Shown here: in pieces, positions 1 through 64,000 of the stretch | How positions within the stretch are numbered: position 1 is the stretch's first letter | How the letters are laid out: every line of letters starts with the position of its first letter | Assembly (NCBI GenBank): GCA_030295235.1 | Contig: AP026140.1 | Coordinates: 558,001-622,000, forward strand | DNA: 64,000 nucleotides | From: Fistulifera solaris | Lineage: Eukaryota > Bacillariophyta > Bacillariophyceae > Naviculales > Stauroneidaceae | Direction: 5' to 3' | The notes under the pieces: model-generated | Told to the model about the DNA's origin: nothing | The model's input: the letters and a program-made list of their open reading frames with translations, nothing else | Databases searched by the model: none | Position numbers and translations under genes: made by a program

Positions 1-292
1 CTCTAGCTAGGTACCGCATTATTTCTTACAGTAGTACTCCGTACTTCTTTTCCTAAGAGTGCATGTAACCGTTCGGACATTGTAGTCGTATACGATCGCC
101 AACCGCCGCGTCAGCACGTCGTCACGTCTCCTCAGACGATCGAGAGATTCACCACCCGAAGTAGTTTGCGCGATAACAAAAAAGATAATTATATTATTGT
201 CTGTTTCCGGTGCATAGAGTTCCTTTCTTATTACGATACAATGCTGATTTGAATTTCAATTACACAAATTAATTAATAAAACACATTTGACT

Positions 293-2941
293 ATGTTACG
301 CGCGGCTGCGAAGATCCCTCGTCGTTGTTGCCGTTACAAATCGAGCGTTGCGACGATCGAAGACCCGGCGTCCGCTCTGAGTGCCGAAATCAAACGATTG
401 CGTCACATTCGCAATGTCGGAGTCTTTGCTCACGTCGATGCGGGAAAAACGACGGTAACAGAACGCATGTTGGCGTTGGCGGGGATTGTGCATCGCGCCG
501 GTTCGGTCGATGAAGGAAATACGGTTACGGATTGGTACGTTGGAGTGACCATACGTTTCCTTCTCTGGGAGATTTTTCGAATGCTAACATACTATGTTTT
601 CGTACTTTAAGGCTTCCCGCCGAACGAGAACGCGGAATTACCATTCAAAGTGCCGCAATCTCATTTCAGTGGGATTGGCACAACAATCGGAAAGGAGATG
701 ATTACGAAGCGAATGATAGCGTATCCATTTCGTTAATTGATAATCCGGGACATGTGGATTTTAGCGTCGAAGTGAATCGTACGGTGGCCGTCTTGGATGG
801 TGCGGTGTTGGTGGTCGATGCAGTGGCGGGTGTCCAAGCGCAAACGGAGACCGTGTGGCGTGCCATGACCCGGCCATCCCTCAACAATCACAATCCGGTC
901 GAACATAAAGTCGAACGACAAGATCATGCCCATGAGCCATTGCCGTGTTTGGCAATGGTGAACAAAATGGACAAGGAGGGATGTCATTTTGGCAACGCGA
1001 TCGCGTCGTTACGGCAAAAACTTCCGGGGGCCAATCCCATTCCCATTCAAATACCATTGTTTCGTTCGTCGTCGACCCAGGCCGGAATATTCCCTTATGG
1101 CGTCGTCGCGGCATCGGCGAATGATGATGGTGGAGGTTTGAGTGGCGAATTTGTCGGTTTGGTCGATTTAGTGCACATGCGGGCCGTCTTGTGGCCCGAA
1201 GGAAACAATGTGGTCGAAAATTGCGTACCGCAAACCATCCAGCTACTCCAACCGGTCACTCACGAAGCGGTCGATCCGAATTGTTCCGTCACACAGCAAG
1301 CATTGCGTGCACGTTCGAATTTAATAGAACTGCTGGCCGATTGTGACGAAGAAATTGCCGAATTGTTCTTGGCGGAAGAGGAACCCGATAATGCCACGTT
1401 GCGAATGGCGTTGCGGAGAGCGACGTTGTCTCGGAAAGCGTTACCAGTAGTAACAGGTGCTGCGTTGCGTGGAAAAGGCATTGAGCCGCTGTTAGACGCC
1501 ATTGCTGATTTGTTACCGAGTCCACTCGATCGCCTACCACCCGCGCTGGTGTCCTTGGAGCAAGGCCATAATGAAAAGCCCGGAAGTATCACCGTAGGCC
1601 ATCCGTTGCATTCCCAGGTTCTCGCGTTCGCATTCAAGGTCGTGCATATGAAAGGACGGGGAGGTAGTGGCGATGGACGCGTGGTGTTTGCTCGAGTCTA
1701 TTCCGGAGAACTCCGAGAAAGGGATTGTCTTCGCGTACTGAGTCCTCCATCGCCGGGGGGAACGTACGGTTGTCCCCCGCATCGAGCGTATCGGATCCAT
1801 GCTGGAATTGGCCGGCGGTCGTTTTGATCGTCTGGAATCCGGCGTTTGCCGGAGTGGCGAAGTCTGCGCATTGGTCGGACTCAAGTCTGTCGTCACAGGT
1901 GATACGATTTTGATGGGACCTGAGAAAGGAAACAAGAAACAACAAAAGAAGAATAATCCCTTGGTCTGTCTTGCAGGAGTGGCAGCACCCAAGCCAGTTT
2001 TGAAGGTTCGCTTAGAGACGGATTCAACCGAACAGCAAACTGCGTTACTGGACGCCTTAGCCCTGTTGACCGTGGAAGATCCGAGTCTTGTCGTTGAAGA
2101 AGTAGAATCATCAACACTACTTGGGGGCCTTGGCGAGTTACATATTGAAGTTACACTGGATAGGCTAAAACGTGAGTTTGGGATCAATGTCCGGGCAGGC
2201 TCACCTTCCGTTTCATATCGAGAGACGATCATCGACGACATGGAAACCGCCGGACTCTGCAATTTCGACAAAACGATTGGAGGAATCCGCATGCAAACGG
2301 CCGTTCATCTTCTCTTGGAACCTACATGGGGCGATGAGAGTGAGGACGAATCAGCTTGCATGCTTCTCTCTGAACCGATCGTGGCTGTAAGCGACCACGC
2401 GAAGACATACCTAGGGCTGGATCTTGAATCATCCGATGAAGATTTGATGCTACGATCCGAGTTATTCAAGTCGGTGGTGCAGGGATGTCAGGGCGCAATG
2501 AGACGAGGACCCCTGAGTTCTTATTCAATGGTTAATTTGAAATGTACGGTATTGGACATTGAGGCGGAAGAGGGACTAAGCAGCTTGCAAGCAATGCCGG
2601 GCTCGTTACGAGCAGCTTCTGCCAACGCTGTTGCTACCGTGCTTTCGGAAAATCGGTCACTGTGTACCGTGCTGGAGCCGACCATGAGCATAGAAGTGTC
2701 TTTACCGAATGATTATGTTGGCACGGTCCTTTCGGACTTGTCCAGCCGTCGCGGAAATGTCGCTGACATTCTGGTGGGTGAAACGGGTACGAATCGTGTC
2801 GCGTCCAAGGCGCTGGTACGAGGCGAAGTTCCGCTCGTTGGTATTTTGGGCTATTCGAATAGTCTTCGAAGTCTAACAGGAGGCGAGGGTGCTTTTACGG
2901 CGGAATACAAGGGGCACTCTCCGACAAGTATTTCCTTATAA
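293..2941 (+). CDS. GFM2: Mitochondrial elongation factor G2-like GTPase (ribosome recycling)
   Basis: Translational GTPase of the EF-G family, about 856 residues. Family members of this type (EF-G2mt) work with recycling factor to split mitochondrial ribosomes after termination. The basic N-terminus [18 protein letters not shown] looks like a mitochondrial presequence. G1 is AHVDAGKTT at residues 46-54, followed by the switch motif [13 protein letters not shown]3 DNPGH and G4 NKMDKEG. The C-terminus keeps the EF-G domain V ending with the [12 protein letters not shown] segment. The start is the ATG at 293. A 77-bp GT-AG intron lies at 535-611 and restores the expected [10 protein letters not shown] junction. 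The frame changes at the G6 run 1755-1760: with one G fewer, the reading runs into [17 protein letters not shown], which is the expected family sequence, so I read this as one gene with a sequencing indel. Closest by eye to GFM2 rather than GFM1, but the subfamily call is an inference. Confidence 0.88.
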
Positions 2942-3006
2942 CAATAAACACACAATGTACCTTTTTGTTACAATACATAGTTCAGCTATTTTAGATACAA
3001 ATGATC

Positions 3007-4101
3007 TTATTTCGGTAAGAGATCTTTGCTTTCCGTATCGTCCTTAATTTTTCCAAAAGTAGGCAGTGGGTTGCTAAAGAAATAGACCGAGGCCAAAATG
3101 ACGACCGCCCCCATGTTGAATTGCATTCCCAACGGAGTGCCGAATAGGATCATCGATAAGACCGATGACACGACCACCGATACGCCCGTGGCGAGTCCCT
3201 TCAAGACATTGTCGGCGTATTTGATGACGGCCGCCACCAGCATACCGCCACCGGCTTGTAGCATGACCAAAATCCACGCCCAAGCACTAAAACCGTGCAA
3301 ATAGGGCATGCCCGGATTGGCGGGCTTCTGAAAGCACGACTGAAGAAGAGCAATAATACAGCAGAAAAAAGCCATCTGGATGTTTCGCATCCAGAGAGAA
3401 GCCTGTGGCTCTTGGGTCGCATCGGAGGAGACCTTCTTGAGTACCTTTTCGAAGTAAACACCCGCCAGAGCCGAACAAAAACAGGCTACCGTGACCGCCG
3501 ACAAGCCCACAAACAAGTTTTGATGCGTGTCGTCACCGCCCGATGATTTCTTTTCACCGAGTACGACCACTGCTACTCCGAGGGAAAGTCCGACCAGGCA
3601 AACCCATTGTTGCACCGAATAACGACGTTGCAGCATGAGAACACTGACAATTGCCGTAGTGACCAACTTGCCCTGATAGGTCACCTGAAAAATCGGCGCC
3701 GTCAAGTTCGAGAAGGCCACATACAGCAGCGTATTCTGCACCAGATACAGCAACGAGGGTACCATGATGATTAAAGCATCCATCGGCTTTTGAAAGACGT
3801 GTTGATGGAGCGAAGCCATCAAATTACCCGACGTCGTGTGAAACTCAAAGAGCGCAGCGAGTATCAGTTTCGAAAGCTCCGTTACCACAATCAAATGAGT
3901 CACATCGTAGAGTTCACTTTCGGGGACACCCGCGCGAGTGAAACGACCGACCAGAACCGTCGAAGAGTTCTGTAAGACCATCATGACGAGCAACAACAGC
4001 TTGAAACTGTACGCGGACGTGGTGTTTTTGCTGCTAGCGTTCTCGGCCGCGCCACTCGCCACGGAAAGAGGTGTTCTCCCACTGTTGTTGCGGCTGACCA
4101 T
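3007..4101 (-). CDS. Golgi nucleotide-sugar transporter (SLC35A / UDP-galactose type)
   Basis: Intronless 364-residue polytopic membrane protein of the nucleotide-sugar transporter family, which exchanges cytosolic nucleotide sugars for nucleoside monophosphates across the Golgi or ER membrane. About ten hydrophobic segments are visible, starting with FKLLLLVMMVLQNSSTVLVG near residue 35. The family signatures are a basic residue after the first helix (GRFTRAG), the central segment TYQGKLVTTAIVSVLMLQRR, and the last helices with VVVSSVLSMILFGTPL. Length matches the family (320-400). The start is the ATG at 4101. The gene is tail-to-tail with the EF-G2 gene, with 65 bp between the stops. The substrate (UDP-Gal, UDP-GlcNAc or CMP-sialic acid) cannot be read from the sequence. 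Confidence 0.9.
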   Translation of the reverse strand: MVSRNNSGRTPLSVASGAAENASSKNTTSAYSFKLLLLVMMVLQNSSTVLVGRFTRAGVPESELYDVTHLIVVTELSKLILAALFEFHTTSGNLMASLHQHVFQKPMDALIIMVPSLLYLVQNTLLYVAFSNLTAPIFQVTYQGKLVTTAIVSVLMLQRRYSVQQWVCLVGLSLGVAVVVLGEKKSSGGDDTHQNLFVGLSAVTVACFCSALAGVYFEKVLKKVSSDATQEPQASLWMRNIQMAFFCCIIALLQSCFQKPANPGMPYLHGFSAWAWILVMLQAGGGMLVAAVIKYADNVLKGLATGVSVVVSSVLSMILFGTPLGMQFNMGAVVILASVYFFSNPLPTFGKIKDDTESKDLLPK

Positions 4102-4624
4102 TCTTCCTAGTTTAAAGTGAAATGGGATTGGCTGAATGAAGCAGCAAGGCCAGAATTTCTAATCAATGAAGGCAATGACCTTTATCAAACAAAGGCGACG
4201 AAAGACGAAACATGGTTGTATTTTTCGCGCATCGGCCAAAAAAAGACGGAGTACTTACTTGAATCTTTACTTTAGGCCACTTTTTATGGGGGCACTACAT
4301 TCTGAATTATTCTCCGCAATGTATTTATGTTATGTCTTCACGAGTAAGACTCGAAGACGTTTTGGAACTAAGAAATTAAAAGACTAGGGCGTCACGGCAG
4401 AAATAATTCTCCTACTGGTAGAGCGATAAGCACTCTACGCAAACCAGACGCCAACGGACTACAGGTGCGCCCTAAGGTAAGTCTATCACGCTGGAAACTG
4501 GAAAGTATCATAGAAATAATTGCTAACGTTCTACGCTCTATCGGCCTCTAAGAACTCGCGAACCATAATCATTTCCTAACCTTTTCGAACATTACCATGC
4601 GTTTCACCTTACCAGTAGATGTTA
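4102..4624. other. Intergenic region between transporter and NDUFV2
   Basis: No convincing gene. It holds the transporter 5' flank and the NDUFV2 3' flank. A stretch around 4387-4474 superficially recalls a tRNA but lacks a usable T-arm (see rejected items). Confidence 0.6.
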
Positions 4625-5685
4625 TTAATACGCCATGTGCTTCTTCACGCTAGCCGGATCGACTTCTCCACCCTTGAAACGATCTGGATCCACTTTAGGT
4701 ACGATCGGTTCTTTCCAAGTCAAAGTCGTCTTGCCTTTGGGACCTTCACACGAGACCTGTCCATTCATCGGAAGGGATCCCCACTTCCCCATGGGCGGCG
4801 GTGTTCCCTTCTTGCAGGCTTCCAGAAGTTCAATAGTCGTCTTGGGAGTCAAGCACTCGTAGTAATCATCATTGAGTTGTACCATGGGAGCGTTCGCACA
4901 CGCGCCCAAACATTCCACTTCGAGCAGAGTAAACAAACCATCCGACGTCGTTTCGCCGTTCTTGATACCTAGGTGCTTCTCAATGGTTTGACGAATGTCA
5001 TTGCTACCGCAGATCATGCAAGGAGTGGTACCGCACAGTTGAATAAAGTACTTGCCGACCGGGGTGCGATTGAACATGGTATAAAAGGAAGCAACTTCGT
5101 ACACACGGACGGGAGCGACCTCGCAAATTTGTGCCACCTTATTCATGGCAGCCACCGGAAGCCAGCCTCCACTTTGGCGTTGCGCCAAGTCTAACAAGGG
5201 AATCATGGCGGCTCGTTTGTAATTGTTGGGGTATTTTCCTAGAATGTGAGAAACGCGCTCATAATTTTCGGCATTGAAGTCGAAATGGGATGTTCGGCTA
5301 TCATTCTCCGGACTTTCAATGTGCTGCAAACACAGAAAAAAGAAATCACGTGGCGTTAGACGAATATATCCATTGTTATTGTTTTTTGTGAATGAGGGGA
5401 GATCCGAAGGATAATTCTTAGAGACGCTGACTCGGTTGCGAGCAACCAATCGCAAAAGTCCTTGTCTTCTCCATCGCCAACAGATTAAAATCTGAAAGGA
5501 AGAATATTACATCACATTATGAATGTGACGCAAAAAGCAGAGAAACAACACAATAAATCAAAGGTACGTCGAAAGGTTACACTTACAAACGGTTTGGCTC
5601 CAAACATTCGAACCGAAGGTTTGTGTAACGATGAGCGGTTCGCGGAAGCTAGCTTGTTTCCGCTGCGCAATATAGCACTCCACAT
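4625..5685 (-). CDS. NDUFV2: NADH:ubiquinone oxidoreductase 24-kDa subunit, mitochondrial
   Basis: Complex I peripheral-arm subunit carrying the N1a [2Fe-2S] cluster, 265 residues after splicing. Exon 1 is 5587-5685 (33 codons, presequence MWSAILRSGNKLASANRSSL), the intron is 5324-5586 (263 bp, GTAAGT...GCAG), and exon 2 is 4625-5323, joined in phase 0. The thioredoxin-like cluster ligands are visible as Cys130 and Cys135 (LCGTTPC) and Cys171 and Cys175 (ECLGAC). The segment ASFYTMFNRTPVGKY is typical of the family. The promoter is divergent with the DUF6824 gene starting at 6545. Exon 1, the intron and this promoter are duplicated at about 8122-9300. Confidence 0.93.
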
Positions 5686-5955
5686 TTTGTCAAGTGAAAA
5701 CAGAAAGACTGAAAGGCTCTTTGTAGCTAATGCCTTGAAGCAAAAGTTGAGGGTGATGTCGAGCAATAAATTTTACTCCGTATTTTTTTCAGAAAAGAGG
5801 CGCTTTGCGCTGCGCTCATCGCAGCAACGAGCGAACTGACGACGACAAACAGCCGCACGGAAAACGGAAACCATCTGAGTCCCGTGTTGTTTGTCCCATT
5901 GAGTCACCGAAACAGCGTCAAAAATCCGGTACTGGTTCGGAAGTAAAAGTCGTAA

Positions 5956-5962
5956 TGACGTC
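5956..5962. promoter_or_regulatory. TGACGTC bZIP/CRE-type site in the divergent promoter (copy A)
   Basis: A TGACGTC core lies about 270 bp upstream of the NDUFV2 ATG. It is embedded in a block (GTAATGACGTCGTAGG) that is unchanged in the duplicated promoter at 9156-9162 although the flanks have diverged. TGACGT elements are known binding sites of bZIP factors in diatoms. Function here is an inference from conservation. Confidence 0.4.
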
Positions 5963-6544
5963 GTAGGCCGTGGGCCTATAAATACAAAATGTATTAAATA
6001 TAACAAAGACGTTACATTTTGGGTTCTCTTTCTCTGTCCTAACGGTAGCCACGAACAAAACAATGTAGAGTGAAGTACTGGTACAGTCGACACAAGAGCA
6101 ATCGAAACGTGAACACTCGACTATAGGATAAAAAGGGCGGGGTCTTGGATTGGATGTTGGATGGATTGCGAAATGGATGTGTCACAGAGATGCAGAGATG
6201 TCTATGCAGCAAGCTGTGCATTGTGCATTATGCATTATTGTTTGCCCAATCTTCATCATCCACGATCCACGATCCACGAACGCATCTCGTTGCAAAAAAC
6301 AGCGACAGTGCATGGGTACTGTACCTAAAAGCTACAGAAAGCCTACGCAACGATCCGCTTTACGGACACAGCAGCAAACAGCACTTCACAAGAAGTCGTG
6401 TTTTGAATTGTGTCAACATTCTCTCACTCATCTCACAAATAATTATGCAGCCATCACTGAACACATCAATCATCAGTTGATGTTGCAATACTGCCTGGCT
6501 TGTGATACCGCCACACTCTCGCCAAACGTAAGTGATTCATCATC

Positions 6545-7222
6545 ATGAGTCGGATTCAAGACAGCGACAAAAATAGTTCATGCTCTTTTGGAAGCGGCAT
6601 TTCATCTACAGAAAATCGTAATGTCTTTTATGAATCTCCTGGTGACATGGATGTTCTTTGTAATCAAGATAAGAACTGCCTCAATAATCCCGGGTACAAG
6701 GCCTACCACACTATGGTCGAAGCCGTGGTCAAGCGTTACATGTCATCGACGAAGCAAGAGAAAATGAAATTGACGAAAAAGATTGTGAAGAATATGCGTG
6801 AACAACACAATAGTCGCTTTCTGGAGAAGTCCATTGTGAACGGCAAACAAGTCTGGATGGAAGTCACCGAAGCTAAGGCTCGAGAAAAGGTCTCTCACAA
6901 GATCCGAAAAATTGCTGATAAACTCGAAGGAAGTCATCGGAGCCCCTCACCCGACGACACGTCAATGACCAGCAAGGAAAGTGAATCGGAAATGAAGTCG
7001 AGCCCTCATGATACGGTGCTGGGCGCCCTCATACTAAAGCAGAAAATGCTTATGTCGCAGACCGAAAGCAGTGCTTTTGGAATTCAGGATCAACAGCACC
7101 TCTCCGACATGTACATGTCCCGCGACAAAGATCTTTTGGGCTTGCTGAGCAGTGTAGAGCGTGAATTTCTCATCGAACCGTTCGGCGTGCGCTACGACTC
7201 GAAAGACACGGTTTACAATTAA
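6545..7222 (+). CDS. DUF6824-domain protein, copy A (C-terminally shortened)
   Basis: A 225-residue protein with a DUF6824-type domain, a domain of unknown function common in diatoms. The domain runs from about residue 30 (SPGDMDVLCNQDKN) through NNPGYKAY and the Arg-Phe-Leu-like NSRFLEKS to KAREKVSHKIRKIA near residue 135. A Ser/Asp-rich linker follows (RSPSPDDTS). The stop at 7220-7222 falls where copy B (9667-10432) keeps reading for about 35 more residues. Downstream DNA still resembles that tail in another frame, so copy A has lost its C-terminus through a small indel. A GTAAGT just before the ATG is also present in copy B and could mark a 5' UTR intron. Role unknown. Confidence 0.7.
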   Translation: MSRIQDSDKNSSCSFGSGISSTENRNVFYESPGDMDVLCNQDKNCLNNPGYKAYHTMVEAVVKRYMSSTKQEKMKLTKKIVKNMREQHNSRFLEKSIVNGKQVWMEVTEAKAREKVSHKIRKIADKLEGSHRSPSPDDTSMTSKESESEMKSSPHDTVLGALILKQKMLMSQTESSAFGIQDQQHLSDMYMSRDKDLLGLLSSVEREFLIEPFGVRYDSKDTVYN

Positions 7223-7297
7223 GCTTCGCTCGGAATATCTGGATGCTATGATGGCCGAGCCAGTTCCCGCCGGCGAGTGGAAGGATTAAATGATTGA

Positions 7298-8121
7298 GTA
7301 AATCATTAGATACTGGTACTGTCTTCCAATAGCCATGGTGGGGATGACTAGACTCCATCTATGGTCGTTTGGTGTTTCATTAATTTCTACAAAATAATTC
7401 TTCAAAGATATTACGAAATTGCAGGTAGCTCAACAAACTTAACCAAAGAAACAGCCATCCTTTCAGTGAAGTAGATTTCTTAATTTACCTGCTCTACGGG
7501 TCTAGACGTTGCAGGCATGGTGCAGCATGGATATTAATAAAGAGTTCATTCACGAGTCAGTAAATCATTAGAAAGTGGTACTATCATCCAATAACCATGG
7601 TGGGGACGACCTGGACTCCATCTATGGTGTTTAATAATAATTGTCAACATAATTTTTGAACGACAATGCGAAACTTCTGTCAGCTCAGCATAACTTAATC
7701 AAAGAAACAACAATCCTTTTGATGAACTACCCTTTTTCATTTATCTGCTGTGAGCTGTAATGGTTTAGACTAAGGTTTTATAATGCATGTTTCAGAATGG
7801 ATGTGTAACTAGTTCATTCACGAAGCCATGAGGCAGACAAGCAATTTTTGAAGTCTATACTACAGAATAAGTTTCGTGAACATTCAATCCATCTACTAAG
7901 TTTGGCAAGTCAATACATAGACCGCATTACCGATTAACTGTTACACAGAAGGAATAGAGTGCCTTTGTGGATTTCGGGTATTATCATCCAATAGTCATGG
8001 TGGGGATTGACATAGACTCCATCTATTGCGTTTCAATAGTTTTTACAATGTAATTTTTTCAAGCCATATACGAAATTCCAGCTAGGTTAACAAAGTTGAT
8101 CAAAGGTGCTTTCGATGGACC
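7298..8121. repeat. Two and a half tandem copies of a ~420-bp 3'-flank repeat
   Basis: Diverged direct repeats, each opening with TAAATCATTAGA or a relative and containing the CATGGTGGGGATGAC block followed by GACTCCATCTA. Unit 1 covers about 7298-7558 (its second half is missing), unit 2 about 7559-7976 (full length), and unit 3 about 7977-8121 (partial). Unit 3 ends at the start of the duplicated NDUFV2 fragment. One full unit also follows copy B at about 10432-10848. No coding potential was seen. Confidence 0.75.
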
Positions 8122-8445
8122 ATCATTCTCCGGATCTCAATATGATTCGAAAACCAAAAATGAAATCACGTAGCATTAGACGATTATTCTTAAAGACGCT
8201 GACTCGGTTGCGAGCAGCAAATCGCAAAAGCCCTTGTTTCCTCCGTTGCTGACCAATCAGGACGGACATGACATCACGTATAAATGTGATGCAAAAAGCA
8301 AAGAAAAAACACAATAAATTAAAGGTACGTCGAAAGGTTCACTCACAAATGGTTTGGCTCCGAACATTCGAACCGAAGGTTTGTGTAACGATGTACGGTT
8401 CGCGGAAGTCAGCTTGCTTCTGCTGCGCAATATGGCATTCCACAT
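8122..8445 (-). pseudogene. Truncated duplicate of the NDUFV2 5' end (exon 1, intron, exon 2 stub)
   Basis: Exon 1 is copied at 8347-8445 (MWNAILRSRSKLTSANRTSL, then HKPSVRMFGAKPF), with a GTGAGT donor in place of GTAAGT. The intron follows, and then only about 20 bases matching the start of exon 2 (8122-8143) before the homology ends against the flank repeat. The acceptor CAG of the parent gene is not preserved. It retains a start codon, targeting peptide and promoter but cannot encode the iron-sulfur domain. It could still be transcribed from the duplicated promoter. Confidence 0.8.
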
Positions 8446-8599
8446 GCTTTGTAACAGCAGCGATGACTGAAAGGCTCTTTAGCTAATGCCTTGAAGCAAA
8501 AGTTCAGGAATTCGAGCAATAACATTTACTTCGGTAACAGGTAACACGGCGACAGCCGCACAGAATTACGCTGTGTCGCTGTGTCCTGTGTCCCGTTTT

Positions 8600-9092
<493 letters not shown>

Positions 9093-9155
9093 CATTTGAG
9101 TCACTGAGAAAAAGCGTCAAAAATCCGGCACTGGTTCGGGAAGCAAAAGCCGTAA

Positions 9156-9162
9156 TGACGTC
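9156..9162. promoter_or_regulatory. TGACGTC bZIP/CRE-type site in the duplicated promoter (copy B)
   Basis: Counterpart of the site at 5956-5962, with the core and immediate context conserved after duplication. It lies about 510 bp upstream of the copy B DUF6824 start. Confidence 0.4.
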
Positions 9163-9666
9163 GTAGGCTCTGGTCCTAGAAAAAGTACGGAAAGGAACTT
9201 TGACATATAATTAAGGTTATGAAATTTGTCCTAACGGTAACCAAGGACTAAACAGTGAAATACAATCCACTCCGTATATCATAGTAATCGAAACGTGGAC
9301 CTCAAACTATAGAAAGGGAAGTACATGATTTGGATCTTGGATGGATTGCGAAATGATGGTCACAGAGGTGTATACTGTGCAGCAAGCTGTGCATTGTTCG
9401 CCCAGCCTTCATCATCCACGAACGAAATATTCGTTGCAACAACAGCAACAACGCTCGGTCTACGCAACGATCCGCTTTACGGACACAGCAGCGAACAGCG
9501 AACACGCTCAAAGGCATTTTACACAAGTCGTGTTTTGAAATTGTGTCAACATTCTCTCATTCATCTCACAAATTATGCAATCATCACTGAATGTATCAAA
9601 CATTAGTTGATGTTGTTATACTGTCCGCCTTGTGGTATCGCTCTCGAGAAACGTAAGTGAATTATC

Positions 9667-10432
9667 ATGAATCTCCGATTCATTCAAGAAGAAAAAACGT
9701 CCCGGTACGAACATCATTTCTTTGATTGGAAACGGCATTTCATCGTCGAAAAATCGAACTGTCTTTGTTGAATCTCCTGGTGACTTGGATGTTCTATGCG
9801 GTAAAGATAAGAACATGAAAAACCATCCCGGCAACAAGGCCTTCAGTTCGATGATCGACACCATGGTCACACGCTACCAAGGCGCATCATCAAAGCAAGA
9901 GAAAATGAATATTACCAGAGAAATTGTATTAGAGATGAAGAGGCAATATAACACTCGTTTTCTGAAGAAGTCGATGGTCGACGGCAAAGAAGTCTGGAGC
10001 GAAATTCCCGACGAAAAGGCTCGAGACAAGGTCAGTCACGCGATCCGATTTGCTGCGGCAAACCCGAAACGAAGTGATCGCAGTCCTTCCCCCGACGACA
10101 CGTCCAGCAAGGAAAGTGCATCGGAAATGAAGTCTCACGATACGGCGATGGGCGCGCTGATACAGAGACAGCAAGCGATCATGTCGCATACCGAAATCAG
10201 TGCTTTGGGGACACATGATCAACAGCACTTCTCCCACGCGTGTATTTCGCGATACGAAGATCATTTGGACTCGGTGAGAAGTGAAGATCTTCGTGAATAT
10301 CTCATCGAACCGTTCGGTGTCCGCTACGACTCGAAAGACACGGTTTTCAATTCGCTTCGGACGGAAGATCTGGATGCTATGATGACCGATCCAGTTCCCG
10401 CCGACGAGTGGAGGGATCCAATGATTGAGTAA
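9667..10432 (+). CDS. DUF6824-domain protein, copy B
   Basis: Paralog of the gene at 6545 by local duplication, about 254 residues. The DUF6824-type domain is better preserved: SPGDLDVLCGKDKN, then NHPGNKAF, YQGASSKQEKMNITREIV, NTRFLKKS and EKARDKVSHAIRFAA. A Ser-Pro-Asp linker and a conserved tail (LIEPFGVRYDSKDTVFNS) follow, ending PADEWRDPMIE. The long frame has no ATG of its own. The ATG at 9667 aligns with the copy A start and joins that frame if the A6 run 9692-9697 has one A fewer, so I annotate from 9667 with a probable sequencing indel. Function unknown; the domain has been proposed in no pathway that I can name. Confidence 0.72.
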
Positions 10433-10848
10433 ATCATTAGATAGTAGATAGTGGTACTATCATCCAATAGCCACGGTGGGGATGACTAGATTCCATCTAC
10501 GGTTTTTGGTGTTTCATTAATTTATACAATAAAATTCTTCAAAGATATTACGAAATTGCAATTAGCTCAACAAAACTTAATTAAGGAAACAACCATCCTT
10601 TCAAAGAAGTAGCCTTCTTCATTTACCTGCTCTACGGGTCTAGACATATAGGTATGGTGCAGCACGGATATTATACAATAGTTCATTCACGAGTCACGAG
10701 ACAAACAAGCATCGAGTCAAATTTACTACGAAATAAGATTCGTGAACATTCAATCCATCTACTAAATTTGGCAAGTCAACATATAGACCGCATTACCGAT
10801 TAACTGTTACACACACAAGGAATAGAGTGCCTATTCGGACCGAGAAGA
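10432..10848. repeat. Single full 3'-flank repeat unit behind copy B
   Basis: About 417 bp homologous to unit 2 at 7559-7976 (CATTAGA, CACGGTGGGGATGAC, then TTCGTGAACATTCAATCC and TAGACCGCATTACCGATT). It marks the right end of the duplicated segment. Confidence 0.75.
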
Positions 10849-10874
10849 AGAGGTGGTGTGAACCGAATGACGTT

Positions 10875-11096
10875 TTACATGCTCATGCTCATGCTCATAC
10901 TTTCCACTTGCAACAATCGGGACATGAGTTCTCTGCTGGCAAACATTTGTTCCATGTTGTTGTTGTGTTGAAGGGGTTCCGCCGCTACTTGCCAGACGTT
11001 GTGTAAATTACGGCGCAGGCGGACGGGACGGTTTTCTTGGGCCAGAGCTACGGCCAAAAGAGCCAAAGCAACGATCAGGAATCGACATGAGAACAT
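10875..11096 (-). CDS. Small secreted protein with a C-terminal Ser-Met repeat
   Basis: A 73-residue protein starting at the ATG at 11096. The first 20 residues (MFSCRFLIVALALLAVALAQ) form a textbook signal peptide with probable cleavage after ALA or AQ. The mature part has a basic patch (RPVRLRRNLHNVW), an Asn/Gln-rich middle, and ends in four Ser-Met pairs encoded by a hexanucleotide repeat (10879-10897). No family recognised. The frame is open upstream to 11369 without another convincing start. Secretion is an inference from the signal peptide. Confidence 0.6.
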   Translation of the reverse strand: MFSCRFLIVALALLAVALAQENRPVRLRRNLHNVWQVAAEPLQHNNNMEQMFASRELMSRLLQVESMSMSMSM

Positions 11097-11767
11097 GGTG
11101 ACAAGAAATAATTGAAAAAGGATTCTGTACAGAGAAACAAAAAGGCGCTGCGAATGGAGCGTTTGACAAAAGATTGCAGTTGGATGAGAGTTGTGAGAGA
11201 GGTTTCTGCTCAGCTCGTACGCAAAGAATTCGGCTCCCCCGAAATTCGGCTTGTTGGTTGGGAGGAAAGCGCCAAAATTGGAGGCGAGGAGGAGAAAAAG
11301 GTCCACGGGGCACAATTTTGGATTTCCGTTGAAACTTTTGCTAGCGTCAACGGAAACAATTTTGTCCAAGATTTGTGTCCGAGTATTCGCGTTTAGACAT
11401 AAGCCTGCGATAATAAAAAGTACGGAAGGCTCTTCGAACTGGCACTAAGTCCCGGCACCCGCTGCCGTCACTCCGATAATTGAGGTGCGCAATGCGCGTG
11501 CGCGATAGGTGAGCTGACGGCGGCCAGAACGTGAGTCTGGAAGCCGACGCACAGCTGCATTTGTATTCGGAAAATCTTGCCCTGTTGGGTAGCTTCAAGA
11601 TGCGGAAAGCGGGACAGATCAGCCATGCTCATCTTGGCCATGAACTTCAAGCCGAAAGACTCTGGGATCCATTGACATTGATGTCGAAGAAGAATTGAGG
11701 GTCCCGTTGAATAGATAAGCGCTGCGTTCGAATTGACGGATTTTTAGCAAAGCTTTGTGTGAAAGAA
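11097..11767. other. Intergenic region upstream of aureochrome
   Basis: No gene I can support. Short open frames at 11347-11650 on the minus strand lack homology that I recognise. The 5' flank of the aureochrome gene and the divergent flank of the small secreted protein lie here. Confidence 0.5.
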
Positions 11768-13106
11768 ATGTTTCCCAACAACATACAGCAACCCTTGTTT
11801 GCGCCTGCTACCCAGAGATTGCAGGTAAGAATTTACTCACCTTGTTCCTGCTTTGTTTCTAAATAAAAAACTGGGGAACTGATTCATTTGAATTACAGCA
11901 AGATGATTTGGATTTTAACGAAATTTTCTCCGAGTACTTTATCAATGAGTTTGACGACCCTCTGAATGCATACACCAACTCGATGGCCAACAATTACAAC
12001 AATTTGAACTTTGATAGTAGTACCATCGCTCAGGCTTATGCACCGGATACCCCAAAAGTCAATACTAAGGTGAATCTTCCGACGGGAGGAATTCGGACGG
12101 TATTTCATGGCTCGGTAGAACAAGCCAATGCGCCCCCCACGAAAAAAGCCAAAGATCGACGATCCACCAAAGCCAATGATGCCGCCTTCTGCACCGGGAG
12201 TAAGTCTTCCTGTGGGTGTAGGTATCCGTTTGGGGGGTGTCGGAGGTATCGCACCGTCCACCGCGCAGAGTTCGGCGCGATTGGCCGGAATACAATCGCA
12301 ATTTATGATGTGGGGTGGCGAGGATGGGGCTCCCGAGCATGTGGTAGCCGAACGGCGGCAAAGGAACCGAGAACACGCCAAACGCAGTCGCGTTCGAAAG
12401 AAATTTATGTTGGAATCTATGCAGCAACAAGTTTTAGATTTGCAGAGAGAAAACCAGAGACTTCGTATGTTAGTTCAGGAACATATCCCGGAACATTCAC
12501 AACAGATAATAACGGAATGTTGCCATCCGAATCCTTTATTTGCCGATCCGGATGAGCTTGGTTTTACGACAGACGAAACAATGGATCAAGCGGATAGTGC
12601 TTTAATGAACAGCTTGGCGACCGGACAAAAGTGCTTTGTTTTATCGGATCCCAAACTGCCCGACAACCCGATTGTCTTTGCTAGCCAGGGTTTTTATGAC
12701 TTGACCGGTTACACCAGCCGCGAAGTGCTCGGTCGAAATTGTCGCTTCCTGCAAGGGCCGGGACGGACCCCAAACACGTCGAAGTCATTCGGAAAGCCGT
12801 GGCGACGGGTTCCGATTGCACGGTGTGCATCCTGAATTACAAAGCGGACGGCACACCGTTTTGGAATCAATTCTTCCTCGCATCGCTGCGCGACTCGGAT
12901 AATTCCATCGTTAATTATGTAAGTTCTGGATGTCTTTGTGGGGATATCGATGAATGTGAGACCTTGAAATACTCACTCTGCTTTTTGCTCGACGCTTTGT
13001 CCGTTGTCGACAGGTCGGTGTTCAAACGGAAATTCAACCGGATCAGAGCGTTAGTATGTTGGAAGAGAAGGTGAACGCCGTAATGCCGCTGCAAAACAAG
13101 GAATAG
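11768..13106 (+). CDS. AUREO1: Aureochrome 1-type blue-light receptor transcription factor (bZIP-LOV)
   Basis: Stramenopile-specific photoreceptor: a bZIP DNA-binding domain followed by a flavin-binding LOV domain, acting in the nucleus in blue-light gene control. Exons are 11768-11824, 11899-12918 and 13014-13106, all with GT-AG introns in phase 0, giving about 389 residues. The bZIP basic region lies near residue 170 ([17 protein letters not shown]), followed by Leu heptads. The LOV domain begins near residue 258 and has the photoactive cysteine in GRNCRFLQG, ending [10 protein letters not shown] across the last intron. The frame is broken twice: at the C6/A6 runs 12133-12147 (one extra base, restoring [11 protein letters not shown]) and at GGG 12760-12762 (one missing base, restoring [16 protein letters not shown]). 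Both look like sequencing indels in an intact gene. The architecture is diagnostic; which aureochrome paralog it is remains inference. Confidence 0.93.
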
Positions 13107-13327
13107 ACAAGCTATTTGTTCCCTGTGGCCCTCCCGTGAAGCAAGACTGTATATTTCACTTTTTATGGGCTATAATCATGATGATTTTCATGTCTTCATT
13201 CTGTAACTTTTATTCATATAATATGTAGCTACTAGCATCATGAAAAGCCATCCGAGAATGATAATATAAGCAGATGCCGATGAAAAATTATGCGCTTGAC
13301 AAGCTTTATTACAATGCAAAATGATTC

Positions 13328-14109
13328 CTATTTTACAAGCAGGGAGCTTTTACTGATGCGCACGAGTATTTGATCAATCGCTTCGGATGCCCGAATACCC
13401 TCTTCTTCTGCGGCCGTCCTCTCACCGGGACGTCGATTGTCGAGAATCTTTCTCCTTTTGCGCTTTTTCGCCATTTGCATCAACGAGTACGGATCCGTGT
13501 TGTTTTTCTCCTGGGGCTCAAAAACCCACGTGTACCCCAGCGAAGGCAGATAGCGAGCACAAGGCGCTAACGCTTCACACGCTCCCGAGAGTCCCTCATA
13601 AGTACGTGTCACATTCGTTTTCATGACGGACCGCACCGACGGTGCCTTGTAAATGACACCTTCTACGACGTAGTAGATCCCCAATACTTTCGTGGTGGTC
13701 GGATTCGTTCGCAACACATGCCGAATCGTGTACAATGGAGACGGTTGAGCGTACAGAGACGGCTCGGACGGAGGCATGAGTTCATATTGTTCTCCGGTCA
13801 GTTTGGCTAACGCATTCTGATATTCGATTTCGGCTTGTTGCGGCGACAGCGGTGGTTCTCCGTGATGCAGTCCTTGCTGCATGAAAATTCCGATACCGAT
13901 CCCTTGCATGGCCACCACTTCGTTGCTGGTGTTGACGGTCGTTCGAAACGGATTGAGAGGGTGCAAAAATAATCGAGAACATTGGCTCGGTTCTAGCAAA
14001 ACGTGAGCCGCAAACAGTCATGCGGTGATGCGACATCATCCAAGAGATAGCTTACCAATCCAAATCGCGCCAGAAACACCGGATCGACGAATGAAGCAGT
14101 CTCCGACAT
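13328..14109 (-). CDS. MED6: Mediator complex subunit 6
   Basis: Head-module subunit of Mediator, bridging transcription factors and RNA polymerase II. About 239 residues. Exon 1 is 14056-14109 (MSETASFVDPVFLARFGL), the intron is 13993-14055 (63 bp), and exon 2 is 13328-13992. Family features are NRANVLDYF at the exon 2 start, NEVVAMQ, ALAKLTGEQYELMPPSEPSL, and IYYVVEGVIYKAPSVRSV, with LPSLGYTWVF near the end and a basic C-terminal tail. The frame changes at the T5 run (A5 at 13965-13969 on the plus strand): one more T joins NVLDYF to the HPLNPF frame, so I treat this as a sequencing indel. The gene is tail-to-tail with aureochrome. Confidence 0.85.
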
Positions 14110-14550
14110 GGCAGCGTTGCTCCTTTTGAGTTGGATTGAGCGAATTGATTCTCAGCAATTAATAAATGATGATAGTTTCGACGGAGGGACGACTCGGCAA
14201 AGAAACCGATTTGATTGCGAGGCGATGCGAGGCGTTGTTGCAGATCGCGACAACATCTACAATAAGGTTAAGAATAACGCATCACTATTGCCCTCGTGTA
14301 CTTAGTACTTTGCAGAAGATAGTACAAATGCATTCGCGCAATCATTACGAACCGCCGCCGCTGCAACTCCAACCGCAAAAACCTTTCATCATTCGCGATC
14401 ATCATCGCAGCTTTGCACAAGTCAATCGAATCATCGAAGCATTCCCTACTATTCCTTGCTACTTATCACTCATTCGAGTTTCGTGAGAGAGGTTAGTAGT
14501 TGTCAAACGGAATTGAAATTGACGGAAAACGAAGTGAAAGATTCGATACA

Positions 14551-16761
14551 ATGACAAGTAAAGATGGAGGGAGCGGCGGATTTCTGGCCTTTCGTCGGAA
14601 GAAGGTTCCTTCGAATCGGCGGCCAGCAGGAAGCTATAACGAACGAAGGAGAAGTGATGATGTGATGAAAGTTAGAAATAGTCGAGCCATGATCTCCAAG
14701 TCGGGAACTGCGGGTCACAATACGTCCAAGAGACGAATCGCCAAAACCGGGCCCCAAGAGGTGCATTGGTATCCCTTTTATGTGGCAGTCTTTCACGATC
14801 CACCCGACAATTACTATGCCAACGTATCGAAAGAGGAATTGTGGTGGTCTCGGGATTTTTGGAACAGCGTTTGTTCGAATCATTCGCCGGTCAAATGATG
14901 GACGAAGAAGATCGAGAACACAAACATCGACTGTTGCAGATGGGTCAAGATGTGGTGATCCGACGATCTCACGAATCATCCGTGACAAGTGTTACGGATG
15001 ATGTCACGGACGTTCCGGAAGGTGATGACTTGATGAATCCCCAATTAACACTGGTTGTTGGCTCGTCGGAACAGGATCTAGGGGACGCACGGCCGAAATG
15101 CTCCTCTACTTTCGCAGATGACGACTTTGTCACACACGATCATGACAAGGAACGGGAAGAGGGAAACTGTGCAGAACACGACAACATCTCAAATGTTAAG
15201 AGAATAGGCGGGGCTAGTGCCAAATGCGTGAATTCCCTCGAAAAGAACGAGGAAGATAGCGACGCAAATGCTGACGTTGCTGGTCTGGAAAAAATTGACG
15301 CTTCAGAACAGACAAACATTCCTACCTCGAATCAAACACAGCAACGGGAAATTGAACTTGCGGAGCACGAACGAAGTATACTGGAACAGACGCAAGCATA
15401 CGTGAGACGATACAATGAGCTTGTGGAAAAGGAGAGAATGTAAGCGGTATGATGACCCCGAAAGAAGTCATATCAGCTGCTCAGAAAGTACTACAATCCA
15501 GCATATCGCACCAATCCTACCAAAACGATCTCCGACCACAGTCGGGCAGTGACGAAGTAATGACAGAAAACGAACAAAAATCTTAGCTCATACTCGCGCG
15601 TACGTGGAACAATACAACGAACTCGCTAGAATCGGTATGAACTTACAAGGAATGATGACACCTGAAGAAGCAATCGTTGCGGCACAAGGACTTCTAGGTG
15701 GTGCAAACCCGGTTACTGCTGTGAAACAACAGCAGCAAATTTCAATGGGCGAAGATTTCTCCCCACAAATGCAACACTCCGGTACACGCACAGAAAATCA
15801 TGCACACGGCCCCGTCTCACCTCGTTCTCTGAACCGACAAACCCTTCCCGGTCCCCCGATCACCCATTTCTCTTTTAATCACCTCCCAAGAAATTCACCT
15901 ATCACCAGAATACATCATCCCTTTTCTTCTTTTGACACGGCTAGGATGCGTGGTGTCCTCGGGGGGCCACCAAATGGCCCTAATGTTATCCACGACAGCC
16001 AAACTTCAGTTCAAAGGAATGATGCTGTAGCTGTAGGCCAGTCTAACGAAGCAGCACGTGTTAGTTTGGATTCGAGCACCACTTCCAGCAAAGGTCATCC
16101 CTTACATGGAGGACGAGTATATAACCCACTCGATTCAAGGTCTTGGAGAAGATCGAATGCTAATATTCCGCCGTCTCTGAAACGAGGCACGAAATCACAT
16201 TCACCATATAAGGTGCGATGGTCGAGAGAATGCATCACATTCGTCGGAGCACCCATTTACGTAATATTCGACCCGCGAGAGATGTGGTGGACCGGCCCAG
16301 AACTGCACTATATTGATATGGAAAATCAACATGAGCTAGAAATGAGAGAGACGGCATATGTTTTCGACCAGGAATGTGAAATGGTGTTCGACCGGATCAT
16401 TTACGAATGCCAGGCTTTACAAGACAGACGAAATAATCCGCTTCGTGATCTCTCTGCGCTTGGGAATGCAGCTTATCTGCGGAAGTTCATAACACCAGGG
16501 TTAGTACAAGGCTTGTTGAACGGGCATCGCGGATTGGAGTTGGGGGGATTAGAAGGCCGACGAGAAAAGACTGTCGAGCAATACCGCATAGTGTTTGACT
16601 ACATCGACTGTAACTTCAACAAAGCAGACAGTTTAGTGAAGAAAAACAGACAGGAAAGCGGACTTGCTGATGCTGCCTCGGACGCGACGCTCTGCGACCG
16701 AGTATTTGCTTACATGATGGGTCTAGCGGACGAAATGATCATCTTCGGATTTGATTTGTAG
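14551..16761 (+). CDS. RGLE-family protein with internal repeats
   Basis: Large protein of a family I know only as common in diatoms, with no assigned function; about 737 residues. It has a basic N-terminus, a partial N-terminal copy of the domain (EVHWYPFYVAVFHDPP to KEELWWSRDF), an acidic linker, and two repeats of the pattern YVxxYNEL...GMMTPxE (near 15400-15480 and 15601-15690). A Pro-rich linker and a full C-terminal domain follow (VRWSRECITFVGAP, REMWWTGPEL, HRGLELGGLEGRR). The reading frame breaks three times: T5 at 14856-14860, near 15440, and A5 at 15576-15580. Each is repaired by a small shift that restores the repeats, so I read one gene with sequencing indels. It converges on a paralog at 16845. 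The start is the ATG at 14551. Confidence 0.6.
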
Positions 16762-16844
16762 CAAAGTGACAATATCAGTATTGTCATATGAAACTGTAAC
16801 ATGTAGAATGGTAATATCTAGTGTGAATTATGTAGCTAATGCAT

Positions 16845-18491
16845 TTAGATTTCAAGAGGTTCCCGAGCTGCTGCCTGCTGGCGCGCTCGCTGATCACGTG
16901 CATCAAGTACGTTCACCACATGAGCATTCGCTTGATCCGCCATCGCTATGGCGCGAGCCCACAGTCGAACGATCAACGTATACTCTTCCGACGCGAGCCC
17001 CATCGCATCTCCTCGGCGTGCCGTTCGCGCTCTCCGTTTGGTTCGGTAATTTGACTCATCACGGTATTCTTGAATCATTTGAAAATGACCTCTCGCTCGC
17101 GAACGTCGACCCGCCATGCCGCCCAATTCGATTCCACGGAACCCCATCGACAATCCGGTCATGATAGGCGGTTTAATCAACTTGGCTAGCTTGTTATCAT
17201 TCCATAGAGCATCAATGTTCGGTTTCGGATGCCAATTTCGGTCCAAAGCTTTCTTGACTCGTTCGGTCAATTTCTCAAAAGCTTTCTTGCATTCGTGATC
17301 GTAAATCTTCGCAATTGGATTCATTAATCGATCATTATCATCTTCCATAAGACGCTGATTCAATTCGACTTTCGTCCACCATATCACTTCGGGTCGAACT
17401 CCGTACATGTATTCCGCTTCACCGATTTTGGTCACATCGCATTGCCAGAACGTGACGCGGTGTTCGATCGGCGTATTGCGGGCGAATCGAGTGCCTTTGA
17501 GAATCGAATGAGCCGAAGGTCGAACGATCCAGCATCGAGGATCCATCGGATTGCGAACCATGGGAGTGGATTCGGGCTCATCGTCGTCGTCTTCTCCGAC
17601 AATTTCCAACTGACTGAAATCCAAATTGACACCGAAACGCTTCGATGAATCAAGATTCAAAAAATCAATCCCACTGGCGGTAGCGTCTTGCGTGGCAATG
17701 GTATCATCATCTTCAAAATCATCATACGTTTTTTCCGGTTCTTCACCCGAACTAGTATCTTGGTCATCGTCATCGGATGCCGGTACTTCGGACGGTGCAC
17801 GTTCACGAAACTTACCATCCATACGGTCTGTCATATCATTCATTGTCGCGGTTGGCTGCCCCCAAGGTTGACCTTTGTCTTTTTCGTATCCCCTTGTTGG
17901 TGGCTGATGTCCCCAACTCACTTTATCGTATCCTCGATGAATTCCGGAATTGATGGGTTTCAGCGATACGGGTACACGATCCGGATGGATCGGTGGTGCG
18001 TATCCCGCCGGTGGATATCCCATCGAACCGGGTACGGGAGGATGAACCGGCGGACCACGGGGGTCCATCGTTCTCCGCGCATCCGGATATGCAGGTCTAC
18101 CGTAAGCATCCAACGGTTCTACATAGTCTCGACGATACGGATCTCGGGGATGTTGTTCATAGGGAGGTCCATAGTGCGCAGGTGGCCTCGAAAAATAACC
18201 TCGATCGTCTGGATACCTATAGGGCGGTTCCTCTGGATACATGGATCTCCGCGGCGGTCCATTCACTCGGAGAGGATAATGAGGCGGCGGAGGGCCATTG
18301 GCAGCCGGCGGAGGTCCCTGATGGTAAGCCGAATGATAAGCGGGATCGTATTGCGGTTGTGCATCATAGGGAATTGTCGACGGCCCAGAATATCCTTGCG
18401 GCGGTCGGTGGTAAGGATCACCGTTGTTATATCTCCTTTCAGGATGCATCATGGCGCCGCTGTAACCGTGTTCTTGATAGCTAGGGCGCAT
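16845..18491 (-). CDS. RGLE-family protein with Pro/Tyr-rich N-terminus
   Basis: A 548-residue intronless protein. Residues 1-200 are low-complexity and rich in Pro, Tyr, Gly and Arg (HRPPQGYSGPS, GPPPPHYPLRV), suggesting a disordered region. An acidic stretch follows (SDDDDQDTSSGEE), then the conserved C-terminal domain: HRVTFWQCDVTKIGEAEY, PEVIWWTKVEL, and MGFRGIELGGMAGRRSRARG. The domain is shared with the convergent gene ending at 16761, whose stop is only about 85 bp away, and more distantly with the gene at 43569. Tail-to-tail paralogs suggest an old inverted duplication. Function unknown; the tryptophan pair and RG[IL]E motif are the best handles for a search. Confidence 0.7.
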   Translation of the reverse strand: MRPSYQEHGYSGAMMHPERRYNNGDPYHRPPQGYSGPSTIPYDAQPQYDPAYHSAYHQGPPPAANGPPPPHYPLRVNGPPRRSMYPEEPPYRYPDDRGYFSRPPAHYGPPYEQHPRDPYRRDYVEPLDAYGRPAYPDARRTMDPRGPPVHPPVPGSMGYPPAGYAPPIHPDRVPVSLKPINSGIHRGYDKVSWGHQPPTRGYEKDKGQPWGQPTATMNDMTDRMDGKFRERAPSEVPASDDDDQDTSSGEEPEKTYDDFEDDDTIATQDATASGIDFLNLDSSKRFGVNLDFSQLEIVGEDDDDEPESTPMVRNPMDPRCWIVRPSAHSILKGTRFARNTPIEHRVTFWQCDVTKIGEAEYMYGVRPEVIWWTKVELNQRLMEDDNDRLMNPIAKIYDHECKKAFEKLTERVKKALDRNWHPKPNIDALWNDNKLAKLIKPPIMTGLSMGFRGIELGGMAGRRSRARGHFQMIQEYRDESNYRTKRRARTARRGDAMGLASEEYTLIVRLWARAIAMADQANAHVVNVLDARDQRARQQAAAREPLEI

Positions 18492-19100
18492 TGTATTGTG
18501 TAACTTGTTTTGTTTTCTTTATATTAAAGGGTGAATCGATAAAAAGGGTGCTTGTCAACTTGAATCAGGAATAAGTGAATAATAATACTCCGTAATAAAT
18601 AATGAAAAAATAAATTTATGCGGATACCCTGCTGTGGTGCAACTTTTTACGGAGGCTTTCTGGGATGTTTTCACCCCTTGTACACTTTACGCTAGTTTCT
18701 TTCAATTCGTGATTCGATCTAGTTTTTTGTTTATGCGAAATTGAGGACGACTTTACGCACTCTAGAAGCTAGAAGCGCACAGTACTACGTACTGTAGTAG
18801 TAAGATAGGAGATAGGAGATAGGAGGCACGACCCAAATAGACGATAGTGTCACATCTCCATACCGGAACGACATAGAATTATTGTGTTGCTTTTTGTCCC
18901 CCTATCCCTCGTGCACGAGCGATGAACCCTCCAAAAATAAACAAAAGCCTTTAGTGCATCATCAGGAAGGACGTTAAAATTCTGCCTCTCAGTACAAGTT
19001 TCTACGTAGAGCCTACGGCGAGGCAGAATTTTAACGTCGCTTCCAGCAACTTTCATCGTCTCTGAAGACAGTAAAAGGCTTTCCTACCTGGTACCATGAA
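18492..19100. other. Intergenic region with an inverted repeat
   Basis: No gene seen. AT-rich; contains one ACTCCGTA copy (18587-18594), a short GATAGGA tandem near 18810, and the hairpin at 18970-19038 listed separately. Confidence 0.6.
18970..19038. repeat. Perfect 19-bp inverted repeat (hairpin) upstream of the glycosyltransferase-like gene
   Basis: The left arm GACGTTAAAATTCTGCCTC (18970-18988) and the right arm GAGGCAGAATTTTAACGTC (19020-19038) are exact reverse complements around a 31-nt loop. Pairing continues outward as GGAAG/CTTCC past a single bulged G. It lies about 60 bp before the ATG at 19101, so in RNA it would fold in the 5' leader or just upstream. It may be a small terminal-inverted-repeat remnant or a regulatory stem; nothing decides between these. 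Confidence 0.75.
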
Positions 19101-20182
19101 ATGCTTCGAAGCATAAAAAGATCGGATCGGTCCCGCAAAAGAGGAAATACCGCACATCGTTGCTGCTTATTCTCGGGAGTGCGCTTCTATCGGCGGCGGT
19201 CTGGAATGTTTCGTACCGATTCCAATTCACCGAAACACCTCCGCATTCTTCTCCTTGTTCATCGGCGCATGCGGCCGTGATGGGTCTGGCGGCGGGTTAC
19301 GATTTAACCGTGTTGCGTCGTTTCGTCGGATCGTTGCGACAGACCGGATACTGTGGCCATATCATCCTGGGCGTCGCCCCCGACGTGACCGATGATGTCC
19401 TCGCGTATTTGCAACACCAAGACGTGGCCATCCATCGATTGCAGTGGACGCCCTGTGATTATCAGTACAATCTGGAGACGATTGTGTGCGCCCCGCCGTA
19501 CGCCAACTTGAAACTCCGGTGGGGACGATATCCGTTGGCCCGTGATTGGTTGTTGGCGTGTCCCACCTGTACCGGCCCCGTCTTGGTGACCGATGTGCGG
19601 GATGTCGTGTTTCAGCGAGATCCGTTCGATGGCTTGGTGATTGACAGCTTGCAACTGTTTGCGGAACACCCGTATCAAACGACCTTGCACAAGCTTGTGA
19701 AAAAGCCCATCCGTCGTTGCAAACATATGAAACTCAACGAACCCATGCTGTGTTCGGGAACCACGGTTGGTACGCGCGAAGCCGTATTGACGTATTTGGA
19801 GGTGATGTATCAAGAACTACAGGTGTGGGCCAGACAAGAGAATTGTCGTCTCATCAATCGAGAAGGCGGTGATCAAGCGGTTCACAACTACATTTATTAT
19901 ACCGGCAAACTTCCGTCTTCGACCCAAGTCATTCCGTTTCGGGCTTCGGGAGTCGTCAATACCGTCGCGGTATGGGGAAAATTGATGGAAGAGCAGCTGC
20001 GAAATCACAGCATTCAGTGGGACCAGATGTGGAAATATAACGTAACGGATCGACAGGGCTATTTTCTGGAAAGTGATGGGTCACGATCGCGGACCGTGCA
20101 TCAATTTGATCGATTTGATTGGGCTGGTTACGATGTGTGGCTGCAAGAACATTTTGGGAAGGATCTGGATGAAAGAAAGTAG
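19101..20182 (+). CDS. Type II membrane glycosyltransferase-like protein
   Basis: About 360 residues. A short basic cytosolic N-terminus (MLRSIKRSDRSRK) is followed by a signal anchor (TSLLLILGSALLSAAVW) and a lumenal domain. In that domain FVGSLRQTGYCGHIILG and LVTDVRDVVFQRDPF look like a nucleotide-sugar-binding fold with a DxD-type acidic motif. EGGDQAVHNYIYY near the end resembles the aspartate region of Golgi transferases. The ATG at 19101 is out of frame with the body unless the A4 run 19137-19140 has one more A, which then gives a clean anchor; a sequencing indel is likely. Specific acceptor and sugar are unknown. Confidence 0.68.
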
Positions 20183-20533
20183 CAAGTTTTGTTGCGTTAC
20201 GATCGAAATAAAAATCTTTTGTACACACTATTAGGGCGTTATTACTAATCTTTGCCGCGTTGCTAGCATAGCTTTTGCAATGAATTTCTTGTAGGCTAAC
20301 CGAGACGAATGAATAATCTTCATTCATCTTTTCCAATGTCGTTGCGACACGGGAATAAAATATGAAGGGACTGAGTTTGATTTTGTTTTGTTGCGAAAAG
20401 ATCGCGACGATGACGATGAAGCGACGATGACAAAAGGCATGTCAGCCATTATTATTCACTTCATCTGCTTTACTGTTGCCTTCGTAAGACTCTTTGTCAT
20501 GTTAAGTCGACAGAGCGTGACCACAAGAAAAGC

Positions 20534-22205
20534 ATGTATAATTATCCGTCCCTTCAAAACGGAACATCCATGCTCAACAGAACGATAGTCTCTTCAGAGA
20601 CATCGCATTATGACGATATTCAGCAAATCGTTCAGTCGGAGAAATGGTTTACGGTGAGTGAAGCGGGCTTATGATGCACAAGTATGTTTTCTGTGGTTGT
20701 TTCATCCTTTGCTATTGCTATTACTCCATCGCTCACATTTTTTCTCTCGGATGATTCCAGCAACCGTTAGTTGTTCTCGTGTTGGGCGCCTCCGGTGATT
20801 TAGCCAAGAAAAAGACGTATCCGGCTTTATACGACTTGTGGCAGCAAAGTTTGCTACCCCGGCAGACTGTCATATGGGGCTTTGCACGGACCCGATGGAA
20901 CACCCAACAACTGCGCCATCATCTTCGTCGTTCCATGGCAGAACATGCCAGCATTGATCGTTTTCTGGATCTCTGTTTCTATCGACACGGCAAAGATTAC
21001 GGAGACAAATCAGCTATCTCCTCCATTTTTCAGTCTTGCACCATAATACACAATCTTCTAATCTATTTGGCAATACCACCACAAGTGTTTACCGATGCAA
21101 CGCTGGCTTTGAAACAGGTATTGTCACAGAACAGAATATCAGGTTTTGTTCGCATCGTTCTGGAGAAGCCCTTTGGTCACGATACAATCAGCTGTCGCAA
21201 GTTGTTGGACTCGCTGAAAGAACAGGAGTGGAAGGAGTCGGAACTGTACCGGATGGATCATTATCTGGGGAAGGAAATGGTTCAGAACATATTGATGCTC
21301 CGATACAACAACCCGTGGTTACAGCATATTTGGAATAAGGATGTCATACAGTCCGTTCACATACTATTCAAGGAACCCTTCGGTACCGAAGGACGAGGTG
21401 GATACTTTGATAGCATTGGTATCGTTCGAGACATTTGTCAGGTAAGTGCGATTACGGTAACACAGGTGGAGGTTTTGATATGAACTACAAACTAGAAGTC
21501 TCAGCCATGTACCCATCGCAGAATCATCTACTACAAATTCTGACTCTTATTGCGATGCAATTGCCGGAACAGCTGACTTCCGCGGCCATCCGTGATGCGA
21601 AAGTTAAAGTATTAAAAAGTATGCCAGTTCTACAACCCCGCGATTGCTTGCTGGGACAATACGAAGGATACAGCGACGACCCTACTATTGCAGATAAAGA
21701 CACCAGAACACCGACATATGTTTGCGTACGATCCTTCGTCAATGCACCTACATGGGAAGGTGTTCCGTTTGTTTTGGAAGCAGGGAAAGCCCTCAACGAA
21801 CGACTTTGCGAGGCCCGTCTCTTTTTTCGGGGCAATGGGACGAGTGCGTTGGTGTTACGATTGCAACCCCAGCCCGCTATTTTCCTTTCCACCAACATGA
21901 AACGGCCAGGCTTCTCCATGTCTCCGATTCATACGCACATGGGCATCGAATATGGAGAACATTGTATTGTTCCGGAAGCATATACTCGTCTCCTTTTAGA
22001 CGTTCTACGAGGAGAACAAGCTAGTTTCGTGCGCGATGATGAGCTTGTAGCTGCGTGGGAACTTTTTACACCATTGTTGAAATCAATCGAGATGCGGTCC
22101 CCGATCAAGTACCAGCCGGGAATGGACGGTCCGCACGAACGCGAAAACTTTCTGAGAAGTATGGAAGTAGGAAAGCCGTGGTCACCACCGCGGGCTTCCT
22201 TATAA
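20534..22205 (+). CDS. G6PD: Glucose-6-phosphate 1-dehydrogenase
   Basis: First enzyme of the oxidative pentose phosphate pathway, making NADPH and 6-phosphogluconolactone. Exons are 20534-20653, 20761-21441 and 21522-22205 with GT-AG introns, giving 494 residues. The NADP-binding GASGDLAKKK is at residues 49-58, RIVLEKPFGHD is at about 171-181, and the catalytic motif RMDHYLGKE is at 204-212. IRDxxQNHLLQILTL spans the second intron, confirming that splice. No signal peptide is visible, so a cytosolic form is likely. The ATG at 20570 (12 codons later) is an alternative start. Length is normal for the family. Confidence 0.93.
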
Positions 22206-22869
22206 TGACCAGTCAAACACAATCTGGGCTTTTGCACGAGTGAGCATTTTAGGAGTCGCAAGCAAACAAAAAGAGCAGTCATCCGTCCTGGTAGAGAAAA
22301 TGTTGTCAGATAAACGAAAAGAGCGTTTTATACAATCTGGCTTCGTGCTCTGACGACGAGCTTTTCATGATTGATGGCTGTTACGGCATAAATCCTTTCT
22401 AGTGCTCTCGTATCAGGCGTCGTTTAAACTGACTGACCATTATGCCCTCGTATGACAAACCAGGCTCATTCAGTAATCGTAAAACGGGCTCATTTTGCTT
22501 GCCCTGAGCCTCATCTAAATACCGGTAAACTGAGGGTTCTTGTCTCTGACATCTCATCGTAACCCTGAATGATTTTGCGATGATAAGACTACAATTACCC
22601 TGGTAGAATTGCACCTATTTTTGCTCTCCTTTTACGATAAGCCTTACTATGTTACTCCTATTATTTTCTAGCCTTAGTAAGCTCTACATATCACTACGAC
22701 ACATAACACGTTTTGTGGATTTTTGCGAAAAAATGAGGCAGCGACGACGACGACGATGGCCGCGTGTAACTTCGCGGTTGTAAAATCAACCACCTTTAAA
22801 GCCATTTATTAACAAGCTCACGAGAGACATCACAGATTGTGGACATGATGCGAAATATTATTTTCAGCG
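22206..22869. other. Intergenic region between G6PD and NAT
   Basis: About 660 bp with no supportable gene. A GAC-rich trinucleotide stretch near 22743 is the only local structure seen. Confidence 0.55.
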
Positions 22870-23820
22870 ATGAGTTGCGTGGACGCTTATTGTCGACGTC
22901 TTCGCATTGACGAACGTCCGATCGAACCGACAATCGAAACCTTGCAACTGTTGACGGAACGCCACTTGCAGTACATTCCGTTTGAGAATATTTCCATGCA
23001 TTTGGTGAGCGAAGATGACGCACCGGTCGTTCTTGAGCGGGAAAAATTGCTTCACAAAATTCTGACTCAACAAAGGGGCGGCTGTTGTTTGGAATTGAAT
23101 GGAGCCTATGCAATATTGTTGCAAGAACTTGGATATCGCGTTCAATTCATATCTTGCTGGGTGTATGCCGGAGCCGAACGAGGCCACGCCTCGAAAAAAG
23201 CTAAGTTTCGAGTGCAACAGACCCATTTCGTGTTGTTGGTCCAACCTCCGAACGACGATACCGTGAAATACTTGGTGGACGTAGGACTCGGTGAACCGCC
23301 CTGTCATCCGCTACCTTACATTTTGAATCAAGAAACGGTAACTCCGGACGGTATGCAAAGCCGAATTGTGGAAGATCCTCGTGGAAGTTGGAAGGATGGT
23401 TCGGGTAGAGAGAGGAAATGTCATATTTTGGAATGGTTCAAAAACAATGGTTGGGAACCACGTCTACAATGGGATGCTTGCGATGCTGTTTTCGACAAAG
23501 ACCATATCGACGTTTCCTCCAGTCTGCTTTGTTATCAATACGTCGTTCCGATTCTGACCCATCCGAAAAGCACATTTTCCCGAAAGCTCATCGTTTGCCT
23601 CCTCAATCGCAACGAGAAATTGTCTTTGAGCGGCTGGACACTAAAACGAACTTCTCCGAGATTTGTGAACTCGGTCATTACAACAGAAAGCGTGGAATCA
23701 CAGGATGAATTGAAGCAAATATTACGAGACGAATATGGAATGGATATTTCATGGCTTTCGGACTTGACCGTGAATCGCTCAAATGACCATCATGCTGGTA
23801 AAATTTGGGATCATTTGTGA
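22870..23820 (+). CDS. NAT: Arylamine N-acetyltransferase
   Basis: Acetyl-CoA-dependent acetyltransferase acting on arylamines and hydrazines, 316 residues, intronless, probably cytosolic. The cysteine-protease-like triad is readable: Cys73 in QQRGGCCLELN, His119 in QQTHFVLLV, and Asp137 in YLVDVGLGEPP. The N-terminal helix bundle has LQYIPFENISMHL. The family usually has Arg, Phe or another residue before the catalytic Cys; here it is Cys72. The start is the ATG at 22870. Such single NAT genes occur patchily in protists. The substrate in vivo is not inferable. Confidence 0.92.
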   Translation: MSCVDAYCRRLRIDERPIEPTIETLQLLTERHLQYIPFENISMHLVSEDDAPVVLEREKLLHKILTQQRGGCCLELNGAYAILLQELGYRVQFISCWVYAGAERGHASKKAKFRVQQTHFVLLVQPPNDDTVKYLVDVGLGEPPCHPLPYILNQETVTPDGMQSRIVEDPRGSWKDGSGRERKCHILEWFKNNGWEPRLQWDACDAVFDKDHIDVSSSLLCYQYVVPILTHPKSTFSRKLIVCLLNRNEKLSLSGWTLKRTSPRFVNSVITTESVESQDELKQILRDEYGMDISWLSDLTVNRSNDHHAGKIWDHL

Positions 23821-24639
23821 AGTTAACAAGTCTTGAAACTCCAAATCTTAGGAAGTTGTAGGTCGGTTCAGTCGCGGAAAATTCGTTTGACGCAATCAGT
23901 CCGTTTCATCATGCAACGTACGGAACGCATTTTCGTCGGGAAGCTGCGTTAGGAGAGGAGTCATCAAGGCAAGTCTAAGACCGCAAAATAGGAAAACAAT
24001 CGATCCAGATAACGTTTAGACGCTTATGACAACCCTTGCCAAATCCAAATCGATTGACAAATGGAAATGCAGATACTGTCGAGCGAAAACCGCTAAAAAC
24101 ATTTTAGAAAAGAATTACTATACATTAAAGCTACATTGGAGACACATGCAAATCAAAATAAGCCATTTTGCTTTCTAGTTTAACAATCCTTCTATCGATT
24201 TTTTACGTCTTTTAAGTAAGCCCGTTCACACATCAATAGCATTCCAGAACATGAGTTTTGCTAATAAGAGTCAATCCTGCCCGGTCAAAATACTACCAAA
24301 GGTGTTCTGAGGAACAACGAGGAATAACCTAGTTATATCTCTTTGATGTGGTAGAAAGTTCCTTTGCAGCACATTGGCCGATAACTCCTGCCTGATCTAA
24401 GACATGTTGCAACATGGCATTGGCACCGGGCGCGGCATTTACAGTCCTAACAGCAACACTTGACAACCTAGCACTATAGAGAGTCACGCTGAATCATCCG
24501 GGGACGCCAAAACACCTATTCTTCTCCGAAAAAACTACTCCGTACTTCAAAAATATTGTTGTAAGCAAAAGACTCCTCTAGTTTTTCTTTTCAGATTATC
24601 AACGTATGATGTAGAAATTAATTTGTTATTTCTGCATCC
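23821..24639. other. Intergenic region before the tRNA gene
   Basis: No gene I can support. Contains one ACTCCGTA copy (24537-24544). Base composition is AT-rich like other intergenic DNA here. Confidence 0.55.
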
Positions 24640-24790
24640 GTTGCGATGGCCGAGTGGTAAGGAAACATTGTCGTTCGATCCGACATTCACATCGAAACTC
24701 TGCGCTTACATGTAAACGTTCTGTCAGGTCTAAGGCGCAAGATTAAGGCTCTTGTCTTCATTGGCGGGGGTTCAAATCCCCCTCGCAACA
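24640..24790 (+). tRNA. tRNA-Leu (anticodon AAG) with a 71-bp GT...AG insertion in the D-loop
   Basis: Without the insertion the gene folds as an ~80-nt tRNA. The acceptor GTTGCGA/TCGCAAC pairs fully, the D-arm is GCC..GGC, the anticodon stem is CAAGA/TCTTG with loop TTAAGGC, and the T-arm is GGGGG, TTCAAAT, CCCCC with discriminator A24790. Anticodon AAG reads CUU leucine codons. The insertion 24657-24727 begins GTAAGG and ends TTCTGTCAG, and its removal gives the ordinary D-loop GAGTGGTCTAA. It contains a second perfect T-arm-like hairpin at 24669-24685 (TGTCG, TTCGATC, CGACA). Whether it is spliced, and by what, is unknown. The 3' 61 bp recur at 33723-33783. Confidence 0.8.
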
Positions 24791-25343
24791 AATCCTTTTG
24801 ATTCTTTACATGCTGTTTGGTAGACTGCTGCTAACTTTACAAGTACTCTTTGACTAGGAAGACCCTACCGGTAGCAGTAGTCTAGATTTAGTTTATTCCA
24901 TTTTGGCCACGTGTGAAATTCGTAACTCTCGACTACTGGACTTGTGACACAGGAGGAGGACACAAAGCTCTATCGAATGTCCAAGGGTGAAAAATCGTTG
25001 CTTACTATTTGTCATCAATAGACACAATGAGTTACTATACAAAGCACAGTTTCTCTTTCGATTCGATGGAGTCCCAACATTGACTACCTGGTACATGGTC
25101 GAGGCGTTCGCTCATCAATGCAATCACGTGTCGGTGAAGGACGCGGCCATCGTTTGAATGGTCTAAATGAATGATTCGAAGATCTTTTGTTTGAGTGACG
25201 AGAAAGTTGAATGATAAAACATTTATGAAAATTTTGCTGACTATAAAGGCATTACGACTCGGTCACGGATTACCTTTTTGTTTCTTACGACTTGCAACCT
25301 TTGTTTTGACATCGGCTTTTCTCAAATCAGCAAGTGCCTTTTT
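24791..25343. other. Left non-coding part of the island
   Basis: About 550 bp after the tRNA with no supportable gene. It precedes the stop codon of the minus-strand gene at 25344. Confidence 0.5.
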
Positions 25344-27110
25344 TTATGGCTTCAATCGTCTGTTCAATGCTTCTACCCGTTGTTTTCGCGTCAAACCTTC
25401 AGTGTCAACACTCGCATACCCCGCTTCACTAGGAAAAACAAAACATAGCTTAATGGCATCCCATGATTTCAGCTTTGGATTTGCCAGTATCATCTCTAAT
25501 GCCTTTTGGTATCGCTGGTCGCCCGCTCTTCCATGTTTGCGACGCTGAGTCGGCCCGTTGGCTAACGCAGTAAGTCGAGTCGAATCATTAGCCGGAAGAG
25601 CTCGTTTTACGTTGGAGGTTATCAGGACTCTCGCTTGCTGGCTGTCCTTATCTACACCGCCATCAACTCTTGGGCGTTTACTGCGGTTTCGTCTTTGGTA
25701 CGTGTCGAGTGCAACATCCTTTTCACCTCCCATGTATGCATCGAAATCTTCTTCATTACTGCTGCTATCATCGTCGTCATCGTTGTTGTGATTTTTGTCA
25801 TCAATTCTACAAGTAATATGGTCATCACCGATTTTCCCCGGTAGCCCCTCGTAAACCATTGCTAGGAATGTCCGACGATCTTGTTCAGCACTAGCTTGTG
25901 TCCATTCACCCATTGCTTGCAATTCAAAGGGAACAAATTGTCTTAATGCGTACCTTCGAATGCTGGCAAAGATTTCGTCCTGCCCAATACAATAAGTTCG
26001 AGAGCCTGGGACGGAATCAATAAGATCATAAGCGTTGCCATATTTAATCAAACTGACGACATGGTCTCGAAATAAAAGCGTAGCCCCTGCGTTGTTGCGT
26101 GCCTGCGCGAGGATTTCCAAGACATCGCGTACACTGTCATCGTCGAAAATATTGGCTACCCTTGCTCCAATCAAGCTTTCGTCTCTTAACACTTGGCTGT
26201 TCACTAGTGAGTTTTCAAGGTTGGTATATTCCTCTGGGTCCGGTCGTAGGATTCTCAGGTATCTTATGCATCCAAAGTCGATATTGTGCTCGATTTTCCG
26301 ATTTTCTATTGTATAGCCAGAACAAATGTGGCACTTCACATTAAGTGCAGAAATTACTGCGCAGGCATTTGCAGTTTCGGGGTTCTGACCTTGGCGTGTA
26401 GAGAGCATGACGACACGTTCCCCTCGGTTGCCATCTTCATCGTTGCCGAAGTCGTTATACTCGTCGTGATCTTCGCCGTTTTCTGCGCTGCTGCCATTGT
26501 TTCCATTGTCGTTGACAACGTCCAAGTCGTTGTCATTTGGAAAATCATTTCTGATGTGTGCAATTTGGAGAGGTTCATTAGTATCATTCTTCTCCTCGTC
26601 GCTGCTATTACTACTGTCGTTAAAGCCGCCGTCATCTTCGTCGTCGTTGTCGTATTCATAGTTAGCGTCGTCGCATATTGTCCATCTTGTGTCGACAAAG
26701 CTTATCACTGGCAATGGCACGCCGTCCTCGATCCATTCTGGCGGCGTTTCATCAGCCGATCGCCCTCGGTGCCGCAAGGCATGTATCTGCCGATAGTTTG
26801 CATTGGCTTGATTCATTTGCGCTCGGAACATCCTAGCATGAAATGCTGCACTTTCTGAGCCGCCATATTGATAATAGCAGAAATATTTTGCCCTGATGCA
26901 CGCCCGCTTCTTTTCTTCATACGTACTATAGTCAGAGTATTTCACCTTCCAAAAAAGTCCCTTCTCGTGGTATACGCCAACCATCTCCCCGTCTTGTCGA
27001 AGCTCAACTGTCGTTGACTTGTTGTTTGCGTTTTGCAAAGCAGAAAAAATCCTCAGATTGCTTTTTCTCGTTATTTTCCCGATTAAGATCAATGTGATCG
27101 ACTTGTTCAC
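25344..27110 (-). CDS. Island protein: HNH-type segment, acidic linker and peptidase-like domain
   Basis: A long open frame (up to 588 codons). Its first part carries the second half of an HNH motif (RKSNLRIFSALQNANN), and the matching first half (QVDHIDLNRENN) lies just upstream in another frame. Next come a very acidic Asp/Asn-rich region and a domain with Cys in ANACAVISAL, His in FRDHVVSLIKYG and Asp in YDLIDSVPG. The order Cys, His, Asp suggests a papain-like peptidase, which is inference. The tail (LTRKQRVEALNRRLKP) is basic. Most likely mobile-element cargo; not recognised as a named family. Confidence 0.5.
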   Translation of the reverse strand: MNKSITLILIGKITRKSNLRIFSALQNANNKSTTVELRQDGEMVGVYHEKGLFWKVKYSDYSTYEEKKRACIRAKYFCYYQYGGSESAAFHARMFRAQMNQANANYRQIHALRHRGRSADETPPEWIEDGVPLPVISFVDTRWTICDDANYEYDNDDEDDGGFNDSSNSSDEEKNDTNEPLQIAHIRNDFPNDNDLDVVNDNGNNGSSAENGEDHDEYNDFGNDEDGNRGERVVMLSTRQGQNPETANACAVISALNVKCHICSGYTIENRKIEHNIDFGCIRYLRILRPDPEEYTNLENSLVNSQVLRDESLIGARVANIFDDDSVRDVLEILAQARNNAGATLLFRDHVVSLIKYGNAYDLIDSVPGSRTYCIGQDEIFASIRRYALRQFVPFELQAMGEWTQASAEQDRRTFLAMVYEGLPGKIGDDHITCRIDDKNHNNDDDDDSSSNEEDFDAYMGGEKDVALDTYQRRNRSKRPRVDGGVDKDSQQARVLITSNVKRALPANDSTRLTALANGPTQRRKHGRAGDQRYQKALEMILANPKLKSWDAIKLCFVFPSEAGYASVDTEGLTRKQRVEALNRRLKP

Positions 27111-27383
27111 GTCTCGTCAACAACTTGCCTGTAAAACACTCCATCGCCAATCGATAAAAAGTCCGAACTCTTCCACAGCACCAAGTAAGCATTTTAATGA
27201 ACGGAACTTTTGAATTTTCGCTGTGCAGCTTGTATGTAATAACGGTGATCTTGCAAAAGTGCCGGCTTCGATATCAAACAAATGGTCACCTTTTTCGTTT
27301 ATCAAGATCGGCAGTTTTGGATGTTTGTACCATCTTTGCTTACGAAGCCATTTTTGTTTGCGACGCAAGGCTCGGCTGCTCAA
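27004..27383 (-). CDS. Upstream part of the HNH-type island gene (split frames)
   Basis: Overlapping minus-strand frames from about 27383. One encodes a basic N-terminus (MSSRALRRKQKWLRKQRW) and the other encodes GRVRTFYRLAMECF followed by QVDHIDLNRENN, the histidine-bearing part of an HNH homing-type nuclease. Together with the gene at 25344 it represents one ancestral coding region whose frame is no longer continuous here. Confidence 0.4.
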
Positions 27384-27496
27384 GCACTGTTTATACTTGA
27401 TCTTTAAATCTCTCGTTGACTCTCGAAGGCTCGATTCGTATCTATCGCAATATGTGAGTGCATTTCTTCCACTTCATACTCAGATTCTGTTGCGAC

Positions 27497-28444
27497 TTAC
27501 CCAGGTGTTCGGTTGGCAAGGAGCATGTTCTCATGTTGCGTTATCCATTCCAGAAGGTCCAAGTTGTTGTTACACCGATCTCCCTTGTGATGGACTACAT
27601 GATTGGGACTTGGCCGAGGTCCATGAAAAGTTGCAGCAATCAACGCCGCGACGGAACATTTGAACCGGGTATTACCCTTACTACAGTCCTCATCAGAAAG
27701 ATTGACATACCGATAGTTCTCAGGGTTTGGAGCTGCCAACATTAGTTTATAGGATCGCACCAACCAACTGTCTTTCCTCGGTTGTTTCCCACGCTTCCAA
27801 GATCTACGACCGATGACTTCGCCTATTCCCTTGTTGAGATAGTCCTTAGCTGTAGCCGTTGTCACCCATTGACGGTGACATGCCAAAACAAACCCGGCCC
27901 GGCTTACGAAGTACACGACTGGAAGATGAGGAAGGTAGTTCGGTGCCATATAAACTTGTGTTCCATCCGCCATGCTGCCAAAGAAGCCTCTCGTTTGACC
28001 TTGCGGCATCGGAACAAACCCTGAATTCTGCGCAACACGGAGGCATTCCTCGTACGCTAATACAGTTTTTTTGGTAGCGAGCATAGCTTGAATGAAGCGC
28101 GGAACTTTGCCCAAGGAGCCCTCCTGAAACAACTTATTAGGAACTCCAATCGGAAGATAGTATCCGTCATCGTCTGAATGGTAGGCGGTACTTTCTTGAT
28201 TTGAAAGTCGTATTAGTTCCCAAAAATCTTGCATTACTGCTGGATCCGCGTATTGAAGAGGGACGCCATCGAAACGAACGCCTTGTGGACGGAGGGTTCG
28301 ATCTCCATTGAGCTCGAACTCTCTAGGGTCTTGATAGGGTATCGATACAACTGGATCAAGCCTAGCACCAGTGTTTCCATGAATTGAAGCCCAGAACGGT
28401 GGTGTATTGCTGAAAATAGCCAAGGCTATCCTTTCGAATCTCAT
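27497..28444 (-). CDS. HNH endonuclease-like island protein
   Basis: About 315 residues from the ATG at 28444. The C-terminus has an arrangement of YRYVNLSDEDCSKG, VAALIAATFHGPRP, VVHHKGDRCNNNLDLLEWIT and ENMLLANR. This matches HNH nucleases of the homing or phage type (xVHHxxGxxxNNxxxNLxWxT). The N-terminal 200 residues have no family that I recognise. Such nucleases often drive or accompany mobile DNA. The downstream neighbour also carries an HNH motif, so two related nucleases sit side by side. Confidence 0.65.
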   Translation of the reverse strand: MRFERIALAIFSNTPPFWASIHGNTGARLDPVVSIPYQDPREFELNGDRTLRPQGVRFDGVPLQYADPAVMQDFWELIRLSNQESTAYHSDDDGYYLPIGVPNKLFQEGSLGKVPRFIQAMLATKKTVLAYEECLRVAQNSGFVPMPQGQTRGFFGSMADGTQVYMAPNYLPHLPVVYFVSRAGFVLACHRQWVTTATAKDYLNKGIGEVIGRRSWKRGKQPRKDSWLVRSYKLMLAAPNPENYRYVNLSDEDCSKGNTRFKCSVAALIAATFHGPRPSPNHVVHHKGDRCNNNLDLLEWITQHENMLLANRTPG

Positions 28445-29451
28445 GGGAGAACTTGATCTCGCAGACAACTGAACACCAGAAATGTTTTCGTTTTCTTCAG
28501 CCTTTGATTGATGAAAGGAGGAACATGAGAAAAAATTTGGATCAAATCAATGGCTTGGTGGATAATCGTTCGAGGACTCCCATCAAAGGACCCACACGGG
28601 TCTAGATTGCCCAACTGTGTGTGTGTGTGTGGCGGTCATTTGGCAAAAATATGAAAGTTGGATCTCTCATTCAGCTCTGTGCGTTATCAAGCGAGACAGA
28701 CGCCCACTGATCAACTGATCCCCGCAGACATCGCGTTCTGGTCATTTCTTATCATCGTAGAACTTTGCCTTATTCATTCAAGAACACAAGCGATCGTTGA
28801 AGTACAACGTTGTTGAGCGTCCACCTAGTGCCTCCAGAACCAGACTCCAGGTTCAGACTTCAGACGCATGACTGCGAGTTTAAATTACATTATTTCTGAA
28901 AGACTTTTTCAGAAGAAAAAGAGTACCCCGCGAGCTCGACATTTTACAACAATGTTTCTCAAAATTGATGTTCGTTGTGAGTTGTGAATGAATATTATTT
29001 CAAACGTTGTTTTTGCCACATTTCGCGGCCACGAAAAGATCGAGTACCGGTCGTGACTGAAGCAGCGACGACTCACGATCAGGCGAAACTAGCAAATAAT
29101 AATACTTTGATACTCCGTATTATATTTTAAGTCCTATCCACGTTGTAGGTTCTTACTCTCGCGATATAAGCCACTAGAAACTGATTCAGACTGGCTGCCC
29201 CCAAAGAGACATCCGATTGGCTGGCCGGGAACCACCCTCACAAGATTCTCATCTACGGCGAATAATAATGTCGTTTTGAGATCTACCGAAAAAGTCCTCG
29301 ATGCAAGTAGACCGGTAACGGGCTAAAAAGTCAAATATTGGCTTTCAGTTCATATAATTGATTAACTCTCTTGTGTAATGTTGTAAGGAGAAAACGTACG
29401 CTTCTTCATTACTCCGTATTTTATTGTCCGACTCTCTCTGAGGGCTGAGGG
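28445..29451. other. Non-coding middle of the island
   Basis: About 1 kb without a supportable gene. It has a short TG run near 28617 and two ACTCCGTA copies (29112-29119 and 29411-29418). Confidence 0.55.
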
Positions 29452-29627
29452 CCATTTCTAACCGGAAGTTTCGTATTCGTATTTTCGCATTTCGCGTTCG
29501 TATCCGGAGAAAATGACAGACGAGAACTTTTGTATTTTCTTATTTCCCTCCCGTTTGGGCAAAATGGAAACGTGCGCGACCGGGCGAATACGAAATTACG
29601 AATTGCGAACATTCCGGTTAGAAATGG
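29452..29627. mobile_element. MITE-like sequence with 16-bp perfect terminal inverted repeats
   Basis: CCATTTCTAACCGGAA (29452-29467) is the exact reverse complement of TTCCGGTTAGAAATGG (29612-29627). Imperfect inverted similarity continues inward (TTCGTATTCG against CGAATACGAA). At 176 bp and without coding capacity it fits a miniature inverted-repeat element. I could not see a clear target-site duplication. It lies next to the 3' side of the retroelement. Confidence 0.6.
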
Positions 29628-30693
29628 TAACACTAACACAATCCTAAATATTTATTCCTAATTTTCCTGAAATGCGGATGCTTTTTCGACATTTGACTGA
29701 ATTTTCCACTGTTTTTTCTCTTTTGGCACAAATATTTTTTTCTTTCTTTCAGAAACTCCGATTTCTGAATCACTGTACCACAGTTAGTAGTAAAGCGACA
29801 AACCTGCGCCGGTTTCCCAGTGCGGAGGATTGCGCTGTGGCGCTATCTCTCGGATTTCGCAATAGCATGCTCACCGATCGAACCAACGAGAGACTCAAAC
29901 GAGATCGGATAAACCCACAAATTTCTGAGTACGGTCTCTTCCATTTCTTTTGCAGCTTTCTTGCAAGCTGGCGTGAGGCCGCAACAGCTTGTTTACCCAT
30001 GAGCCCGTCGACAGAAAAAACAAGAGGCGTGAAATCACGGCGGCGGTCCATACAGGGCTTACCGTAAAGTCTTCGTTTCTCGAGTTCTTGGGAAGCAAGA
30101 ACGTTCATTGGCTCGCGATTCTTGTGCGAAGGCGTCAGTGTCGGTAACGCTGGACGTCAAAGATGGTTGTTTTCCGATCGCTCCAGAAACCGTAAGTAGA
30201 AATGTCGCCGAAGTTCTTGTTCTTTTGTGCATTCCGATTGTCAGTGCTGTAAGTGTGGATTGTCGGTTCGCTATGCATTACTGCTTTTGGGCCATGCACA
30301 AAGAGACATGAATTCGTTTTTGACATCGTCGTGTCGAAGGATGACAAGACCGCCCGTGTTTGCATGTTTGAGCGTGTTCTACCGAGAAAGGTTTGTTGCA
30401 TCCGTCACACTTCTGGGGAAGTGCTTGGATAGGTAGACCTGCACGAATCGCGAAGACTGTCTCGGAACTCATCTTTAGACAAATCAGTGTCTGTGAGAGT
30501 TTTCGGTCTGACGGAAAGCCAAATTCCAGACGATTTTGCTCGCAAAAGACGTCGCTTTTCTTGTTTGCCTTTTTCATCGTCTCCTTTCGCGAGCGCAAAT
30601 ATCTTTCAGGGTCTGGAGTTCACTAGCGTGGCGACTTGCGGAAGCCGCAGCTCTTCGATTTTTGCTCGTTCTTGATGTTGTCGGAAGTTTAAA

Positions 30694-32353
30694 TTAAGGT
30701 TCTCGAGCAAACTGCCTGAAATGAGCTTCGTGACTTTTTCCGAAGTTGAGAAATTGTGACGACATGTCTCCACTGGGTTCCAGACTCCGATACCAGCAGC
30801 TTTGGTTCCTAAAGCCAGAATTTTGCGCAATTCTCCGGTGACTGGCTCTTTTTGTCCAAGGAGCGGGAAGAAAATTGTTTTGAATTGCGGATTCTAATGG
30901 TTCGAATAGCGGTGCAATGCGTGGAATGACTCGCTGGATATATTGCCATTCCATTTGAAGAGAGTGACGAAAGCCGGAATAAGCGGACTGGGGATATTTC
31001 TTGGCAACTTCAGAGAGCAGATTGACTGTGCGTGTCCAATTTTTGATTTTTTCTTTGACGTATTCATCTCTTGCAGCTGCTGAACCAATAAAGCCACCAA
31101 GGTATCTGTGTCCGCCGAACATATTCAAATTCATATTTGGACAGAATTTCGTTGCACTTTTCTTCATTGCTCTGTCGACAGACAACAACACTTTGCTTGG
31201 TTCTGGAAAGTAGCCTCGAGCGGGACCGTACTGCATTAGGATTTCCATTGCTTTAGAAATGTCAGAGGATTTTCCAGCCAGAGCAACATCATCCGCATAG
31301 AAGGGCTGAACAATGTCTTTGACATTCTCTCGGATTTTCTCTGCAATAGGAGTAAGAGTTAAACCATAAAGGATCATGCTTAGAGGATCGCCTTGGGCTA
31401 TTCCTTCCCTGCTTAGGATCTCTTCACAGAAGTCAAAGTCTCGTACAAATAGAGTAGATGCATGTCTGTAGCAATTGAAAACAAATCTTGCTCCAGCTGG
31501 CCAAAGGTGCCGAACCGTCCAGAGCATTGAAAATCTGCTGAGTTCATTAAATGCGTTTCTTGCGTCAATTAGGAGCACTGCTTCGGGATCATTTTCGTCA
31601 TAATTTTCTTTTCGGTTGAGATCATCCTCATAGTCCAGCAGTCTTTCAGTGATTTCTTTTTGGACCTCTTCTAGGTTAGATTCGAGATCTTGGGCTTCTT
31701 CATCAGTGAATCCCATTTCAAGAAGAATGGTCTTTTCGAGAAGTGCTTCTTGGTTGGGTGACGCCAGGAATTTTAGCATTGCGTGAATGGATCCCTCGGT
31801 GCCTGAGGAGAGTCCCGTACAAAGGTTAAGGTTACCACATTCTTCTGCTGCCGAGTCACCCTTGAGAATAGCAACCGTTTTGGCCATTAAGCGACGGAAG
31901 ATTTCTTCAATTGCAATAGGGGCGAACTCCGGGCTTTTGTCTAAACCAATAAGTCTTGCATTTAGTAGGGCCCAAATTGCAGCATATGGAGGGCTGTGAT
32001 TTGCAAGCCATTCTGTCCAATGAGCCAACTCGCATCTCAGGCGAAAAGAAACTTTCCCGTGACCTAGGAGCCAATTCTTTAGAGTGACCGCGTCTGTTCC
32101 ACTTGGTCCTCCACTTCCTTTGAGTTTGGTGGCAGAGGTTGCGATTGTTTCTGCGGAGACTTCGTAAAGGAACTGCATCTGGAAGAAAATCATACTGTTC
32201 AAAGGCAAGTCGTCCTTCTGTTGTGTTGAGATCAGGGGTGCGCAACTCTGGATGTTTATCACGTAGAACCTCAATAACTTTGCGATTTGTTTTGGGGTCA
32301 ATATCTTCCGGATCGAGGACTCCTTTTGACTCGGTAGAGGTGAGTAATTGCAT
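30694..32353 (-). CDS. Reverse transcriptase of the island retroelement
   Basis: The open frame of about 530 residues has RT blocks in order: GGPSGTDAVTLKNWL, RLIGLDKSPEFAPIAIEEIF, LLIDARNAFNELSR (catalytic Asp), SREGIAQGDPLSMILYG, and QPFYADDVALAG (the YADD active site). The thumb region follows. An overlapping frame to 32353 encodes the preceding segment (VIEVLRDKHPEL). Copies DNA from element RNA. Confidence 0.8.
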
Positions 32354-32713
32354 TGCTTCTTTGGTTCGTCCGGGATTTCAACATGGCGTCAAAGCGTCGT
32401 GCCCTTTCTTCAAGGGTAAAAGCACGCTTTGATGGCTTATCCCGCTTTGCTTTTTCTAGAACTGTATCGTGATAAAGAGCATGCTGATTTCCCGATAACC
32501 AAAGATCCAATCGATCATTCAGTCTTCTGTTGATGTCTTTTTGTCGTTTGATATGTGGGGTGGACTCAAGAATGACCATGATGAAGACCAAGACTCGCTC
32601 GAAATTTGCTGTTCTGTGCTTTCGGACGTTTTGTAGCTCTTCAGTTAGAATGGAAAGAAACCGCTTTGAAGTGCCGTTTCGACGGAGGGTGTAAGCTCGT
32701 GACGGTGTTGCAA

Positions 32714-33526
32714 TTAGGGATTTGTACCAGTCTTGCCATTTTTTGTCAACTTCTTCGGGCAGTCCTCCTGTGAGGTGTGTTCCATCATTATCGTGGATGT
32801 GGTCGCCGAAAACTTGACGGATAGTTTGATGTGATTCCGTGTCAACAAATCCCGGAGGTCAGCATCAGGTTCCGGTGTAGAAAGTTGGTTGAATGTTGAG
32901 TTAGTGTGTCGGTCATACATTTCTTCTCCGTCTTCGCCCTCGTCACTGTCATCACTTCGGAAGTCAATAGGAGTGCCGTCGTGAACTTCAACTTGAATGG
33001 TGTCATTATGTCCTGTTTCCTGGTATTCCTGGTTTTGTACTGGTTGAGGTTGTGAGTCGATGACTTCGCGATTACTGTTTTGGATTTGGATCGTCTCATT
33101 TCCCGTGTCATTGTTAGCAGGGTTAGGGTTCGTGTCCTGAGGTCCAAGTCCAACCGGTTGGCAAAATTCCACCATGAGTTCTCTTCCGTTGATAGTGTGA
33201 GTGGTTTGAAGACGATCTTTGTTATGGCAGTCGGAACATTGGCAATTTGTACAGTAAATACCATTTTGCTTGCAGCGGCATCTATTTGTTTTGCAGTGGG
33301 CCTTTGGAGTACATTTGCAGCATCGGGATGCGTTGGCGTTTGGTCCTAAATGAATTTTTGACTTAGTACTCTGCTTCCTAGTGTTCCGCGTTCTGGTACC
33401 TTTTACTGGCTGGTGAGTAGTACTCGAATATGTCAGTTGATCAGGGTCGACTAGATGGATTGATGTTTCGCCAAAACTCACGGATCGCCGATTCGGCGAT
33501 GCAGCGTTTGAACCATGGTTGTCCAT
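32714..33526 (-). CDS. CXC-like cysteine-rich protein of the retroelement
   Basis: A 270-residue frame. Residues around 70-105 hold a dense cysteine pattern (CCKCTPKAHCKTNRCRCKQN followed by CTNCQCSDC) like tesmin/CXC zinc-binding domains, suggesting DNA or RNA binding. The rest is hydrophilic, rich in Asn, Gln, Thr and Asp. Its position directly upstream of the RT suggests the element's first protein. Host transcription-factor origin is the alternative, but the context argues against it. Confidence 0.6.
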   Translation of the reverse strand: MDNHGSNAASPNRRSVSFGETSIHLVDPDQLTYSSTTHQPVKGTRTRNTRKQSTKSKIHLGPNANASRCCKCTPKAHCKTNRCRCKQNGIYCTNCQCSDCHNKDRLQTTHTINGRELMVEFCQPVGLGPQDTNPNPANNDTGNETIQIQNSNREVIDSQPQPVQNQEYQETGHNDTIQVEVHDGTPIDFRSDDSDEGEDGEEMYDRHTNSTFNQLSTPEPDADLRDLLTRNHIKLSVKFSATTSTIMMEHTSQEDCPKKLTKNGKTGTNP

Positions 33527-33722
33527 GCTGAAAAGCGATTGATCGGTTGATCTGATGAGAGATTGAATGCGAAAAATGAATTCAGCGTCGTCGAATTGTC
33601 CAGAATAGATGACAGGGATTCGAGGGGGGCTTCAGGAATAGTGATTTTAACCTTAACCCGACTGATTTTCCTATGAAGCAAAGCTTGAAATGGTCCTGAG
33701 TTTTATATTGATTCTCTCGGGG

Positions 33723-33783
33723 CTAAGGCGCAAGATTAAGGCTCTTGTCTTCATTGGCGGGGGTTCAAATCCCCCTCGCAACA
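33723..33783 (+). repeat. 61-bp copy of the tRNA-Leu(AAG) 3' part (right boundary of the island)
   Basis: Identical by eye to 24730-24790: the end of the D-loop, anticodon arm, variable region, T-arm and 3' acceptor strand, without any 5' half nearby. Weaker similarity (CTTTTGAT) continues for about 12 bp beyond. It cannot act as a tRNA by itself. Confidence 0.92.
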
Positions 33784-34886
33784 TTCTTTTGATGCCGCCG
33801 ATGGTTATGCTGCCGTTGGATCTTTTTTCCGTCATGGTCGAGTGTCTGTCTCAATGGGGTTTGAATCATTGTCCGGACGACCGTCCGTTTAACCCTAATC
33901 TTTATTCACTGCGTTGTGACCCGCCTCGTGACTTCCAACTCGGGACATACCGGATATTGAGGCATGCGGGTCTAACGCACGGCGGACAGGACAAATAATA
34001 ACAACGACAAACGACAATGGCTGTCGTCAAGCCACGTTACAGACACCTCAATCAAATCCCAGAGATCAAAAATTGCTGTTTGACTGGAATGCTTGTTTAC
34101 ACGGAAGCGTTCCTTTGGTGATCGTCGATCGATCTATTGGTGAACAAGCGGCCATCGATGCCACATCGACACTGTGAGTTGCGGATCTCTCATACCGTAA
34201 CGCATCATCGACCGCCATTTGATGCCTTTTTTCTCACAAGTTTCTTACAAGAAACGTTTAACTTGCGCGAAAAGAAGGCAATATTGTTCGACGAGAGGCG
34301 ACTCGCCTGGAAAAACTATGAGAAACGAAAAACGCGGAAGAGCGAGAAGCAACAAGTGAAGGGTGAAGGAGAAGGAGGGGAGAGGGTTGAGCCTACAGTA
34401 TGACGACTCCTCTCATTTTTTCGGACTATGAACGCGTTATGTAAGAATGACCGCATGGCCGCAACATCTCGTAGTATGTATCATAAAATCCAGTAACATA
34501 CACAAAGGATTATAGTCGTCGCACAACTTATTGAACCTCATGTCAACGGACCTTCTTCAGTTGAAGGGACGAGATCAGTAAAATCGGTCGCTAAACGAAA
34601 TTTCTCAACCGGAGTACACTTAAAATAATATTTCTCTTCACACTTATCAATTTATGTCGATACAGATTGTAGTCTCTGAGCAATCTGCGATTTTTCTTAT
34701 ATGCCAACTGCCAACTCGCGACTCGCGACAGACGAGAAGGCGTTTTGTGGCATGTGAAATCCGTCGAAAGATACACACACAGCGCTGCTTCCAATCGTCC
34801 TGCATGACAACAATTACAAATACCCAGTATTTGCTTTGACAACGTGTTGTCGCCGCTTTTCAGTTAATTATCAATTTAATAAGACA
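33784..34886. other. Intergenic region right of the island
   Basis: About 1.1 kb with only weak open frames that lack recognisable domains. No gene supported. Confidence 0.5.
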
Positions 34887-36225
34887 ATGTTCGGCAGTCA
34901 ATATCACTTCGCCATATTCTTTTTCTTGCTCTGCCAGGTGCACAGCATTCTGCATGAATGGGGCCCGACCGACAAGCTCCCGCTTGCGCGACGGAGGAGA
35001 TCCGAACGATTTCTTTGGGACGGCGGTGGATGTGGCGGGCAATACGTTGGCGGCCAGTGCCATTGGTGACACGGATCGCGGTACCGATGCGGGTGCCGTC
35101 TACATCTTCACCAAAGGTTCACGCCGCAAGTGGTCGCTGCAACAAAAGTTGGTTCCGGATGACGGGCCTTTGGAAAATTATGTGAACGATGGATTCGGAA
35201 CATCGGTGTCGCTGCTTCCCGATTTGCTGGCCGTGGGTTCTCCTCGACGCGGTGTAACCATCGGCGATAGTCCGGGTGCTGTTTACATATATCGACGATC
35301 GAATGGAGTTTGGAATCTGGAGCAAATCATCACCGGAGCGGAGTCTGTTCATAATGATTTGTTTGGTAATGCTGTTAAATTCATTGACGAGGCGACTCTT
35401 TTGGTAGGATCGCCTGTGTTTCCGGGTTTGAACAAGGCTGGGTCTATCTATATGTTTGAGGCAGACCTCAACGGGCAATTTCAGCAAACGAGCCGAATTG
35501 AAGGTTCCGAAGCTAAAGGTAACGATTACTTTGGCTGTTCCTTGGATTCAGACGAGAGTCGAGTAATTGTAGGCGCATACGGCGACGAGGGCAAGGGATC
35601 GGCCTATATTTTTGATTTTGTTGCTGGAGCTCTGGTTGAAAATACGAGAGTGGAGCCGGAATTTGGACTAGAAGGTGACGAATTCGGTTATTCCGTAGCC
35701 ATCGGTCCTAAAGTGGCAGCTGTAGGGTCTCGCAGTGATGATGACAACTTTATCGGTAACGGTGCTGGTTCTGTTTTTGTTTACGAGCTGGATGAAACGA
35801 CGTCGTCTTGGGAGTTGTTCCAAAAAATCACACGCACCAATCCTCTCTCACGCATTACAGGACGGGCCGCCACCGGTTTGTTTGGCGAATCTCTAGCGTT
35901 TGACCAAGGATACCTCGTCGTCGGCGCCCCTGGATGGGATGGCGTTGCTTTTGTCAATGGGGGACGCATTTTTGTGTACAAGAAACGCAGTCGCAGTGGA
36001 AAGTGGAGAACTGCCGATATAGTGACTTCTTGTGGTGAAATTCCAGAGGAAGATAACTTTGGAACGACGGTAGCGTTAGACATGACGACAGGAACTTTGA
36101 TTACTGGGTCTATTGAAGGAGGAAGACGAACCGAGGACGGTAGCCCTGGCACTGTGATCATCTTTGAACGCAGAGTCACTGGAATACTACCGTTGCAAAA
36201 GGCCCGTTGCTGGTTAAATTTGTAG
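34887..36225 (+). CDS. Secreted FG-GAP beta-propeller protein
   Basis: About 445 residues. The signal peptide is MFGSQYHFAIFFFLLCQVHS. The rest consists of FG-GAP (integrin-alpha-like) repeats: DPNDFFGTAVDVAGNTLAA, VNDGFGTSVSLLPDLLAVGS, NDLFGNAVKF, NDYFGCSLDSD, GDEFGYSVAIG, and NFGTTVALDM. Each is followed by a GxVYIF or GSVFVYE strand. This predicts a seven-bladed propeller for extracellular binding, possibly of Ca2+ or ligands. The signal peptide and the propeller are in different frames; one extra base between about 34955 and 34990 explains this and is probably a sequencing error. The ligand is unknown. Confidence 0.78.
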
Positions 36226-36560
36226 CCTAGCAGGCCAGTCGCTTCATCTGTCGTAGCTTGTGGTCTATGGGTAAGGCATCTCAAGTTAATTACATGCAAT
36301 TTCGAGTTTCTTTGTCATGCAAAAATCTATACCAGGTACAGGATGATACTTTTAGCTAGGAGCTAGGAACCTCGTAAAATGTCTAGTTGTCACACCAAAT
36401 GTTGTAGGTGTCGCAGTCAGACGGGTACTCTTTGGAGCAGCCCAAAATGAATGGTTGCGTTCGCGCGCCGTGAGATCAAAGAAAACGCCCTTCAACGTCA
36501 CACACACTCACAAACTCGCTTTCTCTTCCATTATTTATTGACTCGAATAGTTGTTTCATC

Positions 36561-37966
36561 ATGAAGTTGTCGATCGCCTTTTCTTTCCTCCTAGCTTCGA
36601 GCACAGCATTCCATTTGCAAAGTCCCTCGACGAGGGCGTCGGCCCTGTATGCTGGCGTCGAACGTAACGCCAACTTTGCCAAGTTGGCCGGTGGATACTT
36701 GTTTCCGGAAATCGCGCGCCGACGCACCAGTTATCTCGAAGAAAACCCGGAAATGAAAGATCGAGTCATTTCGTTGGGTATCGGTGACACCACGCAGCCG
36801 ATTCCTCCTCACATATTGAATGGATTGGTCGAAGGTGCCAAGCAGTTGGGAACCAAGGAAGGATATTCGGGATACGGAGCCGAACAAGGAATGCAATCGC
36901 TTCGTGCCAAAATTGCCGAAAAGCTTTACAACGGCATCATTTCGGCCGACGAAGTCTTTGTAAGTGATGGTGCCAAGCCCGATATCATGCGATTGCAACA
37001 AATGTTCGGACCGAAAGTTGTCAGCGCTGTTCAGGATCCCAGTTATCCTGTTTATGTGGATACGTCGGTCATCATGGGTCAGACCGGTGAACAAGACACG
37101 AACTCGAAGCAATATGACAAAGTTATTTACATGCCTTGCACTCCGGAGAACGGATTCTTTCCGGACTACTCCAGTGTGCCCCGCGCTGATATTGTGTATT
37201 TGTGTTCGCCAAAGTAAGTGCTGCACGCTAAAAATGATGTCTAAGACACTTCAGTTCCGCTCAATGCGTTTTTTCTCTCCCTTACAGCAACCCTACAGGG
37301 GCTGCAGCGACCAAGGAGCAATTGGAAGGCTTGGTCAAGCTTTGCAAGGAGCGTGGATCGATCCTGGTGTTTGATGCGGCCTACGCCCCTTTCATCCGCT
37401 CGGAAGGAGTTCCCAAATCCATCTTCGAAATTGAGGGTGCTCGTGAAGTGGCTATCGAAGTCAACTCCTTCAGTAAGTATGCTGGTTTCACGGGTGTTCG
37501 TCTGGGCTGGACTGTCATTCCTGGTGATTTGAAGTTCAAAGACGGAAGTCTCGTTCGCAACGACTTCAACCGTATTATGACAACTACTTTCAACGGAGCT
37601 TCCAACATTGTACAAGCGGGAGGTCTAGCTTGCTTGGACGACGAAGGATTGGCCGAAATAGATGCTTTGATTGACTATTACCTGAAAAACGCCAATATTC
37701 TTCGAGAAACTTTCGAAAAGATCGGGTACGATGTTTATGGTGGAGTCGATGCTCCGTATGTGTTTGTGAAACTTCCCGCTTCAATGGGCGGCAGCTGGGA
37801 TGCGTTTCAAACAATTCTCGAAAAGACCCAAGTAGTGACCATTCCCGGCGCTGGATTCGGTCCTGGTGGAGAAGGCTTTTTGCGATTGTCTGCGTTCGCT
37901 CCTCGTGAAGCCGTAGTAGAAGCTTGCAAACGTCTCGAGGAAGCTCTTGCCCCCGTGAGCGCATAA
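36561..37966 (+). CDS. DAPL: LL-diaminopimelate aminotransferase, plastid-targeted
   Basis: PLP enzyme converting tetrahydrodipicolinate plus glutamate to LL-diaminopimelate in lysine synthesis. Exons are 36561-37213 and 37288-37966 (74-bp intron splitting the first Asn codon of NNPTG), giving 443 residues. The N-terminus MKLSIAFSFLLASSTAFHLQ is a signal peptide with Phe after the cleavage site, the usual diatom plastid signal. Family motifs are ISLGIGDTTQPIP, EGYSGYGAEQGMQ, VSDGAKPDIMRLQ, SPNNPTG, and the PLP lysine Lys281 in NSFSKYAGFTGVRLGW. The sequence follows the plant enzyme closely. Confidence 0.94.
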
Positions 37967-38201
37967 ACACAATTGGTTAAATAAATTTCACTGCAAAATC
38001 CTTAGAATAACTATTCAGATTTGTCTAGACAATAGACACGTCCACCGTTTCGTTGGACTAGAAAAGTAATGTTTAGATGCCGATAGGTATAGAATGAATA
38101 TTGGTTACAAAGATCACCGCACAAACAAGAATTGATGCCGCACGTATTAGGCGCAACGTCAGTGAAGAAAGATAGCGCTTCAGATGCATTGTGCCGGGTA
38201 A

Positions 38202-39871
38202 TTACGAGGATCCTGTTTTTGAGCATTCGAGTCCGGTGGCGCAGTCCCACGTGTTGAGCATGCGGCATGTCACGAAGCTATTCAACTCATTCGCACATGG
38301 CTTGCAGGTATCGCACAGTTGGAAGTCCGTACAAAAGCCATCATTAAAGGTACCACATTCTGCGGATAAGTGGGTTTCGACGGCAGTGTTGACACAGTTG
38401 CGGCATTCTGTTACATTATCTTGATTTCCAATTTCTGCTAGACAGGCTTGGTATCCGTTTATTTCAGCTCCGCAGGGGTCCGGATCCCGCGCACAGTCAA
38501 CTCCAGAACTGCAACCATTTGTTGTTACTAAGCAGCTTACATACGTCTCGGCTTCATCTCGACACCCGTTATTACCGCTTCCTCCACAAGCATCACATTC
38601 TTCGAACCCAACGCAGAATGAATTTTGAATGTCGTTACAGAGATTGGAATCAACTCCCAAAGCTGTTTCAAACGAGTCGCGAACACAGCCGAGACACGAT
38701 TCTAGTCGATCTGCAGATGCAAATGATCCCAAGCACGAATGATACGAAACCATTTCATCATCGCAAGGCTCCTTCGGCTTGTCGCAATCAATGCCAGCGT
38801 TGCATTTATTGAAATTAACAGTCATGCAATTCATCCATTCCTCCATTTGATCCATGCAACCTCCACATTCCGTACACTTGCCAAATGCTGTACAGAAATC
38901 GGAATGAAATGCCGAGCACATCACCTGTTCATCTGCCTTTTGAATTGCATCATTCACACATTCGACGCACGTCGCTGCATTTTCAGCACCTACTCCGTCT
39001 AAACAACGTCGATATTGAATGATTTGTTTTTCACACACCGCCTCTGGTTCAACTTCAGGCGCTGCAGCACAGTTAACTTCACATGTGCCCGTTTCGTTGA
39101 AGAAGCAAACGTTCCACGTTTCAAACTGTCTAGCGCAAGTCCTGCACGAAGTCGGACAGTTTTCTGAAATAGCGGTACATAGGTGATAGTTGATACGATC
39201 GCAGGATGCTGCGATCTCAGTCGCTTCTTTGCTTCATAGAAGCATTCTTTGCACGCACTCTGAGAGCTGCCCAAGCCGGCTAAGCAATCATCAAATTGAA
39301 AATGCTCGTCTGCACAGAACGGATCATCGGTTGGAGAGGTTGGTATCGAAATAGCAGGTTCACTATTTGGTGCAGAAGTCGGCGCAACAATGACTGGAAT
39401 GGAGCTTCCGCCGTCGTCATCCATGGCCATCTTAATTAAGACCGAACCGGCAATCAAGACTCCGAAAAAGACAAACGCAAAGCCCGTGTAACCATAACAG
39501 CATCCGAAAACACCTCCAACGACACTATAACGGTAATTGCTGCTTGATTTTTGCGGAGTTATGGCCGATTCGGGTCGGAGCAAAGTGTCCCCGCCATGTG
39601 GATCGACATCATTCGAATAAGAGTTTGACCGTTCTTGGTAATAGGACATTCCTTCTTCTTCTGGAACATGACTTTCTCGGGATACATCGTAATTGTGGGA
39701 AGTGGCATTTGTGTAGTTGTTCGTTACGTCGTCCGACGATTCGGATTCATCGGAAGAGGACTCTTCTTCCTGATAGGACTCTTCATCGTCGTCCTCTCCT
39801 TCCTCGTGATCGTAGGCTAGATCGGGAAAAAGTGAAGGTGTCAACGTCGAATCAATCGAAGGAGGTTCCAT
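38202..39871 (-). CDS. Single-pass membrane protein with repeated Cys-rich modules
   Basis: About 556 residues. An acidic, Ser/Glu-rich cytosolic part is followed by one transmembrane segment (YTGFAFVFFGVLIAGSVLI) and a long extracytosolic region of about five modules of roughly 70-80 residues. Each has the pattern CxxxxxxYxxCL, CxxCVxxA, then FCxxFxxCxxCG. No family is recognised; the arrangement suggests disulfide-rich adhesion or surface modules. The frame breaks at the TTT 39228-39230 (AAA on the coding strand): one more A joins ECFYEA to EATEIAASCDRINYHLC, so it is read as one gene with an indel. The start is the ATG at 39871; an upstream frame to 40106 lacks an ATG. Confidence 0.65.
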
Positions 39872-40467
39872 CGTACAATCTATTGGCACCTATCTCGTCG
39901 TAGCAGTCTTTGCTTCTGGAGTCCTTATACGGAGAAGACAGTCTGTTGCACAAGCTAGATGAGATGGAGACAGAAGTTTGCCGAGAATGCCTTTGGGAGC
40001 CTATGGAATAGAAAGGTTTGTCGTTCTTTGCGCTCTCCGCCGAACGATGGCACTCATCGACGAACGATGACAGTTTGGACCTCCCATTGACAAAAACGTT
40101 ACCCAAACGGTACTGGATTGCTACTCGAAGAACGTTCCCAACCGCTTCGCGGACAAAATAAAGTAGACGTTGGGACTTTTGGGTAAAGGCTTCTTCAGAC
40201 TTTTTCGTGAACCCGAAACGCTAATGTTCTTTGCCCTATCACCGCAAACATCAAAATGTGACGCGTGACGCGTGACGCGACGACGTTCGAGAAGCGGCCT
40301 CGATTGTTGACCAACAAAACAACACTTATATCTTATCATTTCAATTCGATCACGAATATAGCATATCGGCAACAACAGTTTATTGCTGCGAAGAGCAAGA
40401 GACTGGACTCTGCTTGCACGAAGACTGTTGATGCGAACTCGAAAACTGTAGAGAGACAAGACTGCCT

Positions 40468-41028
40468 ATGAATTCTCTCCATTTGCTTTTCTTGCTCCTT
40501 TCTTTTCTTGCACCTTCATCACAATCATTTACATGCAAAACATACCATTCTTCTCGCACTTTAAAGCTATTTGGGGCCCAGCCTGCTGTACATTTTGAAG
40601 ACCGCTTCGGTCGATGGCGCTTCCTGCAGCAACTTCTGGACGAAGAATCCGACGAACATCGCACGAACCTTCTTTTGGGACAAGTGCTGCGGGAGTATTT
40701 GAATGGTACCAAAGATAGTGACACGGCCATTCCGGAACATACGGAACAACGAGTATCAGCTGTGCAAGCGGTGATCGATACGGCTCTCCCCGATGGAAGT
40801 ATCCCAGTCTTTCCAAAACGCGATTCTTTGTTCTTAGACCTGTTAGAATCGACGCTGCCTGATCCACAGGAAGAAGAAGAAGCCTACAAGAGTAATTGGG
40901 ATATGATCATGGAACTCCATGGGCGGGAAGCGGTGAAGGTGAACGAACAGGCTGGTGAAATATCGTGGAAGACAAGCTGTCTAGTCGCACGTGTGTTGCT
41001 TTTTTATGATTTCTTGACGAATGACTAG
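40468..41028 (+). CDS. Unknown protein with signal peptide, possibly plastid-targeted
   Basis: A 186-residue intronless protein. The N-terminus MNSLHLLFLLLSFLAPSSQS followed by FTCKTYHSSRTLKLFG resembles a diatom bipartite plastid signal, with Phe right after the predicted cleavage site. The mature part is hydrophilic and probably helical (RWRFLQQLLDEESDEHRTN, QRVSAVQAVIDTALPDG, and WDMIMELHGREAVKV). No family recognised. The start ATG is at 40468. Confidence 0.6.
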   Translation: MNSLHLLFLLLSFLAPSSQSFTCKTYHSSRTLKLFGAQPAVHFEDRFGRWRFLQQLLDEESDEHRTNLLLGQVLREYLNGTKDSDTAIPEHTEQRVSAVQAVIDTALPDGSIPVFPKRDSLFLDLLESTLPDPQEEEEAYKSNWDMIMELHGREAVKVNEQAGEISWKTSCLVARVLLFYDFLTND

Positions 41029-41517
41029 TTGTGCAAACTTGCTGGTTGCAATCAACGGTAGTACAGCGGATCTGATCTTTGCTGCTAACGAGGTAAATTA
41101 GTTTATTTATAGAATTGGCAGCATGAAAGTGAACTATGAAATTAACAATAGACTAGAGTTTGAGGCCGTGACATACAAACAACCAAATACCTAAAACTAT
41201 GCTTTTTACTCGGACATTAGAGAGGGTCTAATTGCATCATTCTTTGAAGGGTTTAGTCGGTCTATCTTCGGAGTATATCTTGAATATATTCATGAGTCAC
41301 GTGTCACGCGTCACGACCCGTTATCGCGTTCTGTGTATAGCTGATCGGTACTCCCAACGTCATATATTTCCGTTGAAACAGATCGTTGCACGTCTGGTAT
41401 TGCACCGCGAGACCACCAAGAAGCAAATGAGCAAGGATGAAGCATAAAGCATAAGTAATCATTCGAGTGCTTATGATAGACGAGATATTATAAGAAACCT
41501 CTAATTGTAGTTTCAGC
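41029..41517. other. Intergenic region between two signal-peptide genes
   Basis: About 490 bp, no gene seen. Contains a TCACGTGTCACGCGTCACG cluster at about 41296, the opposite orientation of a similar ACGCGTGACGCG cluster at about 40261 on the other side of the preceding gene. Confidence 0.5.
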
Positions 41518-42919
41518 ATGAGGCAAACGATGCGCTATTCGGTCTACTGTTGCTTGTTTGTGTTTTTAGGATCATGGCTGTCAATACCCATAACGGTCGT
41601 TGCATCGTCCTCATCGAAAGCTGCTCCAAATACAAACGCGCCAGCTTTATCATCCTTGAAAAACTCAACGTCGCTTGTCAATTCGACAAAGCACAGCCGC
41701 ATTAAGATTGTCGAGACCCAAGTATGGGATGGATCCAAGTGGCAACCGGCGCAATGGATGGATTCCTCAGGAGAAAATGCCGTCCCTTCGCCAGACGACA
41801 CACCTTTGCCTAGCAAAGCCTCGAAGTGGATTTCTGGATGGAAAATCGTAGTCGGAGAAAGCAAGGATGGCTGGAAATATACTTGGAAAAGGCCTCATCA
41901 GGGAATTCGGGAGAGAATATGGCTGCGATCCTATGAAATCAAAAAGATATCTGCAAAGAATAGCGTGAAGCCGCGAACGAAACGAAGCAGTGAAGATACT
42001 GAAGCTTCTTCTGACGAAACAGAGGAAAGTGTGGTCGTGCATCGAGGCCCCTATTTCGAAACGCCTCAGTGGATGCAGGCAGTAAGGGATGATTTCAATT
42101 TTAAAGGATTCGGGTGGACGTTTTACAAGTCCTTACTACGCCCAACATCAGCTGGCGTTGCATTTCGTTTTCCAATCACGTTCAATTTTGATACCTTTGA
42201 TCGAAATCCTCAGCTGCCTTCTTGCAGTGGATCGGTGGCCGTTTACAATGACCCGTGGTGCATCGGTCTGTTCTTGACGATGAGTTTTCGACTCGAGTTT
42301 TTGCAGTGGTTGACACGTCGCATTGCGGAGCGAACGGCGGCAGCAGTACTCTGGGTCATCTGGATATTGTTCGTGAGAAATCTGGGAATGTGCTTTTCGC
42401 TTCTAACTTACCCCGTAACTCAGGAATGGAAACAACTGGCAGTCGTCTCGAATACGTGTCAACTATGTGGACACGTGGCGGAGTGGAAAAGCCTCAATAT
42501 AAACGAACGGTAGAAGAGCGACTGGGTTGCTCGGCATCTTGGCGCCTAACGCAAGGTAAAGGGTTTGAATTTCGAAGATCCTGCTGGCACTCGGTAGCTC
42601 CTACTCTGACTAGTTTGTGGGAGGAATCGCTTCTCGGGAAATTCTTTTGGGCGACATAGAGCCTCCAGCCTGGTTGCTGCGACACTCAGGGACACTTGGT
42701 ATATCCAATGCTGCCCCTACGCCTACCGAGCCTTATTTTTCATCGAATGCAATCTTGAGTTTGTCGGGCTTTTACTTCCAAGCATCGCGGGGTAATAAAG
42801 AGGAAAAACAACCAGATCGCATCAAAAAGAAGGTTGTACCTACTTCACGGAGCCCTGAAACTCAAGAAACCGATCTTGAATTCGAGGAAGAGGAGAGTGA
42901 CGATCTTGAGCTCAGCTGA
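41518..42919 (+). CDS. Unknown secreted or membrane protein
   Basis: About 467 residues read through two frame changes. The signal peptide is MRQTMRYSVYCCLFVFLGSW. Next are a Ser/Asn-rich segment, a Trp-rich region (VETQVWDGSKWQPAQW, WISGWKIVVGESKDGWKYTW, GWTFYKSLLRPTSAGVAF) and a hydrophobic stretch (AAAVLWVIWILFVRNLGM). The tail then includes SASWRLTQGKGFEFRRSCWH and ends acidic. The frame changes once between about 42300 and 42425 and once at AAA 42639-42641; each is fixed by one more base, probably sequencing indels. No family recognised. A barrel-like or lipid-associated protein is possible from the aromatic pattern, but this is a guess. Confidence 0.5.
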
Positions 42920-43568
42920 TAGCCCAATTTTGCAGCCATGAGAGATGAGAATGCTTGTCTTCCATTACGCGACATCTCTCGGGTCTTTTCAATCCTTTCT
43001 TTCGAATAATTGAATTAGGGACGTACGCTCTTGGTGATTCGACAAATGAATCATTCATCATGAACTTTAGATCACGTTTCTGCCATCCATGTTACAGTCA
43101 TAGCGTTAGCCTTAGTTTTCAGTTCTCAGTTTTCATCCGGAAGAAATGATCCGGGCGATGGCGCTGGGATAACTAATCCGTACATTGGGCAATACAGTCA
43201 TCCGGTCTTTACAATCTTCTTTCGCAACAGGCCCTACCAACTTTCTTGATCAAAGTGCCACCGGCAAGTTCATCCGGTACTGTATTTCTAAATGAAGATG
43301 GTCTTCTGGTCTTAATCGTAATAAATTGCGGACAAAACCCAGTTCCAAGTGTTCTCACTGCCGTCAGCCGCAGGGTCTTTCTTTTCGGACTACAGTCCAG
43401 AATGTACAATAGTGATTCTACGCGAATGCCACAATCAGGGCCAGCAAGCCAGCAATCTCCCAAATGATAAGGTGGGGAGGTTTTTAGCGCTGCTATACTG
43501 CATCTCTGGATTATTTATCTGTATTGTAAATGAATTGTTGCTATCTTCATATTTACTGAATAACAAAC
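42920..43568. other. Intergenic region
   Basis: About 650 bp, only weak open frames. No gene supported. Confidence 0.5.
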
Positions 43569-44264
43569 ATGCCTCCTAGACAATCAGCATTAACCGATCG
43601 GAGTCCGGTCTGTGTATCGCGGTGGGATGATGATGCGCAGTTCAAGAAAAAGGGTACAGTCCCTTTAGTAAAGTCGGTTTCCTTCGCGGAGCACAATGAG
43701 GTATTCGAAATTTGGCACATCAATGACTTTCCCGATCAAATGATAGCAGATATATGGTATGATGGAGAGGAATATGCCGAGATTAAAGGATCCTATCAAT
43801 CGACTATCTTTATGATGGAAGCTGGCCATAAACTGGATGAAAAAGAGGACACAGCGCGTGGCCTGGAATACAGAACTCAAGATGGAGCTTGGGCACGTCA
43901 TGAAAATAAACGCGACGCATATAATCTCGTGCTGGACGAACAAGATAGGCAATGGAAATACGACAAAGATGACTGGAATGCTATAGCAGAGAAATACCTG
44001 GAGGTGTCTGTAAAGTGCATAAAAGCCGCTAATGAGAGAGGCCTACAAGACGAACTTGACGTAGCTGACTATTTGAAAGACGTCCCAATAATTAAGAAGA
44101 TCAAGAAAAAGAAACCGAAAGAACTTAAGGAACTCAAGGAACTCAAAGAAAACAAAGAAAAGAAACCATCGAAAGGGGAAAAGTGCACGAAGAAGAACGA
44201 CGATGAACCTTCCTCCTCAACACTAAGAAGGAAGGGATCATTAGAACGTCCCTCACGTCAATAA
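43569..44264 (+). CDS. Short RGLE-family protein with Lys-rich tail
   Basis: A 231-residue intronless protein. It carries a compact version of the domain seen in the genes at 14551 and 16845: VSFAEHNEVFEIWHINDFP, MIADIWYDGEEYAEIKG, ARGLEYRTQDG, and NKRDAYNLVLDEQDRQ. The C-terminal 50 residues are a Lys/Glu repeat (ELKELKELKEN) and a basic tail, possibly for nuclear location or RNA binding. The start is the ATG at 43569 and the length is typical of single-domain members that I have seen in diatoms. Function unknown. Confidence 0.72.
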   Translation: MPPRQSALTDRSPVCVSRWDDDAQFKKKGTVPLVKSVSFAEHNEVFEIWHINDFPDQMIADIWYDGEEYAEIKGSYQSTIFMMEAGHKLDEKEDTARGLEYRTQDGAWARHENKRDAYNLVLDEQDRQWKYDKDDWNAIAEKYLEVSVKCIKAANERGLQDELDVADYLKDVPIIKKIKKKKPKELKELKELKENKEKKPSKGEKCTKKNDDEPSSSTLRRKGSLERPSRQ

Positions 44265-44994
44265 AGCATCGACTTGATAGCAGTTGCTGCGAAACGCTCG
44301 CTTCGATATTTCATGTCTAATTTAAAGGAATGCCGCAATCGCAGTGATATGAGCGCCAAGAGGCACACAACTCTCAACTAGTGGCTCCTTTGAAAGATTC
44401 TTAGAACTATAGCTCATAACTCATAACCTCATAATGTGATATGAACAGGAAATGAGTTCTGTGCGTTACCGTTAGCATCGTCGTAAAATGCACTCGACCT
44501 TCTGTCTCTGGTCTCTAGCCCAAATCTATATTTTGATCAAGAGCTTAAGCAAAACGCTATGAATTAGTCTCAGTCTTAGATACGTTGATGTTTAGCAATT
44601 ACCCGGTAAGCCACAACTTATAGACTTCATTCAAATCGTACGATCTCTTACTATCTCACTCTCCCAAGACGACAGCCATTTAGGAATGCTTTTAAAGCCT
44701 AGGATACGAGTTTGAGGCGCGGCATCTAGGCTCTCAAACATAGGAAAGAGGATGGTAACTCAGATAGTTAATGGGAAAAGTTGGGTCGTCAACTGGGCCA
44801 CTTCTGATTATTTACTTGGTACAGGTACGTAATAAGCTTAGTAAGATAGTACGGCTAGCCGGATAGCCGAATTAATCCTAGCAACTTACACACAAACTAA
44901 TGGGCTAAGCTTAGCAAACTATTGAAAATTCCAGAAACAGGCCTTTCTAGTGGATCTGTATTAGCTACAAACGAAACTACAAGATGCCTCGTAA
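44265..44994. other. Intergenic region 3' of the light-harvesting gene
   Basis: About 730 bp, no supportable gene on either strand. Confidence 0.55.
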
Positions 44995-45606
44995 TTAGAA
45001 AGCATATTCAGAGCCGGTCGAAGAGGGGAGAATCGAGACACCGATCTGTTCGTGCACCATCAAAGCGAGGATTCCCATCATGGCAGCACGACCATTGTTC
45101 AACTCAATCGTGCGCTTGCGAAGCTTGGTAGCTTCGTCAAAAGTTTCCCAACCAAGATCGAAGTAGTTGTTGCGGAGATCACCAGGGAATTCTCCTCCAA
45201 CAAAGTCACGCATCACAAAGACTTCAAGAGCACCGATCAAGGCAAACAATTGAAGCTTTCCAGCGTATGGAACGGCCTCAAGACCGGCGTAGCCGCTGGG
45301 AATATCGGCGAAGGCGGTTCCGGAAAGGTCAATGTTTCCAGGAAGGCGGATTCCGGCTTCAGTGACGAGGTATCCAACAACGGCAAGCATGGAAATGCGT
45401 CCATGCTTAAGCTCGACAAGGCGAAGGCGGTCGAATTTCTCCTGGTTACCATCAGCGACAAGGCCGAGAGGATCCCAGAAACCCAACGGCAACATGGCAC
45501 CGAAGTCATCCTCGAAGGCCGAAAGTGCGGTTGTCTTCGTGGAAGCCTTCTGGCTGGTGAAGGCAGCAACGCTGCATGCAAGGGAGGCGAACAAAGCGGT
45601 CTTCAT
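44995..45606 (-). CDS. Fucoxanthin-chlorophyll a/c binding protein (Lhcf type)
   Basis: Thylakoid light-harvesting antenna protein, 203 residues, intronless. The plastid signal MKTALFASLACSVAAF is followed by TSQKAS, with Phe at the cleavage site. Three LHC helices are visible. Helix 1 has the Chl-binding EXXHXR motif (Glu65, His68, Arg70 in VELKHGRISML). Helix 2 is LQLFALIGALEVF. Helix 3 has Glu168, Asn171 and Arg173 in ELNNGRAAMMG. The start is the ATG at 45606; a further upstream TTG is not needed. Length and motifs are those of major FCP (Lhcf) proteins. Such genes are usually strongly light-regulated. Confidence 0.94.
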   Translation of the reverse strand: MKTALFASLACSVAAFTSQKASTKTTALSAFEDDFGAMLPLGFWDPLGLVADGNQEKFDRLRLVELKHGRISMLAVVGYLVTEAGIRLPGNIDLSGTAFADIPSGYAGLEAVPYAGKLQLFALIGALEVFVMRDFVGGEFPGDLRNNYFDLGWETFDEATKLRKRTIELNNGRAAMMGILALMVHEQIGVSILPSSTGSEYAF

Positions 45607-47030
45607 GGTTATTATCTCGGTCAACTGAATGGATTAATACTCTTGTTGAATGTGATGGTTGCTGCGAAAGTTGCTTCGTCACCTCGTTCATCAAGATATC
45701 TCGTTGCTGGATCTTCAGGTTGAACTTTTGTTGGCGTTCGGATCGGGATCGAGCGAGCGGTCACTGAGTACCGGAACGATAATTATGAAGACGTAGACAC
45801 GGTCAGACGGGCGGAATGACCACCAGCCTTAACTAACTAGAGCTATGAACCTTTATTGAAAGGATAGTCACCAATCACATCAGTCCCCAGCTGAATGAAA
45901 AATTACCTCTTGTCATGCGTTTTTCATTTAGTATAAGACTTTGTAGAGTTTGTTGGTTGAGTTGATCCTTCAGCCCGCTGGCTTATGAAAAGCGGACTGC
46001 ACGTAATTTCAGAACAGTTCGAGCAGACAATGGCAACTGATAACTCAACATAATGGAACCTTTTTAGAAAAAAGAGAGGAAGCACAAATCTAGCTTAAAG
46101 CTTAGTCAAAGTTTTGGGGTTGGAGAGTAGTAGAACAAGTGGCAAACAGGTTTGACTTTAATTTAAGTCGCCTATGGCTTTCACCTGCTTTACAGCCACG
46201 GCTTTTTTTTGCTTGTCTGATCGTTCAACGACAAATTCTGTCCCCGAAACAGAATTTTTATAAAAAAAAGCTAGGTTTTAGTTCTTACCGAGACTTGTTG
46301 CTAACCTTGCACGTTACTCCGTAAATCCGATGATTGACGATTGACGACCGACTTCCAGCTGCCACACCGACGACATCGAGTGTCGAGTTACGGTAGGACA
46401 AATAAAAAATGACCTCCGTTCTCCAATTACTGTATCCACAAAAAGTGCAGAAGTCAGGAAGAAAGAACAACACGAGAGACGAGAGAAACCAGGAACCAGG
46501 AAGAAAAAAATGTGAAAAGAGAAAGGGTCATGAGTCATGAGTCATGAATTTTTTGTTTTATGTCTCTTGTACTACGTTTTGTATTCGGGTCATTAGTCAT
46601 TTGTCATTACTTAAATCTGGATACCGAAAGATGTAGTTAAGCGACAGCTTTCTTGCTTTAATGTTCTATGTTTAGCAGAAATGACTAAGACTTTAGGACT
46701 TAAGACTGGATTTGAGTAAATTCATTCTTCAAGGTGCTCGTGTTTTCTTGTTTTCCTTATCCTCACTTTTCGTCCCTCCATAATGTAAAGAATCCGAATG
46801 CAGACTGTAGAGCATTCTGGCGCATGTCTCAAGTCTCCATTCTCAATCTCAATCATCCGGACTTGGAATTTGGAAGTTGGAAGCTCCCTGGCTTATACAG
46901 AGGTATCTCCGAACTCCGAAGCCCGAGAATCTTACCCGGTGATAGTTGCAAACGAGAATTGGACGTGGCCGTTTTGTCATAAGATAACGTGCTCCTTTTT
47001 CGATCGACATCAAGTTCATTTGCATGGGCA
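45607..47030. other. Long intergenic region upstream of the light-harvesting gene
   Basis: About 1.4 kb. It contains the FCP promoter, one ACTCCGTA copy (46316-46323) and a TCATGAG tandem near 46530. No gene supported. Confidence 0.55.
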
Positions 47031-47789
47031 ATGCAGTCATCCATCAAAATAAATCTACAAACAGCGCAAGTATCACCAATGTATGCCGCATCATGCCAGG
47101 CTGTATGCGACGCTCCAATGGCGGACTTTGATGCCAAGAGCTCATTAGGAGCTTCCGTGGCGTCAACAGTGTTAACTGAGGACTTTAGCGAAAGCGAATT
47201 TTCGTTATGTGGTGGTTCCGACTCAGTGAAATGCTGCGACGTAATTGATCAGCAAGACGACGAACCAACGTTTTCCGTTGGAGACGATACTTGGACTTGC
47301 TTTGAAGACGACACTTGTCGCTCAACAGAAGCTGCCTATGAGTTGACCCCCTACCTCTACGAAATGAACCATGAGGAGTTGCGGGTTCGTTTCAAAGACA
47401 CTGTGGAAGTGCGTGAATTCGCCGTCACCGTGGGACACCAAAACCCTTCGGATCCTATCCTGTGCCCGGTCACACTTGACTGGCAGTTCTTTGAGAAACG
47501 AAGTCCGTTGAAGATTGAATTGGATGGAATAAGGACGATCGAAAAGTTGACGGAAAAACAAAGAAGATCTTGGATTTCATTCGTCCAAGGCTGGTCGTAC
47601 GAGCAAGTGCGGTCAGTTGAGATTGAAAGGGTAATGGAAGTCATGGAAGAAGTCATGCATCGACATGTATCTTTCTCAGACGGACTCGCTGAGGAGAAAA
47701 GCGATGATTACTTCTTCTGTGACAATTTGAGTGATTGCGATGACTCTGGAGGGGATAGACGCGAACAAAAGCGGTTCGTAGAATTTTGA
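47031..47789 (+). CDS. Unknown protein with a VREF/VREY-type motif
   Basis: About 252 residues from the ATG at 47031 (47079 is an alternative). The N-terminal half is acidic with many Ser, Asp and Cys. The conserved patch is LRVRFKDTVEVREFAVTVGH followed by CPVTLDWQF. This recalls a motif (V.F..VEVREY..T.GD.P...PL.LDW) frequent in diatom proteins of unknown role. A C-terminal helix (RSVEIERVMEVMEEVMHRH) and an acidic tail follow. Function unknown. Confidence 0.6.
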   Translation: MQSSIKINLQTAQVSPMYAASCQAVCDAPMADFDAKSSLGASVASTVLTEDFSESEFSLCGGSDSVKCCDVIDQQDDEPTFSVGDDTWTCFEDDTCRSTEAAYELTPYLYEMNHEELRVRFKDTVEVREFAVTVGHQNPSDPILCPVTLDWQFFEKRSPLKIELDGIRTIEKLTEKQRRSWISFVQGWSYEQVRSVEIERVMEVMEEVMHRHVSFSDGLAEEKSDDYFFCDNLSDCDDSGGDRREQKRFVEF

Positions 47790-47908
47790 AGAACTTGTTA
47801 TTACAATGATATTATGCAAAGAAAGATTCATAACATTAATAAATATTTACTCAAAGCTGCTAACATCAGAAAGTTACTCTGCTTAGAGAAACGTGGTGGA
47901 GGATGATA

Positions 47909-48879
47909 TCAACCATGATCGTCTATCAGTCCTTTGCACGTCACGTGACTCAGATTGTATTCCTTCGTGTATTTCAGAAACACTCCTTCTGGAACCACTG
48001 AATCTGATTTCGTTTGCCACCTTGTTTGGTCATTCCACTCGGCACAGGTGAACATCATGCGATCAAACCGCCTCACCAATTCTCGAATTCCCATCTTCTT
48101 CCATCGATAATGAATCAGCCGTTCCGGATTTCCCACTTTAAAACTGGCGAACGAAGCGTAGTCTTCGGGATGTTCCAAAAACGGCGGTAGAATATCGAGC
48201 GCGGGCAAGAGGAGTGAGGAATTTACCACCAGGTGGCGGTCGGTGACGCCCCAAAATTCTGCGATTTGGGTAGCCAAATGTATTGCGGGTCCAAACATGA
48301 CAAATTGTGATGGCACAAATAATAATGGTCCGATCTCGTGACCACAAAGCGATCGTAGATCGATGTGAGATTGTTTTCCAATATTTTCTGCGACAAGAAC
48401 CACCGAAACATGAAAATCACCGCCCCACTACCTCGGTATCCGAACATATTCGCTCCACCAAGAATGGACGACTCGTTGTAAAGATATCGTGGCACCCTTT
48501 CTCGCCAAGACGTTCCATTGATGAGATCGATAGCATCGGCCCAGTCCACGTATTCATCCACCTCCCATAGGTACTTGGCGCGGTCGTACAGGCTACTGGT
48601 CCGCTGGAGTGAGCGACCAATCATGAGCGCCAGGTCAGCGTCATTCACATCCAGTACATGATGGTACAAAGTCTTCCATGCCTTTTCTCCACCGCGTAGA
48701 TTACCGATGATAATAACAAGCGTCTTGTTGGTGGCAACCGGTTTCGCGACCTGCTGCAGTGGGCCAAACGGCAACGAGTCGTCGCGAGGGAAGGAAAAGG
48801 CCGTCGCAATCAATCGCGATAGCAAAACTCCGACTAGGACAGCACACAGCCACCGGAACCAAGTCTGGAGGTAGTTCAT
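47909..48879 (-). CDS. Type II membrane protein, glycosyltransferase-like
   Basis: About 323 residues. The N-terminal anchor is RWLCAVLVGVLLSRLIATAF, with a lumenal domain after it (TLVIIIGNLRGGEKAWKTLY, LDVNDADLALMIG, and YDRFVVTRSDHYYLC). The R-S-D-H motif and lumenal topology resemble family members that process surface glycans, but no CAZy family can be assigned with confidence. The frame breaks at the A4 run 48253-48256: one more base gives SQNFWGVTDRHLVVNSS and links the two halves, a probable sequencing indel. The start ATG is at 48879. Confidence 0.6.
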
Positions 48880-49188
48880 ATTCGTTCAAGCATGATTTTG
48901 TCTGTATTGTTATGAAATCTCATTCTACAAGCAATCATCGATAGATAAAAATGGCACCGCATCGCGATGACTTTTCGAAATGAGCCACCAATAAAAATCG
49001 TTTCCAAATTTGCGCGCGAAAATGTGACACTCTCAACTAATAGTACAAAATGACTGTCCTATCACGACTCAACCTTTAAGCAATATTCCAACGGAGATAA
49101 CCAACGGTTAACTCATGGATTTTGTTATCGCAAGTTTCGGCGCACCTTTGCACCCACTCGACAATGCACGAAACTAAAAAAAAAGTTC
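48880..49188. other. Divergent intergenic region
   Basis: About 310 bp between divergently transcribed genes, AT-rich; shared promoter likely. No further element seen. Confidence 0.5.
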
Positions 49189-51178
49189 ATGGAGTTCATG
49201 CACAATACTTGTAATAGACTTCTCAACTTCGGGTCGTTTCTTATCGCTACCAAAGCATCAGTCTTAACAAAAGTTCAATTTATGATGAGACTGACTCATG
49301 AGCGACTTCATCGACACCGACAATTGCGTCGAAGGAGGCAGGAATTATCATCTACAGAATGCTCCCCTCCTTCAAAAGATCCGGGCACGCAAGGAACAGC
49401 ATCGCTCAGCAGCTCAAGCAGCGTCAAAATGGGTGATGATTATTCTCTCGATATTTCGGAAGCATCGAGTATAGAGCATGTTTCGACGAGTTTGGTCTCG
49501 CCGGCAGATCAACCACCGAGCGACGAAGAATACGAGGATCCAAAATCGACCTCCCCGGCGACAAAGCCATCCTTTCCCACACAACCATCACGGACGCTCG
49601 GCAGAGCATACCATCGAAAGGACGACGAAGACGTGGTAAACACGGTGACTGTGCATTCGCAAACGAGTTACGCCGAATGGAAGAAACAGCAATTGACCTC
49701 TCCCCATTCTTCGTCACCGGTATCCAGTGCGTCGGGATCCGCTATTGCTCGAATACGATCGACCGCTTCGCCACAACAGCATTGGACAGCCGGTTCGACA
49801 ACGATCATCTCGCACGCTGACCCACGATTTCATCGTAATTTACAAAACGAAGACTATGACCGGTTACCGATCGTGACCCCACCGCGTTCGGTGGTGTCGC
49901 AGACTTCCTCCTCCAATGGAACAGGTCGCGTTTTAAATACAGGTTATGATTCAAACGTTAGTGTTGATGATGTTTTGGTTCGTGTCGGAGGCAAAGATTT
50001 TCGGCATTCTCGAGCCATTCTTTGCTATGCTTCCAAAGTATTGGCGGACCATTTGGCTGCGAGAGACGAACTCCACATTCCTCACAAGTCGCCTTCCGAA
50101 TGGAGCGAATTGCAGGCGTTTTTACAGCCTCGTTCGGTACAAGCAGCTTCCATTACATTTCGCAATTTACCCGCATTACTGCCGTGGTTCGATCAACTCG
50201 AGCTGACGGTTCTTTTGCGCGAATGTGATACATCAATGAGCAAGGTCCGGTTTGCGTCACTGACGACCGACGAATCTTCCTCGCAGAACGGGGTCTCGAA
50301 TGCGGTACATGAACTAGCGCGCGTGGCACTGGGTCTGCCGCATGCACCGCCTCGCATGGAGCCACCGTGTCCCACGGATGTTTTGGACATTCTCCTTTTG
50401 ACGCGAATCAGTGGAAAAGTGTGTCTGCCTCGAACACGGGTCATGTGTTTGAATGTGCTGCAAGAGTATTTGGAACTTCCGTATTTGTTTGTATCTTCGG
50501 AGGAGTGTTCGATGCGGTCGATCATCTCATTGATTGACTTGTTGGAGGACGAAGAAGTGCTGGATACTGTGTGGCCGCTGATAGTGTCTTACTTGCCCGA
50601 GGACCTTCCATGGCTCGACGACCGACAGGAGCTATTGAAGAATCCGCTTTTTCCGTACCTGCTTCGAGCTGGATTGGAGAAAGCATGGCGCGAAAAGCGA
50701 TGATGAGTCGGGAACCTTGCTCATGGGCAATGGGCGATCGCGTGAAACATCCAAAGTGGCATCGAAGCGCGCCTTTGAAGCCGATTCTTCCGTGGAAGTC
50801 CGTTTTGTGGGCGAACACCACGCCGATGATGCAGGCGGTAAAATTTGGAATTACAGTAACGAAGAAGATGGTATGGATCCCATGGAATCCCTCCAGTATT
50901 CGTTTGAAACGTGTGACGACGACCCGCCGACGAAAGCATCAAACGTGAGATCATCGAACCTTTCAGCAAATCGGAGCCAAAGATCACTCTGGCTCAATGC
51001 CATTTGGCATAAGCTTCTTGAACCACCCATTTTTTCGGCTGATGATCCCGTGGAATCAGCATCTCGCATTCGAAATACGCACCTTTTCTTGCTGAAATCA
51101 GCCATCTATCAATCAATTTTGTCTCTTTTATCATTATCAATTATACACCGATACAAGATGATGGTCGTATCAATCTGA
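49189..51178 (+). CDS. BTB/POZ-domain protein
   Basis: About 660 residues if read through, 504 to the first stop at 50703. The N-terminal third is Ser/Pro-rich and probably disordered. A BTB-type segment starts near residue 258 (VDDVLVRVGGKDFRHSRAILCYASKVLADHL), suggesting an adaptor of a ubiquitin ligase or a transcription cofactor. After it come helical segments (VLDILLLTRISGKVCL, VLQEYLELPYLF). At the A4 run 50693-50696, one base fewer continues into an acidic 155-residue tail (ADSSVEVRFVGEHH). That extension is less certain than the BTB call. The start at 49189 is assumed; the ATG at 49282 is an alternative. Confidence 0.62.
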
Positions 51179-51530
51179 AGTAGCGTATGTTTATCCTATT
51201 GTGAAGAATGAACTTGCTGCTATCTCGGCAAATTTTCTAGGTATGGCTAGGAAGAACGGGATTGTAAAAAATCGTGTCCCTAGAGTTGAGCCGGACGTTC
51301 GCACGTTTTGCCACGTGGGCATACGACAAAGTTCCGCTCCTTGTTTCCGGCACTCAAAGTCCGGACGTGTGCAAGAGAATTATTATTCGACGGATCGAAG
51401 ATCGGACGTCGGCGGAAAACGGCCGCTCCTTTTTTTCTTCGACACACACAATTTTTTCCTTCTTGATTACGATTTCAATTCATTTCATTTTTTTGACACT
51501 GTTGCTATATATATACATCTCCACAACAAC

Positions 51531-52751
51531 ATGAAATCGTCATATAGAACGTTCGTTTCGAGCGTTGGAAGATCACGCCGCCGAAAATCATCTGTGGCAG
51601 TGTTGGAGGCTCCCAACGAATTTCCTCGATTGCAAGCACTGCGTGAGCAGCTGCAGCACGATCCGCCCATGATACATCGCTCCAAGCAACGACTGATAAC
51701 GACACCACAACCACTTACAGATGCTGTACAACTCCGTGAATGGATCGATACATTGCCTCTTCCTTCGACCATCTTACAAGATACGTACGGACGGTTTCAC
51801 AACTATTTACGCCTCTCATTGGTCGAACGATGCAATTTGCGTTGCACGTACTGCATGCCACCCGAAGGAATTCCCTTGTCGGACAATTTACTGACCTCCG
51901 AAGAAGTCTTAAGATTGGCGGAACATTTTGTGTCACGGGGTGTCAATAAATTTCGCCTCACGGGTGGGGAACCCACGTTACGCAAGGATTTGACCGAAAT
52001 CATACAGGGACTTCACGCCCTGCGACCGAAACAAATCGGCATTACGACGAATGGTGTCATTCTGACGCGTAAATTGGATGAGTTCATTGACGCGGGTTTG
52101 ACCAGTATTAATATTTCCTTGGATACCCTGCAAGCCGACAAGTTTGAACAATTGACCCGTCGACCGTACTTTTCCAAAGTGTGGGAATCCATAACAGCGG
52201 CGCATCAAAGAGCCTCACAACAGGACCATCTTACTGTCAAAGTGAATTGTGTCGTGATGCGCGGCGTCAATGACGAGGAAGTTCCCGATTTTATTCGACT
52301 TACGGAACAATTCCCGCACTTGCAGATGCGGTTCATTGAATACATGCCCTTTTCGAGCAATGGCTGGGATTGGAGCAAATGCGTTCCGTATCAAGAGTTA
52401 CTGACGGACGATTTGACTCCAGTGCCCAGTTCGGATCCCAGTGATACGACGAAATGGTATCAAACACCGGAAGGTGCCACGGTAGGCTTTATTACCAGCA
52501 TGTCGGAACATTTTTGTGGTTCCTGCAATCGCATTCGACTCACGGCAGATGGTCAACTCAAAGTGTGTCTGTTTGATGGTCGGGAAGTCAATTTGAAGAA
52601 CATCTTGCGTTTACCCGACGTGACCGAGCAGGATCTCGATAAAGTCATCTATCATGCTTTGCAACACAAACAAAAGCAATTGGGTGGTCATCCGGATCCA
52701 GCTTCCATCAAAGTGGATAAAAATCGACCCATGACGCTGATTGGTGGATAA
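51531..52751 (+). CDS. CNX2: GTP 3',8-cyclase (MoaA / CNX2), molybdenum cofactor synthesis step 1
   Basis: Radical-SAM enzyme converting GTP to 3',8-cH2GTP, first step of molybdenum cofactor synthesis, probably mitochondrial (MKSSYRTFVSSVGRSRRRKS presequence). 406 residues. The SAM cluster is Cys101, Cys105 and Cys108 in ERCNLRCTYCMPPEG. RLTGGEPTLRKDL follows. The second cluster is near the C-terminus (HFCGSCNRIRLTADGQLKVC). Family members end in GlyGly, and this one ends LIGG. An upstream open frame exists, but the ATG at 51531 gives the natural start. Nitrate reductase, which needs this cofactor, begins about 0.9 kb downstream. Confidence 0.95.
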   Translation: MKSSYRTFVSSVGRSRRRKSSVAVLEAPNEFPRLQALREQLQHDPPMIHRSKQRLITTPQPLTDAVQLREWIDTLPLPSTILQDTYGRFHNYLRLSLVERCNLRCTYCMPPEGIPLSDNLLTSEEVLRLAEHFVSRGVNKFRLTGGEPTLRKDLTEIIQGLHALRPKQIGITTNGVILTRKLDEFIDAGLTSINISLDTLQADKFEQLTRRPYFSKVWESITAAHQRASQQDHLTVKVNCVVMRGVNDEEVPDFIRLTEQFPHLQMRFIEYMPFSSNGWDWSKCVPYQELLTDDLTPVPSSDPSDTTKWYQTPEGATVGFITSMSEHFCGSCNRIRLTADGQLKVCLFDGREVNLKNILRLPDVTEQDLDKVIYHALQHKQKQLGGHPDPASIKVDKNRPMTLIGG

Positions 52752-52890
52752 ATGATGCAATTGTAAATAACTAATTAATTTTTTTTGCAATAAGTAAGGT
52801 CAAAATTAAACGCATGATAGAACTAGGCTCGAATCACAGCTTGTCATTATATCAATATTTGTAAGTCAAATTTTAAACTGATTTCACTAT

Positions 52891-53208
52891 TCATTCATCG
52901 TCGTCGGCTGCCGGACTCGCGTACGCCACAATGGCGTAGGCGACTAAACTCGCCACACCCAGAGCCGCTAAAATGGGGACCGCCAAAATGATCGGAGTCC
53001 CCAAAACTCCTCCCAAGACATCCGACAAGAAGGTAGTAGGATCTACCGTCGAGACGGCTGTCGTCAGAGTCGGAGAAGGTAAAGCAGCGGTCTTGGTGAT
53101 GGCAATGTTCGATGATGATGTCGAGGGAAGGACGACAAACGCATCAACCAGCTGTTGAAGCAAGAGGAATGCCAAAAGTACGCGTTGCATTACTGATCGA
53201 CGACTCAT
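52891..53208 (-). CDS. Small plastid-type membrane protein
   Basis: About 105 residues from the ATG at 53208. The signal peptide VLLAFLLLQQLVDA is followed by Phe (FVVLPSTSS), a typical diatom plastid signature. One C-terminal transmembrane helix (IILAVPILAALGVASLVAYA) is followed by a short acidic end (ADDDE). Its size and single helix resemble small thylakoid proteins, but no family is recognised. It lies between CNX2 and nitrate reductase. Confidence 0.6.
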   Translation of the reverse strand: MSRRSVMQRVLLAFLLLQQLVDAFVVLPSTSSSNIAITKTAALPSPTLTTAVSTVDPTTFLSDVLGGVLGTPIILAVPILAALGVASLVAYAIVAYASPAADDDE

Positions 53209-53678
53209 GATTGTTTGTTGCAATTATTCGACGTATATATTCACTTTTATATGTAAACACGGATGTAGCTATTATCCATGCAATGCAAATGGAACGCAAT
53301 GGCGAAGTTGCAGTTATTTTTCGTCATCATCGTCATCGGCTTATCGTTGTCCCAGCGATTACCGGTACGATTTCGAAATGACGTTATCACCGCACCACGT
53401 TTTCACTTTCTCCGTTTCCGCCTTCTGTTTTGGTGCTTCCGGCACAAGGGAAAAAAGACACTTGGGTTGAATGTAGACGTGTCGCATCGGAACGTGAATA
53501 CCACTCACTACGTAGTATTTCTCGAGTATCATCCGTACAGTAATTTGGGCTGTAGGGGTAGAACAGAGTCAGTTCCGGAAGTTTTGTCGCTCGACAAACG
53601 CTTCCCGCACTTTGGCAATAATAAACGCAACCTACGAAACCATTTCTACCTTTCTTGAATTCTCTGGAAAATGAAACG
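53209..53678. other. Promoter region of nitrate reductase
   Basis: About 470 bp between the divergent small membrane protein gene and the nitrate reductase start. An open frame at 53278-53658 has a hydrophobic start but no recognised domain, and I do not call it a gene. Confidence 0.45.
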
Positions 53679-56554
53679 ATGCCCACAAATAATCATCAGA
53701 AGAGGCCTGCTCCACAATCATCTACAATCATTTCCAACATGCCTCCTCAAGATAGAACCGTTTTGCTCGAAGACAACAGCATCAGTTCGAAAGAACCGAG
53801 TTGTGAAGAATTGTATGGGCCTTATCCGAGTGTAAGTGGATCGGCATCTCCATTTTCTTGTGTCGATGTTCCCTCGTTTGGTGCAAATTCCGTTCTTTCG
53901 ACTTGCTTGCGGCTGCAAGCATGTAACTGCTCGTCTATATTCACAACTGACCTTTCCTTTTCTCCTTCTAAATCACTTTTTAGGCCATCCCCATTCCCTT
54001 TTTGACATTGCGAAATGAAGGCCGCGAAGGTGATATTCCGGATGCCGAAACAATTGCGAAAGCCAAAACGATGTTCGATATGCCTCCCGATCATCGTGAT
54101 GTCGGTTCTCCCGACGAATGGGTCCCACGGGATGGTCGACTGGTGCGTTTGACCGGCAAACATCCCTTTAACGTAGAACCGCCGGTCGCGGTGTTGGAAC
54201 AGTACCGTTTCATTACACCATCCTCGCTGCATTATGTTCGCAATCACGGTGCCTGCCCGAAGTTGACGTGGGAAGACCACACGGTGGTCATCGGAGGCCC
54301 GTTGGTGGCACGTCCGCGAGAATTCAACATGGACGAGATTGCCGCCCTGCCACCCCGCGAATTGCCCGTGACGCTCGTGTGCGCGGGGAACCGCCGGAGG
54401 GAACAAAACATGATTCGACAGACGATTGGATTCAATTGGGGCAATTCGGGTGTTTCCACCAACGTCTGGAAGGGTGTTCTGCTACGAGACTTGCTGTTGG
54501 AATGTGGTGTGTCGGATCGGAACATGGCCGGCAAGCACGTGGAGTTTATTGGAGTAGAAGATCTACCCAACAAGGTCGGACCCGGTCCTTTTCCCGACGA
54601 GCCCTGGGGTAAATTGGTCAAGTACGGTACTTCGGTGCCCTTGGCTCGTGCGATGAATCCGGCGTATGATATTATTGTGGCGTACGAAGCGAATGGCGAG
54701 CGTTTGCAACCGGATCATGGCTTTCCCGTGCGTCTCATTATTCCAGGCTACATTGGAGGTCGTATGATTAAGTGGCTCAAAGAAATCAACGTGATTGAAC
54801 ATGAAACCAAGAATCACTATCACTACCACGACAATCGCATTCTCCCGCCGCACATCACCGCGGAAGAGTCACTGGCGGGAAACTGGTGGTACAAGCCCGA
54901 GTACATTTTCAATGAGCTCAACATCAACTCTTCTATGGCCAAGCCGGGCCACAACGAAACCTTGTCGATCGCGAAGAACATGGGCAAGTCGTATGATATT
55001 GTGGGGTACGCGTACACGGGAGGAGGTCGTGCCATTACCCGAGTGGAAGTGAGTCTAAATGGGGGTGTCAACTGGCATTTGTCAACGCTGGACCGCAAAG
55101 AAAAGCCGACCGAGTACGGTATGTACTGGTGCTGGGTGTGGTGGACGTTTCAAATTCAAGTGGCCGATTTGGTCGGAGTTAAGGAGATTTGGTGCCGCGC
55201 GTGGGATGAATCCAACAACCCGCAACCCACCGAGCCTACGTGGAACTTGATGGGCATGGGGAACAACCAAGTCTTCCGGATTAAAGTTCACTTGGATAAG
55301 ACAGCTAGCGGTGAGCACGTCTTTCGGTTCGAACATCCCACTCAGCCTGGACAACAAACGGGAGGCTGGATGACGACTTTGTCCGGGAAACCCGAGAGCG
55401 CTGGTTTCGGACGTCTTCTCGATCATGTGGGCGGCGAAGAAAAGACCAGTGCCCCTGCTCCCCCGCCGAATGATACTGGAAAGAAGTTCACTCTCGCCGA
55501 GGTCCAGAAGCACAACACCGAGCACGATGCGTGGATCATTGTGAAGGACCGCGTCTATGACTGCACGGAATACTTGGAGCTACACCCCGGTGGTATCGAA
55601 TCGATCATTTTGAATGCTGGTGCCGACGCGACGGAGGACTTTGTGGCTATTCATAGTATCAAAGCGACGAAGATGTTGGAGAAGTACTACATTGGTGACT
55701 TAGATACTAGTACTGTCCCTGCTGCCAAGCCAGTCGAAGAGGAATGTTTATACGACGAGAAAGGAAACAAACTGGCGTTGAACCCGAAGAAGAAGACTCC
55801 CTTCCTACTACAGAACAAAATTGTGCTTTCACGAGATTCGTACATGCTCGACTTTGCCCTCCCAACACCACAGCATGTATTGGGCTTGCCCACGGGCAAG
55901 CATCTATTTTTGTCTGCCAAGATCAACGGCGAGACTGTCATGCGTCGCTACACCCCCATCAGCTCGAATTACGATGTTGGTTGCGTCAAGTTTGTTATCA
56001 AGGCGTACCGTCCTTGCGAGCGTTTCCCTGAGGGCGGCAAGATGAGCCAGTATCTTGACACTCTGAATATTGGCGATTACTTGGATATTCGAGGACCTGT
56101 TGGAGAGTTTGAATACATCGCGAACGGTAAATTTTTCATTGAAGGCAAGGAATGCTTTGCTTCCAAGTTCAACATGGTCGCCGGTGGCACTGGCATTACT
56201 CCCGTCATGCAAGTTGCCGCCGAAATTTTACGCCATCCGGAAGATGAGACGCAGATCTCATTGATTTTTGCGTGCCGCGAGGAAGGTGATCTGCTGATGC
56301 GCAGCACTTTGGACGAATGGGCGACGAACTTCCCGAACAAGTTCCGAGTTCATTACATTTTGAGCGATTCTTGGCCCTCGGACTGGAAATACAGCACTGG
56401 TTTTGTCGACAAGGCTCTTTTTGAAGAATGTTTCTATGAGTCGGGCGAGGATGTCTACAATTTGATGTGCGGGCCGCCCATCATGGTCGACAAGGGATGC
56501 ATCCCCAACTTTGTCAGCCTTGGACATGATCGCTCTCGCTTATTCGCCTTTTAG
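53679..56554 (+). CDS. NR: Assimilatory NAD(P)H:nitrate reductase
   Basis: Reduces nitrate to nitrite in the cytosol using NAD(P)H, FAD, heme and molybdenum cofactor. Exon 1 is 53679-53831 (51 codons), the intron is 53832-53984, and exon 2 is 53985-56554, for about 907 residues. The sulfite-oxidase-type Mo domain carries the ligand Cys184 in PVTLVCAGNRRREQN. A dimerisation domain follows, then cytochrome b5 with HPGG (YLELHPGGIESI, near residue 583), then the FAD/NAD reductase with RRYTPIS (near 704) and GGTGITPVMQ, ending RSRLFAF. The frame breaks just inside exon 2 at the T4 run 54000-54003: one more T gives PFLTLRNEG. This is probably a sequencing indel in an intact gene. Confidence 0.96.
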
Positions 56555-56886
56555 ATAATCAATATTTTAGTATATAAATGAGTTTTGATCTCTTCCAATT
56601 ATCGATCGTAGTGAATTAGAACATTTTTGATTTGCTATGATGATTGTGATGATTCCAAAGGTGAGGCGTATTATAGGCCGGTACCGGGTACCGGTACACT
56701 ACTCGTGACTCAAATATCAAAGTATGATGATGACGTATGTCGAAACTGAGCCGATCTTTGCGACGCGACGATCGATCCCCAATAAAAAAAATAAAACTCG
56801 TCCGCTTTTGTATTACAGTTATTATAGTTATAACAATTGATCAACCTTATTGCTTGCTATTGCTCTCGTGCTCGGTAAAGCAGTAG
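56555..56886. other. Intergenic region
   Basis: About 330 bp between nitrate reductase and the FNR-like gene, same strand. It contains a GGTACCGGGTACCGG short tandem near 56680. No gene seen. Confidence 0.5.
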
Positions 56887-57816
56887 ATGTTCACAATGCG
56901 ATTCCTCACATCCCTGGCCTCCTTGTTGGTTGTTGCTGCACCTGTTGTGCAGGCGTTTGCTCCTCCATCCAGAACCTTTATCACAACTCGATCGGCGGAG
57001 AGTGTTGCAGTTCATTACAGCAGTCAGCTTAGTAATCAGTACCATTCCGCACGAAACAATCATCATGTACTTTTCATGGGATGGGGTCCCGAACCAGTGT
57101 GGTCAAGTGCTTCCGTGAAAACGAATCAAGCGGCCTGTCAGTCGGGTGCGTGCGTCAAAATCTTGATGGATGTTCCCCCCGAAACGGCCGCCGAGTACCA
57201 GAATCCTGGACAATACGTCCAAGTTCGATTGAACGACGCCACCAAACCTTTGTTCTTAGCCATCGCTTCTCCGCCGGATGCCGAGAATGCTGTCTTTGAA
57301 TTTCTCATCAAGAAAACGGAAGGAAACGAATGGATGACCGGTCTTTCGGCCGGGGCGGCCGTGCAAATATCGCAGGTTCTCGGCAACGGTTTTCCCATCG
57401 AAGAGAATCTGGAGGGCTTCAAATACGATTTTCCGACGCAAAATTTGCTTCTTTTCGCTGCCGGATCGGGCATCGCTCCGATCAAAGCTGCCGCCGAGTC
57501 TGGAAAGCTCAACATTAGTGAAGCCCGAAAAGCTCGTCTTTATTACGGAGAACGAACCGCTGCCGATTTGTGCTATGTAGAGCTTTTCTCGGAGTGGGAG
57601 AAGGCTGGTATTCAAGTAGTTCCGGTGTTGAGTCAACCCGGTGCCGACTGGGAGGGACGCACCGGCTACGTACAAGCCGCTTTGGCCGAAGATGGAGTGC
57701 CCATTCCTCGTAACTCGGGAGCCTTGCTGTGTGGAATGAAAGGAATGTCTGAGGCTGTGAAGGACTTGCTGCAAAAGGCCGGGGTGTTTGAAGGACGCGT
57801 CCTCTTCAACTTTTAA
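56887..57816 (+). CDS. Ferredoxin-NADP reductase-like flavoprotein, plastid-targeted
   Basis: A 309-residue protein of the FNR-like superfamily. The N-terminus RFLTSLASLLVVAAPVVQA followed by FAPPSR is a near-perfect diatom plastid signal (ASAFAP type). The body has the FAD domain (GQYVQVRLNDATKPLFLAIASPP) and an NAD(P) domain (LLLFAAGSGIAPIKAAAES, GERTAADLCYVELF), ending GRVLFNF. It resembles the plant fruit-protein/pKIWI502-type reductases rather than photosynthetic FNR. The partner is unknown; plastid redox or reductive nitrogen metabolism would fit its neighbourhood. The start is the ATG at 56887. Confidence 0.82.
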   Translation: MFTMRFLTSLASLLVVAAPVVQAFAPPSRTFITTRSAESVAVHYSSQLSNQYHSARNNHHVLFMGWGPEPVWSSASVKTNQAACQSGACVKILMDVPPETAAEYQNPGQYVQVRLNDATKPLFLAIASPPDAENAVFEFLIKKTEGNEWMTGLSAGAAVQISQVLGNGFPIEENLEGFKYDFPTQNLLLFAAGSGIAPIKAAAESGKLNISEARKARLYYGERTAADLCYVELFSEWEKAGIQVVPVLSQPGADWEGRTGYVQAALAEDGVPIPRNSGALLCGMKGMSEAVKDLLQKAGVFEGRVLFNF

Positions 57817-58104
57817 GACGACGATATAGATACATCAACGATTTAGATGAATTTAGCTTTCGCCGCTCTGTTATTTCCATTTACAAAGCGATGCCAGATC
57901 ACACGAGACGTATTCCTACGGCGTACTATTGAGTTCGAGCTCTGTATTTGTAACCTTGCGGTCGTGAATGCTCGAATTGTTGCTGCTTGACACATTCCAG
58001 GGCAGGTCGCTTATTGCTCATCAAAACATATGTGACACAATGCTAAAAAGGATATGGAAGAGCGGCTATTTGCTATATTCTATGCAACTTTTTGTTACAG
58101 TATT

Positions 58105-59665
58105 CTATATTGGTTGAAAGTCGGGATGTTCGGATGGAAGATGAAAAGGAACTTTTGTCAGAACGCCATCATTGAACAATCGATCAAGTTCCTTCTGCAA
58201 GCGCTGATGATATGTGTGAAGAACCAGGTTACCCATCGATTCATTGTCGTACAAGTCAAGAACCGCCTGGGGGTCGAAGTTAAGTAGAGGAAGGCACTGA
58301 TCAGAACTTGAAAGGATCTGAACGAAGCTCCGTCGCAAAGGCATTTCGACAGCTGTATATGACGCTGCTTCAGGGGGTTTCAACTGGGATAGGACCGTGC
58401 TTGCTCTCAGCAGGTTTCCTCGAACCCTGGCAACAAGCTGTCCCTGAACATTTCCGTCAGAGTCATGAGGGTAAAACGCAAAGGGCTCGTTGAATGTCAT
58501 GATCCCGGGTAGCAGTCCTTGTTCAGGAACGTACTCCTTCTCATTCACAAAGTATCGATATCCGATGTCTATCTTGCATGCCACTCCTTGGCGACGAAAG
58601 AACTGAAATGTTTTGCAAAAGATCTTCGAGTGAGTAAGGATCGACGGTGGAAATTGCATCGCCTGGTATATTTCACTATATCCATCGATTTGCGCTATTC
58701 TCATTCCATGCACTGCTTGCGCGAGCTGACGAGGAGTATCGTCGACCGGTTCCACTCCAAAGTCCTTTCTCAGAGCACATGATTGATCATTTGTAGAGCA
58801 AAGAGCATCCGAAGGACGTATTGCTGGCATTTCTCCTTGCGAGGCTTGTGATACAATCACCGGATGAAACGATTGGCTTCCTATTCGGGTTGTTCTTGGC
58901 ATTTCTTCAATATGTGGAAAGCTCAGATCGGTCGCCCTCGTTATCATATTTAAATCAGTCATTGATGCGCTGTTCGAGAAGATATCAAAAGAATGGGCTC
59001 TTTGAATAGGCCACTTCGGCAAAGGTTTGCTTTTCCCAGACACTATTTCACTCACAGCTTCATCCGCGCACCACGAGAGAGAGCGATGATTAACTGTTGT
59101 ACCAAGCGCCCGTTTCTTTGCTTTGTATAGTGCTTTAACTTCCAATGTGATATCGTTTTGCAAAGGAAGTCCGAAATTGCCATCCGGATCAAAGGAGTCG
59201 CTGAAGGACCGGCGCCAGATAGTCGACGGTTTCATTCGTGGTATTGACAAAGCTGTGAACGTTTCTTGCCGATGATCAAACGAGTCCTCGCTAACTATAG
59301 ATTTGTTCAGTTGCGAAGAAGGGGATTTTGGCGAGAGCGCAGTCTCTGTTTGGCATAAGGGGCTTGTTGTTGACTGTTGAAGTACTTCAATGAGAACCAT
59401 TTTTCTCCCCCCTCTTTTTTCTTGACATCGATAAACCGGCATCCTTTGACAGCGCAACGTTCCAACCTTGAGATATGACGTTTCTTGCATTTTCTCCTTC
59501 TGCGTTGGAAAACGACGGCAAGCTGTTTGAAGTGGTCTCATCCATCATGGCATGCGCAGCTCGAGTGGCCGATTCCAATTCCGTGGGACGCTCAACACAG
59601 GAGAAGTTGTTCACATCGTCAGTCTCGAAGTACTCCCGACTGCTGCTTCCGGTGCCTTTCTGCAT
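58105..59665 (-). CDS. Unknown conserved protein
   Basis: About 519 residues from the ATG at 59665 (MQKGTGSSSREYFETDD). The N-terminal half is Ser/Thr-rich. The C-terminal half seems folded: AQAVHGMRIAQIDGYSEIYQ, FFRRQGVACKIDIGYRYF, AEMPLRR-like segments, then LVLHTYHQRLQKELDRLF. No family recognised. The frame changes in the homopolymer-rich stretch 59405-59420 (C6 then T6 on the plus strand), with one base fewer needed; a second frame starting at 59541 would be an alternative. Probably a sequencing indel. Confidence 0.5.
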
Positions 59666-60248
59666 GGCGCTATCTGACGAATCAGCCGCTAAAGAGCAAG
59701 ATTTGTTGTGTCATTTAGAGAAATGACAAAATAATGATGAGGAAAGGCAAGAAAAAGTTGTCGACGGCAAAATAAAGACTAAACATTTTCATGAGAGGAA
59801 CGCGGGAGCATTTAATTTTTTAGCTTATCTATAAAATCTGTATCATACCTGCCCTATATCGTAGCGGTTTGATTTGACTAAGTATCATATTGTTCCAACA
59901 CGAACGGACACAAGATTGAAAATAAGGCGATGCGGAACACGGAACACCATAGACCAAGAACTGGAGATTAGAAACCCTCTCCAAACTAGCGTTTGAAGCC
60001 TGATGAAACAGTATGAATGGATAACTTCTCATGGGTGAAACTACTGGTGAATAAAAGACTACCAGGTACCGGTAACAGGTATGATGTGGAGATAACCTTG
60101 ACAGAACAAGATTTACAGGTAAATAAACAAACAAAATATTAGTATGAATTTTGGAAATATAAAATACCCAAACATGCTGAGGAGGATTAGGTTTGAGCTC
60201 CTCTTCCTTGTGTCGCATCTGAAGGAGTGAACGAAGCGTTAATGCTTA
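59666..60248. other. Intergenic region
   Basis: About 580 bp; weak minus-strand open frame at 59829-60218 without features. No gene supported. Confidence 0.5.
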
Positions 60249-61388
60249 TTAGCACACAAATGTATTTTTCTTTCCAGTATGGAGTACGGATGAGACTGCG
60301 GCAAGTACTTCGGAGGCCATGCGATCATCGTCCTGAAAGTCATCCTGGTCAGGGTCGTGATTTTTCTCTTCGTCGTTGAGTGTTTTCACCCCAAAGCGTT
60401 GAAGCTTATTGATTAGCTCGTTCTCATGCTGATCGACAGTGGCTTCCAAATCAACAAACGTCTCGTACAGTTTTTGAATTGAGTTCTGTGTGGCTTGAAC
60501 ACGGAGCTGTAGCTTACGCTGCATGTACGAAGAGGTTTCTTCCAATGCCTCCCTAAGAGCCTGTTGTTGTTTCTTGCCTTCCTTGATTACTTCTTGTTGA
60601 TGATCAATAAGTTGTTCCAGTTCAGCACGAGTTTGTTGTGCTTCAGTGCGCTCTTCTTCTAGCTTCGAAATTCTCCTATTGAGACGACTTGCTTCTTTAT
60701 TCCACGCCATTTTTTCGTTGTTGTGGTCGTCGATTTGTTTGGCTAAAGCAGCATCTGTTGCCCCTGGTTGAGCCAACTTCCTTTCTAGTAAATCGACACG
60801 CTGCAATAAGGCTAATACCTGACTTTGTTTTTTCGCGATATCTGTATCGTATCTTGTCTGAAATGCTTGCATACCCTCTTGATGCTGCTTCTCAAGCGCT
60901 TCGAGTTGGTTACGGTGCTCTTGTTGAATCATATTCCACGAAACTTGGCTACGTTTCAAACTGTCTAATACGGTTTCGTGTTCCAGCACATCAAGAATTT
61001 CCGATTCTTCAAGAATATCGTAGGGTTTTCTGCCTGACTGGTCAGCTACATCGATTCCTTGCCAGTGAGAGACAAGTAGAAGGTTCACCACTTCAGGTGA
61101 CGCGGAACATCCCACGGCCAGATGGAGCGGAAGTTCACCGAACTGTGTCTTGGACGATACGGCAGCTGGATACGCCGCAATCAGGGATGCAATGACCCAT
61201 GTTGGAGCTTGCCTACGACATGCTTCGTGAAGAGGAAGCCTCCTCCAGCTATCCGAGTAAACCCAGGTTGCCGCTTGCAGACGGGTGTCGTTCTGCAACA
61301 TATCGACTACATCATGCCACTCTTTTGATTCCACGGCAAGAAACAAGGGCGTTGCGCCTTCTTCTACTGACTTTTGGAGGATCTCCAT
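60249..61388 (-). CDS. Ankyrin-repeat coiled-coil protein
   Basis: A 379-residue intronless protein. Residues 10-150 hold ankyrin repeats (ATPLFLAVESKEWHDVVDML, LPLHEACRRQAPTWVIASLI, and GELPLHLAVGCSASPEVVNLLL). Residues 155-340 form a long coiled coil (HRNQLEALEKQHQEGMQAFQ, SRLNRRISKLEEERTEAQQ). It is divergent from, and clearly related to, the ankyrin gene at 61975. Such proteins are numerous in diatoms and serve as scaffolds. Partner unknown. Confidence 0.78.
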   Translation of the reverse strand: MEILQKSVEEGATPLFLAVESKEWHDVVDMLQNDTRLQAATWVYSDSWRRLPLHEACRRQAPTWVIASLIAAYPAAVSSKTQFGELPLHLAVGCSASPEVVNLLLVSHWQGIDVADQSGRKPYDILEESEILDVLEHETVLDSLKRSQVSWNMIQQEHRNQLEALEKQHQEGMQAFQTRYDTDIAKKQSQVLALLQRVDLLERKLAQPGATDAALAKQIDDHNNEKMAWNKEASRLNRRISKLEEERTEAQQTRAELEQLIDHQQEVIKEGKKQQQALREALEETSSYMQRKLQLRVQATQNSIQKLYETFVDLEATVDQHENELINKLQRFGVKTLNDEEKNHDPDQDDFQDDDRMASEVLAAVSSVLHTGKKNTFVC

Positions 61389-61974
61389 GCTGGTGTCTGG
61401 TGTGTTGATTTGCGATGATTTGAATAGAATGCGACGGATATCTTCATTGGAAGCGTTGACATTTGGGAGAGATAGATGAATGAAGCGTTTTAAATTCTAA
61501 GTATGCGTATAAACTATTCCGTTGCAGTTATCCGTTGTCCACAGAACCCTTTAAGTGACAGCTCTATTGTATCGCTAGCTAGACTCTACTATGCAAATCA
61601 ATCCCTAATTATCTAAATTCGATAAAGTCCGTGCGACTTCAAAACGCGATGATTTAAGCAAAAGATTCCGTTACATTTTAACAACGGAAATTACTCACTA
61701 CTTACGGCATCATGGCTTAGGCATTATCATTTAGACCAAAGTAAATTGATCCGGTACTCCTCAGTAAGAAATGGTGTACAAAGGTCAAGGTTACTGTCTA
61801 TGTAACGATGGATACTTAGAAGGACAAATTCGCCTGTCGGCTTATTGAGCGACACCGTTTAGCGAACCACAATCTTCTGCATGAACGATTTCGCGCACTT
61901 CCTTGACAAACAACAAACAAAAAACTATCAAAAGAGATTGTTGCTGTTGCAATTTGTTCGTTGAAAAAACTTGA
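61389..61974. other. Divergent promoter region of the two ankyrin genes
   Basis: About 585 bp between head-to-head ankyrin genes, AT-rich, no gene. Shared regulation is possible. Confidence 0.5.
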
Positions 61975-63848
61975 ATGACCTTCTGCGGAGGAGCCGAGCG
62001 ATCAGCCTCTCCCGTGGCGTATACGGCGAAGGAATACGGTGCTCAGCCCGACAATACTCAGGCCGAAAGTAAGCTCCCGTCTAAGAAAAGCATGGAATCA
62101 GGTGATGCCTTTGAAAGAGAGAATTCGGCATTCGGGGACGGGTACTCTCTGCACTCCCGTCCAAGCCAATCAACTTCCCATCGTCATCTAGATGACGAGA
62201 TTGAGGTCGACTATGATCATGGGGCAACGGATCTTTACCGTCGCATCGAAAACAAGGACTGGGATGGTGCTCTCAACAGGTTGGAGTTTGCTCCCCACGA
62301 GGCACGAGCCTGGGTTGCCCGCCGCGAACCATCTAGTATGAGATTGAGATGGCGTTTACTGCCCATTCACGCTGTATGTATTTTTCGCGCTCCATTGGCA
62401 CTGATTGAAGCATTGATTGAGGTATATCCAGACGGCCCGATGCAAAAGGATGATCAAGGCATGCTTCCTGTCCATCTAGCTTGTCGAAATGGTGCAAGCA
62501 AGGGCGTTGTCTTGACGTTACTTGAGGCATTTCCGGAGTCACTGAAGGTGAAGGATCGTAAGAATAGGACTGCAGTGGATTTGGTGGCAACTAGCGAGTC
62601 CGCCAACAAGGAAGCAGTGCTTGTTGCAATTCGTCGATTTCAGAAAGAAACTCAGTATAACGGCGCTGCAACAGTAGCGACGATAGAAACAGCACCCACT
62701 GTGCAGGAGGTAGACTATGAACATCGCACGACTCTCTTCCGAATGATTTTGAGGAAAGATTGGAATAATGCTTCGAGCCGAGCTGTAAGCCATCCCGAGG
62801 AGGCTTGCACCTGGATAGTCACCAAGGGGTTTAACGGAAACCTACGTTTTCTTCCCCTTCACAAAGCTTGCGTCCTGCAACCACCTGACTCGATCGTAAC
62901 CGGTCTGTTGAAAGCATTTCCAGAGGGAGCAAAAAATACGGACCAAGACGGATGGCTTCCCCTGCATTGCGCGTGCTTTTATGGAGCTAGCGAGCATGTC
63001 GTCAACGCTCTTTTGTTTGCGTATTCTAAAGGAGCCCAGACCAAAGACGACGAAGGTCGTTTGCCTCTTCATTATGCCTGTATCAAAGGAGCCCCGAAAG
63101 CTGTGATTGACGTTCTATTGGCAAGTTTTTCTCGCGGGGCCATGGTCAAGGATGATGAAGGTCGACTAGCTCTTCACCATGCGTGTAGCAAAAATGCAGA
63201 GGACTCCGTTATCGAAGCGCTTCTTAAGTCATCTCCAAAGGCAGCCCAAACTAAGGATGATCAAGGGCGTCTTGCCTTGCATCATGCTTGTCGCAAATGC
63301 ACAAGCGATAAGACTATTCGAACACTTTTACGAGTGTATCCGATTGCTGCGCAAATCAGAGACGACCAGGATAAGCTCCCACTCCACTATGCCTGTCAAC
63401 ACGGTGGCAAAAGGAGATCATCCAGCTGCTGCTTCAGTCGTATCCGGAATCGGTTAATGTTCCCAACGGAGTTGGGCAGACTCCCTTAGCCGAAATCAAG
63501 GCGATGAACAACCCCAAATTCGAAAGCATTGTTAGGTTGATGGAGAAGATTAAGAAGGAGCAGGATAAAAAGCGGGGTATTGAAGGCCCAAGTCCAGTTC
63601 TGGAATCAACAGTGCGTGATCTCAACGAAAAAATTCAGAACTTGGAGAAGTCGCTGGGAAAAGTCACTCTATTGGGCAAGGAAATGAAAGAAGACTTAAG
63701 GAAAGGAAAAGACCCTGTCGTGGTGATGGAAAAGTTTTCAGACGCTTTGATTGACCTAGGTAGTCGGTCAAAGACTCCTTTAAAGTCACGACAGCAGCCC
63801 GCCCCTCCCGCTAAGGGGATATTTGGTCGCGTCAAGCAGAAGGCATAG
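61975..63848 (+). CDS. Large ankyrin-repeat protein with C-terminal coiled coil
   Basis: About 624 residues. The N-terminus is disordered and has the acidic start of a diatom-type domain (DLYRRIENKDWDGALNRL). At least eight ankyrin repeats follow, e.g. GMLPVHLACRNGASKGVVLT, GWLPLHCACFYGASEHVVNA, GRLPLHYACIKGAPKAVIDV, and KLPLHYACQHG. A C-terminal helix (ESIVRLMEKIKKEQDKKRG) and a basic tail end the protein. The frame breaks at the A4 run 63409-63412; one more A gives GGKKEIIQLLLQSYPESV and continues to 63848, so it is read as one gene with an indel. Relative of the divergent gene at 60249; the first repeat region has the same E-W-D pattern. Confidence 0.76.
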
Positions 63849-64000
63849 AGAACGGATCGACGATGTTTTGTGCTGTGCAAATTGACGTTGCATATAATAT
63901 TATAGTGAGGTTAAAAGTATGGAATGTGGTAACAACTATTTATTTATCCTGAATTAACGAACTAAGAATGTTATCTACAAGAATAAAACAGCTTTTAGAT

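Follow-up and report, generated by a model that had tools for sequence, protein, structure and literature searches.

A foreign island in one homeologue of a tRNA-Leu(AAG) gene of the diatom Fistulifera solaris is probably a nest of three insertions

The DNA between two copies of a 61-bp repeat in the analysed window (64,000 nucleotides of contig AP026140.1 of Fistulifera solaris) is probably a three-layer nest within one homeologue of a tRNA-Leu(AAG) gene, in which an HNH cassette was followed by an inverted-repeat transposon (MITE) and then by a retrotransposon. The genome holds its own control, as the homeologous locus represents the pre-insertion site, and by comparison with this site an apparently new integrative element could be resolved into three events. 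An initial annotation had read the locus as an integration into a tRNA 3' end. The tRNA-Leu gene indeed carries extra DNA that is absent from its counterpart on contig C20; however, the reading as a single composite element between two copies of an integration repeat is not supported, since the retrotransposon has its own ends, an 8-bp repeat and relatives without tRNA genes. The alternative offered at the time, a retroelement beside older foreign DNA, came near the truth.

The stretches 24730-24790 and 33723-33783, both on the plus strand, form a maximal exact match (61/61 bp), confirming the identical copies noted earlier. A search of the 51.7-Mb genome yielded one more copy, located inside an uninterrupted tRNA-Leu(AAG) gene on C20 that has the same gene neighbours on both sides. 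With its collinear flanks, the C20 locus is the empty site and the homeologue of the window's tRNA-Leu(AAG) gene. The empty site that the initial annotation had suggested looking for is thus present, and its proposed search for further repeat copies beside RT or HNH genes returned solely this uninterrupted gene. The 61-bp match is far above chance level; a 28-place core pattern, allowing at most three mismatches, occurred three times in 51.7 Mb, and its reversed control did not occur. The DNA following the right copy aligns with the C20 flank (alignment score 127, versus 61 for the best of 200 shuffles). The 61-bp unit starts in the D-loop (CTAAGG), and the left copy comprises the 3' part of the tRNA gene plus one base. 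As weaker similarity carries on for about 11 bp on either side of the copies, the repeat may not end exactly at the tRNA end, contrary to the earlier description.

The left tRNA gene consists of a 5' part (24640-24658, plus strand; an exact match to C20:542184-542202), a 71-bp block dividing the D-loop (24659-24729, plus strand) and the 3' part. A 5' portion is therefore present at the left copy, as had been claimed, but the gene is not intact. The 71-bp block is absent from C20 and contains a T-arm-like hairpin. At the sensitivity of the genome search used, no second copy of it was found, and its T-arm-like motif had no other genomic match with fewer than two mismatches. A decayed tRNA-Leu copy was considered as its source and rejected, the similarity not being significant (24% of shuffles were equally good). 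It appears highly improbable that the split copy is a working tRNA gene carrying a 71-nt D-loop intron. The Rfam tRNA model does accept 24640-24790 (45.1 bits), the D-loop then containing a 74-nt insertion, and D-loop introns are known from permuted tRNA genes of Cyanidioschyzon, according to PMC3978253. However, the minimum-energy fold retains the acceptor and T stems and shows no clear cloverleaf with an excisable loop, and an uninterrupted gene is kept on C20. ARAGORN called no tRNA in the window, even when introns of up to 150 nt were allowed. The layered history gives no account of the 71-bp block at this D-loop point.

The innermost layer is an R2-like non-LTR retrotransposon of 4,058 bp on the minus strand (29629-33686) with a CXC-like N-terminal part, a reverse transcriptase (RT; 30694-32388, minus strand) and an endonuclease-like C-terminal part (about 29770-30156, minus strand). 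It is flanked by 8-bp target-site duplications, GAAATGGT at 29621-29628 and GAAATGGT at 33687-33694. R2 structures were the best, albeit weak, match of the RT (E 4.6e-4 and 5.6e-4), the RVT_1 domain scored 25.3 bits, under the Pfam cut-off of 29.6, and the CXC-like domain likewise fell under its cut-off. A restriction-like endonuclease motif was recognised by eye, without a profile match, in the frames of the window and of C39, and the C-terminal part may correspond to an R2-type endonuclease. Relatives with common ends occur at many places in the genome and are 5'-truncated at C13, C45, C38 and C5. Direct repeats flank the copies on C8 (14 bp), on C5 (9 bp) and in the window (8 bp); none was convincing at C13, and the flanking repeats of the C6 and C10 copies were not evaluable. 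None of the 18 other retrotransposon regions examined contained a tRNA gene, cmscan of 20 retrotransposon loci returned none either, and no HNH-type genes occurred in the other regions examined. The retrotransposon was also considered as the owner of the tRNA repeat, with 33626-33722 as its 5' end; this was rejected, as in five other copies the 5' start stops short of the tRNA. The ends at 29629 and 33686 are independent of the tRNA repeat.

Cutting out 29629-33686 restores a single GAAATGGT and, enclosed by TGA repeats, a MITE whose ends match, demonstrating that the retrotransposon sits in the MITE's terminal repeat. The MITE measures 182 bp and is divided into a main part (29449-29628) and its final two bases (33695-33696). 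Its 22-nt arms are 91% complementary and pair at 19 of 22 positions once joined across the retrotransposon. Terminal inverted repeats and a 3-bp target-site duplication (TGA at 29446-29448 and 33697-33699) are both present, and we take the element to be of the PIF/Harbinger type. In the loci examined, it had no second copy.

Removal of both nested insertions leaves an HNH cassette of about 4.7 kb, composed of a main part (24791-29448, the final three bases being the TGA copy) and a 23-bp right end (33700-33722) that includes TTGATTCT at 33708-33715. A possible left target-site duplication, TTGATTCT at 24798-24805, is weak, as random zone pairs also share an 8-mer in 3.1% of cases, and the pair at the cassette edges may be due to chance. 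The cassette carries a double-HNH/peptidase-like gene on the minus strand: an HNH1 exon (27497-28546) with a Pfam HNH_3 match (28.7 bits, cut-off 24.8), the first part of the HNH2 region (27117-27473), with a frame break that is possibly an assembly error, and an open frame (25344-27116) holding the end of the HNH2 region, a linker and a peptidase-like domain (about 25767-26444). The domain is called peptidase-like after stretches with conserved Cys, His and Asp that were recognised by eye; it matches no Pfam family. The relatives on C3 and C5 display HNH1, a short presumed intron and HNH2, and the two HNH nucleases of the initial annotation are therefore more plausibly a single gene containing both HNH domains. 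HNH_3 scored above the Pfam cut-off in the window exon, the database protein P0001 and the C3 HNH2 exon, and below it in C3 HNH1, both C5 exons and P0002. Of the mobile-type gene set proposed at first, the HNH assignment is hence upheld by Pfam, whereas RVT_1 and the CXC-like domain remain below their cut-offs and the "peptidase" is without a match.

P0001 and P0002 were the protein-database matches of queries from the window and the alignment; P0003 was that of the C3 HNH2 exon. P0001 is identical to the gene at C3:205k (100% over 242 residues), and the best match of P0003 lies on C1 (full length, 62% with gaps). Phage records matched part of the HNH protein in 37 cases at E <= 0.01, with 29-42% identity among the 20 listed; a viral origin of the gene was considered and rejected, as no relative was confirmed in IMG/VR. 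P0001 reads through an assembly frame break, and the 4,010-bp alignment of the window retrotransposon with the C5 copy shows 21 mismatches and 26 gap openings. Indel errors in the assembly are therefore likely, and decay was not concluded from the broken frames.

The recognised coding stretches between the 61-bp copies all lie on the minus strand, as had been observed initially. Together with the direct repeat at both edges and the empty C20 site, this would suit one mobile element whose RT, HNH and peptidase genes entered the tRNA 3' end jointly, the 61-bp repeat serving as attachment site or target-site duplication; some non-LTR elements can produce target-site duplications of such a long kind. 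We nevertheless regard a joint entry as very unlikely. Within the island, the retrotransposon and the MITE each have separate ends flanked by short direct repeats, independent retrotransposon copies have identical ends, the other retrotransposon regions examined lack HNH-type and tRNA genes, and HNH relatives sit where no RT match was listed. In prokaryotic islands within tRNA 3' ends, which likewise have the tRNA 3' part directly repeated on either side, the tRNA gene is rebuilt on integration. Here, in contrast, it was left split by 71 bp, and no integrase or site-specific recombinase was recognised in the seven island ORFs scanned with Pfam.

In the layered history that we favour, the 4.7-kb cassette, with its double-HNH gene running into the peptidase-like domain, would first have been placed in the tRNA gene. 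The 182-bp MITE would then have inserted near the cassette's right end with TGA as duplication, and last a young R2-like retrotransposon would have entered the MITE terminal repeat by target-primed reverse transcription, duplicating GAAATGGT. The 61-bp repeat may stem from an earlier event in which the tRNA 3' part was duplicated in tandem, with the cassette then flanked by TTGATTCT, or may be a product of break repair; for the repeat, we lean slightly towards the prior duplication. A repair origin, in which a nuclease (HNH or other) broke the D-loop, repair synthesis copied the 3' part to the far edge of the inserted DNA and the 71 bp were added as filler, would leave the nesting unchanged and is a real if lesser possibility. 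The 71-bp block and the right 61-bp copy start at the same D-loop point, and the 61/61 identity suits a single recent event; the weak similarity past the 61 bp on both sides, on the other hand, suits an older tandem unit, and TTGATTCT at both cassette edges also argues against repair.

As to how the cassette arrived, we infer that it is what reached the tRNA gene, and it may have moved as a unit, although no second copy with common ends was found and the HNH loci do not resemble one another outside their coding parts. The close HNH relative at C3:205k is only 63% identical, and no donor was accordingly seen. The cassette may have been guided there by the HNH enzyme cutting the tRNA gene or by the Pol III complex. 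A tRNA gene is present in four of the five other close-family HNH regions and in one of the six distant ones, the tRNA gene of the C2 region being called by ARAGORN and not reported by Rfam; the C1 HNH region, five of the six distant regions and all three peptidase-domain regions had none. Counting C5/C6 once and assuming 76, 150 or 300 tRNA genes, at least three in the close set would be expected with a probability of 8.7e-6, 6.5e-5 or 4.9e-4, respectively, for an association noticed in the very data then counted. The counts are thus suggestive, not proof, of a preference of the HNH family for tRNA genes. A second tRNA-Gly 3' copy on C3 was rejected as a parallel case and read as a decayed tandem pair, since tandem or partial tRNA-Gly copies without HNH occur on C4 and at a second place on C3.

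HNH is missing from the homeologous site at three loci (once on C20, twice on C4). On C5 and C6, in contrast, both homeologues have the gene next to tRNA-Ser; there it either inserted long ago or did not arrive by insertion at all. This sharing would suit tRNA genes being mere places of subgenome breakage, at which ordinary, old HNH genes lie by chance and without targeting. The C4 site facing C3:205k, which is not cleanly empty and holds 0.6 kb of other DNA, and the distant HNH regions lacking tRNA genes point the same way. We consider such an absence of targeting quite conceivable, although the close-set count is well over expectation and tRNA genes are missing from all 18 retrotransposon regions. 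It is rather doubtful, in turn, that the nuclear double-HNH genes, linked to a ubiquitin or peptidase-like domain as partner, form a mobile cassette landing at tRNA genes or Pol III complexes, with the window's tRNA whole only on the other subgenome.

Among known systems, R2-like non-LTR retrotransposons share the weakly R2-like RT, 5'-truncated copies and short direct repeats with the element described here, which differs by the weak CXC-like N-terminal part and by showing no fixed target; the absence of tRNA genes from the 18 other regions examined also separates it from tRNA-specific retroelements. Phage-type HNH homing endonucleases have the HNH_3 domain and partial protein matches in common with the cassette gene, but here two HNH domains per gene, introns, ubiquitin or peptidase-like partners and a nuclear location are found. 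As described in PMC3706591 and PMC8869645, Dada transposons of fish insert within tRNA genes, tRNA-Leu included, using a DDE transposase and producing 6-7-bp duplications that lie at nucleotides 8-13 or in the anticodon stem. The insertion inside a tRNA-Leu gene is shared on that description; here, however, the island edge lies in the D-loop with a 61-bp edge repeat, the nearest short repeat (8 bp) is outside the tRNA, and no DDE transposase was among the Pfam matches of the seven island ORFs. TRE5-A of Dictyostelium, a tRNA-targeting retroelement named in PMC3706591, inserts near tRNA genes and not at one point, as the HNH loci also suggest, but the HNH cassette is without its own RT. In the open-access literature we found no Ambal non-LTR element in diatoms and nothing on a diatom combination of retrotransposon, HNH and tRNA, the sole match concerning polinton-like viruses. 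Should the HNH-tRNA link hold genome-wide, it would provide an example, from a eukaryotic nucleus, of endonuclease genes that accumulate at tRNA genes. For most tRNA types in this genome, a single gene is predicted in each subgenome, and hence the second subgenome alone buffers the loss of a tRNA gene.

The bracketing of the island by a tRNA-Leu 3' repeat, described in the initial annotation, was upheld by searches of the assembly (51.7 Mb, 61 contigs). The two 61-bp copies (24730-24790 and 33723-33783) are identical throughout, and one more copy occurs in the genome, on C20, within the uninterrupted tRNA-Leu(AAG) gene of this homeologue of C19, the contig on which the window spans 558001-622000. 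The exact 19-bp 5' part (24640-24658) was found only on C19 and C20, a match on C15 having two mismatches. The two contigs are collinear around the tRNA site, with an N-acetyltransferase gene to the left and an FG-GAP gene to the right; collinearity also exists in parts of C3/C4 and of C5/C6. DNA 3' of the right copy aligns to the C20 flank (score 127, shuffles at most 61), whereas DNA 3' of the left copy does not (score 31, shuffles up to 49), indicating on sequence comparison that 24659-33722 is in full extra DNA on C19. The C20 gene has no scar. According to an excerpt of a published genome analysis (PMC5935921), Fistulifera solaris, a diatom of allopolyploid origin, has 42 pairs of homoeologous chromosomes and 76 predicted nuclear tRNA genes, a set that may be incomplete, as warned there. 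Since only 5 of 34 tRNA anticodon types have multiple copies per subgenome in the same excerpt (PMC5935921), the broken tRNA-Leu(AAG) gene is likely to be one of a pair.

The reading of the island as a single element did not hold; it is best accounted for as a nest. An R2-like non-LTR retrotransposon (29629-33686) lies between two GAAATGGT copies. It interrupts a 182-bp inverted-repeat transposon (MITE) within the terminal repeat, and the MITE is itself flanked by TGA. When both are removed, a 4.7-kb HNH cassette is left (24791-29448 and 33700-33722). The cassette would thus have entered the tRNA gene first, followed by the MITE and last by the retrotransposon.

The retrotransposon belongs to a kind already known, of which this member is new. 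Its nearest solved relatives are, weakly, R2 proteins. Its RT frame gave 78 tblastn matches in the genome (75 candidates scored), and its relatives show about 70-98% DNA identity. In near relatives the 3' end is the same, at ~29650, and several are 5'-truncated (C13 at 32076, C45 at 31501, C38 at 31005, C5 at 33625). The copies in the window and on C8, C39, C20, C6 and C10 all start with GGTTARGGTTA. The GGTTAGGGTTA-like family start, at ~33651-33661 in the window and at the 5' ends of the C39, C20:326k, C6:788k and C10:945k copies, resembles a telomere repeat. Direct repeats flank the C8 (14 bp) and C5 (9 bp) copies and, in less regular places, those on C39 (9 bp) and C20 (8 bp); a survey run without C6 and C10 gave no convincing repeat for the C13 copy. 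The C8 copy (extracted stretches L068 and L015) is preceded by sequence similar to the 3' end of the family itself, which would fit insertion beside an older copy. The window retrotransposon is young by sequence comparison, with 21 mismatches in 4,010 bp against the C5 copy. In this alignment (29629-33686 against C5:94863-99559) gap openings (26) outnumber mismatches (21), which suggests that the assembly contains indel errors.

One gene was recognised in the cassette, with the order HNH1, HNH2 and peptidase-like domain. Both HNH parts are present in the C3 and C5 relatives, and C1 has pieces of both. Directly upstream of the C3 HNH1, there is a frame with a ubiquitin domain (E 1.8e-23; L052:2488-3831; C3 ~1880722-1882065), apparently joined to HNH1 by a putative intron. 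Predicted proteins on C7 (L045:1483-3165) and C8 (L047:1198-3105) match the peptidase-like part at 40-42% identity, and the one on C7 had no Pfam match above the cut-off. Both have the unnamed Cys/His/Asp domain of the window part.

Within the left tRNA gene, 71 bp missing from C20 separate the 5' and 3' parts; no second copy of this block was found in the genome at the sensitivity of the search used. ARAGORN called no tRNA in the window; Rfam does score the left tRNA, with a long D-loop insertion. A ~83-bp tandem unit, afterwards split by the cassette, would fit, because the copies are weakly similar for ~11 bp beyond the 61 bp in each direction and TTGATTCT is present at 24798 and 33708. This reading is held loosely, since a shared 8-mer alone occurs by chance in 3.1% of random pairs.

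The HNH search gave no match at the C20 site or anywhere near either C4 site. Opposite C3:205k, C3/C4 collinearity is lost 200 bp downstream of the tRNA-Leu(TAA) gene and restarts past the HNH stretch, in place of which about 0.6 kb of different DNA lies on C4; opposite C3:1878k it ends at tRNA-Gly. Likeness to a second C3 tRNA-Gly place extends to 1878479, the point, ~100 bp upstream of the tRNA-Gly gene, at which the HNH frame starts. On C5 and C6, HNH is present on both homeologues.

Of the island's components, it is the HNH family, with tRNA genes beside it, that merits a census. tRNA genes were counted with ARAGORN per region set and cross-checked with Rfam. The close HNH family (5 regions, 25.7 kb, window aside) had 4 tRNA genes, all confirmed by Rfam, at C3:1878k, C3:205k, C5 and C6, with none at C1. 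The distant HNH family (6 regions, 18.6 kb) had one, an intron-containing tRNA-Thr on C2 absent from the Rfam results. ARAGORN found none in 18 retrotransposon regions (76.0 kb) or 3 peptidase-domain gene regions (10.6 kb), and in C20 plus window (92.5 kb) it called solely the C20 tRNA-Leu. Outside the count were HNH loci C21:266k, C1:2603k and C35:140k and retrotransposon loci C31, C29, C2, C46, C7 and C6:711k. C5 and C6 are homeologous, and the close set therefore represents 3 independent tRNA cases in 4. The probability of at least 3 such cases is 8.7e-6 to 4.9e-4, varying with the assumed tRNA gene number, values that flatter the association because the idea arose from the same data; of the two regions added afterwards, C2 has a tRNA gene and C5:1469k has none. 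The tRNA-Ser(TGA) genes at homeologous places on C5 (L053:314-397) and C6 (L057:1313-1394) have very different acceptor stems, each fully paired.
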